DNA of 64,000 nt from Candidatus Altimarinota bacterium (GTDB taxonomy: Bacteria; Patescibacteriota; Gracilibacteria; BD1-5; UBA2023): NCBI GenBank assembly GCA_028689065.1, contig JAQTWX010000003.1:1-64000 (forward strand). The letters are read 5' to 3'. Both the position numbers and the translations under genes were made by a program. Of the stretch, positions 1-64,000 are shown piece after piece; position 1 is the first letter of the stretch, and every line of letters begins with the position of its first letter. Below the pieces are notes generated by a model, which was given only the letters and a program-made list of their open reading frames with translations, did not search any database and was not told the DNA's origin.

Positions 1-2
1 CG

Positions 3-296
3 CCTGCTATTAGTAATGTTTGAGTTACGGGCTTTCAATTACATTCATTTACTGGAACTGTGTCGAATGTGGGCCTCCTGAAAAATCTCAAAGGTGATGC
101 GTATGACATAGATAAATATCTTTCTGACAATACGACTACGCTCATTGCGGTAGCACTATTCGTAGTGACTTTCATTTTCTTTGCTTGAGTTATGCTTTTT
201 GTCATCTTGGTAACCTATCTCAATATCCGAATCTATCTCGACAGAAAGTATTACTCCTATCTTCTGGATATAGAGATAATAGATAAGCTGAAATAG
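3..296 (+). CDS. C-terminal part of a membrane protein (5' end outside window)
   Basis: An open frame enters from the left edge and ends at TAG 294-296. It is open only if the TGA codons at 21-23 and near 185 are glycine. The visible 97 residues hold a polar stretch, then one strongly hydrophobic segment (about residues 47-70, LIAVALFVVTFIFF onward), then a basic and aromatic cytoplasmic-looking tail ending in DKLK. This is a single-pass or last-helix topology. No family is recognised. A hairpin terminator lies about 235 bases downstream. Confidence 0.6.
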
Positions 297-338
297 TACT
301 CTCATTAGGTTCGTTACCTATATCGCCTTACCTAAAAA

Positions 339-515
339 CTATTTCCCGTTGCGCCTTCCGAGGTAAAATTTCTTCCCGGATTCCCATCTTTCCCAAAGCA
401 TCTGTTCGAAACCTTCTTTGCTCGTATGCGGGTTCATTTTTAGGAATTCCTCATCTATCTCAAAAGCGCTTGGGGATGCGATGATTTTGGTTCGCCCGAG
501 TTCAGCAAACCGCAA
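339..515 (-). pseudogene. Possible decayed gene end, about 58 codons
   Basis: The minus strand is open from about 515 (TTG) to TAG at 339-341. Its protein-like composition includes FAELGRTKIIASPSAFEID and a basic end, YLGRRNGK. It has no convincing start or ribosome site, begins right beside a terminator hairpin, and is richer in GC than its surroundings. An internal ATG at 437 would give only 32 residues. I read it as a probable 3' remnant of a lost gene, but a short real gene is not excluded. Confidence 0.3.
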
Positions 516-529
516 CCAAAAGAAAATAA

Positions 530-560
530 AAAAACTTCAAGAGAAATCTTGAAGTTTTTT
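530..560. terminator. Hairpin terminator
   Basis: Perfect stem AAAACTTCAAGA / TCTTGAAGTTTT with a GAAA-type loop and T runs on both strands, so it could end transcription from either side. Confidence 0.75.
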
Positions 561-689
561 GTAGTTTTAAATTTCTTTTAAAAAGAAATGTTTTTTAAGG
601 TTGTTTTAGGATTAATCCTTATATTTGTTTGTGTAATTTAAAAACATGTATTGAAATTACTTTTAATTTATTTTTAAATATTTCGTTTT

Positions 690-863
690 ATGGAAACAAA
701 TAACAAGATTGAAACTTCTTCATGAATAGGAGAAAGGACTATAATTAGTCGTATCTTTAGTGAAGAAGATTTAAAAAAAGCTCAGGAACAAATGCCAAGA
801 GGATCAGGTTGTGATATGCTTGCGGAATATGTGCGAAATAAGACTAATAAAGCTACACAATAA
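690..863 (+). CDS. Small hypothetical protein, 57 aa
   Basis: ATG 690 to TAA 861-863, with TGA at 723-725 read as glycine (the TSSGIGERT context). The protein is hydrophilic with a short basic C-terminus (EYVRNKTNKATQ). There is no signal peptide or membrane segment and no recognised family. It converges on moxR with a 4-base gap. The tight packing and in-frame TGA support a real gene, but the length makes this moderate only. Confidence 0.5.
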
Positions 864-867
864 TATT

Positions 868-1845
868 TTATACAACAACGATATTTTCGAGAATCCCTGT
901 GATAATCTCATCTACTCCTATATCTTGTCCGATTGCTTCAAAGGTTCGTCCGATACGATGTCGAAGTACATCGTATACGATGGATTTTATATCATCAGGG
1001 ATAACATAGGAACGTCCTTCCATAACCGCCATAACTTTGGCGGTTTTTATGAGTGCAATGGAGGCACGTGGAGAAGCTCCAAAATCAATAAAATCTTTTC
1101 ATTTTATATACCCAAATTGTTCAGGATCACGTGTTGCGAGAACGATATTTGCGACATATTCGTAAATTTTTTCATCCACATGTACTTCTTTGGTTATCGT
1201 TTCTTGAATGGAAATAATGTCATCAGAAGAAAGTATTTCTTGTATTTCGGAAATTTCTCCTGAATTCATACGTTTCATAATCTCAATCTCTTCCGAACGA
1301 TTTGGATATCCTACTTCGGTTTTCAGAAGAAAACGATCGAGTTGTGCTTCAGGGAGAGAATAGGTTCCTTCTTGTTCGATAGGATTTTGAGTTGCGAGAA
1401 CGATAAAAGGAATCGGAAGTATATATGCTTCACCTCCGATAGTGACTTGTCGCTCTTGCATCGCCTCTAGGAGAGCGGATTGTACCTTAGCTGGGGCACG
1501 ATTAATCTCATCTGCGAGGAGAAAATTGGTGAAAATAGGTCCTCGATTGGTATAAAATTTTGACTCTTTTTGATTATACATTTGTCCACCGGTCAAATCC
1601 CCCGGAAGAAGGTCTGGAGTGAACTGGATACGAGCAGAATGGAGTCAAAGAGTACGGGAAATAGTCTCTACAGTTAGTGTTTTTGCAAGTCCTGGTACTC
1701 ATTCCAAAAGAATATGTCCACCAGAAAATAGGGCGATAAGAATATTACGGATGAGGATATCTTGTCCAATCACTCGTTTTGCCACTTCCTGACGAATGAG
1801 TGTAATACGAGAAGTAATGTCTTCGAGGGGAATTTGTGATGACAT
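868..1845 (-). CDS. MoxR-family AAA+ ATPase
   Basis: The 325-residue AAA+ ATPase is joined across three TGA(Gly) codons. The first completes the Walker A loop in GHILLEGVPGLAKT. The sequence then shows the MoxR core: Walker B with [10 protein letters not shown], the sensor segment [24 protein letters not shown], and the C-terminal [15 protein letters not shown] helix. MoxR ATPases are chaperone-like and usually act with DUF58 and VWA partners. Here those partners lie 41 kb away (42-44 kb). I chose the MSSQIP start at 1845. An in-frame ATG at 1896 would add a hydrophobic stretch not typical of the family. Confidence 0.9.
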
Positions 1846-1910
1846 ATGAAAATATTTTTTGATAAATAGAATAGGATAAGTATAAGGAAAAAACATATTT
1901 TTCCAAACAA

Positions 1911-1936
1911 AAAATCCCCCTCAGGAGGATTTTTTT
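1911..1936 (-). terminator. Terminator after the 396-aa gene
   Basis: Stem ATCCTCC / GGAGGAT followed on the minus strand by a T run. It lies downstream of the gene ending at 1995. Confidence 0.75.
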
Positions 1937-1994
1937 ATCGAACTTAAGAGAAAATATAGAAAGAGTAATTTTTAAATGTATCTAAAAGAGCTTA

Positions 1995-3185
1995 TTAAAT
2001 TGATGGAAAAAAAATCCCAAGAGCCTTATCAGCCTTTTGATCAATTATTTGTATATTATCTCCTTTTAATATAGTAAATTGAGCAACTTCTCTTATTTCC
2101 TTATTATTTTTAGTATCCAATACGGCACCAGAAAGTATTACTTGTACATTTCAAGTATTGTATTTTTTTTCTATTTTTAGGGAAATAGAACTATTGGGAA
2201 TACCCTTATTTCGTAGAGTAGATTCGATTTGTTCGACTAATGCTAATTGCTCAAGAGAATATTGAACCCATTGCATCATTCCTTCTTTTTCGGTGCGAGC
2301 TTTCCATGCTTGTGTATTCGCATAGAATCCAAGTGATGTTTTTCAATTTTGTTTTATCGAAACATGTATTCATTTGCAGGCTTTTGTAATTTTCATTTCT
2401 GCATTATTCTCTGAGAGTATGTTTTCTATATCCGTATCCTCTTTTAACTTTAAAACTTTATTATAAATTCTTGAATTATAAGGAGTGGTGAAATATTTTT
2501 CATCTCTGCAATTCTTTCCTTCCGTTGTAGATAATGGTTCTGATTTTACCGCAACTTTTTTTCATTTTCTTTCATGAGATCTTTTTTCCTGATCTATTAA
2601 TAATTGAATTAAATATCCTTTTGTTTCAATAAGATCATCCACATAGGATTTATTTAGTTCTTCTTTTTCTTTTAAAGATTGTTCTAGTTTGATATTTAAT
2701 TGCTTTGTTTTACTTAAATTATTTTTCAAATCCTCTATAACTATAAGATTATGTTCTCCTTCTAAAATAAGTTCTAGCGCAGTAGGTGTGTCTGATACAA
2801 GTTTCGCAAGAGCAGATGAACCTTCTGATAGAGGAGACTTTGGCCATATTTGTCATGGAACATTTCAGATGATTGTTCATACTGCCAATCCTACTCATCA
2901 TGTCAGAAGTATGAGTCGAGTTCGGGCTTTTTCTAACCTCTCAATATGTTCCTCTTGGGTAATTATTATTCCTTCTTGTTGCTTGATGGTCTGTGTTGCG
3001 CGTGAGCTTGCAAAATCCATTAGATCCTGTTTAGTTGGTGGTTCATGACCATCAGCCAATTGATTAAGAATCGGGAGATCAGAGTCTCTTCAGTTTTTAT
3101 CTCCTTTTTTCCCTTTCTGAAAAATTCTTATTGTTTGTGCTTTTTCTATAAATGTGCTAAGCCCTGGAATGTTCATAATCTTCAT
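1995..3185 (-). CDS. Unknown single-pass membrane protein with coiled coil, 396 aa
   Basis: One continuous 396-residue frame appears only when ten TGA codons are read as glycine. Four or five of them cluster in a predicted membrane helix (about residues 88-112, LILLTGGVGLAVGTIIGN). The N-terminal part is charged and cytoplasmic-looking. After the helix come a Glu/Lys-rich coiled coil (about 150-205, EQSLKEKEELNKSYVDDLIE) and a C-terminal alpha/beta region that ends in FFPSI. No family is recognised. The gene is monocistronic with its own terminator. The very high TGA density sets it apart from the housekeeping genes here. Confidence 0.7.
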
Positions 3186-3281
3186 GATTAAAGTATAGAA
3201 TTTTTCGTATATTTATATGAAAATATTAATTTTGTCAATATTAAATTGAAATTTCTCTCTGGTTTTCGATAAGTCCAAGTT

Positions 3282-3310
3282 TTGCTTTTCAAATAAAAAT
3301 ATGTTATTAT
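3282..3310 (+). promoter_or_regulatory. Sigma70-type promoter of the M23-SLH gene
   Basis: TTGCTT (3282-3287), a 17-base spacer, then TATTAT (3305-3310), which lies 33 bases before the ATG. Confidence 0.6.
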
Positions 3311-3342
3311 AAAAAAGTAATTACAAATAAATACCAATATCT

Positions 3343-4959
3343 ATGCAAAAAAAACAACTTTCTCCGCTTTCAATTCTCTGGATATGTAATTTGATTCTCT
3401 TTATTGCTACTTTTATAAGTGGACCAAGTCTTTCTTTTCTCAAGTCTTCAGTACTTGAGTATAATAATATCTCTTCGGATCCATTTGATGGGGCTATATT
3501 ACCAATTGCTTACATTCCAGATTGGTCAAAAGCAGAAAATATAAATAAAGGGCGATTATTTGATAGTTTTGAGATTTCTGATTTTCTCCCTATTCCAGAA
3601 TATGACACTGAACTTCTCGCAGATGTTTCTCTGAAAACTGCTGCTGCAACTATTCTTCATTACACATATCCTGTTGTGTATATGGGGAGTTATCGAGGAA
3701 ATTATATAGAGTATAATGGAAGTCATGATGCAGTCGATATTCGTGCACCACTTGGAACTCCTGTAATGGCTATCGCTAATGGAGTTGTAGTTAAAGTAAA
3801 AAACATAGATACAGGAGATGGGAAATATGTCATTATTCGACATGATAATGTAGATATGAATGGAGAAAAAGACACACTTTATTCTGGATATGGACATCTT
3901 TCAGATATATTTGCTGTAGAAGGAACAAAGATTCAACGTGGAGAGGTGTTAGGAAAAGTTGGAATGACAGGAATAACCACTACTCCTCATCTTCATTTTC
4001 AGATTGATAAAAGTAATGCACCGTTTCACATGTACTGGCCATATACTTTTCGTGAAGCATCTGATCTCGGACTTGATTTCTTTGGGGCTATCAATGTTGG
4101 TCTTGGAAAAGAAAATGCCATGCGTTATACTGTTCATCCGATGAACTTTATAAAAGATCATCCTGTTCTTAGTTCTGCGCCAGTGGAAATTAGTAACAAT
4201 AGTATTCCTCTGTCTGAACCAATAAAATCACCACTTGTCGTATCTTCTCAAGTAGTTGCTGATACTACTACTCCAAGTGCAAATGTTGTGGAAACGGTTG
4301 TTTCAAAGATAGATATTCCTGTTGTAGAAGAAATCGTTCAAAAATCGGAGTTAGCAACACCTGAAGAACCAATATCTACTGTACAAGAAACTATCGCAAC
4401 ACCATTTATTAATGCTTCGAATTTTATTTCTGATAATGTTCATATTTTTAGTGATATTCCTGTGGATTCCACTTTTTATAGTGCCACTAAATACCTCAAA
4501 GAAGCCGGAGTAGTAAATGGATATGCTGATGGAGGTTTTCATCCTGCTGATAAGATTACTCGAAGTGAAACTATTCTTCTCTATGATAGACTCTTTAAAA
4601 AAGAAAATAGTACTATTGAAATAAATCTTCCTTTTATTGATATTCTTCCGTCTGATGAGATTGCCCCAGCACTAACAAGAGCTTTTATGCGTGGAATAGT
4701 TGCAAAAAATAATTATTTCCGTCCCAATGATTCTCTAACAAGAGCAGAAGCTATTACTTTACTTATTAGAACTTCTGGAATACCACTTGATACTTCTAAG
4801 ACTAGTCTCTTTGACGATGTAAAAATAAATAGCTCTCATATGGTATATATTAATACCTTTGCGAAATATCTTGGAGTTACTGGTACAAACTTTCAACCAA
4901 ATACTGACATTACTCGAGGAGAACTTGCAAAGATACTATACATATTTAATCAGAGATAA
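3343..4959 (+). CDS. SLH-anchored M23 family metallopeptidase
   Basis: The 538-residue exported protein contains no TGA. An N-terminal hydrophobic segment (about residues 9-30) acts as signal or anchor. A LytM/M23 peptidase domain (about 120-225) keeps the zinc and catalytic residues: H128-x3-D132, H185 in GYGHL, and the H216-L-H218 pair in PHLHF. A Ser/Thr/Val-rich linker follows. Three SLH repeats (about 369-418, 431-478, 489-538) fill the C-terminus, with motifs such as GYADGGFHPADKITRSE and FRPNDSLTRAEA. M23 enzymes cleave peptidoglycan cross-links. SLH domains hold proteins on the cell wall. It has its own promoter and terminator. Confidence 0.92.
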   Translation: MQKKQLSPLSILWICNLILFIATFISGPSLSFLKSSVLEYNNISSDPFDGAILPIAYIPDWSKAENINKGRLFDSFEISDFLPIPEYDTELLADVSLKTAAATILHYTYPVVYMGSYRGNYIEYNGSHDAVDIRAPLGTPVMAIANGVVVKVKNIDTGDGKYVIIRHDNVDMNGEKDTLYSGYGHLSDIFAVEGTKIQRGEVLGKVGMTGITTTPHLHFQIDKSNAPFHMYWPYTFREASDLGLDFFGAINVGLGKENAMRYTVHPMNFIKDHPVLSSAPVEISNNSIPLSEPIKSPLVVSSQVVADTTTPSANVVETVVSKIDIPVVEEIVQKSELATPEEPISTVQETIATPFINASNFISDNVHIFSDIPVDSTFYSATKYLKEAGVVNGYADGGFHPADKITRSETILLYDRLFKKENSTIEINLPFIDILPSDEIAPALTRAFMRGIVAKNNYFRPNDSLTRAEAITLLIRTSGIPLDTSKTSLFDDVKINSSHMVYINTFAKYLGVTGTNFQPNTDITRGELAKILYIFNQR

Positions 4960-4960
4960 T

Positions 4961-4992
4961 AAAAAAAGAGAGCTCATGAGCTCTCTTTTTTT
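4961..4992. terminator. Bidirectional terminator
   Basis: Stem AAAGAGAGCT / AGCTCTCTTT with flanking A and T runs. It lies between the convergent M23-SLH gene and galU. Confidence 0.85.
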
Positions 4993-5003
4993 ATTATTAT
5001 GTC

Positions 5004-5873
5004 TTATATTCTTGTTTTCATAAATTCACGAAGTTTTTGTCATAAGTCTTCTCTGTCAAGTGCATAATCAATAGTTGCTTTCAGAAATCCAAACTTGTCT
5101 CCAGTATCATATCGATCTCCTTCAAGTTCAAGCCCATAGATATCTCTATCTGATACCATAGCTGCGAAAGCATCGGCGAGCCGAAGCTCTCCATCTTTGC
5201 TTGCAGTTCCATGAGATTGTTCTATATAATCAAAAACTTCAGGCGTGATAATATATTTTCCGATAACTCCGAGTCTGGAAGTAGTTTCTGTTGCTTTTGG
5301 TTTCTCAAGAAATTTATCTACCAAGTGAATCTTATGTTCCGAAGAACTGGATTCGATTATACCATACGATGAAACTCTCTTATCAGAAACTTTTTCTAAA
5401 GCGATAATAGGAGTCTGTTTACGGGAAAAAGCTTCGATAAGCTGAGTTGCTCCTCATTTCTCTCCTTTTATAAGATCGTCTCCGAAAAGTACGAGACAAG
5501 GCTCGTTTCCGATAAATGGTCGCGCTCGAAGAATTGCATCTCCATCTCCTCGTGGAATTGGTTGTCGTACATAGGCAATACGTGCAAGATTTGGAATACT
5601 TTCAACGGATGCAAGAAGATCATGTTTCTTTTTTTCAACGAGCGTATGTTCCAGTTCAAATGAAGTATCGAAATGATCTTCGATTGAATGTTTCCCTCGT
5701 CCAGTGACGATGACGATATCAGTAATACCCGCCGCAACAGCTTCTTCTATAAGGTACTGGAGAACCGGCTTGTCCACAATCGGGAGCATTTCCTTTGGCA
5801 TCGCTTTAGTTGCTGGAAGGAATCGCGTTCCATATCCAGCTGCTGCGATAATACATTTACGAATCTTTTGCAT
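5004..5873 (-). CDS. galU: UTP--glucose-1-phosphate uridylyltransferase
   Basis: This 289-residue enzyme makes UDP-glucose from UTP and glucose-1-phosphate, feeding surface polysaccharide synthesis. The N-terminus has the nucleotidyltransferase signature [20 protein letters not shown]. Further on are the LVLFGDDL metal-binding stretch, VDKFLEKP and [15 protein letters not shown], all GalU features at normal length. TGA(Gly) occurs twice, once in KGEKGGATQL and once just before the C-terminus. It converges on the M23-SLH gene. Confidence 0.93.
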
Positions 5874-5966
5874 AAGAGAAAGTAAGGAAAATAAAACGCG
5901 GCTAAATATAGTGAAAAAATGAATTTATGCAAGAAGTTCCTTTGTATTCTAGGATATATAAAAAAT

Positions 5967-5994
5967 TTGACAAAAAGCCATGTTTTCTTATCTT
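5967..5994 (+). promoter_or_regulatory. Candidate promoter of the small exported protein
   Basis: Consensus TTGACA at 5967-5972, a 16-base spacer and TATCTT at 5989-5994. It lies about 55 bases before ATG 6049, which itself has a good AAAGGAG ribosome site. Confidence 0.5.
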
Positions 5995-6048
5995 GAAATG
6001 GTCCATATGGATACAAAAACATAGTGTAAATTAAAGGAGAGCTGAAAG

Positions 6049-6333
6049 ATGAAGCAGAAACAAAAAGCAGTATTATTACTCGCAGTTGTTGTCATATTGG
6101 CTTCTACTACTGCTATTGCAGCCGATGTAGGTAGTCCAGTCTTAAATGACAAAGAAGCTGTCACCCCCATCAGTAATAATGACCATCATGGGAAAGTGGT
6201 ATATGAAGAAGGTAATGTTGATGCTTTGCCTTCAGAATTTCTGACAAGAGTGGTGTGTATCGAGGAAGAAGAACCTTATTGCCAGAAAACAAAACCCGAT
6301 AAACCATGAATCACAAATATATCCATTTTGTAG
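6049..6333 (+). CDS. Small exported protein, 94 aa
   Basis: The start is set by a strong AAAGGAG site about 9 bases upstream. Residues 1-25 form a clear signal peptide: a basic start, MKQKQK, a hydrophobic core, and likely cleavage after AIA. The mature part is acidic (EEGN, IEEEEPYC) with two cysteines. Reading TGA 6307-6309 as glycine adds eight residues (GITNISIL) before TAG. No family is recognised. It stands alone with a promoter and a terminator. Confidence 0.7.
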
Positions 6334-6368
6334 TATAAGAATACTATCTTAATGGAAAGCAAAAAAGA

Positions 6369-6395
6369 AAAACTCACCAATTTGGTGAGTTTTTT
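6369..6395. terminator. Bidirectional terminator
   Basis: Stem ACTCACCA / TGGTGAGT with flanking A and T runs, between the small exported protein gene and sufD. Confidence 0.8.
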
Positions 6396-6416
6396 GTACA
6401 TAAAATGGATGGTTTA

Positions 6417-7085
6417 TTATTGGGAAAATACAAAAATCTTTTCTTTACATTTATTATACATTTCTTCATCTACCTTTTTGAGTCCTGTAAATATCTCGGA
6501 GATGGCTCCATCAAGCAATAACCCAGTTCCTTCATCGCGATTGAAACCACGGCTTCGGAGGTAGAAGAGTTCTTCGTCGGAGATACGGTCGATGGCGAGC
6601 GCATGGCTCGCTTCGATATCATCGGAGTGAACGATGAGTGCAGGAATCCCGCGGATTTTTCCACCGGATCCAAGGAAAATATGCCGTTCTTTCAGTCTTC
6701 CGACGATTCGTTTCACTCCTTCCTGAATTTCTATTGAACTATCAAGTAGCACTTCCCCGTCGGTTTCAGCAAGCGACAGGATATAAATCTCAGATGAAGC
6801 ATCGTTTACTTCAAAAGAACTCTTGATAATCGCTTCTATTTTTTCATTTTCCTGTGTATGAAATCCGCATTGAATCTGAGAATTACTTCCTGCCCCTTGG
6901 TGGATAATCCGAAGATGGAGTTTTCCGCTCGTTCGAGCACTATAGAAATCAAGTTTCGCTCATTCTGCGAGGATGATAACTTGTTCAGTATTATTATTCT
7001 CGGAATCCAAAATAATCCAAGATTCATTCGATGGAATATGGATAGTTTGTGGGAATAAATGAAGGTATTGAATTTGATTTTTCAT
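6417..7085 (-). CDS. sufD: SufD-like Fe-S cluster scaffold subunit
   Basis: The 222-residue protein has the SufB/SufD beta-helix C-terminal core: IRGIPALIVHSDDIEASHALAID, then SDEELFYLRSRG and LLLDGAISEIF. It is shorter than typical SufD (about 400 residues), lacking most of the N-terminal region, so the SufD assignment rests on the core and on position 21 bases after sufB. One TGA(Gly) falls at residue 42 (ILAEGAKLDF). SufD forms the SufBCD scaffold that builds [Fe-S] clusters. A terminator follows, so no sufS or sufU belongs to this unit. Confidence 0.82.
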
Positions 7086-7106
7086 AGAGTTTTATATAAA
7101 AATATT

Positions 7107-8489
7107 TTATTTCTCCATCTCCATCGCGATGAGCACATTCATCTCAGCGGCATATTCGAGCGGGAGTTCTCGAACAACTGGGGAGAGAAATCCATTTACA
7201 ATCATTGTTTTTGCTGATTCTTCATCGATTCCACGACCCTGTATATAAAAGAGTGCTTCTTCGGAGATTTTCCCAGCACTTGCTTCGTGGGCGACGGTGG
7301 AGGAACTATTTCCAACTCGGATATCTGGGAAAGTATCACTCTTGGAGAGGGAATCGAGAATGAGTCCATCACACTCAATCTTTGCGACTGCTCCGATGGC
7401 AGATGGTTTTACATCAAGAAGTCCTCGGTACGTTGCTCGACCACCACCCTTAGAGAGGGATTTTGAAAGTACTGTCGAAGTAGTGTGTTCTCCAATATGG
7501 ATAACCTTTGCTCCAGTATCCGTATCTTGTCCGGCTGCTGCGAGAGCTACTCCTATATGTGTCGCGGAACTTCGGTCTCCTTTGAGAACTGAGCACGGAT
7601 AGAGCATAGTAACTCCAGAACCCATATTTCCTCCAACCCACTCCATAAACCCTTCTTCTTCGACGATTGCCCGCTTGGTATTGAGATTATAAGTATCGAT
7701 GGACCAATTTTCTACACTCGAATATCGCATCTTTGCCTTTTTTCCAACATATATCTCCACTCCTCCGGCATGGAGACTTGCAGTTCCGTACTTCGGTGCT
7801 GAACACCCTTCGATGTAATGCACTTGAGCCTCATCTTCTATGATAATAATTGTATGTTCAAACTGTCCTCATGCACGAACATTCATACGGAAATATGCCT
7901 GAAGTGGATCGTTGATAACAACTCCGCGCGGAACATAGAGAAATGTTCCTCCGCTCCAAACTGCCGCATGGAGTGCTGCAAATTTATGATCATGAATAGG
8001 AATCGCTTTCATAAAATGGTTTCGTACAAGTTCTTCATGCTCATGAATTGCCACGGACATATCTTCAAAAATTACTCCAAGATCTGCGAGTTCCTGACGG
8101 AGATTATGATATATAACTTCACTATCATACTGAGCTCCGACTCCTGCAAGCATAGCTTTTTCTGCTTCAGGGATACCGAGTCGGTCGAAGGTTCGTTTAA
8201 TATCATCAGGTACATCTTCCCAGTTTTTTTTATCTCCTTCCACTTGAGCCTTTGCAAAATACCGAATGGAGTCCAAATCAAGTCCACTTAAATCTGGTCC
8301 CCAAGTAGGAAGTGGTTTACTTCGAAATACTTCCAATGCCTTGAGTCGAAGTTCGAGCATCCACTCGGGATCATGATTCGATTCAGAAATCTTTCGGACT
8401 ACTTCCTTAGTAAGTCCTGCATCGGAAATGTCACGATAGGTGATTTCATCACTCGTATCGAGTTGAGATTGGAGGGAATTATTTGACAT
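7107..8489 (-). CDS. sufB: Fe-S cluster assembly scaffold SufB
   Basis: The 460-residue, full-length SufB includes GVGAQYDSEVIYHN, SGGTFLYVPRGV and the core VHYIEGCSAPKYGTASLHAG with the conserved cysteine. Near the end come VAHEASAGKISEEALFYIQ and VNGFLSPVVRELP. One TGA is read as glycine at 7866-7868. The product forms the scaffold with SufC and SufD in the cytoplasm. It is followed closely by sufD. Upstream, a divergent hypothetical ORF separates it from sufC. Confidence 0.95.
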
Positions 8490-8537
8490 TTTTTAAAAAA
8501 GTCTTATATATAAAATATTTATTTGCTAATTACTAAT

Positions 8538-8918
8538 ATGCGCATTTGAGGAGAAACTATACCGGAACAAGCAGTAAGGATACATTGTGAGCTCTCAGAG
8601 AGACCTGCGCCATTTACTGATCATAGAATTCATTTTCTTGACCCGGAAACTGATGCTCCATTATCAGGTTTCCCTTATGGAAGTTGTGGTCATCCTGTTA
8701 ATGATCCTAATATATTAAAGACTCTTGAAGAAGTGAAAGGGAAAATAATACATTTCCTATGACTTCGATATAAAATATGTTCAGATACAACTGGTTGAAA
8801 TATTGTTGATGCTCCAAGAACCTATGATTATGTTGGCCCAATAGTAGGAATTTGTTTTCAGAAACTGGATGATTCAGGAAATTTCTGAAAAATAATTAAT
8901 GTAGGAATGTTGGAATAA
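8538..8918 (+). CDS. Hypothetical protein, 126 aa, inserted within the suf locus
   Basis: This frame is open only with four TGA codons as glycine (for example MRIGGET and FLGLRY). It runs opposite to the suf genes: 48 bases from the sufB start and 3 bases from the sufC stop. The protein is soluble-looking with four cysteines, a YGSCGHPVNDP stretch and TYDYVGPIVGICFQ. No family is recognised. The exact fit between its neighbours and the lineage-typical TGA use support a real gene. Confidence 0.6.
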
Positions 8919-8921
8919 AGA

Positions 8922-9650
8922 CTATGATTCAAATCCTTCCACTCCAATTTTCTCTACTAATTCTTTTCCTCATCGCTCGGCAATTTCTCCATTTTTTAAA
9001 ATAATTACCTCGTCTGGTGCAACAAACTCGGTCATACGGAAGTTATGAGTGATGATAATGAGGGTATTTTCGGAAGTCTTAACTCGAGCAAGAAGCTCCG
9101 CTACTGTACGGAACGCATCGATGTCGAGTCCGCTCTCGATTTCATCCAGTATTATGTACTTCGGATTCAGGAGCTTCATCTGGAGAATCTCTATTTTCCG
9201 TTTCTCCCCACCCGAGAATCCGACATTCAGGTCACGATCGAGGAATGCTTCTGGAATACCAAGCTCTTTCGTGAGTGTTGTGAGATACCTTCGGCAAAGA
9301 AAAGGGGAGAGGGGTTTATTTCCTGTAGAAAGATGTTTATTGTGAATCGTACGGAGATATTCTCCGAGTCGTACTCCTCGTACTTCTGGGATATTTTGAA
9401 GTGAGAGGAATAGTCCTTGATAGCTTCGTTCATCGGGAGTCATCGTTGCAAGATTTTGACCATCAATCGTCATATTCCCCCCGTCTATCTGGTACTTCGG
9501 ATGTCCCATGAGGGTCAAAGCAAGCGAAGATTTTCCACTTCCATTCTGTCCGAGGAGATAATAGGTTTTTCCTGTCTCAAAGGAGATATCAATATTTCGG
9601 AGAATCTCCTTTCATTCCACGGAAACTCGAAGATTTTGTATTTGAATCAT
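8922..9650 (-). CDS. sufC: Fe-S cluster assembly ATPase SufC
   Basis: The 242-residue ABC-type ATPase drives the SufBCD scaffold. It has Walker A GQNGSGKSS, signature FSGGEKRKIEI, Walker B YIILDEIESGLD and the switch histidine in IITHN. TGA(Gly) occurs at SVEGKEI and AERGGKEL. Full length. It is separated from sufB by an opposite-strand gene, so sufC has its own transcription start or is read through an antisense ORF. Confidence 0.95.
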
Positions 9651-9665
9651 GATAAAATTTAATGG

Positions 9666-9699
9666 TGACTAAATTGGTCATATATTATCGAAAACGATA
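9666..9699. promoter_or_regulatory. Two palindromes upstream of sufC, possible operator
   Basis: TGAC-N7-GTCA (9666-9680) and TATCG-AAAA-CGATA (9686-9699) lie 16-50 bases before the sufC start, in the promoter zone. Their position fits regulator binding, but no regulator is identified. Confidence 0.35.
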
Positions 9700-9781
9700 G
9701 GGAATGCAAGTGGAAAATGTTTTTCTTGCTATCTTGATATTTTCCTTATAATCATTTCTAAATTAATCCTTTCACTTATTT

Positions 9782-11026
9782 ATGAAAAAAATCAAAGTAT
9801 CTATTCAAGATGAAAACACTCTTGTTTTGTTAGAAGATGCATCTAAGGGTGACCTCATAGATCTGAAAACTATCCATGAGACTGATATTGATAAAACAAC
9901 TATTATAAACGTTGTGAATTCTATAAAACGAGATAAATTTCAGGAAGAATTAAAAAAAGAAACTCATGCTATCGAAGAAAAATATAATTATCAACAAAAA
10001 CTAAAAGAAAAAGAATGGGAGGAAAGTGAACGGAAGAAATTACAAGAAAAAGAAAAAGAAATAAATGAACTAAGAAATCAAAATAGTCGTGCTGAAATTG
10101 AGAAAAAGCTTGCTGTTAATGAAGCTATATGAAAGATTGAAAAAGATCGTGATATGATTGCAAATGAATTGAAGAACAAAGAAATAGAGAAGCAGTTATT
10201 AGAAAAAACTCTTAATGAAAGTTATGCAAAAGATCTGAAATATAAAGATGAAGAGATCGCTCGGCTAAAAGACATGAAGTTAAAACTTTCAACGAAAATG
10301 CTCGGTGAAACTCTCGAACAACATTGCGAGACTGAATTTAATAAGCTTCGTGCCACTGCTTTTCAGAAAGCGTACTTTGAAAAAGATAATGATGCGAGAA
10401 GTTGAAGTAAGGGGGATTATATTTACAGAGAGAATGATGAGGATGGAAATGAGATTATCTCAATAATGTTTGAGATGAAAAATGAAAATGATGAAACAGC
10501 AACTAAAAAAACAAACGAAGCATTTTTTCGCGAGTTAGATAAAGACCGGAATGAGAAAAAGTGTGAATATGCAGTTCTTGTTTCTCTTTTGGAGACAGAA
10601 AGTGAATATTATAATTCTGGTATTGTTGACGTATCTCATAAATTTCAAAAAATGTATGTTATTCGTCCACAATTTTTTATTCCGATCATTACACTCCTTA
10701 GAAATGCAGCTATAAATTCGATGAAATATAAGTCAGAATTAGCTATGGTGAGAGCACAAAATATTGATGTTACCAACTTTGAAGATCAACTTGATGATTT
10801 TCGTGATTCATTTGGTCGTAATTATAGATTAGCTTCAGATAAATTTAAAGTTGCTATTGAGAGTATTGATAAAGCTATTGATCAATTACAAAAGACAAAA
10901 GAAAATCTTTTACGATCTGAAGATAATTTAAGAATCGCAAATAATAAAGCAGAAGATCTCACAATTAAAAAACTTACACGAGGAAACCCCACAATGATGG
11001 AAAAATTTAATGAACTTTCCAAGTAG
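9782..11026 (+). CDS. DUF2130 family coiled-coil protein
   Basis: The 414-residue protein starts with a short beta-rich segment. A long Glu/Lys coiled coil follows (about 55-190, for example [20 protein letters not shown]). The C-terminal DUF2130 domain then shows [50 protein letters not shown] and [16 protein letters not shown](Gly) occurs twice, once at the GSKGDY motif. The function of DUF2130 is not established. The conserved domain resembles nuclease-like folds only by inference. Single gene, preceded by a TATAAT box at 9747-9752. Confidence 0.82.
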
Positions 11027-11196
11027 TCGATTTTATCGGCTTACAGCTCAAAAATAGTGAAGTATTTGGAATTCGGGGGGGATATGAGGAGGAATAAAAA
11101 AATAACTACTGAAAAATTGTACATATAATACTCATTATGCACAATTTTTTGATTTTTTGTGTAAATGAACTGAATTATACACAGTATTTTTATGTA

Positions 11197-11961
11197 TTAC
11201 TTTATTTCTACTCCCACCGGACAATGATCTGAACCTCGGATTTCTTGTCGGATAAAGGCATTTTGGAGCTTTGGTCTGAGTGATTCTGAGATGAGGAAAT
11301 AATCGATGCGCCATCAGATATTTCGGTCTCGACTACTTGCGAAGTTACTCCACCAAGTATATTCTTCTGTCTTGTCTGGATAAAAGTGACGAAAGGTGTC
11401 TATAAAACCGTTTGAGAGGAATTTTCTGAGTCCGTCGCGCTCCTCGTCAGTAAATCCAGCACTTTTGTGATTAGTCTTAGGATTGGAGAGATCTATATCT
11501 TCGTGAGCAACATTTAAGTCTCCACAAACAATGACTGGTTTCTCAGCTTCAAGACGCTTACAATAATCAAAGAAGAGACTATCCCAGAGTTGGCGATATT
11601 CAAGACGTTCAAGTTCGCGTTTGGAATTCGGAGTATAGACAGTCACGAAGAAATATTCTTCAAACTCGAGCGTGATAATACGACCCTCAGTATCATGTTC
11701 CTCCATACCGAGTCCATAATGAATAGAGAGTGGTGGTATCTTTGAGAAAACAGCGGTTCCAGAATAGCCTTTGCGTTCGGCAGCATTCCAGTACTTTTGA
11801 TATCCGAGAGATTGGAGGTCAAGCTCTGCTGGAAATTGTTCCTCGGTTGCTTTTACTTCCTGAAGTCCGATAACATCAGGGGATTCTTTCTGGAGGTATT
11901 CGAGGAATCCTTTTGTAAGAACGGAACGTACTCCATTAACATTCCAACTGACAAATTTCAT
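11197..11961 (-). CDS. xth: Exodeoxyribonuclease III / AP endonuclease
   Basis: The 254-residue exonuclease-endonuclease-phosphatase protein repairs abasic sites. It has SWNVNGVRS at the start, GLQEVKA with the metal-binding Glu, [28 protein letters not shown] with the catalytic Asp-Asn pair, and GSDHCPVG at the end with the catalytic Asp-His. TGA(Gly) at 11314-11316 gives NIGWRIDYF, a typical block. Full length for the family. Confidence 0.95.
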
Positions 11962-12024
11962 AAGTGCGTGATAATGAGAATATAATTTTCCGCAATAGTA
12001 GAGGAAAACTTGGAAAAATCAATA

Positions 12025-12053
12025 AAAAATCCTCGAATTCGAGGATTTTTTAT
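12025..12053. terminator. Bidirectional terminator
   Basis: Stem AAATCCTCGAATTCGAGGATTT with flanking A and T runs. It lies downstream of rplA on the minus strand. Confidence 0.85.
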
Positions 12054-12066
12054 TGTATGCTTATTT

Positions 12067-12750
12067 TTAGTTTTCGATTCGGATAGAAGGCCCCATAGCA
12101 TTACATACATATACAGTATTAATGTACCCAGCACCACTCTTAAGCCCAGTTGGTTTTACATCACGGATAGTCTTGAGGAAGAATTCGATATTTTCCTGAA
12201 GTTTTTTTGGTCCGAAAGAAAGTTTTCCAACAAGTGAATGTACATTTCCTTGTTTGTCGTTCTTGAATTCGAATTTACCACCCATAACTTCCTTTACGAT
12301 AGCTTCAAGGTTATCACCAACTGTTCCAGTTTTTGGATTTGGCATAAGTCCCTTTGGTCCGAGAACCTTAGCAATCTTACCCATTTTTCGCATCATAGCA
12401 GGAGTAGCAATAGCAACATCGAAATCGATTTTACCAGTTGCAACAATATCTACGAGGTCATCACCTCCGGCAACAGTAGCACCGAGAGCAAGAAGCTCTT
12501 TTTCATTTCCAGCATCAGTGAAGGCTCCTATACGAACAGTCTTACCACTTCCGTTTGGAAGAGTGATAGTAGAACGAATCATCTGATCTGCGTATTTTGG
12601 ATCAATATTGAGATTAAAGTGAATTTCAACCGTTGGGTCGAATTTTACAGTGTTTGTTCGTTCGAGAAGCTCAACAGCTTCACCAACAGTATAAATACGT
12701 TCTTGTTCAACGAGGGCGATAGCCTGGTTGTACTTCTTTCCGTGTTTCAT
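12067..12750 (-). CDS. rplA: 50S ribosomal protein L1
   Basis: L1 of 227 residues, full length. It has the N-terminal MKHGKKYNQA start, VEIHFNLNIDPKYADQ, VRIGAFTD, VLGPKGLMPNPKTGTV and the C-terminal KPTGLKSGAGYINTVYV. L1 binds 23S rRNA at the stalk. No TGA is used. The usual partner rplK is not adjacent. In-frame codons upstream would add a hydrophobic extension foreign to L1, so the start at 12750 is preferred. Confidence 0.95.
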   Translation of the reverse strand: MKHGKKYNQAIALVEQERIYTVGEAVELLERTNTVKFDPTVEIHFNLNIDPKYADQMIRSTITLPNGSGKTVRIGAFTDAGNEKELLALGATVAGGDDLVDIVATGKIDFDVAIATPAMMRKMGKIAKVLGPKGLMPNPKTGTVGDNLEAIVKEVMGGKFEFKNDKQGNVHSLVGKLSFGPKKLQENIEFFLKTIRDVKPTGLKSGAGYINTVYVCNAMGPSIRIEN

Positions 12751-12871
12751 AAGAAGAAAAAATAAAAAATAAATTGGTCCAAGTGAACGCTTTATGAGGC
12801 ATTCTCCCAATTGTATTGTTTTTGGACGCGCGAATTATATGGAAAAAGGGTGGGAATGCAAATCGAAGTAA

Positions 12872-12903
12872 AAAATACCTCGCCGGTCGGCGAGGTATTT
12901 TTT
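12872..12903 (-). terminator. Terminator after pheS
   Basis: Strong GC stem ATACCTCGCCG / CGGCGAGGTAT with a T run. It overlaps the pheS stop codon. Confidence 0.85.
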
Positions 12904-13924
12904 AGAATTGTTTCAAAAACGCAATATTCGGATTCTGGAAGAATCGCATATCCGGGATTCCGTAGTTGATCATGACGAGACGGTTGAGTCCGAATCCGAA
13001 GGCGAATCCGGTGTATTCGTCGGGGTTGATTCCCCCTTCTCGGAGGACATTCGGGTGGATGAGACCTGCTCCCATAAATTCAATCCAACCAGACTTCTTA
13101 CAAATTTTACACCCAGTTCCACCACAGAATGGACAAGAGAAGTCCACTTCCACTCCCGGCTCTACGAATGGGAAGTACCCGGGTCGCATACGGATGGAAA
13201 CTTCTCGTCCGAATATATCGGAGAGCATGGTTCGGAGCGTGTACTTAAGGTTCGCAAGAGTAATGTCTTTGTCAATCACCATTCATTCCACTTGGTAGAA
13301 GGTATTCTCGTGCGTCGCATCAATATCCTCATTTCGGAATACTCGCCCAGATATAATCGCCTTCACTGGAGCTCCCTTGGATTTCATGATGATATTCTGC
13401 ATACTCGAGGTTTGAGTCGCGAGCACGTTTCCTGTTCCCTCGAGCCAGAATGTATCCTGCATATCCCGAGCGGGGTGCGTTTTTGGGATATTGAGTGAAT
13501 CAAAATTCCAGTACTCGGTCGTCACTTCATTTGATTCATAAATATCGAACCCCATACGTTTGAAAGAATCCTCAACCTTCATGAGTGTTCGGGTAATTGG
13601 ATGAAGATGATTTCCAGTGTCTTCGGAAACTGGAGTTGTTACATCTTCGAACTCATTTGCGAGTCGATCAGCGATGAGTTTCTTTTTGATGATCATCAGC
13701 TGGATTTCAAAAGCGTCAGTCATGCGAATTTTACATTCATTAATGGCTTTCCCGACCGTTTTCTTGTCCTCATCGGAGAGATCTTTTACTCACTTAAGGA
13801 GTTCCGTCAAAGATCCATTCTTTCCGAGGATAGCATTACGAAGGTCGATGAGAGCCGCTTCAGAAGTAAGCGTGGCAATTTGAACGAGAGAGTTCTGTTC
13901 AAGGGTTTGGAGACGGTTTAGCAT
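12902..13924 (-). CDS. pheS: Phenylalanine--tRNA ligase alpha subunit
   Basis: PheS of 340 residues charges tRNA-Phe together with PheT, which is not adjacent. It shows the class II motifs: [15 protein letters not shown], a motif 2 region with [24 protein letters not shown] (TGA supplies the Gly), [12 protein letters not shown], and motif 3 [18 protein letters not shown] CxxC...CxxC knuckle ([16 protein letters not shown]) sits in the catalytic domain, as in many PheS. The N-terminal coiled coil has one TGA (LLKGVKDL). Confidence 0.95.
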
Positions 13925-13943
13925 AGGATTTTATTAGTGTAAA

Positions 13944-14345
13944 TTAATTCATTATTACCTTTAAGATATTGATGATACAGATCACAAGGAACAAGGTGCC
14001 AAATGATCAATCAATGTAAAATTTAGGAGTTATACTCTCAAGTGTTTTTTTAGGTTTTTCTAATATTTCTTTATACATATCATCCTCATTATCATAGAAT
14101 TGCAATAATTTTGGATCTTTTAAAAGAATTTTTAAATTTATAAATTCTTCTATAAATCAAATTAGTTTACTAATTTCTGAATAACTATTTGAAACTATGT
14201 AAAAATTTATACTGATATAAATCAATATTAACAAACTTACCACTATCGTCTCAAATCAGGTATTAACATAACTGAAAATTCATAAAATAATCAATAACTG
14301 AATTAGATTAACGAGAACAAGCCAAATATATTTCAGTATTTTCAT
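13944..14345 (-). CDS. Small membrane protein, 133 aa, unknown
   Basis: Visible only when four TGA codons are read as Gly. Two hydrophobic segments near the N-terminus (about residues 7-24 and 32-52), an amphipathic/charged middle with EDDMYKEILEKPKK, and a third hydrophobic segment at the C-terminus (about 113-131). No family is recognised. It lies 19 bases upstream of pheS, so it may be co-transcribed with it. Confidence 0.6.
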
Positions 14346-14419
14346 AAGAAAAAATAATTAAAATGCATTATTGTCTTTAAAAAAACCTCCCGAAAATGAC
14401 GATTTTCTGCAAAATGGAT

Positions 14420-14496
14420 TTTTAAGGGGGAAACTGCTTGAGTCAGGTGATAAATAGCTTATTTGTCGCTACCCGACGAGTTTTTTCCCCTTAAAA
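14420..14496. repeat. Inverted repeat, 10 bp arms, 57-base spacer
   Basis: TTTTAAGGGG (14420-14429) and CCCCTTAAAA (14487-14496), with A/T extensions, lie in a 210-base gap downstream of dnaN and upstream of the small membrane protein gene. It may form a long-loop terminator for dnaN or be the edge of a small repeat element. A KSFWYFWLQKYT-like reading on the plus strand after it looks like repeat-derived translation, not a gene. Confidence 0.45.
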
Positions 14497-14555
14497 GCTT
14501 TTGGTACTTTTGGCTACAAAAGTATACAAATCCTTCGTGTTTTACAGAGATTCCC

Positions 14556-15674
14556 TTATATCTTCAACGGCATGATGATATGTCGGTATGTACTCTTTCC
14601 ATCAGTTTCAGGAACTCCTTTGATCATAATAGGGGAGAGAGGAGTTTCGAAATCGATACTTACATAATCCTCCTTGATGACACCAAGAACTTCGAGCATA
14701 TAGACGGAGTTAAGTCCAATCTGTGCATCCTCTCCTTCGACAGAAGCGACCACACGGATATTTCCTGCTCCGATTTCAGTGTCTCCGGTAGAAATTTCGA
14801 GTCCGGATTCACTTCGGAAGGCGATGCGAGTGTTGTAATTATTCTCCCGACTGATAAGGTTCGCTCGTTTAAGGGCGATAATCAAATCATTTCGCATCAC
14901 AACCCCTTTGGTTGCGTACCCTTTTGGGAAGAAATTTCCGTAATCTGGGAAATGTCCATTGAGGAGTCTGGAAAATACTTTGATAGTCCCAAATATCACA
15001 AGGAGTTGATTTTCTGAAAGAAATAGCTCTACAGGAGAATTTTCTGGGAGAATCCGAGAGAGTTCCATCGCAGTTTTTGATGGAATAATAATTGCTACAG
15101 AATCTGTAGACTGAACTGCATTTATAAGTACATATTCCGAAAGTCGAAAACTGTCAGTTGAGGCAAAAATTGCATTCTTGTCACGAAGAGCAAGATATAT
15201 CCCTGCGAGCGTTGGTCGGATATTTCCTTCTGCAGTGGAAAAGAGGGTTCGATCTATTGCTTTCTTGAGATCACCCGAGTTGATTCGGAATGGTTGTTCC
15301 GCTTTGAATACAGGAATAAGAGGGAATTTTGATGCTTCGATTCCTTTTACTTTTGTCTCGGAAGATGGAGTCGTGAATTGAAGAGAACCTCCAGAAAGAA
15401 GCTCAATAGTTACTCGATCATCTTGTATAAGAGAAACAAATGAAGCAAGAAATTTTGCAGAAACGGTAAAATTTCCCTCAAGTTCTATATCTACTCCTGT
15501 ATCCACGATATATTCCATCGCCATCTCAAGATTATTTGCAGTCAATACAACTTTTTTATACTGTGCAGAGATGAGAATATTTTCCAATATTGGGGTCATA
15601 TTAGAAACAGTACTTGCGTGACTCACTACATCAATCGCTTCTTTGAGAACTTTAGTATCAATAGTAAAACGCAT
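14556..15674 (-). CDS. dnaN: DNA polymerase III beta subunit (sliding clamp)
   Basis: The 372-residue clamp has three repeated domains and normal length. It starts MRFTIDTKVLKEAIDVVSHA. It contains VTIELLSGGSLQF and IRPTLAGIYLAL. It ends with DGKSTYRHIIMPLKI, the MPL-type clamp C-terminus. It tethers polymerase to DNA. No TGA occurs. It is not beside dnaA, gyrB or recF here, so there is no sign of a chromosomal origin. Confidence 0.96.
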   Translation of the reverse strand: MRFTIDTKVLKEAIDVVSHASTVSNMTPILENILISAQYKKVVLTANNLEMAMEYIVDTGVDIELEGNFTVSAKFLASFVSLIQDDRVTIELLSGGSLQFTTPSSETKVKGIEASKFPLIPVFKAEQPFRINSGDLKKAIDRTLFSTAEGNIRPTLAGIYLALRDKNAIFASTDSFRLSEYVLINAVQSTDSVAIIIPSKTAMELSRILPENSPVELFLSENQLLVIFGTIKVFSRLLNGHFPDYGNFFPKGYATKGVVMRNDLIIALKRANLISRENNYNTRIAFRSESGLEISTGDTEIGAGNIRVVASVEGEDAQIGLNSVYMLEVLGVIKEDYVSIDFETPLSPIMIKGVPETDGKSTYRHIIMPLKI

Positions 15675-15874
15675 GAAAAAAGTGGTTAATTATGATGAAA
15701 TTTTTCTAAAATCCATTCTCTTCGAGATTTTTCAAAAACTATAATAGTTATTTTAATCTGAATTACCCATACAGAGTACAAAAAAGTCGGAAAAAATCAA
15801 ATAGAAATATTTATTTTTTGTATTTTTTCAAAAAATCACTATAGTACCCAGGATTTTAACTCCTTACCACTCTC

Positions 15875-16330
15875 ATGAGCATGAATCGAATTTTCGAGAA
15901 AAGCTCCGGTGGAATCGTTTATAGGAAACAAAAAGGTAAGATTGAAATACTCCTCCTCGAATGGGAAAATGCCAAACGAGAAAGAGAATTTGTTATACCG
16001 AAGGGACATATGGAGAATTCTGAAACAGCCAAAGACACTGCTATCCGTGAAATAGGAGAAGAAACAGGTTTGGCTGTAGAAGATCTAGAGATTATAAAAT
16101 TTATGTCCAAGATTAACTATAGTTTCATAGCAACATATAAGGAAGGATGTCCTGTTATAGAAAAAGACGTTTATCTCTTTCTTGTGAAATATAATGGAAC
16201 AAGGGAGCCTATTCCCCAAAAAGAAGAACGATTCCTCGGATTTCGATGGTTTAGCATCGAAGAACTAAAAAATACGAATATCAAACCAGATATACATGGT
16301 TTTGTGAAAAAAAATATACAGTACATGTAG
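15875..16330 (+). CDS. Nudix hydrolase
   Basis: The 151-residue protein has a complete Nudix box (about residues 46-68): GHMENSETAKDTAIREIGEE then TGL, matching GX5EX7REUXEEXGU. The opening SSGGIVYR and later LGFRWFSIEEL resemble Ap4A/dinucleoside polyphosphate-type Nudix enzymes that use diphosphate substrates with Mg. The exact substrate cannot be told. No TGA. It lies 90 bases before the next plus-strand gene and may be co-transcribed with it. Confidence 0.9.
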   Translation: MSMNRIFEKSSGGIVYRKQKGKIEILLLEWENAKREREFVIPKGHMENSETAKDTAIREIGEETGLAVEDLEIIKFMSKINYSFIATYKEGCPVIEKDVYLFLVKYNGTREPIPQKEERFLGFRWFSIEELKNTNIKPDIHGFVKKNIQYM

Positions 16331-16419
16331 AAAAAGCTTCGAAAAACTTAAATCTTTGTTTTTGAAAAATTTCTCTATTATTAAGACTTTTAGCTTTAAA
16401 CTTTTAACTTTAAGTTTTT

Positions 16420-16884
16420 ATGGACATTACTTCTCGCAATAATCAGATTGTTATTACTTCTGATAAAAAAGAAATTATTTTTGAAGGTCCTACTTCTATT
16501 GTGCTTGACGGACTTATTATCGACTTTTTTGGAGAGTATGAGAAGTCTGGATTTCTTGCAACTTTTCATGAAGTAGAAGGAAAGAATCTTTTTACTCTTC
16601 GTGTAGAAGGAAAGAATATTGCATTTGTTCCGACTGATACACTCGAAATTACAGAGAATGTTGTGAATTTTCTTGGGAATATTGACATTCTGATTCTTCC
16701 TGGAGATAAGAATGCAACCAAAATTTTCGAGAATATCGAAGCTCGAATGGTGATTCCTTACGGAGAAGAAACACCTCTCTTTCTCTCTTCTCTCGGACAG
16801 AATATCGAAATGGTGGATAAATATAAAACAAAGGAGAGTGACTTTGAAGGTGAAGCAACCGTATTTGTACGATTAGGAAACTAA
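16420..16884 (+). CDS. Degenerate metallo-beta-lactamase-like protein, 154 aa
   Basis: A beta-rich protein whose segments KNIAFVPTDTL, NIDILILPGDKNA and ARMVIPYGEETPLFL resemble the order of strands in UlaG-like MBL-fold proteins. The HxHxD metal motif is absent, so it would not bind metal in the usual way. No signal peptide and no TGA. The fold call is an inference from weak motifs. Confidence 0.55.
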   Translation: MDITSRNNQIVITSDKKEIIFEGPTSIVLDGLIIDFFGEYEKSGFLATFHEVEGKNLFTLRVEGKNIAFVPTDTLEITENVVNFLGNIDILILPGDKNATKIFENIEARMVIPYGEETPLFLSSLGQNIEMVDKYKTKESDFEGEATVFVRLGN

Positions 16885-16894
16885 ATGAATATAT

Positions 16895-16928
16895 AAAAAA
16901 ACTGAGTTTTTATAACTCAGTTTTTTTT
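16895..16928. terminator. Bidirectional terminator
   Basis: Stem AAAACTGAGTT / AACTCAGTTTT with long A and T runs, between convergent genes. Confidence 0.85.
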
Positions 16929-16959
16929 ATGGTCTCTAGTATTATGTACTTGGGTGTAT

Positions 16960-17841
16960 TCAACATACTTCCATATGACTATCATCATAAGGGTCAAGAT
17001 GAATGGTTACAAAACAATGAGGAAAGGTACGTTTGAGTTTACATTCAATTGCATCACTCACAGTATGTGCATCAAGAAGAGTAATTTTTGTATCGAAAAC
17101 AAGATGAAATTCAATAAAAGTATACTTTCCAGAAGACCGGGTTTTGAGAAAATGATAGGAATGAAAATTCGGAGAGGTTTCTTCTATTATATCCGTTATT
17201 TTCTTGGTATCGGAAACACTTAATGACTTGTCCATGAGCATTTCGTAGGCAGATCGTATGATTTGACTCGCTCCGTAGATGATATATATTGATATTATAA
17301 GCGAGATGATAACATCGATAAAATACCAACCAGTAAATTTTATAATGAGAATGGTTATAATAATACCTATATTTGTAAAGAGATCTGTTTTATAATGAAG
17401 AGCATCAGATTTTATGACGAGATTATTTGTGGCTTTTGCAACTTTATTTAGGTACCATACTATTCCTATGGTAAATATAATGGAGATTATCATAAAAATA
17501 AGCGATATATCTGCATCGATAGTAAAATCATTGCTCAGGAATTTTTTTATAGCAAAATAGGTAATAAAGAAACCAGAGGCAATAATGAAAAGTCCTTCCA
17601 AAAGAGCAGCAAGCCCTTCTATTTTTCCATACCCATAATGATATTTTTCATCATCTCCTTGCATTGATTTTTTGATAGCGAAGAAATTTATAATGGAAAC
17701 AAAAAAATCAAGGAGTGAATCTATGGAACTGGAAAGAACCGTCAAACTTCCTGTCATAAATCCTCCGATAAGTTTAATAATAGCAAGAGTAAATGCGGTA
17801 AGACTCGCAACTATAACAGCCTTTTTCGGGGATTGAAACAT
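16960..17841 (-). CDS. Cation diffusion facilitator (CDF) transporter
   Basis: About 293 residues from the MFQSPKK start (an in-frame ATG at 17868 would add nine). Six hydrophobic segments span residues 10-200. The CDF metal-site signatures are SSSIDSLLDFFVS (DxxxD) and SDALHYKTDLFTN (HxxxD). A cytoplasmic C-terminal domain with DAHTVSDAIE and VTIHLDPYDD follows. These proteins export Zn, Fe or Mn in exchange for protons. The metal is not predictable here. Confidence 0.9.
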   Translation of the reverse strand: MFQSPKKAVIVASLTAFTLAIIKLIGGFMTGSLTVLSSSIDSLLDFFVSIINFFAIKKSMQGDDEKYHYGYGKIEGLAALLEGLFIIASGFFITYFAIKKFLSNDFTIDADISLIFMIISIIFTIGIVWYLNKVAKATNNLVIKSDALHYKTDLFTNIGIIITILIIKFTGWYFIDVIISLIISIYIIYGASQIIRSAYEMLMDKSLSVSDTKKITDIIEETSPNFHSYHFLKTRSSGKYTFIEFHLVFDTKITLLDAHTVSDAIECKLKRTFPHCFVTIHLDPYDDSHMEVC

Positions 17842-17920
17842 GAAAATAAAATTAATATGTAAATACAATAAATAATAAAAAAATTGAGAAATTCAAAAAA
17901 GGACACGTACTAATATATAA

Positions 17921-18700
17921 TTATGGCTGACCCATCCAAAAAATTCCAATGCGTGCCCATATACCATTATCAATAGATGTTATTGTACATCAAGCACAAC
18001 TAATTGAGAATGTTAATGTTTGTCCGGCCGCAACATTATAAGAACCATTATTATGCATCATATCCCAAAGATCATTCGTTGGAGATATAAGTGCTTGAAC
18101 TAACGGAACTCAGTCAAGATAAGCATATAGTGTTGCATAATTACCAGCTGATCAAGTCACGATATCTTGTTGATAGTTCCACATAATTCGTCCAGCTTTC
18201 TTAAATTTTATTCAGAAATTTCCAGTTGGTACTACTTCAAAAACAGCAGAATTACTATTCTGAAGTGTATTAAATTGAGCAAAACTCGTAGTGCTATTCA
18301 TAATTGCGGTTCTATTTGCCAAGCCTCCCAAAAAAGTCGCAGATGTTTCTGATGTAGTAGTTTGGCTTGTTCCATCTGGGAACTTAATTCCTCCGTTTGT
18401 AGATTCAATAATTCCTGAGACAGAAAGGTTTTGTCATGGACTTGTTGTCCCAATTCCTACATTCGAACCACTTACAGTTATAACTTGAGAAGCTTGTTTT
18501 ACAGATTGATTCACATGAGCTACAAGATCATTCCAAGCGGTCGCAGTAAGTCCACTTCCAGATTGAACTGTCGGAAGAGAGCCCCAAGAAGCTGTGGCAT
18601 ATACAAGTGATACAAGGATTATAGTAAATACTGCCGAGAGACCAAAAACAATTCCATGGGTTGCAGTACGTCCAATATTTTGAAATAAAGAAGGTTTCAT
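17921..18700 (-). CDS. Exported surface protein, paralogue A
   Basis: The 259-residue protein has an N-terminal cytoplasmic stretch and a hydrophobic helix (about residues 18-40, GIVFGLSAVFTIILVSLVYA), then an exported part. A region with WNDLVAHVNQSVKQASQ and the SGSNVGIGTTSPGQNLSVSG stretch resembles the head of phage tail-fibre and Bacteroidetes surface repeats (VGIGTxxP). The C-terminal half carries LYAYLDG, WDMMHNNGSYNVAAG and a CAGC pair. Five TGA(Gly). Its first half is nearly identical in DNA to the gene at 45.4-46.1 kb, while the C-terminal half differs. Confidence 0.75.
18450..18648 (-). repeat. Dispersed 199-bp repeat, copy 1
   Basis: Matches 45803-46001 with three mismatches by eye. 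It covers the membrane helix and the WNDLxAHVNQSV...VGIGT region of both surface paralogues. Confidence 0.9.
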
Positions 18701-18860
18701 ATAATGAGAAAAGAAAAGTAATAAATTCACATGAGCTTATTATTGTATTTCTTTTTTGTAAATCAAGTTTTATTTTTAGGGAAAGGATATTAAAAAATAT
18801 ACTAGCTTGAAAACTCTATATTTTTTCATATGATACTTTTGTATTTTAAATATCATCTCC

Positions 18861-20054
18861 ATGTCTAAAAAAATCTACATCATCGATGGATATAATTTTC
18901 TCTATCGAGTTTTCTACGCTATCCCTCCATTTTCTCTGAAAGATGGGACACCTGTGAATGCAGTTTTTGGTATGGCAAAAATCCTTCTCTGACTTCATCG
19001 AGAAGACAAACCAGATTATCTTATATTCACACTCGATTCTCGAAGTAAAGCACGACTAGAACTTTATCCAGAGTATAAAGGAACTCGCGATCGAATGCCT
19101 GATAATCTCAAAATACAGGAATCCATTATCATGGAGATGCTTCAGATTATGGGGATTAAACACCTGAAAGTAGATGGATATGAAGCGGATGATATTATCG
19201 GAACTCTCGTAACAAACCTCGGAAAAGATAAGGAAAATAATATTTTTATATTATCTGGAGATAAAGATCTCTATCAATTTATTGATGGAAATGTTGCAAT
19301 TTATGATACCATGAAACATAAGATTTACCATGAAGCGGAAGCTCGGGAAAAATTTGCAGTTGATCCGAAATATATTGTGGATTATCTCGCTATCTGTGGA
19401 GATACTTCCGATAATATTCCAGGGATTCCTGGATTCGGACCGAAGAAAGCAGAATCTCTCATTAATGAATACGGAACACTTGAAAATATTTATGAAAATA
19501 TCGAGAATATTACTGGAAAAACTCGGGAAGTGCTCGAAAATAATCGAGAGATTGCTTTTGTAAGTAAAAAACTTGCGACTATTGATACGGCAGTTCCTCT
19601 TGATAATTTCTCACTCACTGAGCATATTTTTGCAGAGCGAAATTTTCTTACCCCAGAAGTGATATCATTTTTTGCTGAGTATGATTTTCGGTCCCTTCTT
19701 CCAAAAGAACACATACAAACGAAGAACTTTTCTTCTCTAAATCTCAAACAAATCCCCCTTTTGGGAGACAAAGAAATCGATACTTGTTTTAATCTTCTCA
19801 AAAATACTCGAACAGTAAGTATCGCGACTTATGGGGAACGATTTGCTCTTGTTGGTGGGAGTATCTATTTTTGAGGTGAGGAAATATATACTTTTGAAAC
19901 AAATATTATTAATCTTAAGCCTCTTTTTGAGGAAATACTCTCTGGTAATTATAAAGTGATTGGGTATGATCTCAAAAAAGACCTCGAACGAATCGAGGCC
20001 TATTTAGAAGGAGAATCTAGCAAGGAAAAGTCTGGACAGATGGGATTATTTTAA
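18861..20054 (+). CDS. PolI-type 5'-3' exonuclease with truncated 3'-5' exo-like tail
   Basis: The 397-residue protein starts as DNA polymerase I does: IYIIDGYNFLYRVFYAI, then FTLDSRSKARLELYPEYKGT, VDGYEADDIIGTL, FILSGDKDLYQF, and the helix-hairpin-helix AICGDTSDNIPGIPGFGPKKA. All acidic metal ligands are present. Residues about 290-397 resemble the start of the 3'-5' exonuclease-like domain (VIGYDLKKDLERIE) but then stop. No polymerase domain follows. Likely role: removing RNA primers and flaps. TGA(Gly) occurs at ILLGLHRED and IYFGGEE. Its stop overlaps the convergent gene by 4 bases. Confidence 0.88.
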
Positions 20055-21358
20055 TACGTCCAAATTGGTAGAGATTCACTCATGGTATTATTAGATTCAT
20101 TTGTTTCGTCTACATTACCATTTGTATCAACAGTAACAAAGATAGGAAAATAATTTCCAATCGAACGAATATTGAGTTCTATAGGATTAGCAAATACGCT
20201 CGTTCCTGTACATTGTCCACGGGCTAATTGAATAGTATTGTATATACCAGTGGTAAAATTATTTGATACAAAATTTGTTCGTATAGAAATTGCATATGGC
20301 ATATTTCCTCCCTGATTACATACTTCTGCTATGATATGTCTATCTGAAGAGTTTTGATATAACCTCTGGATAAACAAATCAGGACGATCATACTGGGAAG
20401 TGTTGTTATAATAATTATTATTTGAGTTATAGGTGTTGCAATAATTATTTGCAGCAGTACAGTAATTAGTGCTATTATTGTAATAATAACTAGAATTATT
20501 ACAGTAGTTGTTCGTAGAATTACAGTAAATATTATAGTTATAATTTGAGTTATAATTTGAGTTATAATTGGAATAATTATTCGTGTAATTGCAGTAATTA
20601 TTGGTAGAATTACAGTAGGTGTTGTAGATATTTTGAGAAGGAACGTTATAATACGCAGAATTGTTGGTATTACAGAAATTATTACTTAAAGTACAGTAAT
20701 AGGTGTTATTATTGTAATTAGTAGTATTACAATAATTATTGGTATAATTACAGGAAGAAGAATTATTATAATAGGTATTATTGTTGTAATAGGTACTTGT
20801 GTAGTTACACCAATTATTAGTAGGATTACAGTAGGTATTAGCAGCACAATAATTATTAGCTGCTGTACAATAATATGTATTGCTTCATTGAGAATGTGTC
20901 GAAGGTTGTATGATAGTTGTGAGTGTTTTTGATGGAAAAACAACACTTATTGATTTCGTGAGCTTATTATTATTTGTAACATTTTCTGTTCTTCCATTCT
21001 TAAGAACTGCTCCGGCAGTGATATTGAATGTTTTGGACATTCCAATTTTTAAATCATCGATAGATGCAATCTGAAAATTATGACAATTATTCGAGTCCCA
21101 GATAATAGGAGCACTCTTATAAACAATTCATCCGCCCGGTATTCATATAGCCATATTAAGAGTATCTTCTGATTCAGAAAGAGTTCCACCAAGATTACAG
21201 ACTTTTATATAGAAAAAACTCGTTTCCTGGTACATATCAGTCACCGCAATATCAGGAAGATATTTATTCAATATATCAAAAGGAGATGCTGCAAAGACAG
21301 AATTTCCAAGAATACTTATAAGTGAAAGAAATAAAATAATCTTAGAAGTGGTTCGCAT
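20051..21358 (-). CDS. Exported CARDB-like protein with Asn/Tyr/Cys-rich repeat region, 435 aa
   Basis: A signal peptide (residues 1-23, cleavage after VFA) is followed by a CARDB-like beta domain (PDIAVTDMY, IKVCNLGG). Next is a 163-residue region made almost only of Asn, Tyr, Thr, Ser and Cys (20396-20884). A second CARDB-like domain ends the protein (RPDLFIQRLY, AEVCNQGG, VDETNESNNT). The middle repeats C-x3-NN-[YWF]-C seven times, with 14 cysteines in all. CARDB domains are extracellular adhesion-type folds. Three TGA(Gly). I infer a cell-surface or secreted adhesin. The repeat chemistry suggests disulfide bonding. Confidence 0.8.
20396..20884 (-). repeat. Low-complexity coding repeat (Asn/Tyr/Cys-rich)
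   Basis: AT-rich degenerate tandem units built of AAT/AAC, TAT/TAC, ACT and TGT codons. They encode blocks such as CNSTNNYC, CTAANNYC and CNPTNNWC. Codon choice varies between units, so the protein pattern is kept while the DNA drifts. Confidence 0.85.
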
Positions 21359-21415
21359 AATATTGACAATTAACAGTAGTATTTTACATTATAGTATTTT
21401 TGTAAAAATAGCAAG

Positions 21416-21449
21416 CAAAAAATAGACCTCGATTTATTCGGGGTCTATT
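21416..21449 (-). terminator. Terminator after the lytic transglycosylase gene
   Basis: Stem AATAGACCcCG / CGaGGTCTATT followed on the minus strand by TTTTTT. Confidence 0.75.
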
Positions 21450-21476
21450 AAGAGAAGTATTTGAGATGAAAATAAT

Positions 21477-22838
21477 TTAAGCAGACATATATTCTGTCAC
21501 CTCATAGTACTTTGCTGCTGCAGTAATATAATCATGAGCAGTCGGATTTTCTGGATTTTTCATATAAGCTACCACAGGTTCATTTCCTTTCATAGCACTA
21601 CGAACATGTTTATCGTTAAAGTATTCGCCCGTATGATAGTATACAATAGCTTCTCACCAAGTGCATCCTCTGAGCTCTTTTATATAATTCAGATATTCAC
21701 ATGTTGCAATAATCTGATCTTCTGGATTTTCTCGATCTAAACGCCTTCCTATTCGATGCGAAATAGTTCTCCATGTTCCATTAATAATCTGTCCGAGTCC
21801 ATAAGCATTTGATTCTGGATTTTTAATAAATGGATCAAAAGAACGATTTTCCTTTTCAAAAAGATTGTTTACAAGCATATCTTTCGGGATTCCATATTTT
21901 GAAGTTTCTCGATCAAGAACTTCTCGAAATGTTTCTAAAAAACGATTTTTACTTCCTGGAATATAGTTCTTATATTTTTCCCGACGTTTTATCATTTCTG
22001 CCATTTCTTGTTGTATCTCTTTTGCGAGTTTCTTATCCTCTGGAAGTTCAGAAAGTGCTTTTCCTCAAAAATTAATAATATCCTCAATTCTTAGATTGAT
22101 AAACCATTTATTTTCAGAATCACTTGCTATTTTTTCATCCACTGTACCTATATCATCAACAATCTCGATTGTATCCCCATCAAAAATTGGAAGATATTTC
22201 CCATTACTATAATATCCAGTACGAGGGGTATATAGTCGCTCTCCTTCTACTCCATTGATTTTTATCTTATTTACATTTGGTGGAAGAATATCTCCAGCTC
22301 ATGTGGTATTATTAATAGCTTTATTTTCACCGAAATTCACTATAAACATATCTGTTTTTTGGATAGTATCACGAGAAACAGAACCAGTCGCATTATTCTT
22401 TGGAACTAGTAAAAGATTCGCAAGATCTACTCATTTCTTTTTGAGTAAAAGAATATCGGAAGCCATAAGTTTTTCTAAAGTATCTTTCCCTTTAAGAATC
22501 TCTTTTTGTTCTGCTTTTTGTTCTTCAGTTCAAACTCATTTTGTTTGAAGAAAAGCAAAACTTGTAGAGCGTTTTCTTTTTCGTTCTAGATTAAATATCT
22601 GTAAATCACGTTCCGGAGTTGCTGGTAGATTATAAAGCATCTCGAGCTTGGAACGAATAGAATCGGTAGTTTTTTCAAGTGAGCTTGTCACTTCTGATTT
22701 TCCATCAGGGAAAACAGCCCGATTACTCTGGATTTCGGGGGTTTTTATTACTCCTTCTTGAAGTTCTACTATATCTTGATTTTCTCTTGCATTCATTGTT
22801 GTCATATAAGGCATTAAAATAATAATTTCCTTCATCAT
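21477..22838 (-). CDS. Lytic transglycosylase (SLT-like) with long N-terminal region
   Basis: Up to 453 residues, joined over six TGA(Gly). Later ATGs at 22814, 22805 or 22796 could be the true start, and I see no decisive ribosome site. The C-terminal third has the lysozyme-like signature: LFEKENRSFDPFIKNPESNA, then YGLGQIINGTWRTI, and CTWGEAIVYYHTGEYF. The Glu in FEKEN is the expected catalytic residue. The N-terminal half is charged and has no known domain. There is no clear signal peptide, which is odd for a wall hydrolase. Confidence 0.78.
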
Positions 22839-22860
22839 ACCTTATATTTCGTAAAAAAGC

Positions 22861-22891
22861 AAAAAAAGTACCCGATTTCGCGAGTACTTTT
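22861..22891 (-). terminator. Terminator after the STAS gene
   Basis: Stem AAAGTACTCG / CGgGTACTTT with a T run on the minus strand. Confidence 0.75.
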
Positions 22892-22918
22892 ATGTAATAA
22901 TTTTATATTTCAAATTTA

Positions 22919-23272
22919 TTATGCACCGATTGCAGTTATCGCTTCTTCTTCTGTATCTGCGATACTGATAATAGAAGTAATACCTACAAGTTCGAGAGTA
23001 TCTCGTACCTCCTCGGTCATATTCGTGATATACATCATTCCATTACCATCCTCGATATTGGAAAAAATATCTGCGATATATCCGATAGATTTACTGTTTA
23101 GATACTTGAGTCCGACAAGATTAAAGACAATCTTTTTTCCAGTAAAATCTCCAATAGTATTATATACAGCTGTAAAGGTTTTATCTGCATTTGTTTCATC
23201 AAGTTCTCCGTGAAATTCAAAAATATCAACAGATCCAATATTTTTCTTCTTGATATCAATAGGGGTGTTCAT
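22919..23272 (-). CDS. STAS-domain anti-sigma-factor antagonist-like protein
   Basis: The 117-residue single STAS domain has the order VDIFEFHGELDETNADKTF, KKIVFNLVGLKYLNSKSIGY and VGITSIISIADTEEEAI. The serine in NSKSIG is where SpoIIAA/RsbV-type proteins are phosphorylated. These proteins release partners from an RsbW-type kinase. A matching kinase-like gene is at 36360 and a SpoIIE-type phosphatase at 53772 in this window. No TGA. Confidence 0.9.
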   Translation of the reverse strand: MNTPIDIKKKNIGSVDIFEFHGELDETNADKTFTAVYNTIGDFTGKKIVFNLVGLKYLNSKSIGYIADIFSNIEDGNGMMYITNMTEEVRDTLELVGITSIISIADTEEEAITAIGA

Positions 23273-23424
23273 AAAATATTACATATTAAAAAACTAAATA
23301 TACGGGTATTATAGCACTTTTGTGCTTTCTTTGCAAATTTATTGCAAAAAAACCTTTTTTCCATACGCTAAGTAAAAATTTGAGAAATAAAAATATACAT
23401 TTCTGTATCGTAAAAAACCTTTTT

Positions 23425-24465
23425 ATGTGTTCACCTCTAATACTTGAGATAACAAGTAATTTTCCAGCGAATATCAAAAAAGACATTGATACTCTCATAT
23501 CTTTACTTGACTACAATTCAATCTGGCAAACGATTGAATGGCAAGTTATGCTCTATGAAACAAGATATGTATATAAGAGTTTTTTTGTCGGAATTTATAA
23601 AGAAAAGAAACTTCTTTCTTTTGCAATTATTGAGAAACGAAGTATAGGACTGTGAAATTATGGATTTTTTTGTATCGGTGGTCCAGTAGGAGAGAATAAG
23701 GAATCTTTGCAAATTCTTTCAGAAACTCTCAAAGAAATTTCTACAAAAGAGAAAGTTATTTTTATTCAAATAGAACCACTCTCTTCTATTGTTCTAGCAG
23801 ATTTTAAAATAAGTTTTTATAAAAATTTTATAGAAAAATATACAGCGGTTATTGATCTCAAACAAGATAACGAAACAATCCTCGCACATATGAAACCCAA
23901 AGGACGATATAATATTCGAGTGGCGGAAAAAGCATGAGTAGAAGTGGAACAAGTTCCATTAACACAAGAATATCTTGATATATTCTATTCCATTCTTTCA
24001 GAGACATTGGAACGAGACCAATTTTCAGCAAACTCTCAAGAATATTTCCGAATATTTCTCCAGTATCTTGAAAAACAGAATTTAGGGGGGCTATTTATTG
24101 CAAAGAGGGAAGATAGAGTAATTGCAACTGGTATTTTTGTATTCTACAAAAAAACAGCTCTTTATTATTATGGAGCATCGAGCTCAGACAATACTCAGAG
24201 AAAATACATGGCGAGCTATCTTTTACAATGGAAGGCAATAGAAGAGGCAAAAAAACGAGGATGTGAGATATTTGATTTTCTTGGAATTGCTGATCCGAAT
24301 GATCCTCATTCTTCTCTTGTAGGAGTGACTGATTTTAAACTGAAACTAACAGATAATATAAGAGAATGGCAAAAAACTCAGATTCTTGTACTAAGAAAAT
24401 GACTATATCTGATTCTTCAAGGGAAACAAATAATCAAAATGATAAAAAATCGTTTCTTTAAGTAA
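23425..24465 (+). CDS. FemAB-like peptidyltransferase (GNAT-fold)
   Basis: The 346-residue FemAB/FemX-type protein adds amino acids to peptidoglycan stem peptides using aminoacyl-tRNA. Visible family features are SIWQTIEWQVML, FFCIGGPVG, LKQDNETILAHMKPKGRYNIRVAEK, and ALYYYGASSSDNTQRKYMAS with LLQWKAIEEAKKRGCEIFDF after it. TGA(Gly) occurs at IGLGNYG, KAGVEVE and RKGLYL. The start at 23425 avoids an upstream stretch from 23320 that resembles non-coding DNA. The single FemX form suggests one residue is added. Confidence 0.88.
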
Positions 24466-24485
24466 GACTATGAAGACAATCAAAA

Positions 24486-24514
24486 ACTCTCTTCAGTACT
24501 GAAGAGAGTTTTTT
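24486..24514 (+). terminator. Terminator after the FemAB-like gene
   Basis: Stem ACTCTCTTCAG / CTGAAGAGAGT followed by TTTTTT. Confidence 0.85.
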
Positions 24515-24529
24515 CTCGGTTTGCATATT

Positions 24530-24604
24530 TGGTGCCAATGAGTAGAATTGAACTACCGACCGCAGGGGTATGAATCCTGTGCTCTACCACTGAGCTACAT
24601 TGGC
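24530..24604 (-). tRNA. tRNA-Met (CAU anticodon)
   Basis: Cloverleaf read from the minus strand: acceptor GCCAATG / CATTGGC, D stem GCTC / GAGC, anticodon loop TTCATAC (anticodon CAT), five-base variable region, T arm GGTAG-TTCAATT-CTACT, discriminator A and encoded CCA. The anticodon stem has one A-C mismatch at the loop end. The first acceptor pair is a normal G-C, so it is not a typical initiator. Elongator Met is most likely; Ile2 (lysidine-modified) is possible. Confidence 0.88.
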
Positions 24605-24669
24605 AAATATTAAGCTTGCCTATTATATAGAAAATCGAATATAGTCAAATCTTTATCATAATCTCTCTT

Positions 24670-26725
<2,056 letters not shown>

Positions 26726-26762
26726 AATTGAAAAAGATTAAGGAACCAAAGATTTTTTTCAT

Positions 26763-26789
26763 AAAAAAGATGCCATATGGCATCTTTTA
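26763..26789 (-). terminator. Terminator after the DsbA-like gene
   Basis: Stem AAAAGATGCCATATGGCATCTTTT in the gap between the DsbA-like gene and guaB. Confidence 0.8.
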
Positions 26790-26799
26790 AATTTGTTTA

Positions 26800-27696
26800 T
26801 TATTGCACTCCGAGAAGTTTGTTGATTACTCGTTCAAATTCACTTGCTGGATATGCTCCGGCAATAAGTTCATATTCTCCAGTTTGATTATTAATAACGA
26901 CAGTTCCAGGAGTTCCCTGAACTCCAAGTTTTGATCCTTCGACAGTTTCTGCATCAAATTGTGCTATATTTTTTTTGGAATCTACACAAGCCTGAAATTT
27001 TTTTCCATCAATCTTGAGTTCTTTTGCGAGAGGAAGAAGAGCATCTTTAGAGAATCCAGTTCCATTTCCTCCATTTGATCGAGTAAAAATGGCATTATAG
27101 TAAGAGACGTATGCTTCAGTTCCTCCAATTTCTCCAGCACAGAGAAGAGCATTTGCTTCTGCCTCGGAATTTTCATGAGGAACTCCGCGGAAGTTTTTGA
27201 ATATAGAGTTGAGAGTATCTCCATATTTTTCATGCATCTTATTAATAGTTCCGTCTTTAAACTGTCGTATACAGAATGGACATTCAAGGTCACTATATTC
27301 TACGAGAGTAATTATAGCATCTTTGTTTCCTTCAATATAGGCAGTTTTTTTGATAGCTGCTATCTCGTCTGTTGTTAGGGTTTTTGTTACTGGAGCCACG
27401 GTATTCGTAGTGTTTGATTTTGTTCCTTCTTTTTCTGCTATGAATTGTTTGATTTGTGGAATTTGATCTTCCATTTGGAGTCGTTGAGCTTTACTCAAAA
27501 GTTCATAGTTTTCTTTTCCTCCTGCTTTTTCATATTCATTAGCGAGGTATTTTTCTATTACTGTATCTGCAATGGAAGTATTGAGATAGTAACTTGTCCC
27601 AAGATTTGTGAGTATAGATATAAGGATAAGCGGAATGATTAATTTTTTCCCGTGAGAACATTTTCCTTCTTTTTCATTATTTTGAGAACATGACAT
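26800..27696 (-). CDS. Membrane-anchored DsbA-like thioredoxin
   Basis: The 298-residue protein has a short cytoplasmic start rich in Cys/His, a membrane anchor (about residues 18-38, LIIPLILISILTNLGTSYYL), a charged stalk, and a DsbA/DSBA-like thioredoxin domain. The active site is LECPFCIRQF (CPFC), and the cis-Pro loop is VQGTPGTVVI. It likely makes or isomerises disulfides outside the membrane. Cys-rich exported proteins in this window (the 20 kb gene) are plausible substrates, by inference. No TGA. Confidence 0.9.
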   Translation of the reverse strand: MSCSQNNEKEGKCSHGKKLIIPLILISILTNLGTSYYLNTSIADTVIEKYLANEYEKAGGKENYELLSKAQRLQMEDQIPQIKQFIAEKEGTKSNTTNTVAPVTKTLTTDEIAAIKKTAYIEGNKDAIITLVEYSDLECPFCIRQFKDGTINKMHEKYGDTLNSIFKNFRGVPHENSEAEANALLCAGEIGGTEAYVSYYNAIFTRSNGGNGTGFSKDALLPLAKELKIDGKKFQACVDSKKNIAQFDAETVEGSKLGVQGTPGTVVINNQTGEYELIAGAYPASEFERVINKLLGVQ

Positions 27697-27751
27697 AATA
27701 TAAAGGAGATTAAAAATAATATAGCTCCCATAGGATACACATATTTTCTAT

Positions 27752-27861
27752 AATGCAAACAAAAAGTATTGACGTTAGGAAGAAAGTACGAAGAATCTTT
27801 TCTAATTCTTAGACTCATTGAAAGGGTAATGTCAATATATTTTTATGCTTTTGTTTGCATT
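27752..27861. repeat. 13-bp perfect inverted repeat in a divergent intergenic region
   Basis: AATGCAAACAAAA (27752-27764) and TTTTGTTTGCATT (27849-27861) are separated by 84 bases. They lie between the divergent DsbA-like and lipoprotein genes. TATTGAC follows both arms (imperfectly on one side). A paired operator or symmetrical promoter arrangement is possible. Confidence 0.55.
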
Positions 27862-27949
27862 CCAACAAATATATATTAGGATATGTTTTCTCTTATGAGA
27901 AACAAAGATATTGTTACAGTTTTTATTTATTCTTTTTTTTATTCATTGT

Positions 27950-28207
27950 ATGATAAAATTTTTAATACTTTCACTTGTAACATCTTTAATATTGATTTCC
28001 TGTACTATGCCAGGATCTCCATCTTCTTTAGAGAATACAGAAACAGAAATCCTTCCAGAAACTTCTTCAACAGAATTTGATACTCTTATTCCAGAGGCAA
28101 CTGTTACATCTATTCCTGCTACTCCAGAAAATATAGAGGATGAAAATATGGAAATACCGAGTCCAATATCTCCAGTAGTTACACCCATTGCTCCAGGAAT
28201 AGAGTAG
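27950..28207 (+). CDS. Small lipoprotein, 85 aa
   Basis: The MIKFLILSLVTSLILISC start is a lipoprotein signal with the lipobox cysteine at about residue 18. The mature chain is low-complexity Pro/Thr/Glu/Ser (LPETSSTEF, PSPISPVVTP), like a surface stalk. No domain is recognised. Starts at 27911 or another frame from 27883 are possible but less like a lipoprotein. It is divergent from the DsbA-like gene. Confidence 0.65.
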   Translation: MIKFLILSLVTSLILISCTMPGSPSSLENTETEILPETSSTEFDTLIPEATVTSIPATPENIEDENMEIPSPISPVVTPIAPGIE

Positions 28208-28251
28208 ATATAATATCTGATCTATTCTAATAAAATTATTCTTAGGTATAT

Positions 28252-28279
28252 AAAAATCCCCTTTAGTTGGGGATTTTTT
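28252..28279. terminator. Bidirectional terminator overlapping the tsaD stop
   Basis: Stem AAAATCCCC / GGGGATTTT with A and T runs. The hairpin covers the last codons of tsaD and ends the lipoprotein transcript. Confidence 0.85.
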
Positions 28280-29243
28280 GTGTCTTATATTGACCGAGAA
28301 TTCCTACCATTGCAGCATTGTCCTGAGAATATACTTTTGAAATAGGTGCGAGAAAACTATATCCTTTCTCTTTTGCTATTTGTTCTATAGTCTCTCGTAA
28401 TCGATCGTTCGCACTAACGCCACCAGCAAGGACTATAGAAGATATATTATATTTTTCTGCTGCATGAAAAAGCTTATAGGAAAGGATATTTACAACGGTT
28501 TGTTCAAATTCAAAAGCAATTTCACGAATATCTTGTTCGCTCAAAAAAGTATTGTCTAATATTCTTTTATCAATCTCCCGTTTTACTGCACTCTTGAGTC
28601 CTGAGAAAGAGAAATTATGATTATTTTTATCTAGAAGTACTTTTGGAAATATAGACTGAAATTTACTAGTGTGCTCGCTTGCAAGTTTTCCAATAATCGG
28701 ACCACCAGGATAGCCGAGTTCCATCATCTTTGCTACTTTATCGAAGGCTTCTCCGGCAGAATCATCGAGCGTTTCGCCGATTTTTTCTCGTTCGAACATG
28801 CTTTTCCAAAGATAGAGTTCATTATGTCCTCCCGAAACAGTGAGACATATAGAAGGAAAAGTTATATCGGTTGTTTCTCGATCAATGTAGTTTGCAAACA
28901 TATGTGCCTCGATATGATCGATGGGGATATAAGGGATTTTCAGGGTCTTTGCAAGGGTCTTTGCCACGCTTATGCCTACAAGAAGCGAGGGCATGAGGCC
29001 AGGGGATTCGGTACAGGCAATTTTATTTATCCCATTAAGAGTTATATTTGCTTCTTTGAGAACTTCTTCTAGAACCCCAAAGATATTGTTTGCATGAAGT
29101 CGCGCTGCAACTTCTGGTACAACTCCTTTAGTCTCGTTGTGTTCTCGAATTTGAGATCTTGTCTTCATTGCAATAAGCTCTCTATTGCGAAATATTGCAA
29201 TAGAGGTGTCATCACAGGAAGTCTCGAAAGCGAGAAGATACAT
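28263..29243 (-). CDS. tsaD: tRNA N6-adenosine threonylcarbamoyltransferase TsaD
   Basis: The 326-residue TsaD transfers threonylcarbamoyl to A37 of ANN-reading tRNAs. It has AFETSCDDTSIAI at the start, the metal pair DHIEAH, TVSGGHNELY, GETLDDSAGEAFDKVAK, NFSFSGLKSAV and LAGGVSANDRLRE with SQDNAAMVGILG near the end. No TGA. It lies one base after the membrane protein gene upstream, so it is the last gene of an operon with the FtsA-like gene. Confidence 0.97.
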   Translation of the reverse strand: MYLLAFETSCDDTSIAIFRNRELIAMKTRSQIREHNETKGVVPEVAARLHANNIFGVLEEVLKEANITLNGINKIACTESPGLMPSLLVGISVAKTLAKTLKIPYIPIDHIEAHMFANYIDRETTDITFPSICLTVSGGHNELYLWKSMFEREKIGETLDDSAGEAFDKVAKMMELGYPGGPIIGKLASEHTSKFQSIFPKVLLDKNNHNFSFSGLKSAVKREIDKRILDNTFLSEQDIREIAFEFEQTVVNILSYKLFHAAEKYNISSIVLAGGVSANDRLRETIEQIAKEKGYSFLAPISKVYSQDNAAMVGILGQYKTQKIPN

Positions 29244-29244
29244 A

Positions 29245-30876
29245 TTATTTTTGGATTATAAATTCTATATTATCTGGATTGCTTGAGACTCTTGTAAGCC
29301 AGAATGGTGAGAAAGAAATTTTTACACTTGCAATATTGTTATCATTCAAAAGAAGGGAAGTTGCCTCCTTTGGAGATGTATTAACAATCAGATTTTTAAG
29401 TTTTTTTGTAAGATTATTAGATACATCTTCGAAATTGTAAGAGATTGTCGCATCGAGTTCAGTAGTTCCTTTGAGAGAAAACTGAGGATTAATATTTTTG
29501 GAGATTACATTTGTGATACGAAGACTTTCGTCATTCACTCGTATAAGTTTTTCTGTACCAAAAAGAAGGCTTTCATTGAGAATAGTTTTGAGATAGAATA
29601 GAGTAGCATTACGATCGTACGTATAAGTACTTATTTTTACAGAACCACTGATTGTCACTTCATCCATTTTGTCTCCGATTTTTGCTCCATGAGATAGGAG
29701 GAGATTTTCTACAGTATAAATAATATTATCATTAATAGGAAGTATATCATAATTTTCGCCATTTTCTGTATTTGTTTTCTTGATAGTATCTTTGAGTTCT
29801 TCTAAAGCCTTGCTTTTAAGTTTTTCTGTGAGAATTTCCTTAAAACTTGTCACTTCTTTGTCAGTGAGAATATGTATCTTTGGATTCGTTCCCCCTTGAA
29901 AATCACTAATGGTTTTAGCATAGATTTTATCACGATTGAATTTAAGCCCAGGAACAGTGAGAATATTTCATTCCTTAATATTTCCACGTACTCCAATGAT
30001 TCCTCCATTGACATCATAAGTATCGGCCATAAGAGTTACTGTGGTTTTTCATATAACTGTCATTCAGGAAAGACTACGTGTTGCTGGAATACGGACCCAT
30101 TCATCAGTTTTAAATATTATTCCGTCATCAGTAATAAAACGAGTTGCTGGACGAAAGGTTTGTTCTTGAGAAAGTTCATTATAAATCTCTACAGTTCCAT
30201 AAGCATTTTTAGTGCTCATTTCATCAATAGTAGTAACATTAAATGTATACTCCATTGGTATCTCAAGATGCACTGGTCGAACATTGATAGTATTCTTATT
30301 ATCGAGTACACTTGCTTCTTTTTGTGTAAATACAATGTTTCTTGATACTGTTTTAATTCCCAATTCGGGAGTTATAGTTATATAAGTTTTCGATACTGCA
30401 AAATAAAATATAAAAACAAGGAGCGAAAGAGAAGTAATAAGTCCTACGATAAGGAAAAATATACTTGAATCCTGTCAGATTTTTTTATTCTTGTAAAGTT
30501 CAGTCTTCTTTTTTCAAAGAAAGAGAAATCTAGAAAAAAGTTTTCAGATTTCATAGCGAGTGTATTCAAGAAAGGTAAAATTATGCCTTAGAATATGACT
30601 TTTTGCATATTCTTTCTCGAATTCTATATCATCATTTTTTTGGAAGAATCGAATGGTAAGAGATTCTCCGAGCTTTCTGAGTTCGTTATTGTTCGTGATA
30701 AAAGAAAATCGTTTCATTGGAAAACGATATAAGAGAAGTTTGAGATTGAGATAATTTGTGAGATGGATATTTTCTTCTACCTCTATCTGAATATCAGAAG
30801 ATTCCATTTGAGATATTTTTTCAAATATCTCCAAAATGGAATCGTATTTATGAATGATAAGACTTTTTTTATTCAT
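29245..30876 (-). CDS. Membrane protein with baseplate-J-like extracytoplasmic region, 543 aa
   Basis: Joined over six TGA(Gly). The N-terminal cytoplasmic domain (about 1-110) has alternating strand/helix pattern (LIIHKYDSILEIFEKIS, FSFITNNNELRKLGESL). One membrane helix follows (about 135-158, IFFLIVGLITSLSLLVFIFY). The large external part includes AYGTVEIYNELSQEQTFRPA with TRFITDDGIIFKT next, then VPGLKFNRDKIYAKT. This arrangement resembles CPR proteins annotated as baseplate-J-like. Its start overlaps the FtsA-like gene by 8 bases (ATGAATAA), which suggests translational coupling. Function unknown. Confidence 0.7.
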
Positions 30877-32074
30877 ATCGATAGATTATGTAGCGGAGTA
30901 TACGAGCTATAGGATCTTTTTTAAGAAGGAGCATTTCCTCTGTAGTCTTTGCAAGTGCAAATACTTGAGTAAAACTTCCAGTATCAGGAGAGGGGATATT
31001 TTCAATACCTTTCACAATCTGTTCTATATGAATATCATTTCCGATATTTTTCGTCTGAAGATATTTACTGAGTTTCTTTTGAAGAAAAGGGGAAGCTCCT
31101 CATCCTGATATAAATATATTTTTTAAAAAAAGTTGTTTCGTTATATCTGTCATTCCGATAAAAACAGCATCAAAAAGAACAGAAAAGAATGAATCGAATA
31201 TTTCTTTATATTGCTCATAAGACTCTTCGATATGAGTAATATGATGTTCTATATCAAGATATCCAAGACGAGGTTCTTTCCGTTTGAAGGTTTCTTCCAA
31301 AAGTCCAAATCCGAAGTTAATTGTATTTCCACCAAGAATTTCTCCTTTATTAGATATGACTATTGTGGTTTTTGAGGTACCAAAATCAATACAGCTATTA
31401 AAATCAAAATTTTCATCTCGTTCTTCAAGAAGTTTTGGGAGTGTAATGATAGAAGGAATGAGGGAGATGATATTTTTTGATAATCAGCGTCCGATATTCT
31501 GAATAATATTGACATACGAAAGAGGCATAAAGATATTTATAACCCCAAGTTTGATGTTTTTTCCAGTAAATCCAATAGGATTTCCTATTTTTTGACCATC
31601 CACCGTAATAGAGATAATAGAAGTAGTTACAAGCTTCATTTCTGATTCTATAATCCCTGTTCGTTCACGTATCTTTCCTTTCACTCTATCAAGCGATGTA
31701 TATTCTATTTTTTTTACAATATTATCAATTTCATCCATAGTGATGGGACTCTCTGGATTTTCACGTATATAATTCATATGAATAATATCCGAGAAAGCAA
31801 GGACAGAGCTGAGCGAAATAACAATATCATTTGGAATCTCATCAAGATTTTCTCAGGCTTTATGAATAGCCTTTTTGATAGTTTCCGAAATACTATAGAG
31901 ATCAGCTATTTCTCCGTCGATTATATTCTTCTTGCTTTGTCGCATAATCGCCGAACTAAGGATTTTGAGTCAACCACCTTCAATCGAACAAATAAGAACC
32001 TTGATTTTAGAAGTTCCTATATCGAGTGCGATAAATTGATGATAATCGATAATATTACTTATCTTGAATGACAT
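30869..32074 (-). CDS. FtsA/PilM-like actin-fold ATPase
   Basis: The 401-residue protein has the actin-type phosphate 1 loop ALDIGTSKIKVLIC, GEIADLYSISETIKKAIHKA, and a second phosphate loop CIDFGTSKTTIVI. An adenosine-type motif, NIFISGGGASPF, depends on TGA as Gly. Four TGA(Gly) in total. It could be the cell division FtsA or a pilus PilM relative. I favour FtsA-like because of the SHS2-type insertion around residues 85-170. No ftsZ is in view. It is translationally coupled to the next gene. Confidence 0.75.
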
Positions 32075-32243
32075 GAATTGAGTCTATAAAATCTATAAAA
32101 GTATAATTAAAAAATATTGTTATTCTGAGTATTTTTAAAGACTACTAGTAAAATTATTAAATCTTATTAAAATAACTTATGTATATATTAATAAAAGTTT
32201 CATAATAAAAATAGGTTCTTCATTGTATTCAGAATAACAAATT

Positions 32244-32792
32244 TTACATCCCCATCATTATTTTGAGTTCATCGAGACGAGACTCTTTTCAAGCCTTTTT
32301 AAGCATAGTTGTACCTTCTTCGAGATTTCCTTCTGAGATAAGTGTGACACCGAGATCCTCCATAATAAGCTCATCATCGGGAGAGAGGTTGAGAGCACGT
32401 TTCATAACTGCTACTCCTTTGCTTGGATTTCCTAGCATAGCATATCCCCATCCGAGATTTCGGAGAATTTCTGGATTATTTGGAAAGAGTTCATTTGCCT
32501 TTTCAAGGAGTTCTACTCCGACACGGAAATTACTTTTGGAGATATGGATAAACCCCATGAGATACATACCAGTTGCAGATTCTGGATGGAGGCCTTGTGC
32601 AACTTTCAGAGCTGCTTCTGCAGCGTTGAGATCTCCCTCATAGAGTCCTATGTCAGCAAGTTCTTCATAGAGACGATAATCGTCCGCATTTTTTAAGAGA
32701 TATTCTTGTACTTTAATTTTAGCATCCGCATAAAGTCCTGAGTATTTGAGTCGTTCGATTTCTTGAATCTGTTTTGCATTTGTTTCGCGCAT
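32244..32792 (-). CDS. TPR-repeat protein, 182 aa
   Basis: At least four tetratricopeptide units with 34-residue spacing: YADAKIKVQEYLLKN, NAAEAALKVAQGLHPES, NFRVGVELLEKANELFPNN, and NPSKGVAVMKRALNLSPDD. No signal peptide, so it is a cytosolic scaffold. One TGA(Gly) near the C-terminus (KKAGKESR). Partners unknown. Confidence 0.88.
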
Positions 32793-32918
32793 AGTTCTTT
32801 TGATTACTAATTACGGACTCATTGTACCCAGAAAAAGTGTTTTTTCAATAGATTATTTTCCTATTTTTATAAATTTCTATATACTATCTGAAATTATTTA
32901 GATTTCTCAATTAAATTT

Positions 32919-33719
32919 ATGAAGATACTTATTCTCTGAGATATATTTGGACGAACAGGACGTCGTATGGTTGAAGAAAATATCGATGCTCTTAGAACAA
33001 AATATTCTCCCGATTTTATGATAGCCAATTCTGAAAATATCACCGGAGGAAAATGACCAATTGAGAAGCATGTTCTTTTAATGAAAGATCTTGGTTTCGA
33101 TATACTGACTGGAGGAAATCATGTTTTTTCTAACTTGAAAAGCTCTGGTGATGTTTTTTCTAGTCCGAATTCTATTCAGATTCGTCCGGCGAATTACTTG
33201 GAACATCCGAATTATCCTATTCCTGGAAATGGTTGGAAGATTGTTGAGAAAAATGGACAGAGACTTCTCGTAATTAATCTTATGTCGAGTGTTTTTATGT
33301 ATGATCATCTCGATAATCCATTTCAATATATCGATAAATTTCTCTCGGATATAACGGAAAAATATGATGCTGTGATTGTAGATTTTCATCGCGAGACTAC
33401 GGCAGAGCTTGTAAATATGGCATATTTTCTTGATGGTCGAGCAGCATTTGTATATGGGACACATACACATGCACAAACGAATGATGAGCGTATATTCCCA
33501 AAAGGAACTGGAATGATTACTGATCTCGGTATGACTGGGCCTCTTTGGAGTTCTATTGGACATACATTTGAATCCCGACTTCCACAATTCCTTACTGGTA
33601 CAAAACTTTTTGGTCCAAAGGCGGAACAAGTGGTAGGGGAATGAATACTTACAGGGGTATTTGTTGAAATACAAGCAGGGAAGTGTTTTTATATTGAGAA
33701 AATTCGAATCCAAGAATAA
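32919..33719 (+). CDS. YmdB-like calcineurin-fold metallophosphoesterase
   Basis: The 266-residue protein matches the TIGR00282/YmdB family. It has MKILILGDIFGRTGRRMVEE (TGA supplies the Gly of GD), ANSENITGGKGP, LTGGNHVF, VDFHRETTAE, YGTHTHAQTNDERI and ITDLGMTGP. All metal-binding Asp, Asn and His motifs are present. YmdB-type enzymes hydrolyse 2',3'-cyclic nucleotides. Three TGA(Gly). It lies upstream of two small plus-strand genes. Confidence 0.92.
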
Positions 33720-33844
33720 AGATATTTCTGAAAAATCTATTTTGTCAAATCAAAAAATTCTCATTTATTTGTATCTTTTTCCCCGATATGTTATACTAAT
33801 TTTTGTCAGGGAAACTCCAATTATATTTTTTCTATAAATTTCTC

Positions 33845-34147
33845 ATGACCCTACAAAACACAGAGATACTCAGAAGAATATCCATCTCAGAACTTCATCC
33901 AGATGATGCTCGTGAGATTCTCAGGATATTCCCGGTAATGACGGAAGAGAAACAACTTCAAATACTCGAAACCTGGGATTCCATCGTTGCAAATATTAAG
34001 TTGCATCGAGAAGAACTGGAGCAAGAAAAAGAAATTCTTCTTATTCAAGCTCTCGAAAACATAGAATCTGATCTTGAGGCATATGGACGAACACTTGTTC
34101 AATCTGGAGCAAAGAAAGATCTTTCAGGACTAAAGATTCAAATATAA
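33845..34147 (+). CDS. Small helical protein, 100 aa
   Basis: A fully helical, acidic protein: TEEKQLQILETWDSIV and REELEQEKEILLIQALENIE form a coiled coil. The MTLQNTE start is preferred over an upstream ATG at 33803 that adds aromatic residues unlike the rest. No family is recognised. It is followed 26 bases later by another small gene. Confidence 0.6.
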   Translation: MTLQNTEILRRISISELHPDDAREILRIFPVMTEEKQLQILETWDSIVANIKLHREELEQEKEILLIQALENIESDLEAYGRTLVQSGAKKDLSGLKIQI

Positions 34148-34173
34148 ATACTATTTTTTAAATAAATATATAT

Positions 34174-34533
34174 ATGGCACAAATAAACGGAATGCATGAT
34201 AGTCAGATTCTGAATAATGAAATATTTTGAGAACAACCACGTGCCTGTGAATTACAAAAGAAAATTGATGCTCAGTTGGCACAACTCTATCCAGAAGCAA
34301 AAAAGAGTCCAAAAGTACAAGAAGCATTAGCTCGTATAGGATCTCTTTCGGAAACACTTAACTCTCTTTCGGAAGGGACTCGTGAAGGACTTGTGAGTCT
34401 TTATATAGATACAGTTACAGAAAAACATCTTTCCGATTGTTCTGCCCAGGTGGCTATTTTAGAAGCACATCATCGAGATCGTGTTGCAAATCTTCTTGGT
34501 GCCAATGATCAGATTTATTCTCGCGCTGCATAA
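34174..34533 (+). CDS. Small helical protein, 119 aa
   Basis: Helical and soluble, with KKIDAQLAQLYPEAKKSP, SLSETLNSLSEG and QVAILEAHHRDRVANLLGA. One TGA(Gly) at residue 19 (NEIFGEQPRA) is needed to reach the ATG at 34174. No recognised family. A terminator follows directly, so it ends an operon that begins with the preceding small gene or the phosphoesterase. Confidence 0.65.
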
Positions 34534-34544
34534 TTTTAAAATAT

Positions 34545-34575
34545 AAAAAACCTCCGATAAATCGGAGGTTTTTTA
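34545..34575. terminator. Bidirectional terminator
   Basis: Stem AAAACCTCCGAT / ATCGGAGGTTTT between convergent genes. Confidence 0.85.
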
Positions 34576-34579
34576 TATT

Positions 34580-34756
34580 TTAATGCTTTGTTTCTTTTAA
34601 CTTAAAAATAACATGTTTTCGGAGTTTCTTGTCGTATTTTCGAAGCTCAAGTTTTTCTCCAGCTGCGAAGTTCTTCTTTTGTACATTTGTAATATATCCC
34701 ATAATTCCTGTCTCAGTAGAGATACAAGACATATATGTTCGTTTTCCTTTTGCCAT
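34580..34756 (-). CDS. rpmG: 50S ribosomal protein L33
   Basis: The 58-residue protein begins MAKGKRTYMSC and ends LELRKYDKKLRKHVIFKLKE, matching L33. It is the zinc-free type: KYDKKLRKH replaces the CxxC pair of zinc-binding L33. A longer frame upstream to 34933 would add a hydrophobic stretch that does not belong. No TGA. Confidence 0.85.
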   Translation of the reverse strand: MAKGKRTYMSCISTETGIMGYITNVQKKNFAAGEKLELRKYDKKLRKHVIFKLKETKH

Positions 34757-34958
34757 AATAATAGTATTAGATGTTGTAAAAAGTATGCGACACAGTATAT
34801 GTTTTTTTTTAAATTTACAAATCTTTTTGTAAAAAAGGGGTTTTTGGATAGAATGCAGCAAATAGAGAATAAGAATCAGAAACGAGAGAATGGGTTGTAA
34901 ATAGCCACTCTCTTGTTTTTCCTCGTCTCTCATTTTTCTAACTCCTCATTCTCTCTAT

Positions 34959-36314
34959 ATGTTTATCGATGAAGTAAAAATCACTATCAAAGCCGGAAAA
35001 GGTGGAAATGGAATTGTTTCATGGCGACGTGAAAAATGTATTCCTAATGGAGGTCCATATGGATGAGATGGTGGATATGGCGGAAGTGCATATCTGCAAG
35101 CAACTTCTAATATGAATACTCTTTCTGACTTTCGACACAAAACAGTTCTTCGTGCTCAGAATGGACAAGATGGTGGAACCAAAGAAATGCATGGAGCAAA
35201 ATGAGAAGATTTGATTGTAAAAGTTCCTGTTGGAACAATTGTAACTGATGCAGAAACGGGAGAAATTATTGTGGATTTGAATCATGAAGGGGAAATATAT
35301 CCGCTCTGTCAGTGAGGACGTGGAGGTTTCGGAAATGCTCACTTTCCATCAAGTGTCCGTCAGGCTCCTGCTTTTGCGGAGATGGGCGATATAGGAGAAG
35401 AAAAAAGTGTGAAACTCGAACTTAAGCTCGTTGCAGATATAGGGATTATCGGACTTCCGAATGCAGGTAAGTCAACTCTTATTCAAAGCGTGACAAATGT
35501 ACGACCAAAGATTGCGGACTATCCATTTACTACCATTATTCCAAATCTTGGAGTTATGGAACATAAAGGACAGAATCTTATCCTTGAGGACGTTCCGGGG
35601 CTTATTCCCGGTGCTTCGGAAGGGAAATGACTTGGTATACAATTTCTTAAACACATCGAACGAACGCATGTACTTCTCCATCTTCTTGATATGAGTCAAG
35701 GAGAAGAGGCAGTGGTTCAGAACTATAAAGATATTCGAAAGGAACTTGAACTTTTTTCAGATTTACTCAAGGGAAAAGAAGAAGTAATTGTATTCTCCAA
35801 AGCGGATGTTATTCCACCAGATGAAATAGATATTCTCTCTAAGAAGCTTGCAAAACACTTTAAGGGAAAGAAATATTTTACTATTTCTGCTGCAGGTTTT
35901 CAGGGGATAGATGAACTCAAGGATTTTCTCATTTCCGAATATGCTGGAAAATCTATTGAAAGAGAGAATGAAGATGGAGAAGATACTCCGATGAAATTTT
36001 ACGATTTGAAAGATTTTCAGAAAAGCGATAGTTTCAAGATAACCAAGACTGGGGATCGGGAAATAACTGTAAGTGGAGAGAGAATTGAACAGATTGTTCG
36101 TATGACTGATATGAAGAACTTTGAAGCGGTTGCCCGTGTATATGACATTATGGAAAAGCTTCATATCCTAACAAAAGTTCATGCCATGCTCCGAGCGAAT
36201 ATAGAAGAGTACTTCTTCGAAGGATCCGATGATGAAGATTTTGGAAAGATTATCATTGCTGGACGGGTATTCCCTCTTGAGAGGACGATATTTCAAAAAA
36301 AGTCAAAGATATAA
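34959..36314 (+). CDS. obg: GTPase Obg
   Basis: The 451-residue Obg acts in 50S ribosome maturation and stress response. The Gly-rich Obg fold starts [20 protein letters not shown] and includes [22 protein letters not shown] and [11 protein letters not shown]. The G domain has [10 protein letters not shown] (G1), DVPGLI (G3) and FSKAD (G4). A C-terminal OCT domain ends the protein. Four TGA codons all fall at Obg-conserved glycines (GPYGGDGG, AKGEDL, CQGGRGG, EGKGLG). This is one of the strongest pieces of evidence for the recoding. Confidence 0.97.
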
Positions 36315-36315
36315 A

Positions 36316-36353
36316 AAAATAATATGCGATTAATCGCATATTATTTTTTTTGA
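36316..36353. terminator. Bidirectional terminator
   Basis: Stem AAATAATATGCGATTAATCGCATATTATTT with flanking A/T runs between convergent genes. Confidence 0.85.
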
Positions 36354-36359
36354 GATTTA

Positions 36360-36887
36360 TCAGATGTTCATTGTCTTTTTTACTCCAACTATAAGACCAC
36401 CACTGGGACTATCTTTAAAATAGAGTTCATCTACTAGATTAGTGATGAGTTGAAAAAGACCTCGTCCTCGTTTTCCAAGATATCCATCAAATCCGATGGA
36501 TTCTTTTCTTTTCTTGAGTTCATCCATTTCTTGACTCGTTTTCGACTCAAGCCCGCGTCCGGTATCACATACTTCCATATTGATAGTAAGTTTTCCTTCT
36601 TGTGTATTAAAATGGATTGTAAAATGATTTTTATCGAGCGGGAGACTTCCGTACTCGATAGAATTATTTACCAGTTCATCTGATATGAGAGCAAAACGAT
36701 TCTTCCATGGTACATCAATATTGTTTTTTTGAAATAAAAAGAGTATAAGATCACGAATAATCTTTGATTGATTATAATCTGATTTAAAAATTAGTTCTAA
36801 ATCAAAGTTTCCAAAATCAGAAATATGAGCATTTACAAAAACAATAAGATCGCTATATTCTGCATGAGAGATATCTATTTGTACCAT
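36360..36887 (-). CDS. RsbW/SpoIIAB-like serine kinase (anti-sigma-type HATPase)
   Basis: The 175-residue single-domain ATPase of the GHKL type has N box SDELVNNSIEYGS, G1 box VCDTGRGLE and G2 region GKRGRGLFQLITNLVDEL. Such proteins bind and phosphorylate STAS antagonists and hold sigma or other target proteins. It pairs logically with the STAS gene at 22919 and the phosphatase at 53772. No sigma factor is adjacent. No TGA. Confidence 0.85.
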   Translation of the reverse strand: MVQIDISHAEYSDLIVFVNAHISDFGNFDLELIFKSDYNQSKIIRDLILFLFQKNNIDVPWKNRFALISDELVNNSIEYGSLPLDKNHFTIHFNTQEGKLTINMEVCDTGRGLESKTSQEMDELKKRKESIGFDGYLGKRGRGLFQLITNLVDELYFKDSPSGGLIVGVKKTMNI

Positions 36888-36950
36888 TGATAGAATAGTA
36901 AATCTATAATATTACCTTGAAATTATATCAAATAGTAAATATAAAGCAAA

Positions 36951-36984
36951 AAAAAGACCATTTGTAGAAACAAATGGTCTTTTT
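36951..36984 (-). terminator. Terminator after HU gene
   Basis: Stem AAAGACCATTTGT / ACAAATGGTCTTT with a T run on the minus strand. Confidence 0.85.
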
Positions 36985-36994
36985 CCTATAAAAA

Positions 36995-37267
36995 CTATCT
37001 TACAGATTCCTTAAGAGTTTTACCTGCACGGAATACAGGAGACTTCATAGCTGGAATCATAATCTTAGCACCAGATTTTGGATTAACTCCATTTCGAGCA
37101 GCTCTCTTAGAAACCTTGAAAGCACCGAATCCAGTAATATTAACTTCTCCACCTTTCTTGAGTTCAGCAGTAACTACTGAAATCATAGAATTAAGAGCTT
37201 TCCCAGCAGCATCTTGAGAAAGACCTGCAGCAGTAGCAACTGCTTTAATAAAATCCTGTTTTTTCAT
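36995..37267 (-). CDS. hup: HU-family DNA-binding protein
   Basis: The 90-residue HU fold is complete: MKKQDFIKAVATAAGLSQ, ELKKGGEVNITGFGAFKVSKR, the beta arm with RNGVNPKSGAKIMIPA (a Met/Ile variant of RNPxTG), and SPVFRAGKTLKESV. It compacts DNA as a dimer. No TGA, as expected for a highly expressed gene. It has its own promoter and terminator. Confidence 0.96.
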   Translation of the reverse strand: MKKQDFIKAVATAAGLSQDAAGKALNSMISVVTAELKKGGEVNITGFGAFKVSKRAARNGVNPKSGAKIMIPAMKSPVFRAGKTLKESVR

Positions 37268-37303
37268 AAAAATTGTTATTATAGAGATAAAATAACAAGA
37301 GCG

Positions 37304-37331
37304 ATTATATGAAGCCTAAAGCAAAAAGCAA
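37304..37331 (-). promoter_or_regulatory. Promoter of the HU gene
   Basis: Minus strand TTGCTT (37326-37331), 16-base spacer, TATAAT (37304-37309), about 37 bases before the HU start codon. Confidence 0.6.
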
Positions 37332-37550
37332 ATGTTTTTTTATTTTTTTATTTGAAAATCTCTTTTTTACTCTATGAATTGTTATAAGAATTATCCAGTT
37401 TCTTGCTTTAATAGAGAGATTACTGGAGTTTTATAATAAATATTTTTTTCTTTCATTTTTTATGTTATTTCTCTCATAAAACCAGTAAGATACTGGTCAT
37501 ATAGGGGATATTTTCATATATATAAAATACCTTCTTTGTTTTGTATAAAT

Positions 37551-37578
37551 TTGATTTTCCAATCATTTTTCCTATAAT
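37551..37578 (+). promoter_or_regulatory. Promoter of tmRNA
   Basis: TTGATT (37551-37556), 16-base spacer and perfect TATAAT (37573-37578). It ends 11 bases before the GGGG start of tmRNA. The rest of the 37268-37550 gap holds no gene that I can see, apart from the HU promoter and a short hairpin (ACCAGTAAGATACTGGT). Confidence 0.75.
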
Positions 37579-37589
37579 CTTTTATACAT

Positions 37590-38035
37590 GGGGATGATAT
37601 AGTATTCTACTTAGAGAATTCGTCATTCTTTGATTGCTATCTGGGAGGTGTGTATGACTTCCATAATCAATAATACACATAACAACTGCTAACACTCGTG
37701 TTGCTAAAGGTCTTGCAGCTTTCAAGAAAGCTCTTGCTCCTACTACCCTCGCATTTGCTGCGTAGTAGTAAAACGTAGCCTTTCCTACGGGATTGAGCGC
37801 CGGCTGGCCTGCTACAAACCTGTGAAGACATCTATCTCGTGTCTCGCTTGTATCTAGAGATCTCTCTTCTTTGAACTCTTGATATTTTCGGACAGGGAAC
37901 GAGTAGTATATTCGATAGTATCCTCTCTGGCATTTTTGATTCTATTTAAGCAAGAGAGTACTCAAAAGAATCTATGATAGTAGACGTCGAGGATGACCTC
38001 TGAGGACACGGGGGCGGTTCCCGTCATCTCCACCA
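37590..38035 (+). ncRNA. ssrA: tmRNA (transfer-messenger RNA)
   Basis: About 446 bases. The 5' end GGGGATG pairs with CATCTCC before ACCA at the 3' end, forming the tRNA-like acceptor. The tag reading frame begins around GCT 37688 and encodes ANTRVAKGLAAFKKALAPTT then LAFAA, followed by TAGTAG (37763-37768). The LAFAA end is the usual protease signal for trans-translation tags. The tag uses TAG stops, consistent with UGA being sense. The T-loop reads GGCGGTT and the 5' D-arm ATTCTAC, unlike the usual TTCRANY and TTCGAC. It rescues stalled ribosomes. A strong promoter and terminator flank it. Confidence 0.93.
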
Positions 38036-38073
38036 GTTAGTTTTCAATTAATTATAGGAACCAGTGATTTCTA

Positions 38074-38117
38074 ATATAATAAAACACCAGCTATGAGAAC
38101 TGGTGTTTTATTATATT
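38074..38117. terminator. Terminator between tmRNA and FecR gene
   Basis: Long near-perfect stem, AATATAATAAAACACCAG / CTGGTGTTTTATTATATT. Serves convergent transcripts. Confidence 0.85.
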
Positions 38118-38171
38118 TATATTTTCTGATTTATGTAAAATTTCTAATGAAATCCTATAAGAAAAATATAT

Positions 38172-39983
38172 TTAATCATGTTTTCTTTTTTCACGACGTT
38201 CTTCCTTGTGTTCTTCTCGATGTTCTGGAGCAGGAGCTACAACAGGAGTAGAAGTGTTTGAGAAAGAACTTTCTTCTGTATGAGTTGATTCTGTTGAAGA
38301 ACTTTCTTCTGTATGAGTTGATTCTGTTGAATAATAACTACCACCACTCGATCCTCCTCCATATGAAGAATGTTCTTCTGAAGAACCTTCCGATGATGTT
38401 TTTATACATTCAGAAGTATTATCGGAGACAGTGCCTTCTGATAAGTTTTTTTCACACTCTAAAGTTTTTTCAAGAGAGGATTCTTCATCTGAAGTAGTAC
38501 TTCCAGATGAAGTAATAGATTCTTCTTGTTCAGAGTAGGATGTTCCATTTGAATCTGAACCGTTGTCGTATTCTTTATAGCTTGTGAGAATACTTTTAAT
38601 TTCCCCAATAATTCCGTTTACTTCATTGAGTATATTTTTCTGAAGTTCTTCTTCTATTTCTGATTTTTTCATTTCTGTATCTTTATTTTCCTTCTTGTTT
38701 TCCTGAGAAGGAGTACGTGTTCTTTGTTGAACTATTTTATTTTCTTTTACTTTAATGGTTTGTTTTTGAGTAGGGGTATTGTGTTCTTTATCACCAAGTG
38801 TGGCAATATTCTTTAGTTGAGTAGTATTATTCGACTCAAAATTTTTAACTTCCTTCTCTATATCCTGAATAGTAGTATTAATTTGTCGTTCTTTTTCATG
38901 GACTGTTTCTTCAAGTTGTTTTTTCTCTTTTTCATTTTTTATATCTTCACTCAGACGTTGCTTAAGTTTACTCATCTCTCGGCGATTCTCATTAATAGAA
39001 ATATCTTTGCGGATATTTTCTATAAGAGAAGTAGAAACTTGAGTATTCTCAACATTTCCCTGGTATTCTTTTATAGAAGTTGATACTATCTTTTCGAGCA
39101 TTGGTTCATCGAAGAATTCAGAAACTTCATCAGATTTTGGCATAGTTACTGCCAATTCACCTTTGAGACGTTTCATGAGATTTTCATCATTTCCTTTTTT
39201 CTTAGAGAGATCATCCATATATACAAGATCTCGTTTTGTATTTTCTCGGATAAATGAATCAGTAAACGCTGCCTTTCCTGAGAATGATTTTATAACTGCA
39301 GTACTTCCAGAATTTGTATAAATAAATTCATTTTCTGGTTTTAGTATCTGTTCTGTTACTTTCTTTGAAGTAGGGTTGTTATATCGAAGAACTACTCATT
39401 CTTTTCCTGCAACTTGCGAATAAGAATCAATAACCGCAACACTTGTTGTTCCAGAAAGAGTTTTTTGTATACGAACAGATGTTCCTTGAACCCCTGCACT
39501 TACATCCGAAGTGGAGATAGTAAAGAATGATTTATCATAAAAAGGTTTGAGTACGCGAGCCCAGATATCTCCTTCATTGAGTCTTACTTCAGATCCTGCT
39601 GATGCGATTTTAACAAAAGAGAGCTTGGAATTTGCATTCATTCGGACAATAGAATTGTCTGCAAAAATAATTTCTGCATTTGCATCTTTTCCTGTTATTA
39701 AGCTATCTCATTGAGTAAGTTGTAGCTTATTTGTTACAGTACTTATACTTCCATTCTGTTCTCGTTTTACATCACCATTCCAAGAATTTATGTATGCAAG
39801 AGCATCTGAAGAAACTTGATTTGCAATAGATCCGGTTGCAACAGAAGTCTTACTAGTTCCAGTTGTATTAATAAGCTGATACCCGTATTGAGTAGGGCTT
39901 TTTTTTGAAAAGAAAATATTTCCCCCGGTTATAAGGAGCATAAGAATCATAGATATGATTACTATTTTTTTTCCGTTTTTCAT
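38172..39983 (-). CDS. FecR-domain membrane protein with acidic Ser/Thr tail, 603 aa
   Basis: An N-terminal membrane anchor (about residues 6-25, IVIISMILMLLITGGNIFF) is followed by a FecR domain (about 90-200): GDSLITGKDANAEIIFADNS, then LNEGDIWARVLKP and SAGVQGTSVRI. Next are a long charged coiled coil (KLKQRLSEDIKNEKEKKQLEE) and a very acidic Ser/Thr/Gly-rich C-terminus with an 11-residue tandem repeat (ESTHTEESS). Two TGA(Gly). FecR domains transmit or sense signals at the envelope. It is divergent from a CHASE2-adenylate cyclase with a 118-base gap, a pairing suggesting shared regulation or function. Confidence 0.88.
38266..38331 (-). repeat. Tandem repeat, 2 x 33 bp, in the FecR gene
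   Basis: Two perfect adjacent 33-base copies encode the repeated STESTHTEESS block near the C-terminus. Confidence 0.9.
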
Positions 39984-40101
39984 AAAACTGAATATAATTA
40001 ATATAAAAATATAAACGCAATATAGGAATGCTAACTTAAGTAAAGCTTAATTTTTATATCTTTTTATATTTTGGTCATTTTCTAACAACAAAAGCGAGCA
40101 T

Positions 40102-42087
40102 ATGCCCATCTTTAAGAAAGCAAGAGATATCGGACTTATAATTCTCCTCTCTTTTTTTACCGGATATCTTTTTTACCTCCTTTTTCATGGAGTACTGGGG
40201 GTAGATTTTAATACGCTCTTTTTATATAGGGATAACTATGATACTTCTTCTAATCAAATAGTGATAATTAAAATAGATCCGGAAAGTCTTAATGAACTTC
40301 AAAAAACCGATTTTCGAGTACTCTCGCTTTCAAAAACAGTTTATGTTCGCTTAATAGAAAAACTTGAGACTCTTGGTGCAAGAGCTATAGGACTCGACGT
40401 TATTTTTGCAAATCATGCAGCAGATGAAGCTGTTTTATGAAAGACATTTGAAAAATATAAAAATATTGTTATCGGAGCATGGATGAAAGAAAAAGACCAT
40501 GAAGCGATACTTCCTTTGGATATATATTCCAATGCGACTTGGGCAGCAGTAAATACGAAAATCGAGAAAAATGTCGTTACAACATTAAGTCCACAGCATA
40601 CTTTTTCTGGCAAGACTATAGAAGCGCTTGCTATTGCTACGTATCGAAAATATATTTGAGATGACTCTATGGGAAGTTTTTTTGATGATACATATCAAAT
40701 AACACCTCTTCGAAGTATTCCTGTCGATTCTGATCAGAGTGTCCGTATTAAGTTTTTTCATCCTCCAGAAGGATATCCAAGCTATTCTCTTTCTGATATT
40801 CTCCATGATCGTGTACCAAAAGAAAAAATAGAAGGAAAGGTTGTTCTTGTAGGGGAATATGGAACTCTTATACATGATTCGCATCTCAGTCCGGTAGATC
40901 CAGAACACCAGATGCCATGAGTTGAATTTCATGCGAATCTTATAGATGGTCTTATACAAAATAAAACACTGGAAAAACAAAATACCCAATATCTACTACT
41001 TTCTGTATTGGGAGTTCTTGCACTTCTCTCTACGGTATTGTATATTTCATCCACAGCTGTTTCGTTTCTCCTTTTTTGTTTTTATGAAGCCTTTATGCTT
41101 CTTGCAGGACGTTTTCTACTCGGAGAATGAGGGATGTTTATAGATCTATTTGCCTATGCAACTCTCGGACTTTCTACTTTTGTTGCGACAAATTTTTATC
41201 GCTATTTTATTACCAATCGAGACAGACGACATATTGAAAGAGCCTTTTCTCATTATATAGCGCCAGATGTTGTGAAACAGATTACACTTCATCCAAACTC
41301 TTTTAAACTTGGGGGAGAACGAAGAGAAATGACTTTCTTTTTTTCAGATATTGCTGATTTTACTACTATTTCTGAAAAACTCGGAACAGAGAAACTGTTT
41401 CAGTTTATGCAAGAATATCTTTCTGCCATGACAAATATTCTTATGATTAACAAAGGAACACTTGATAAATATATAGGCGATGCAGTAATGGGATTCTTCA
41501 ATGCTCCTATCTCTTTGGAAAAAAGTGAATATTTTGCTTGTAAAACTGCATTGGAACAACAAGCACAACTTATAGAATTGAATAAAAAATGGAATCAAGA
41601 GGGGATTCCTCATATAACAACTCGTATCGGTATAAATACCGGGGAAGCTATGGTAGGAAATATTGGGTCAGAGGTTCGATTTAATTACACTGTTATCGGA
41701 GATCATGTAAATCTCGCTTCTCGATTGGAAGGAGTAAATAAAGAATATTTTACAAAAATATGTGTGAGTGAGGGAACATATGAAAAAACAAAAGAGGATT
41801 TCTTTTTCCGAGAATTGGATATGATTCGAGTAAAAGGAAAAGCACAGGGGATAAAAATATATGAACTTATTGGATATAAAGATGACACATCTATTCCTCG
41901 GGAAAAATATATGAACTATGAAACTGCACTTTCATACTATTATGCAGGAGAATATAAATTAGCACAGGATATATTTGAGAATAATAAAGAAGATCTCGTT
42001 TCGGCTATTATGGCAAAGCGATGTCAGGATGCAATTTCTGGAAAAATAGAGATAATAAATGGAATATATACAATGAAGACAAAATAA
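40102..42087 (+). CDS. CHASE2-domain class III adenylate cyclase
   Basis: The 661-residue protein has an N-terminal membrane helix, an extracytoplasmic CHASE2 sensor (about 40-320, IVIIKIDPESLNEL, GARAIGLDVIF, EGKVVLVGEYG), then several membrane helices (about 330-385) and a C-terminal cyclase domain. The cyclase keeps both metal Asp residues (FFFSDIADFT and KYIGDAVMGFF), the adenine-selecting Lys in DKYIGD and Asp in VIGDHVN, and the transition-state Asn/Arg (NLASRLEG). It should make cAMP in response to an outside signal. Four TGA(Gly). A C-terminal tail has TPR-like helices. Confidence 0.93.
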
Positions 42088-42124
42088 TTGAAGTATTTTG
42101 AAAATTTATCAAGCCATATTTTTT

Positions 42125-43153
42125 ATGATTTTCCTCTCTCCTTCCTTTTTTTTACTTTTTCTTCTTATCCCGATAATAATCTGGATAGATTTTCAAAGTC
42201 GGAAAAAGTGAGCGTATTTCCGTTATTCTTCTCTTCTTGAAAAAATCTATGGATTGAGTCAGTGGAAATATTTTTATCTACCACTTGCTTTGAAAATAGG
42301 TATATTTTCTCTCTTTGTGTGTGCTCTCACAAATCCAGTAACTTCTTCAACTCATACAGAAATTTCAAAAAATGGTATAGATATCGCTATCGTGTTCGAT
42401 ATCTCAAAGTCCATGCTTGCCGAGGATATTAAACCAAACCGTATCGAGGCGGCCAAGAAAGTTATGAGTGATTTTGCGAGTCATTTTACGAGTGACAGAC
42501 TTGCTATTATACTCTTTGCAGGAAAGCCATTCCTTTCTACTCCACTTACATTTGATTATACAGCTCTTGTAGATGCGGTTGAACATATGACGACCGATTC
42601 TATTCGTCAGGATATACCTGGACTTTCAGGAACTGCTATGGGGGACTGACTCCTTGTGGCACTTGATACATTAAAAGGAAATGAAAAAAGTGATATTAAT
42701 AAAAAACGAAAAAAAGTTATTATAATGCTCACTGATGGTGAAGCGAATATGGGAATAAATCCTATAATTGCAGCAAAACTTGCAAGGGAACAAGGGATAA
42801 AAATCTATATGCTTGGTATTGGAGATCCTGCCGGAACAGAACTATATATAACAAATTGATTTGGTGAAAAACAGTATTTTCTCGATCAAACAGGAAAACC
42901 AATTCGTGCTACACTCGATGAAGATATGCTTATAAATATTGCGAATATAACGGATGGACAGTATTATAATATCAAAGACGAAAATTCTCTTGTTTCTGTA
43001 TTTAAAGAATTGGAAAAATTGACAAAAACTGATATAAAAAGCACAGACATTACTATTCAACATCCAGAATATCAATGGTTTCTTCTAGGAATCATGATTC
43101 TTATATTATTCTGGTTATGGTTGTCATTTGGAAGATTTAATTACCGTCCCTAA
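42125..43153 (+). CDS. BatA-like membrane VWA protein
   Basis: The 342-residue protein has two N-terminal membrane segments (about 4-20, 53-72), a VWA domain with complete MIDAS (DISKSMLAED, SGTAMGDG with TGA as Gly, LTDGEANMG) and a C-terminal membrane helix (about 313-335). This is the BatA/Aer-type architecture. VWA partners act with MoxR ATPases. It is followed 4 bases later by a DUF58 gene, the usual partner order. Three TGA(Gly). Confidence 0.92.
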
Positions 43154-43157
43154 AAAT

Positions 43158-44018
43158 ATGAAACATCCTTTTCATCTCCTCGACCTCGTTGCATTCAAGA
43201 AAGTATCATCTTTGCTCGCAGGGAATTATAAAACTTCTTTTCATGGATCGGGAGTGGAGTTTGCTGGTATACGGGAATATAGTCTCGGGGATGATACATG
43301 AGATATTGATTGGAAGGCGAGTGCCCGAACTGGGAAAATATATATCAAAAAGTATGAAGAAGATCGAGAACGAAAAGTACTTTTTGTTGTAGATACAGGT
43401 TCGAGTATGCAATTTGGAAGTGGGGATAAAACCAAAGAAGAGACTCTAAAAGAGGTTTTTTCTCTTCTGCTTTTCTCTTCTACTGATAATAACGATCCGA
43501 ACGGAGCTTATTTTTTTACAAATATTATTCAGAAAATACATAAAATAGAGAAGGATGTATGACATATCCAGAAAATATATGAAGATTTCGAAATATTACT
43601 CTCTCAAAAAGAACGAGCAGAATCCCTTCTTTCTCCGGTAATTGAGAATCTTTGTGAGAAACGAATTAAAAACCATCTCATATTTATACTCTCTGATAGT
43701 CTAGAACTTTCGAAGGAATCCCAGTTTCGTTCACTTGCAGAACAAAACGATTGTATATTTATCCATATTTCCGATACATTTGAAAATACACTCATGGGGG
43801 AAAATATGCACATCATCGCTCAGAATAAAAATATATTCATTGACACTGAAAATGAAAAAAAACGAGAGCAATACATACAGGAACGAAGTATAGAAATAGA
43901 GAATTTTCGTCATACTATCACGAAACTCGGGGGTTCATATCTCGCACTTGATGAATCAAAAAATATATATGAGGAGTTATTTTTATTTTTTAAAAAAAGA
44001 CAGAACGCTGGATTATAA
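43158..44018 (+). CDS. DUF58 protein
   Basis: The 286-residue protein shows the DUF58 core: GVEFAGIREYSLGDDTGDID with WKASARTGKIYIKKYEEDRE after it, in which one TGA replaces the usual Arg/Pro position by Gly. A VWA-like fold follows with VDTGSSMQFGSGD. DUF58 proteins operate with MoxR and VWA partners in protein or cofactor assembly. It starts 4 bases after the BatA-like gene and precedes murA. Two TGA(Gly). Confidence 0.9.
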
Positions 44019-44081
44019 CTTTTATTTGAATTTTCTATTTTTTTTCATATTCTCTTTCGGTCTATTTAATTATCTCTCAAT

Positions 44082-45335
44082 ATGCTCAAAATCACCTGAG
44101 GACAGACACTTTCCGGATCAGTTGAAATTAGTGGATCTAAAAATGCGAGTCTTCCGATTATTGCAGCAAGTCTTCTCTTGGAAAAAGTGACACTTCATAA
44201 TGTGCCACGAATAGGAGATATCTTTTCACTTTTGGAAATTATTAAGAGTCTCGGAGTGATAGTGGATTTTACTGGAAATACTCTTGTGATGGATATGTCT
44301 CATATCTCGCTTCAGAACATGAATCGGGAGTTGACAAAAAAAATTCGTGCATCTATTCTTCTTTTAGCCCCACTTCTCTATCGATTTGGTGCAGTGGATA
44401 TCCCATTTCCGGGAGGATGTAATATCGGAAAACGTCCGATAGATGAACATTTGAATGGTCTTCGTGAAATTGGGTATGAGTCGGTGGATGGGGATGAAAG
44501 TATTCATCTTTCTGGAAAACTTCAGACTGGAGATAAGAATCTCTATGCTGGTTTTGCGGTTACTGCGACCGAGAATCTCATAGTAGCAAATGTACTACGA
44601 CAGGGGTATACTCGTATTCATATGGCTGCTATTGAGCCACATGTAGTAAATCTGGTGGATTTCCTCAAAGGACAAGGAGCAGATATTACTATGAATTATG
44701 ATCATACTATCGATATAGTTGGGGTTGAAAAATTGAATCCAATAGGAGAATTTTCAATCGTGCATGATTATATCGAAGCAGGGACTTTTATCGTCCTTGG
44801 AGCACTTGCAAGTCGGGAATATATCGATATTCATCATGCGTGTATTTCAGGACTTACAAGCTTTCTCGTAAAGTGTCAGGAGGTTGGGGTTCGATTTGAG
44901 GATAGGTGAGATGATATTCTTCGGGTATTTCGGAGTGAAAATCTAAAAGCAGTAAAATTTCAGACAAATATATTTCCAGGATTTCCGACTGACTTACAAT
45001 CCGTATTCTGCATACTTCTCTCTCAAGCAGAAGGGGTTTCTCGAGTACAGGAAATAATGTTTGAAGGGCGACTAAATTTCCTTGTGGAACTAGAGAAAAT
45101 GAAAGGACATCCAGCTCTTATGAATCCACATGAGGCGCTTATTTTTGGGCCGACCCATCTTAGAGGAGCGACGGTTTCCAGTTGGGACCTCCGGGCTGGA
45201 GTGGCGATGATAATTGCGGGATTAATTGCAACGGGCGATACCTATGTTACCAATGTTGAATACATCGAGCGAGGATATGAAGATATTATTGGGAAGATAT
45301 GAAGACTTGGAGTGGTTATAGAGAGAACAGAATAG
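44082..45335 (+). CDS. murA: UDP-N-acetylglucosamine 1-carboxyvinyltransferase
   Basis: The 417-residue enzyme performs the first committed step of peptidoglycan synthesis, adding enolpyruvate from PEP to UDP-GlcNAc. It has GGQTLSGSVEISGSKNASLP, the active-site loop PGGCNIGKRPIDEHLNGL with the catalytic cysteine (fosfomycin target), and DLRAGVAMIIAGL plus VEYIERGYE near the end. Three TGA(Gly), the first at residue 6 (KITGGQT). Last gene in the plus-strand operon. A terminator follows. Confidence 0.96.
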
Positions 45336-45338
45336 TGT

Positions 45339-45383
45339 CAAACAAATAATCCCCTCGGGTTTTCCGAGGGGATTATTTGTTTG
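45339..45383. terminator. Strong bidirectional terminator
   Basis: Perfect 20-base stem with CCCCTCGG / CCGAGGGG core between murA and surface paralogue B. Confidence 0.9.
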
Positions 45384-45405
45384 ATTTGAGAAAAAATATC
45401 TCGAT

Positions 45406-46053
45406 TTAATAAGGAAGTTCTGTTATTGTTATTGTAAAAGGATCATTAGCATCACTATTGGTTCCATTCCATGATTCGAGAATAATTGAATGAGATCCTG
45501 CTGTTATGTTATTTACAATAAGTTCATTGGGAACAAATGCTTTATGAGAACTTACTTCATTTGTGTATCCTTTTGAGTAGCCAATAATATTTCCATCAAG
45601 TTTCACAATCATTCCGATAGCACCAGGTGCACTAGCCCAACCACTTCCTGCAATAAAGATTCTTAAAGTTCCTCAATTAGTATTAAAATTGGATGAGGTT
45701 ACTGGCATTGGTCCCGGTTGTGTATTGGCTACTTGTATAAGATTCCATTTAGGAGATTTGATAGTACCATTTACTTCCAATGTTGCTCCAGGATTTATCG
45801 TTCCAATTCCTACATTCGAACCACTTACAGTTATAACTTGAGAAGCTTGTTTTACAGACTGATTCACATGAGCTATGAGATCATTCCAAGCGGTCGCAGT
45901 AAGTCCACTTCCAGATTGAACTGTCGGAAGAGAGCCCCAAGAAGCTGTGGCATATACAAGTGATACAAGGATTATAGTAAATACTGCCGAGAGACCAAAA
46001 ATAACTCAGTGAGCGAGAGTGTGTTTGATATTATGAAATGAAGAAAATCTCAT
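45406..46053 (-). CDS. Exported surface protein, paralogue B
   Basis: The 215-residue protein has the same N-terminal plan as the gene at 17.9 kb: a helix GVIFGLSAVFTIILVSLVYA, then the TASWGSLPTVQSGSG region, WNDLIAHVNQSVKQASQ and SGSNVGIGTINPG. It then diverges completely into a beta-rich C-terminal domain (LRIFIAGSGWASAPGAIG, GSHSIILESWNG). TGA in LAHGVIFG matches GGA in paralogue A, direct internal evidence for UGA as glycine. Probable role: surface or pilin-like appendage protein with swapped C-terminal modules. Two TGA. Confidence 0.75.
45803..46001 (-). repeat. Dispersed 199-bp repeat, copy 2
   Basis: See the copy at 18450-18648. Three differences were seen by eye. Identity ends abruptly at both sides inside the two genes. 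Confidence 0.9.
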
Positions 46054-46121
46054 AAAGGAATAAGTATAATAAGATGAAATACTTTATGCAAGATGATAGT
46101 GTGTTCTTTAAAAAAAGCAAT

Positions 46122-46156
46122 AAAAAATGATTATTCCAAGATAATCATTTTTTATT
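46122..46156 (-). terminator. Terminator after the 554-aa unknown gene
   Basis: Stem AAATGATTAT / ATAATCATTT followed by a T run on the minus strand. Confidence 0.75.
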
Positions 46157-46183
46157 TTTAACAAGAATATCAGATTGTTTTTA

Positions 46184-47848
46184 TTATATAATAATTTGTA
46201 TAGGAGTTGGTATTTCTTTGAGAAATTCACTCACTTGATCAAAATCACTATCTAGAGGAATTTCGAGATCTTTGGCAGATTGAAGAAATCTTGTTTTATA
46301 AATACATTCATTTTTGATTTCAAACCCTTTTTTGATGCTATAGAGTTTCCCTTTGTGGAAATATGTATACACTGTCGTTTTCGGATAGAAACTTAACTTT
46401 ATCATATTTCATCGATTGATATCATAAGTTGGACTTGGATATATTTTACTTTGTATCTCTATAAGATCTTGAATGGTATTTGTTTCTTTATTGAATACTT
46501 TTACAAATAGTTCTCAGGATTTTGTATCTATAAGACTTGGAATATTTCCTTGAAGAAAATTATCATTGACGGGATGCTTTATTCATTGAAGTCCATCTAT
46601 CGGTGTAATCGTTTGTTGTTTCTTGTTGATAATATAATAGTTATATCACTTGGTAGTAGAAATATGACATATATTATTACCATCGGAGAAATCTATCATC
46701 TTAAATGAGAAATCATGAATCCATGATACCGGATTGTTTCCAAGCCATCCGCCAAGAGTTTTTCCTGTGAGTTTACTTGGAAAGATAGCATCATTCCAAG
46801 CTTCCATATGGAGTCCAACTAGTGTGTTTATTGTAATAGTGCTATCTTCTTGTATTTCTTCATCCTCTCTTTCTGTTGCGATGAAACCATCTGGTCACAT
46901 ATAGATTCTATCGTAGAGTTCCTGGAGTATTTCTGAAATTTCCCATTCTTTTATATCTGATTCAATCATTTTCATAACTCCTTTTTTTCCAGATTTATTT
47001 GTAGTCTGAAAAAATCCATAGATAGTATCGAGTTCTTTGAGAGACGAGAGTCATTCTTTACAATATACTTGTTCGAGCTTGTTTGTTTCTGAATTAAATC
47101 TATAGAGTATTCAGATGTCAGAGAAGCAAGGTCCATTTGATTCGATTTCATCTATTGATTTATCTATATTGAGCCATTCGCCATTGTTTCATCTTCAACG
47201 TATTTCTACTCCAAGAATAAGTCCATTTTCTAGAGTTTCTGGTTTTTGTTCAAACTCTTCTTCTAGATAAATAACTTTCTTGTTGTTATTGATAAAGAAG
47301 AGTTTGAATTTTCCAAAGATATCTTTATAGGAATATATTACTCATCATCAAGTTACTTCCTTTATTTGTTCTATTTTTTCTCATTCGGCTAAATCAATAT
47401 CCACTATACAAGAATCCCATCCGATGGTATCTTGTATGCTATCGATAGCCTTACTTGCATCATATTTCTTGGTTTGATGATTTTCTAGGTAGTTTCGTAT
47501 GAATACTTTATTGTCATCTGATTGCTGTATAGATATCTTGGAAAGTAGTTGGTTTATTTTTGGTAGAATATCTTTTTTATTAAAAAAATCTCTCAAAAAT
47601 CCGTGCTCTTTTCTGGTAATAGGAGCATTTTTAATAAATACTCTCTTGTAAAGTTCAATAATCATATCTCTTTCCATTTGTTCATATCATTCTTTTTCAT
47701 TGCTCATCTGTTGGATAACGATACTTAGTATTCTCTCGGCTGTTTTTGAGAGAAGCACATCGGTTTTATTACTACAGAATTCCTGAATAGAGGTATCGAG
47801 AATATAATCTGCGATATCATCTTCTTTATTTATATCTCACTGAAACAT
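46184..47848 (-). CDS. Unknown protein with very high TGA use, 554 aa
   Basis: A continuous frame needs 14 TGA(Gly), including two TGA-TGA pairs (EVTGGVIYSY and EIRGGNNGEW). The N-terminal quarter is helical (CSNKTDVLLSKTAERILSI, IELYKRVFIKNAP). The rest is beta-rich with repeated blocks such as VIYSYKDIFGKFKLFFIN, NKKVIYLEEEFEQ and ETNKLEQVYCKEG, resembling propeller or repeat strands. No signal peptide, no membrane helix and no recognised family. It is downstream of murD with a 60-base gap. Confidence 0.65.
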
Positions 47849-47908
47849 TTTTCTGGGAAATTATAGATGTAAAGTTATAAGCTACTGACTAACTTATAAC
47901 TTTTTATA

Positions 47909-49231
47909 TTACGAAGTCAAATCTTTTACTGCATCCCGAAACTTATTCGCCCGGTCAAGATAGTCCTTGAACATCCCAAAACTTGCACATCCAGGGGAGA
48001 GGAGTACAATATCTCATGGATCTGCTATTTTCTTTGACAATTGAACTGCTTCGTTCATAGTTTCGCTATAATGATAGGAAACTCCGTATTGTTCACAGAT
48101 TTTTCCGAGAATATCACGAGTCGCTCCGATAAGTTCTGTATGTTTTATTTTTTCTTTGAGAATCGGTCCAAGATGCTCAAAAGTGTCTCATTTATCAGAA
48201 CCTCCCGCGATAAGACATACTTTTTTATCTTCAAATGAACCGAGTGCTGCTATGAGGCTCTGAGCCGAAGTAGATTTTGAATCGTCGACAAAAGTTATTT
48301 CGTTTTTAATAACCACTGTTTCAAGACGATGCGAAAGTCCGGAAATATTTTTTAGATATTCCCGAGTTCTTTTAGAACAAATACCGAGAGTATTTGTTAC
48401 GAGTGTTACTGAGAGAATATTCATGGCATTATGGATCCCTGAGAATTGAGTATCGCTTAGTAGATATTTTTTTCTACTAGAGATAATTATATTTTCACCA
48501 TCCGTTCTATCTTTCAGATTTTCATCTTTTCCGAATATTCGTATATCTGGGATATTTGTCGGAGTCTTAAGTCCAAACTCTTTCGCTCGTAAAAATACCT
48601 GCTCATTTATAACGGAAGTTCCGGTTGTATACTGAAACACTCGCATCTTTGCGTTGAAATAATCCTGAAGATTTGGATGCCAATTTAAATGATCGGTTTC
48701 AAAGTTCGTAAAGATGGCATGATTTGGATAAAATCCTCCTTCTCTTTCTCCTTTTGGGAGCGAATCGAGTGCCTTGAGTCCTGATGGACGGGAGAGGTTG
48801 TATGCCATAAAACTAGAAACCTCTACAACGATGTATCCACGCTTGAGTCCCCGTTCCCGAATCTGTCGCACTGTTTCGGAGAAGGGAATCTCGAAATTCC
48901 CAGAAAGAAATACTTTGTCCTCTCCGTATTCTGAACAAAGGAGTTTATAAAGTATCCAGGCAGTTGTCGACTTTCCATCAGTCCCGGTGATGCAGATAGT
49001 TTTAAAACCTTTCGGGAGGTATCGGGCTGCGAAATCCATCTCGGAAAGAATACGATCGGACTGGTAAGCTCGATTGTTTGGAGCTACTCCTGGAGTTGGT
49101 ATGACAGCACTATACTGAGAAAAATCTATATCTTTGTCGGCATCATCCCGGATGTCTACGGGGATATGGAGTAATTCCGCAAGCGCCTTGACCCCATCGG
49201 ATACGCGTCATTTTCCATAAAAAAGAATCAT
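47909..49231 (-). CDS. murD: UDP-N-acetylmuramoyl-L-alanine--D-glutamate ligase
   Basis: The 440-residue Mur ligase adds D-Glu to UDP-MurNAc-L-Ala. It has the ATP loop TICITGTDGKSTT, VVEVSSFMA, FTNFETDHLNWH with the metal His, SGIHNAMNILSV, GLSHRLE, FVDDSKSTS (MurD-type) and a C-terminal LLSPGCASFGMFKDYLDRG-type block with Ala in place of the final Gly. Three TGA(Gly) occur (GKGRVSD, SDKGDTF, ADPGDIV). The start at 49231 gives a normal-length N-terminal Rossmann domain. Confidence 0.94.
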
Positions 49232-49300
49232 AATAGTTGAAAAAATTGGATATTTAGGGTATTATAAGGAAAACTTTATTTTTCAAAAAACAAATTTTTT

Positions 49301-50659
49301 ATGAATTCTATAACAAGTAAACATTCAGGACTCTCTAAACTTGATATTAAATCATACAAAGCCTTTTCTGAAATTATGGAAAAATGAGTATGGGAGGGGC
49401 TTACCATGCTTGATCTTTATTCAATTAAAGGACTTTCAAGACAGGAACTTGAAGATATGTTATATAAAGAAATGGGTATTCAGAAAACAAAAAAATCTGC
49501 AAAAAAACATCTCCTTGACCGTATTAATCTTGTATATACTGAAACTATAAATCAGATGAAACACTCTTTCCTTTTAAAGATCCCACAAGGACTAGAAGGG
49601 AAAAAATGGAACTCTCTTGAAGATTTTCTTGATTTTATGGAAAATATTGCTGATGAAAAAAATCAATGATATGCTAAAATCATTAATTGTGCCATTTTAA
49701 AAACAATGTCTGCCGTCGAAGATATTATAGATAATCCTCTTGTAACAGAACTTGAAAAGAATCTCGGATATATTATTGATAAAATACGGTCTATTAAAGG
49801 TTTTAAAGTGATAAGTCAAAATGATCGTGGTTTTGATTTTGTATATAATTCCCCAGATAAAACACAACCAATACATGTTCGCTGACAACTGGTATATCGA
49901 ACAAAACAATTTAGTAAAATCCTTCAGAAATTGATTTATAATCGTAAATACATGAGTGCCGATCTTATGACGGATCTCATTGGATTTCGTGTAGAAATTA
50001 ATGATATTGATGGTAGTAAAATGTGCGAAGATAATGTATTATATTTTGCACAAAAGATTTTTGAAGGAGATTGTAAATTGGATAACAAAGGACTTCTTTG
50101 AAGAGAATTTTTGAATCACTGTGGAATTAAACTTCGATGATGAAAACCTAAAGATTCAACTCCTGATGGTTTTAAAAATGCTTCTCTTACAGGACAGATA
50201 TCGTATAAGGTATGAAATAGGAAAACTGAAAATAATTCAGGTGTTGAAATACAATTTGTTAATATCTCTAATAGAAATGAGTCAGGTTTTAATAAACATG
50301 AGATTTACGATATGAAGAAGGTTCTTTCTCTGGTAGCACGACTTATGGGGACGCTGACAGTTGGAAATATAAAAGTGGCTATTAATGAAATTGGTCTTCT
50401 TTCTGGGTATTCTGAAGAAGCGATTCTTCATCATCTTTTTTTTCCAAAAGAATCAAAATGTTTTCAGGATGGAATTTTGACCATTGATGAAAATCATCAT
50501 GGATTCCTTATTCCCTTACAGGTCGGAAAGGATATTTGTTTCATAACGGAAGATATTTATACTACTTCTTTGCAAGAATTTTATCAGAACTATCCTCAAA
50601 AGGCAGTACGTTTTAATTATACTGAATTTAGAAATAAATATGATGAAGTAAAAATATAA
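49301..50659 (+). CDS. Divergent protein with possible RelA/SpoT-like synthetase region, 452 aa
   Basis: A single frame needs seven TGA(Gly). The N-terminal part is helical (LDIKSYKAFSEIMEKG, IKGLSRQELEDMLYKEM). The middle has VRGQLVYRTKQFSKILQKL, ADLMTDLIGFRVEIND and SGVEIQFVN, which match in order the RelA/SpoT synthetase blocks (substrate-binding Arg/Lys, the DLIGxR strand, the VEIQ strand). This is an inference from weak motifs. The catalytic pair cannot be confirmed by eye. The C-terminus is beta-rich (GFLIPLQVGKDICFITEDIY). It abuts convergent murI with no gap. Confidence 0.55.
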
Positions 50660-51376
50660 TTATATTTTTTTACTCCATACCTCTCTTACTTTCCCTCCTC
50701 TCCAAATTTTTGCTTCTATATCTGGATGTCTCTCCAGATAGGAGGCGAATTTTTTTGCCGACTCGAATCCTGGATCGATGATATCGAGTGTGGGTCGAAG
50801 TTGCTCGATGGTCGAGCGAACATACGGGTAATGGGTACATCCGAGAACGATAGCCTCGATATCGGCATCGAATTTTTTTAAATGAGAAGCAAGAATTTGC
50901 TCTATGGCTTCTCCCTTAAAAATTCCTTGTTCTATAAAAGGGACAAGTTCTGGAGCAGCGATTTCCTGGATGTGAATAGTATCATCGATAATATGTACTC
51001 GATCCTTATAGGCACGGTTTCGCACAGTTGATTCAGTTGCAAGTACCCCGATTTTTCTATAACCTCCCTCTATGATACGTTCCGCACCAGGAATAGTTAC
51101 TCCGAGGATTTTTCTATTGGGAAACCGAACTTGTTGAAGGTATCGGATAGCGTGTGCTGTTGCGGTATTACAAGCAAGTATAACAATCTCTGCTCATTCA
51201 TTGAAAAGAAATTCTACTCCTTCCTCGGTATATTGTCGTATAGTTGCATCATCAAGGTTTCCATAAGGACATCGAGCATTGTCACCGAAATAGAGATAAT
51301 CATATTTAGGAAGGAGTTTCTGAAACTCTTGAAGAACAGTAAGTCCTCCAATTCCAGAATCAAAAAATCAAATCAT
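50660..51376 (-). CDS. murI: Glutamate racemase
   Basis: The 238-residue enzyme makes D-glutamate for MurD. It has FFDSGIGGLTVLQEF at the start, DNARCPYGN, both catalytic cysteines (ILACNTATAHA and LGCTHYPY), and GVLATESTVRNRAY. The third codon is TGA (MIGFFDSG), so a standard reading would miss the start. It lies 10 bases after pilT, so it is probably the last gene of the pilus operon. Confidence 0.95.
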
Positions 51377-51386
51377 AGAAGGATTA

Positions 51387-52472
51387 TTAGTTGTTTACAT
51401 TTTCCTTAATAAACTTTGGCATATTGGCATATTTAAGACCTTCTTCGAGAGTAATATCCCCCTCATTAATAAATTGAAGAAGATCATGTTCGATAATTTG
51501 CATACCCTCACGACTGGATGTTTGCATGACAGAAGGAATCTGATGAAGTTCATTTTCTCGAATAAGATGAGAAATAGCTGTATTTTTTATAAGGATTTCT
51601 TTTGCAAGCTTCATACCACTTCCGTCACTTTTTTTCAAAAGACGTTGTGAAAAAACTGCTACAAGCGTATCAGCAAGTTGAAGTCGAATCTGATTTTGTT
51701 GTCCTGAAGGGAAGGCATCAATAATACGAGAAATGGTTTGATAGGCACTTCGAGTATGGAGAGTGGAAAATACGAGATGACCAGTTTCCGCTAGTTTGAG
51801 AGCCATTTCTATTTCATGCATGTCACGCATCTCCCCAAAGAGAATAACTTGAGGATTTTGTCGCATGGCTCCAATAAGTGCGGTATTATAATCAGGAACA
51901 TCTCGACCTATTTCCTTTTGTTCGACGATAGATTTTTTGTGAGTGTGTACATATTCAATCGGATCTTCTATCGTTATGATATGTTTTGTATAATTCGTAT
52001 TTATTTCATCAATCATTGCAGCAAGTGTTGTAGATTTACCACTTCCTGTTGGTCCTGTTACAAGAATAAGTCCCTGTCCAGTTGTTGTTATGTCCTGATA
52101 AATAAGAGGAAGATTGAGTTCTTTAATGGAAGGGATTTTTTCTGACAAGAGACGAAGAACTGTCATATAATATCCATTTTGAAAAGAGATATTACCACGA
52201 AAACGAGAATCTTGAAACTGAAAAGAAAAATCAAGATTTTTTGTTTTTAGAAGTTTTTCATGTTGTTCTTCTGTAATGAGTGATTGGGCAAAATATTTTG
52301 CAAAATCTGGACTTATAATTTCAATCCCCTCATTTATGAGAACGATTTCTCCAGAGATTTTGATGGCAGGATATGTTCCGACAGTATAATAAAAATCAGA
52401 ACCATTATTGTCTATAATAACGCCAAGAAGAGCATCTCGTCCAGGATATTCTGGAATCATTGAATGAATCAT
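51387..52472 (-). CDS. pilT: Type IV pilus retraction ATPase PilT
   Basis: The 361-residue secretion ATPase has Walker A TGPTGSGKSTT, Asp box IITIEDPIEYVH, Walker B VILFGEMRD and His box TGHLVFSTLHTRSA, plus the PilT-type AIRNLIRE-like helix ISHLIRENE near the C-terminus. It depolymerises pili at the inner membrane. No TGA. Located after pilC. Confidence 0.95.
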   Translation of the reverse strand: MIHSMIPEYPGRDALLGVIIDNNGSDFYYTVGTYPAIKISGEIVLINEGIEIISPDFAKYFAQSLITEEQHEKLLKTKNLDFSFQFQDSRFRGNISFQNGYYMTVLRLLSEKIPSIKELNLPLIYQDITTTGQGLILVTGPTGSGKSTTLAAMIDEINTNYTKHIITIEDPIEYVHTHKKSIVEQKEIGRDVPDYNTALIGAMRQNPQVILFGEMRDMHEIEMALKLAETGHLVFSTLHTRSAYQTISRIIDAFPSGQQNQIRLQLADTLVAVFSQRLLKKSDGSGMKLAKEILIKNTAISHLIRENELHQIPSVMQTSSREGMQIIEHDLLQFINEGDITLEEGLKYANMPKFIKENVNN

Positions 52473-52511
52473 AAAGGGATAGTTAGAAATTTATAAGATT
52501 ATACATATATA

Positions 52512-53738
52512 CTATAGGTTTTTTGCAACTTTTGCAAGCTGAAAAAATGGAAGCATTATAGCGATAATAATAGTTCCAACAAGTACCCCGACAAAAACGA
52601 TAATAAATGGTTCCAGTGCGGACATAAGGTTCGCAATGAACCGTTTAAGTTCTTTGGTATAATTCATTCCTACCTTTTCTATATTTTTTCCAATAGTACC
52701 CGTTTCCTCTCCAACACTCACCATATGAACGAGATCTTCGGGGAAAAAACCGTTTGAAAAGACTGTTTCTTTATTATTTCCAACAGAGAGTCCCATGGCA
52801 TTACTGAGTTTTATACCAGCCTCTACTTCATTTTTTATACGAATAATATCTTTTTTAAATTGGATATTTGGTACGATATTTGCAACAGTATCGAGAGCTT
52901 CGAGCATAAGAACCCCTGAATCGAGAAGAAGCTTTAAGGAATTGATAAATAAAATAGTATTTTCCTGTCGTTTGATATATCAGAAAATAGGAATGCGGAG
53001 AGAGACAAAAGAAAGTATCAGTTGTCCAAGATAAAATCTTCGCATAGCCCAGATCGTAGCGAAGAATCCAGCAATAATAAGACCTATAAAAAGATAGTGT
53101 TGGACAATAAACTGTGATAAATCCATCATAAATTGAGTCAGTCCCGGTATAGCAACACCAGTCTTTGTGAAAGATTCGGTAATTTTTGGCAGGATAAAGG
53201 TAAGCATGAAGATTACCATTATTAGAGCCATGGATACGAGAATAATAGGATATATCATAGCACCTCGTATTTTTGATTTCAGTTCGATACTTTCAAGAAG
53301 ACTTACTTCCAATTCGGCAAGTACTTTTGGGAGAGCACCAGTTTTTTCCCCTACTTCCATAAGAGAAATAATAAGAGGGTCAAAGTATTTTTTATATTGT
53401 TTTAGCGTATCTGATATAGAGAGCCCGTGATCGAGATTGAGTCGAATTTCATTGACAATCATTTTCAGTTTTGGATTTTTTATCTGTTTGTGTACTATGG
53501 AAAATGCTGATTTCAGATCAATACCACTGGAAAGAAAGTTAGAGAGCTTATTGATAAAAGTCCATATTTCTTTGGGATCAATACCTCAAATAACAATGGC
53601 TTGTGATTCTTTTCTGGTAAAATGTCATGGTTTCTTTCCTGTTTTTATAGAATATCTCGCATCATTTAAAAGCTTCTGAAAAAGAGTACTATCAAAAGTA
53701 CCATCTGGTTGTACGAAGCGTTTTTTTTGAAATAACAT
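52512..53738 (-). CDS. pilC: Type IV pilus inner-membrane platform protein PilC
   Basis: 408 residues with two repeated T2SF/GspF domains (about 60-190 and 265-390): LSNFLSSGIDLKSAFSIVH, LISLMEVGEKTGALPKVL, and VHMVSVGEETGTIGKNIEK. Three or four membrane helices lie at about 165-190, 210-235 and 375-400. It assembles pilin subunits together with PilB. Three TGA(Gly). It lies between the phosphatase gene and pilT. Confidence 0.94.
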
Positions 53739-53771
53739 ATAAATAGTGAGATGACAATTATAAAGTTTTGT

Positions 53772-55730
53772 TTATATTTTCCCATTTTTAAAGAGAACAT
53801 CAAGTGTTTCTTTGACGACAAGTTCGTATTCTCCTTTTTTGTAGAGTTCTTCAAGAAATTCATACTTTCTTTTAAGCTTATCATCTTGTTTCTTCATAAT
53901 GGATTTATGTTCGTTTTCCAGAGCTTTTTCTAGATAGAACCGCATTCGATCATGAACATATCCTTCACGGAAGTAGAGATAAACTTCCTGTTTTAATTTT
54001 GTAAACTCTTCCATTTTATAGAGGCGTTCAAGTCGGTCGAGACGGATTTTAAGTTCTCGGTCATATCGCTCTTTTTTGAGTGTTTCTATAATCTCTTTTT
54101 TTGTCTTATTAGTAAAATCAATATCTTTTGTATTTGTTTTTCTGATATCCATTTCTTTCATAATAGACTCAAGTTCTGCTTTGTTCGCAATAATATCTTT
54201 TTCTGTATTTCTTGAAAATATAAAAAAGGATACATCATCTTCAAAAGGGACAGTTCCGCGAAATTCATCTGCATCTTGTAGAAGCATTTCATATATTTTT
54301 CCTGGAGTATTTCCATATTTACAGGCGTGCTTTTTAAAGCTTTCTTCCATTCGATCGAGGCCGTACATAGAATTATTCTCATTTTTTACCTCTATGATAC
54401 CATCAGTATATCCAAATAGAACATCACCATGTTTCATTTCAATCTCCTTGATTTTTACGGATGATATATTTGGAATAATACGAACTCCCAGTGCAAGTCA
54501 TCATGGAATAATTCTCTCTACAGAATTTGTTTGTTTTCTATAAAGAAGCATAGGATCATGTCCGGCTCCGATAAATAAAAGCTTATTCGTAGTGGTATCA
54601 AGTTCAAAAAATACTGAAGTAACAAATATTCTTCCTTTTAATTTTTGCTTTAACTCATTATTAAGTGTAACGAAAAGTTCTTGAAAGGTTTTGATTTTTT
54701 TTGAAAATTCAAAAAAAATCTTAGAAAGCACAGCAACAGTAAGTCCGGCTTGTACTCAATGTCCTGTTGCATCACCTATGTAAAAGAGCGTTTTGCTTCA
54801 TTCCTTATGATATCCAAAAGTATCCCCGACAATCTTGTCTTTTCCATGAATTTTTCCAAAAAAATCAAAACCATGCAGTGAAAAATCACTAACATCTTTT
54901 GTGAGTCCGTTAAAAGCAAGAGAAAGAAGTTCATTATGAGAATTCGCATCATTTATGTTTTCTATTGTTCCAGACTGAACAAGAAGGCGTTCAAGATCTT
55001 TTAGTGCTTTTTCCTTTTTGAGATATTCTTCTTTGTCTAGTTTCTTTAGTTTTGCATTTTTTATGAAAAGGGAAATTCTCTGAATAAAGGAATTGTTATT
55101 TTTTCCTTTTAAGTCTTTTATTTCCACTCATACTTCTTGAAGAAGTGTTTTAAGTTTTTCATCTTTTTCTTGATCTCCTCCTTGTTTGTTTTTCTCATTA
55201 TTATAGAGTTTTTGAGTTTTTGTCAGTATCTGAAGAGCCTTGGATTCATGAGGAAAATCTGATACAAGTTTCTTCGCAAGAGTAAGAGCGTGTGTATAAT
55301 CTTTTCTGGATAACAAGTCCTTTATCTCTTGTGAGTGGAGTTTGAATCCGATTTTTTGTGCCTCTCTTTCCGCTATATCTTGTTTAGCAATACGTTCTTT
55401 TTCTATCTGTACAAGAATTTTCTCAAGTTCGTTAATCTCTTTATAAAGATCTATAAGAATAACATTTATCTTTTTACGTTTCTCTTTTGCTGTTGTAGCA
55501 ATTTTTTCAATATTGGAATTTTCAAGAACCGCAATTTTTTTACTAGCATTTTCATAATAAGTAATACCTGTCTGACTTTTGAGTATGAGTTCTTTTGTTG
55601 CAATAAGAGCTGTGTCAAAATTTCCTGCTTTCCTATATGTTTTAATCCACGATAAAGCATCCGATATATCAGTGATATTTTCAGATATTTGAGGCTTCAA
55701 TCAAAAGATTTTTTTAATTTTTGAAAACAT
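53772..55730 (-). CDS. SpoIIE-type PP2C phosphatase with N-terminal helical repeat region, 652 aa
   Basis: Residues about 15-190 form TPR-like helices (SWIKTYRKAGNFDTALIATK, DYTHALTLAKKL). A PP2C/SpoIIE domain follows (about 285-500) with the metal Asp motif DKIVGDTFGY, FYIGDATGHGVQAGL, IGAGHDPMLLYR, GYTDGIIEV and FEDDVSFFIF. A C-terminal coiled coil follows (DRLERLYKMEEFTKLKQE). Six TGA(Gly), one in the key ATGHGV. It probably dephosphorylates a STAS antagonist (candidate at 22919). It sits 12 bases after pilB and 33 before pilC, inside the pilus operon. Confidence 0.92.
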
Positions 55731-55742
55731 CATAAAAGGTCA

Positions 55743-56981
55743 TTATATAAGTTTCATAATTTCTTCAACGGTTGTTTTTCCTGTAGCTGCCTTTATGAGA
55801 CCATCTTGCATAATAGTAATCATACCAAGTTCACGAGCTTTTTGTTCGATTTCATGTACAGGTGCCTTATGAAGAATAAGTGGATCGAGAGCCTCGTCCA
55901 TTACGAGTACTTCATGAGTTCCCATGCGTCCAGAAAATCCAGAAGAATCACATTTTTCACATCCTACTGCTTTATAGAAATCGATATCTGCAACATTATC
56001 CTCTATAATATGACTCAGATATCCAGATACTTTTGATTGCATAACAGGATCAGTTATTTTTTGTGGTACACCACAATGAGGACAAAGTTTTTTTACAAGA
56101 CGTTGTGAAATAACCATCTTGAGAGCAGAAGATATAAGAAATGGTTCTATATCCATGTTAATAAGTCGTTGTATCGTTCCAGCAGCACTATTTGTATGGA
56201 TTGTGGAAAGTACAAGATGTCAGGTAAGAGCAGCTTCGATGGCAAGCATGGCAGTTTCTTTATCACGGATTTCTCCGACCATAATAATATCAGGATCTTG
56301 ACGTACAATAGCACGAAGTCCACTAGCGAAATCAAAACCAATCTGTGGTTTTACTTGAGTTTGATTGATATGAGGAATATTATATTCAACAGGATCTTCA
56401 AGAGTAGTTATATTATGTGCAAGAGGATCAAAGGAATTTAGCATCGAAAACAAAGTAGTGGATTTTCCTGATCCTGTTGGTCCAGCAACAAGAATCATTC
56501 CATACTTACTTGCAAGGCTTTTCTTGATTTTTTCGAGATTTACATCGAGAAAATCAAGTTTTTCGAGAGAGAGCATATTAGTATTTTGTCGGAGAATACG
56601 CATAACAATTTTCTCGCCATCTACTATAGGAATGATACTTACACGTATATCTACAAGTTCATTATCAATTTTTTCCGAAGTGAACGCTATTTTCCCATCC
56701 TGAGGTTTGTGTTTTTCATCGATACGCATATTGGCAAGAATTTTGATTCGAGAAAGGAGCTTGTTGTATTCTTCATGAGAAATTTTATCAACAAAAAGAA
56801 AATCTCCACTTTGACGAAAACGAAGTGTTATAAAATTCTTTGTTGGTTCGATATGGATATCGGATGAATTGGTCTCGAGTGCAAAATCAAAGAGCTTGTT
56901 TGTGTAATCTACTACATCACCCAAATCATTTCGGAGTGGCATAGAAAAAAAAGTGGAAGAATCTTTTATTTTACGAAACAT
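55743..56981 (-). CDS. pilB: Type IV pilus assembly ATPase PilB (GspE-like), short form
   Basis: 412 residues from the MFRKIKDSS start (an upstream ATG at 57029 adds 16 hydrophobic residues). It has SSDIHIEPT, Walker A AGPTGSGKSTT, TTLEDPVEYN, VRQDPDIIMVGEIRD and the His box GHLVLSTIHTNSA (TGA gives its Gly). The zinc knuckle has CPHCG and CEKCDSSG. The usual N-terminal MshEN domain is missing, so the protein is shorter than typical PilB. It powers pilus extension. Confidence 0.93.
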
Positions 56982-57105
56982 AGAGGCTTTAGGAAGAGAA
57001 ATAAAATATATAAAAGCATTATACATCATAGTATTGTATTATGCAACATATATGTAAGCATAAAGTATTGACAAGATATGTATAATAATCGCAGTTATTT
57101 TTTAT

Positions 57106-57154
57106 TTATAAATACCCTTATACAAAACATTGTCTGTATAAGGGTATTTATAAA
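57106..57154. terminator. Terminator after gatA
   Basis: Long stem, TTTATAAATACCCTTATA / TATAAGGGTATTTATAAA, followed on the minus strand by TAAATAAAAAAT. It also separates gatA from pilB. Confidence 0.8.
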
Positions 57155-57166
57155 TTTGAATATTTT

Positions 57167-58609
57167 TTAAAAAACACTTGGTTTTTTACTTTCTATATAC
57201 TCTTTCATGGCTCTTTCGAGAATATGAGCTACTTCAAACACTTTCTCTTCTCCAAGTTCTGGTCCGAGGATTTGGAGTCCGACAGGAAGCTCGACTGTAC
57301 CTCCGTCTTCAGGAAGTGAATACCCAACAGGAAGGGAGAGTCCTGGAAGTCCGGCAAGACTCGCATTTACTGTGAATACGTCCGAAAGATACATTTTAAG
57401 CGGATCATCCACTTTTTCTCCGATTTTCCAAGCCACCGATGGAGCAGTTGGAGTAACGATAATATCTACTTCATTGAATACTTTTTTGAAATCGTCTTTA
57501 ATAAGCTCGCGAACGAGAGATGCTCGACGATAGTATGCATCATAAAAACCAGAAGAAAGTACGAATGATCCGAGCATAATACGTCGTTGGGCTTCTTTCC
57601 CGAATCCTTCACTTCGACTCATGGAAATATCCGCTCCGCCACCGTGCGTGTGTCCGAATCGGATTCCGTCGTAACGAGCGAGATTCGTAGAGACTTCTGC
57701 CGGCATAACGATATAATAAACAGCGAGTCCGTATTCGGTATGAGGAAGACTTACTTCCTTGATTTCTGCCCCGAGTTCACGGAGTTTAGCAATAGCGCTG
57801 TCGATTTCTTTCTGTACTCCTTTCTCGATTCCTTCTATGAAATATTCTTTTGGTACCCCGATTTTCACTCATTTTAGATCTTTCTTATCCCATATCGCAG
57901 GATTGATAGTTGTAGTCACTTTGAGACTGGTCGAATCACCAGCATCATATCCTGCCATTATTTCGTAGAGCATCGCTGCATCCTCAACAGTTTTTGTGAA
58001 AGTTCCCGGAGTATCGAGAGAACTTGCCATAGCTATTACTCCTTTTCGGGAATTACGTCCGTAGGTCGGCTTAAAACCAACAACTCCACACATACTCGCA
58101 GGTTGTCGAATAGAACCTCCAGTATCGGTTCCAAGTGCTGCTGGTACCATTCCTGCAGCGACTGCGGCAGCCGAACCAGAGGAAGAACCTCCAGGTATGC
58201 GAGCTATATCCCAAGGATTTCGAGTAATTCGCATTGCACTATTTTCTCCACTTCCTCCCATAGCAAATTCATCCATATTAAGTTTCCCTATACTAGAAAA
58301 TCCTGCTTCCTTGAGACATGTTATGATTGTCGCATCATACGGTGGTTTGTAGCTCGTAAGCATTTTCGACGCGGCAGTCGTTTCTATTCCTACTTCTGAA
58401 AATACGTCTTTCACTCCGATTGGTACTCATGCAAGAGGGGAATGAATATCTTTTTCTTCAAAAGTTTCATTGACAAAATTAAATGCCTGAAGTTCTGGAT
58501 CAAGACTTTTAATTCGGTTGAGAAAATATTCGTATACTTCTTTTTCAGTAGTTTTTCCGGATTTTATTTCCGCGATGATTTGTTTGAGACTTTGATCTTT
58601 GAATTCCAT
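57167..58609 (-). CDS. gatA: Aspartyl/glutamyl-tRNA amidotransferase subunit A
   Basis: The 480-residue amidase-signature protein converts misacylated Glu/Asp-tRNA to Gln/Asn-tRNA. It has [12 protein letters not shown] with the catalytic Lys (TGA gives the first Gly), [16 protein letters not shown] with the serines of the triad, [20 protein letters not shown], and [20 protein letters not shown]. Two TGA(Gly). GatB and GatC are not adjacent, so the complex is split in this genome. Confidence 0.95.
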
Positions 58610-58654
58610 ATTTTTTGTACTTAAAAATAAATCGGGGACAGTATATTCAAAATA

Positions 58655-58688
58655 AAAAAAACTCCTAAAAATTTTTTAGGAGTTTTTT
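58655..58688. terminator. Bidirectional terminator
   Basis: Stem AAAAACTCCTAAAAA / TTTTTAGGAGTTTTT between gatA and yraN. Confidence 0.85.
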
Positions 58689-58710
58689 AAATAAAATTAT
58701 TTTGCGTATT

Positions 58711-59076
58711 TTATCCCATTTCCACATTCTTAAAGTGAGTAAGTCGATGGTTTGCTAGCATCTTTTGAATGGCAATGAAATCGACGCGGATGGATTCCTC
58801 TCTAAGTTTCTGTCTCATACAATACCACCGGACAGCAAATAGAAAACGTTGTTTTTTTGTGCGAGAAAAAGTTTCGACAGCACTCCCATGACTTGTGCCT
58901 GTTCGGTATTTTACCTCAAAAAAGATTGTTACTCCGTCCTTTTTTGCAATAATATCCACCTCTCCTCATTTCGATGCAACAAAATTAGTTTCAATAATCT
59001 CGTAGTTATGTTTTTGGAGATATTGTATGGCGAGAAGTTCCGCTTGATCGCCCATTTTTCGAGAGGAATCCGCCAT
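58711..59076 (-). CDS. yraN: UPF0102/YraN endonuclease-like protein
   Basis: The 121-residue protein has the restriction-endonuclease-like core: GDQAELLAIQYLQKHNYEII, NFVASKGGEVDIIAKKDGV (TGA as Gly in KGGE) and IFFEVKYRTG with the catalytic Asp, Glu and Lys. The function of YraN proteins is unclear, and DNA processing is inferred from the fold. One TGA. Confidence 0.9.
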
Positions 59077-59107
59077 ATTTTTATTGAATAATTAAAACCT
59101 TTGATAT

Positions 59108-59830
59108 TTATTCCACATTTACTTTGCTCATATCTTTTATATTTATATCAGCATTCACTTTTGGATTATAGTATCCGATAAGAAGTTTGATAAGCTCGTC
59201 TTTTTTCACCTCATCACTCTTAATTCCGATTCCTTCAAGACTGGTTTTTATCGTGGAAAGTCGTTCAAAATTTGCTTTTCGTAGGGATTCTGAACGTCGA
59301 CGTTTATCACGGATAGAAGTGATTGTTTCCTCTGAAGTGATAGCTGCCCAAAAAGTTCGAAAAATTCCAGTAATTCCAGTATCGCGCACACTTTTATCTT
59401 CATCGTTATCATAAGGAACAACGATATAAAAATCTTTCTTCATAATTTGAGCCATATCGATAAGATTGGTGAGAAAATCAATATATCGGTAGGTTTGTTC
59501 TTGGAGAAGAGGTTTCTTTTGTTTGAGAGCCAGGTTTTTAAGTTTCATAATGTATCCTTCGATATCCACTTTGAGAGATCGTACGATAATCTGAATAGGA
59601 AAACGAACAGAATTCAGAAAACGTTGATATCCAATAATAATGGAATCTTGTTCCTCTTCGCTTTTGAGATTGAAGTTCACAGCGTGTACTCGGAGAACCA
59701 TACGAGAAGATCCATCTTTCATGATCATACAATTATCTCGAATCTCTGAAAATGGAAGATATCGTTGTGTAGTGGAATCTTTTACTGGATTTTTAGCAGC
59801 TTTTACGGAAGCAGTAGTTTTATCGGACAT
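59108..59830 (-). CDS. VirB4/TraC N-terminal-like protein, 240 aa
   Basis: The chain starts YLPFSEIRDNCMIMKDGSSR then MVLRVHAVNFNLKSEEE and continues RFLNSVRFPIQIIVRSL, the pattern of the N-terminal domain of VirB4/TraC conjugation ATPases. No Walker motif follows, and it ends at 240 residues. It lies 35 bases downstream of a PrgI-like gene, the usual companion. No TGA. A stand-alone N-terminal domain may be an assembly factor, or the ATPase may be encoded elsewhere. Confidence 0.7.
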   Translation of the reverse strand: MSDKTTASVKAAKNPVKDSTTQRYLPFSEIRDNCMIMKDGSSRMVLRVHAVNFNLKSEEEQDSIIIGYQRFLNSVRFPIQIIVRSLKVDIEGYIMKLKNLALKQKKPLLQEQTYRYIDFLTNLIDMAQIMKKDFYIVVPYDNDEDKSVRDTGITGIFRTFWAAITSEETITSIRDKRRRSESLRKANFERLSTIKTSLEGIGIKSDEVKKDELIKLLIGYYNPKVNADINIKDMSKVNVE

Positions 59831-59865
59831 AAGAATTATTATTTATTAGTTTTATAGTTGTGAGT

Positions 59866-60279
59866 TTATAATTTTCCTAATTTCTCTTCGACACTTTCAA
59901 ATGCCTCGTGATTATTTTTCTTTTCTCCAGTGGATTTTATCTCGTCGAGAGCTCGTATAAACCCAACTTCGAGAGAACTGTAACTATCTACTCATTTGGA
60001 CCACGTACGATTTCCTACATTCAGGCTGAGACGTATAAGATTGAGTATAAAAGGAACGAAAGTCATTTCCGTATGACGGAAAAGTGCTACAACGATACCA
60101 AAAATTACTACAATACTAGCGGGAAAGAGGGCAATATCTGCTCCAATATTTGGCTCAAGAGATTTGAACACAGAGTATCCAATACCACCACCAACCATTA
60201 TTATTACAAGTTGACGAAGGCTGAGATTGAGAAAGATTTTATCTTCATTCTCTATTTGTACTGGGATTTTGTATTGCAT
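59866..60279 (-). CDS. PrgI-family membrane protein
   Basis: The 137-residue protein starts MQYKIPVQIENEDKIFLNLS, with two membrane helices (about 27-46 and 52-72, LVIIMVGGGIGYSVF, IALFPASIVVIFGIVVAL) as in PrgI proteins of type IV-like secretion loci. One TGA(Gly) lies in SKGVDS, after which a hydrophilic tail extends the usual family. It is followed by the VirB4-N-like gene. Confidence 0.8.
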
Positions 60280-60449
60280 AAAAAGACAAAGTTCGAGATT
60301 TCTTTTAAGTAATTTACAAAGGAAGTATACTCTATTTACCTTAAAATCGCAATATTTTTCCTACTTTTCTTTTGACTTTTTTGCCTTTCGCCTTATAAAT
60401 TGGTGGTTCCTGAAAAGGGTTTTTATCTCTACTTTTTCACTTTTTCCTT

Positions 60450-61424
60450 ATGAAAATCGATTTTATTAAAAGCCGGTTTATGTACTATGGGTTTGCACTT
60501 GTACTTATTTTTATCTCTCTCGGTGCATATTTCACTCTTCCTCTAAATCTAGGGATTGATATGACAGGTGGAGCGCAGACAGAATATGATTATACTGCTG
60601 GACAGATTGATATGTCTACTATTAAGGATATGGTTTCTGAAACCAAAAAGAACATTATGTATAATGAGACAGAGGTTATAAATAATGTAAATATTTACAA
60701 GATTTCTGGGGAAAATAAATTTGTTGTTGAGGCAGGTTTTTCTAAAATTTCCGGTATTTCTGATAAGGATTTCGAAGGATTGAAAACAAAATTTAAAGAT
60801 GAAATTACTGGGAAATTTGCAAGTCTCAGTTCTGTAAAAATAACTATGGCTCGATATATTAATATCGGAGAATCATTCGGGGATTATATTAAAAAGACTG
60901 CTTATATGACTCTTGCTCTTGTTATTATTGCCATCTCTCTTTATATTGCTTATGCATTCCGAGGTTCTATCGAAGGATTTACGAGTTTTTCTTTTGCTTC
61001 CGTAACTGCCATTTCTCTTTTCCACGATCTTATTATCGCTTTCGGTCTTTATATTATTGCATCATATTTCTTTCCAGAATTTAAAATTGATACATTCTTT
61101 ATAACTGCGATGCTTACAGTTCTTGGATACTCTATAAACGATACGATTGTTGTAATGGATCGAATTCGATCAAATCTCCGCTTGCCAGAGAATAAGAAAA
61201 AAGATTTCGGCACAGTTATTAATAATTCTGTAAATGATACAATGACACGTTCTATCTATACATCTCTTACGATTTTCATCGTTCTCGTTGCTATGTTCTT
61301 CTTTGGACCAGATTCTATCCGAGGATTCATACTCGCACTTATATTTGGTACGATCGTTGGAGCATACTCTTCTATCGCCATCGCTGCACCGCTTCTCTAC
61401 GATATTAGTGGAAAGAAAAGATAA
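60450..61424 (+). CDS. secF: Protein translocase subunit SecF
   Basis: The 324-residue protein has six membrane segments. It begins FALVLIFISLGAYFTLP and has LGIDMTGGAQTEYDY (the SecF GGx motif), AISLFHDLIIAFGLY, TVLGYSINDTIVVMDRIRSN, and TRSIYTSLTIFIVL. It supports Sec export with SecD, which is not adjacent. No TGA. Own terminator. Confidence 0.95.
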   Translation: MKIDFIKSRFMYYGFALVLIFISLGAYFTLPLNLGIDMTGGAQTEYDYTAGQIDMSTIKDMVSETKKNIMYNETEVINNVNIYKISGENKFVVEAGFSKISGISDKDFEGLKTKFKDEITGKFASLSSVKITMARYINIGESFGDYIKKTAYMTLALVIIAISLYIAYAFRGSIEGFTSFSFASVTAISLFHDLIIAFGLYIIASYFFPEFKIDTFFITAMLTVLGYSINDTIVVMDRIRSNLRLPENKKKDFGTVINNSVNDTMTRSIYTSLTIFIVLVAMFFFGPDSIRGFILALIFGTIVGAYSSIAIAAPLLYDISGKKR

Positions 61425-61466
61425 TCATATCTAAACTCTTTCGAGATAAGATTTCCGAAATCATCA

Positions 61467-61499
61467 ATAAAAAATGCCGCTCGATTGAGCGGCATTTTT
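61467..61499. terminator. Bidirectional terminator
   Basis: Stem AAAATGCCGCTC / GAGCGGCATTTT with a T run between convergent genes. Confidence 0.9.
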
Positions 61500-61505
61500 G
61501 TGGGT

Positions 61506-62069
61506 TTATCCAAATATTTTCTTCATCTCTTTTGCGAGCATTGTTTTCGACTCCTCTTCACTTCGTACTTGCATCTTCCCGAATACTTTTATGGAAGTGG
61601 TTTTAATACCGCAGAACTTGAGTCGCATCGCTCCCCAGAGGATATGATAATTTACGGGGAATAGACTATATACGAATCCAGGAGCTCCGGATGTTGCGAA
61701 CACTCGTGCGGTTTTTCCTTTGAGGAGTCCGACTGGTTTTCCGTTGATATATTTAAATGCGAATCCAGCACTGAAATTGCAATCAAAGAAATTTTTCATA
61801 ATAGCTGGAGCATCTGCCCACCATACCGGGAATACAAATACGAGTTCTTCCGCCCAGTTGATTTTTTCTTGTATTGTCTGGGTAATTTTATCTTTTCCAA
61901 TATCACTTAATTTATCGAATCGGAGGAAATCTTGCTTGAGATCGGTCGTGTAGAGATCGAGAATCTCCACCTGACGACCTTCAAGCTCTCCATTTTCCTT
62001 GTATGTTTCGGCAATCGAACGAGTAAAACTTGTCTGACTTGGATGAGCGGTGATTATAAGAGTATTCAT
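61506..62069 (-). CDS. Flavodoxin-fold NAD(P)H oxidoreductase
   Basis: The 187-residue protein belongs to the quinone oxidoreductase/MdaB-like flavodoxin fold. It begins MNTLIITAHPSQTSFTRSIA and shows VFVFPVWWADAPAIMKNFFD (FMN/FAD site) and ATSGAPGFVYSLF. It transfers two electrons from NAD(P)H to quinones or similar acceptors. No TGA. It is divergent from the MBL-fold gene across a 238-base gap that carries an inverted repeat. Confidence 0.9.
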   Translation of the reverse strand: MNTLIITAHPSQTSFTRSIAETYKENGELEGRQVEILDLYTTDLKQDFLRFDKLSDIGKDKITQTIQEKINWAEELVFVFPVWWADAPAIMKNFFDCNFSAGFAFKYINGKPVGLLKGKTARVFATSGAPGFVYSLFPVNYHILWGAMRLKFCGIKTTSIKVFGKMQVRSEEESKTMLAKEMKKIFG

Positions 62070-62189
62070 ATTTTTTTTGATAAAAGATTAAAGATTGCTA
62101 AGTATATGAAGAGGGATATGTAAGTCAAAATAAAAATCATTTTGATTTTTCTCCTTTTTGAAATAGAGTACGAGAGAATTTGCAGATTA

Positions 62190-62286
62190 AAGCTTAGAAG
62201 AATATTCTTCTGCTCTCTGCGGAACTCGCATCTTATTTGATAGCTCGGACACTCCTCGATTCGCTCCAGAATATTCTTCTAAGCTT
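62190..62286. repeat. 19-bp perfect inverted repeat with 59-base spacer
   Basis: AAGCTTAGAAGAATATTCT (62190-62208) and its exact complement (62268-62286). Each arm contains the palindrome AAGAATATTCTT. The 62070-62307 gap holds nothing else I recognise. The second arm ends 21 bases before the next ATG. Confidence 0.85.
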
Positions 62287-62307
62287 ACTGTTTTTATCTT
62301 CATTCTT

Positions 62308-63813
62308 ATGTTCATCCACCCACTCTGACACACCGAATTTGGTGTAGAAATCCAGAATAAACAGGAGGAAACTATTCGTATTCTTGTTGATGCTTGGCTC
62401 TCAGATTACGCGTTCGGAGACCTTATGGAGCGAACTCCGAGAATTATTCTGGATAATGAGAAACTGAAGACACTCGACGTAGTATATTTGAGTCATGCTC
62501 ATTGTGACCATTTTGACCCTTATACTCTCATTCCGCTCTATAAAATCGGTAACCCTCTTCTTATCCTTCCAGAGACGCTCACGTATCTTGTTCCTGTACT
62601 CAATAAATATATTCCACAAGCAAAGATTCAAATTCTCCGGAATCGGGAAATATTTACGTACAAGGGAATTGATTTTCAAGGTATCTGCTTTGATAATGAA
62701 GCAATTACTAATGAAGATGATGTAATGACACTCGCCGTGAGCAATCATGAAGAGCTTATATATGCGGAGATTGATACGGTTATCCCGAAAACAGAAGAAG
62801 CTTACAATCTACTCCAGAGGCTTTTTAGTCGAAAATCATACACTCGTGTGACCTATCTTTCCAGTCGAAATGAACTTGGTGCTAATCTTCCAGTTCTTGA
62901 TTTCGCGACGGAACAGGAAAGAGAAAAATTTAAAAAACAATATCGTTCGAGTCGAAAAGAGGAGCTCGAATGGGAATATGAAATGCTCACATCCGGAGAA
63001 CTCCCGGATTTTACTGAGGTTCCAAACTTCGCACGCGGATTCATCGGGCAGGGGATTTGCTATCCGAGTATTCTTGATCCGGAACTTTCTCATATCGGTG
63101 CAATGAGTCTTATAGAGATTTCGGAACTTGAAACTTCTGTTGCTCGTAATTATGGGAAGGATTTTCCAAGTCGAGTACTAACGCCCGGAAAAGTATTTGA
63201 GACGACGGATGGTGGTTTGAAACCGATTCAAAGAGAAGTATTTATCGGGAAGATTATCACGGAAAATATTTTCAACAAACCGACTGGGCGAGGTCGAATT
63301 TATTCAAATGGACCCCTTCGGGATGAATCGCGGGATTTCGATTCACAGGAAGTTCTTCTCCTTAGTATCCTTAATAATCGGTTTCTTCCGAGTGTATTCT
63401 CGAATCCGGATGACAATCTGAAAACAGCGATTTTAAAAAACCCTGAAAGAACATACAAAATCGCAGTTCGATTTTGAACCCTAGATAAGTATGAGACTCG
63501 AAATTATATATTCTCGTTTGGAGAAATAGGTTTTCGTCGGGATCAGGAATTTCTTGAAAATAAACTTGTCTGTCAGGAGGACTACTGGATGAACGACCTC
63601 GAAGATTTCTGGAATGGTTCACAGGAACTCTATTCTAATTTCTTTCACCTCATTGATCCAAAACGAACGTATCGACTCTGGAATATGCTCGGGGCGAATT
63701 TTTTCAACCACGATATCGTGAAACGAAAATACGAGTACCATTTCGAACGGGCAAGCGAAGGGGAAACGGTGGAGGATTTCATCGGGGGTATCTATGATGG
63801 ATTAGAGGAATAA
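62308..63813 (+). CDS. Metallo-beta-lactamase-fold hydrolase, 501 aa
   Basis: The N-terminal start MFIHPLGHTEFGVEIQ (TGA as Gly) leads to the metal motif YLSHAHCDHFDPY (HxHxDH). The fold continues with TLAVSNHEELIYAEIDTVIP. A long C-terminal extension (about 200-501), rich in Glu/Arg, has EVPNFARGFIGQG, YSNGPLRDESRDF and NHDIVKRKYEYHFERAS. It is not a standard RNase J or glyoxalase. The substrate is unknown, with the extension possibly binding a protein or nucleic acid. Two TGA(Gly). Confidence 0.85.
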
Positions 63814-63822
63814 AAAGATGAA

Positions 63823-63853
63823 AAAATCGGAACGAATTCGTTCCGATTTTTTG
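63823..63853. terminator. Bidirectional terminator
   Basis: Stem AAAATCGGAACGAATTCGTTCCGATTTT with flanking A/T runs. Confidence 0.9.
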
Positions 63854-64000
63854 TTATATATTTATAGCTTCTCGCTGTTTTCAACAGTAGGAGCTATTTG
63901 GAAGTGATGCAAGATCGATAGGTTCTGCAAGTTTTCCTGTAAATTCTCACAGTTCTATCCCTCATGTATGCACGAGACAGATTTTGTATACCCATGTTTG
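63854..64000 (-). CDS. C-terminal part of an unknown protein (5' end outside window)
   Basis: Minus-strand frame from the right edge to TAA at 63854-63856, open only with three TGA(Gly). The visible 48 residues include ELGEFTGKLAEPIDLASLP and end in QREAINI. No family is recognised. Confidence 0.5.

Follow-up and report, generated by a model that had tools for sequence, protein, structure and literature searches.

Gracilibacteria have been characterised as attached cells that depend on a host and bear type IV pili; none has so far been cultured (PMC11452946). A BD1-5 gracilibacterium encodes an extracellular repeat protein that is thought to act in attachment (PMC6851277). This protein is free of cysteine, is built on a tandem PTD tripeptide and is hypervariable within one population. 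Vampirococcus lugosii, which belongs to a related episymbiont or predator lineage, encodes giant surface proteins with adhesion-type extracellular domains; these are membrane proteins of 1392-4163 aa, and the text of PMC8080830 mentions neither CARDB, cysteine nor disulfide. The CARDB family (PF07705) is represented by the solved structures 3idu and 2kl6, both of Pyrococcus PF1109, and 2l0d, a cell surface protein. Literature searches on Asn-rich or disulfide-containing surface proteins gave no match, and those on CPR low-complexity proteins gave nothing relevant.

The locus described here lies in a stretch of 64,000 nucleotides, referred to as the window, from the genome of a very small groundwater gracilibacterium that probably depends on a host. 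Its product shares with the PTD-repeat protein that it appears to be exported and that its low-complexity repeat is kept as protein while the codons vary. Unlike the PTD array, the repeat consists of irregularly spaced C-x6-C octets set between CARDB domains. This is a real, selected and undescribed architecture in a known kind of protein, the CARDB extracellular proteins. The reading frame is open only under genetic code 25, with three in-frame TGA codons read as Gly. The 435-aa product comprises a putative signal peptide, a CARDB-like domain, an array rich in Asn, Tyr, Ser, Thr and Cys, and a second CARDB domain, encoded as follows.

20051 to 21358, minus strand: gene of the putatively exported CARDB - Asn/Tyr/Cys array - CARDB protein, 435 aa, code 25; homologues in all seven genomes of the genus
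21290 to 21358, minus strand: putative signal peptide, aa 1-23, MRTTSKIILFLSLISILGNSVFA; read from the sequence, with equivalent N-termini ending at a conserved SPF[DE] in seven of seven congeners
20933 to 21256, minus strand: N-terminal CARDB-like domain, about aa 35-142, with invariant Cys54 and Cys92; from hhalign to the C-domain profile and strands in the model
20384 to 20881, minus strand: Asn/Tyr/Ser/Thr/Cys array, aa 160-325; from Cys pattern and composition, no confident fold
20846 to 20869, minus strand: octet 1, CTAANNYC, aa 164-171
20807 to 20830, minus strand: octet 2, CNPTNNWC, aa 177-184
20729 to 20752, minus strand: octet 3, CNYTNNYC, aa 203-210
20672 to 20695, minus strand: octet 4, CTLSNNFC, aa 222-229
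20591 to 20614, minus strand: octet 5, CNSTNNYC, aa 249-256
20501 to 20524, minus strand: octet 6, CNSTNNYC, aa 279-286
20438 to 20461, minus strand: octet 7, CTAANNYC, aa 300-307
20054 to 20383, minus strand: C-terminal CARDB domain, aa 326-435, with Cys347 and Cys383; from PF07705 matches of congeners, structure profiles and Foldseek

The N-terminus of the window protein resembles a signal peptide that ends in SVFA directly before ASPFD. Such N-termini are found in all seven congeners, and the claim of the sequence-only reading that the protein is exported is supported. Export would go via Sec. Neither a transmembrane segment nor a sorting anchor was seen in the protein sequence, so that any retention at the surface is putative.

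The assignment of the flanking domains to the CARDB type, also proposed earlier, is borne out by congener profiles, solved structures and a fold match. The window protein itself has no match in Pfam at E<=1 and none in NCBIfam, which agrees with the view that the array resembles no described family. PF07705 is matched by 8 of 11 members; the C-domains of the congeners score 36.6-48.8 bits against the Pfam gathering cut-off of 22.7 (best E 8.9e-13). Profile searches match the CARDB structures 2l0d, 2kl6 and 3idu. The AlphaFold2 model contains two beta domains, with 3idu as the best Foldseek match (probability 1.00, TM on target 0.61-0.66, E 2e-3); in the N-domain, strands are predicted with a pLDDT of about 63-79 over most of the domain. 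The profiles of the N- and C-domains align with each other by hhalign at 98.5% and E 2.8e-15, with the two Cys of each in register, and at the level of these profiles the domains are homologous members of the same family. As the Cys columns are aligned, each domain probably has its own disulfide. The CARDB family model resembles both ends of the protein; however, it stops short of the array, and the end domains additionally carry the invariant Cys pair.

Of the 18 Cys in the protein, two are located in the N-domain (54, 92), two in the C-domain (347, 383) and 14 in the array. A recount of the residues confirmed the earlier description of 14 Cys and seven C-x3-NN-[YWF]-C units in a region rich in N, Y, T, S and C. 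All 14 array Cys fall into exact C-x6-C pairs (164/171, 177/184, 203/210, 222/229, 249/256, 279/286 and 300/307), and all seven octets fit the unit. When the Cys positions of the window protein were shuffled, 0.97 C-x6-C pairs were expected, and none of 20,000 shuffles reached seven. The octet array occurs in only one gene of the window genome. Its DNA is only slightly repetitive, with short patches of 12 bp and 21 bp, and 37 of 112 identical residues are encoded by different codons in different octets. The array thus did not arise by recent copying of one DNA unit, and an origin as a DNA tandem repeat was rejected on the same grounds.

Residues 145-325 contain 59 N, 36 Y, 25 T, 20 S and 14 C, and only three of these 181 residues are charged, one of them His. 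With Asn and Tyr accounting for about half of its residues and hardly any charge, the array might in principle drive an amyloid or prion-like adhesive fibre. Closed disulfide loops every 13-30 residues would, however, hinder an extended cross-beta core, and the beta content of the array in the models is of low confidence, so that we consider such a fibre improbable. In both the AlphaFold2 model and a single-sequence model the array has a pLDDT of 20-44 and no confident structure. The single-sequence model places five of six hairpin turns inside octets, which at its low confidence is a hint only. The composition could also suit an N-glycosylated stalk, given the 18 N-x-S/T sequons in the array, but the sequon number does not exceed the compositional expectation in any congener (lowest p 0.12), and no match to the STT3 oligosaccharyltransferase was found in the window genome. 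A scaffold for STT3-type N-glycans is thereby largely refuted and hardly credible; O-glycosylation is possible.

The gene is present in all seven genomes of the genus, the window genome included. Named records are the Gracilibacteria MAGs CG2_30_37_12, CG12 ...38_15, STA_21, STA_89, STC_112 and MsH-30apr19-258; compared with the window protein, the congener proteins show about 45-55% identity. The genomes were assembled independently, and each congener found carries the array in frame. Their agreement rules out an assembly artefact of AT-rich DNA, which the sequence-only reading had named, together with an array absent or out of frame in relatives, as what would overturn it. The array contains 14, 14, 12, 14, 14, 12 and 10 Cys in the individual genomes. 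Eighty-eight of these 90 Cys form 44 C-x6-C octets, and the two unpaired ones both occur in genome G024, while shuffling predicts 0.7-1.0 pair per congener. The suggestion that the repeat count might vary among relatives proved correct, as the seven genomes carry 5-7 octets. The spacers range from 5 to 22 residues, and both they and the codons vary. The commonest octet in the genus is C-[NT]-x-[SAGT]-N-N-Y-C. The octets without NNY, namely C-P-x2-D-x2-C (one per genome in six congeners) and C-I-P-G-x3-C (in three), keep the C-x6-C spacing, which identifies the Cys pair as the selected feature.

This regularity bears on two further explanations. The protein might form a structural coat, in which inter-molecular disulfides cross-link its copies into a resistant sheath or fibre, as in chlamydial elementary bodies. 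An exported low-complexity protein rich in Cys and Tyr, together with the presence of DsbA and VKOR genes, would suit such a coat, and the envelope of the chlamydial elementary body is, according to PMC6752827, disulfide cross-linked. The fixed spacing in 88 of 90 Cys nevertheless points to pairing within the octet, because random cross-linking would not require it, and we regard a coat as unlikely. Alternatively, the array could be a flexible spacer of unimportant content, an N/Y-rich linker that drifts and in which Cys pairs arose neutrally in one genus. The linkers of sister genera speak for this, as they vary in length and composition and are mostly N/Y-rich without octets. Against it, the Cys pairs are retained in seven of seven congeners despite the turnover around them, and the codons differ between octets. 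A role as spacer fits the evidence and neutrality of the array Cys does not, which makes this explanation as a whole quite unlikely.

In four congeners, one more CARDB domain follows at the C-terminus. In G021 (L006:1501-2448, identical to L043:8001-8948) the C-domains are lacking, and the frame stops at a TAA right after the array, before the convergent exonuclease gene. The last codons of the G021 array, an N-Y pair, resemble those with which the protein usually ends, so a short-homology deletion is possible, with an assembly fault as the alternative. The C-terminal domain may accordingly be dispensable, or the G021 assembly may contain an error.

Four other genera of the family encode Cys-poor homologues (L009, L010, L012, L051 and L053). 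They share the order N-domain, linker, C-domain and the Cys pairs of the domains, but no C-x6-C octet array was found in their linkers. The linker is short in G014 and elsewhere Asn/Tyr- or Ser/Tyr-rich, with widely varying length and composition. The simplest reading is therefore that this genus added the array to an older CARDB-linker-CARDB protein, and the array would not be needed for the basic function. The homologue of G017 (L053:1501-2817) carries a long N/Y-rich tail after the C-domain with another Cys motif, YYCNG[ST]xY or YCDG units, which may represent another Cys-bearing array of the family, independent of the octets. The rest of the class gave single CARDB-type matches only. A survey of the octet DNA pattern across 353 genomes of the class showed clusters of it, with 3-5 sites in the gene, in this genus alone. 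A GTDB-wide scan yielded no confirmed relative outside Gracilibacteria, and no relative was found in viral contigs.

The sequences around the gene contain three elements that may control its transcription.

21388 to 21415, minus strand: promoter-like element CTTGCTATTT-N4-AAAA-N3-CTATAAT, with the -10 TATAAT 29 nt before the ATG; nearly identical in the seven congeners
21421 to 21449, minus strand: terminator-like stem-loop with T-run between the upstream lytic transglycosylase gene and the array gene; -12.4 kcal/mol, z -3.3
19979 to 20001, minus strand: terminator-like stem-loop past the stop codon, within the convergent exonuclease gene

The promoter-like element is exact in six of the seven congeners, has one mismatch in the seventh and is the only such site in the window genome at up to two mismatches. 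Hairpins similar to the upstream one are present in three relatives. Taken together, the flanking terminator-like hairpins and the element suggest that the array gene is probably its own transcription unit. Directly 5′ of the start codon, positions 21359-21375 read ATTGTCAA(T/A)A; six of seven congeners share this sequence, in which no Shine-Dalgarno motif is obvious. The order STAS, SLT transglycosylase, array gene and convergent 5′-3′ exonuclease is kept in the window, G021, G023 and G024. The upstream gene differs in G020 and G022, which nonetheless retain the promoter-like element, and the contig of G025 ends near the array gene. An operon with the SLT gene as the sole route of expression was rejected, since a terminator-like hairpin and a unique conserved promoter intervene and at least two congeners have another gene upstream. 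In G022 (L074:5774-12397) an uncharacterised 2208-aa ORF replaces the SLT gene. Genes for a STAS-domain and a FemAB-like protein (window 22919-24465) lie near the transglycosylase gene; they occur together in the genus and in the sister genus g2, and with the SLT gene they form a possible envelope cluster. Two further window genes have no Pfam match, a 269-aa protein with an N-terminal hydrophobic stretch and a VGIGTTSP motif (17921-18730) and a 543-aa ORF under code 25 (29245-30876).

The window encodes a DsbA-like protein (Thioredoxin_4/DSBA) at 26800-27696, 5.4 kb from the array gene and separated from it by genes on both strands. A second DsbA-like gene is located beside VKOR on another contig of the genome (C7:74675-75642). 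Family-wide, DsbA was found in 27 of 27 genomes and VKOR in 22 of 27, genera without the array included. The proximity argument for a possible functional link is therefore weak: there is no operon, and both enzymes are nearly universal in the family regardless of the array. Their presence with or without it makes disulfides feasible, and the neighbourhood adds nothing specific. Of the earlier proposal of a disulfide-laced protein oxidised by its neighbour, the first part is supported, as disulfides in the array are likely from the Cys pairing and the encoded DsbA and VKOR, and a specific link to the neighbouring DsbA is not supported. Cys pairs at fixed spacing might instead be thiolate ligands of a metal or redox cofactor. 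The common octet has neither His nor acidic co-ligands, though, and the protein appears to be exported by cells that encode DsbA and VKOR. C-x6-C is, to our knowledge, not a common spacing of metal sites. Cofactor binding is thus very improbable.

We propose tentatively, at somewhat less than an even chance, that the array protein serves one Gracilibacteria genus as a secreted tether or adhesin outside the cell, with a flexible stalk that carries disulfide-stapled loops. Within each octet, the DsbA and VKOR of the cell would join the two Cys by a disulfide, closing the eight residues into a loop that may be a beta-hairpin. The beta-sandwich ends would dock to the cell envelope or to a partner. 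A flexible stalk with Tyr/Asn-rich stapled knobs would provide reach, stability and a weak multivalent stickiness towards another surface, i.e. a neighbouring or host cell. We infer the intra-octet disulfides, the surface location and the role as tether or adhesin from the sequences. A role in attachment is reasonable in view of the published host-dependent, attached Gracilibacteria (PMC11452946) and the extracellular repeat protein (PMC6851277). It is rather doubtful that the protein represents a new structural class, in which hairpins of eight residues, each stapled by a disulfide, would be arrayed along an uncharged Asn/Tyr chain between Ig-like domains and grip a prey or host cell.

The array is a low-complexity segment in which the Cys spacing is what is most strictly kept, and so simple a module could serve as a stapled linker. 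How Gracilibacteria hold other cells is poorly known, with type IV pili as the usual suspect (PMC11452946). A genus-wide, apparently exported protein with its own promoter-like element and a precise, disulfide-ready repeat provides a concrete and expressible candidate for attachment.
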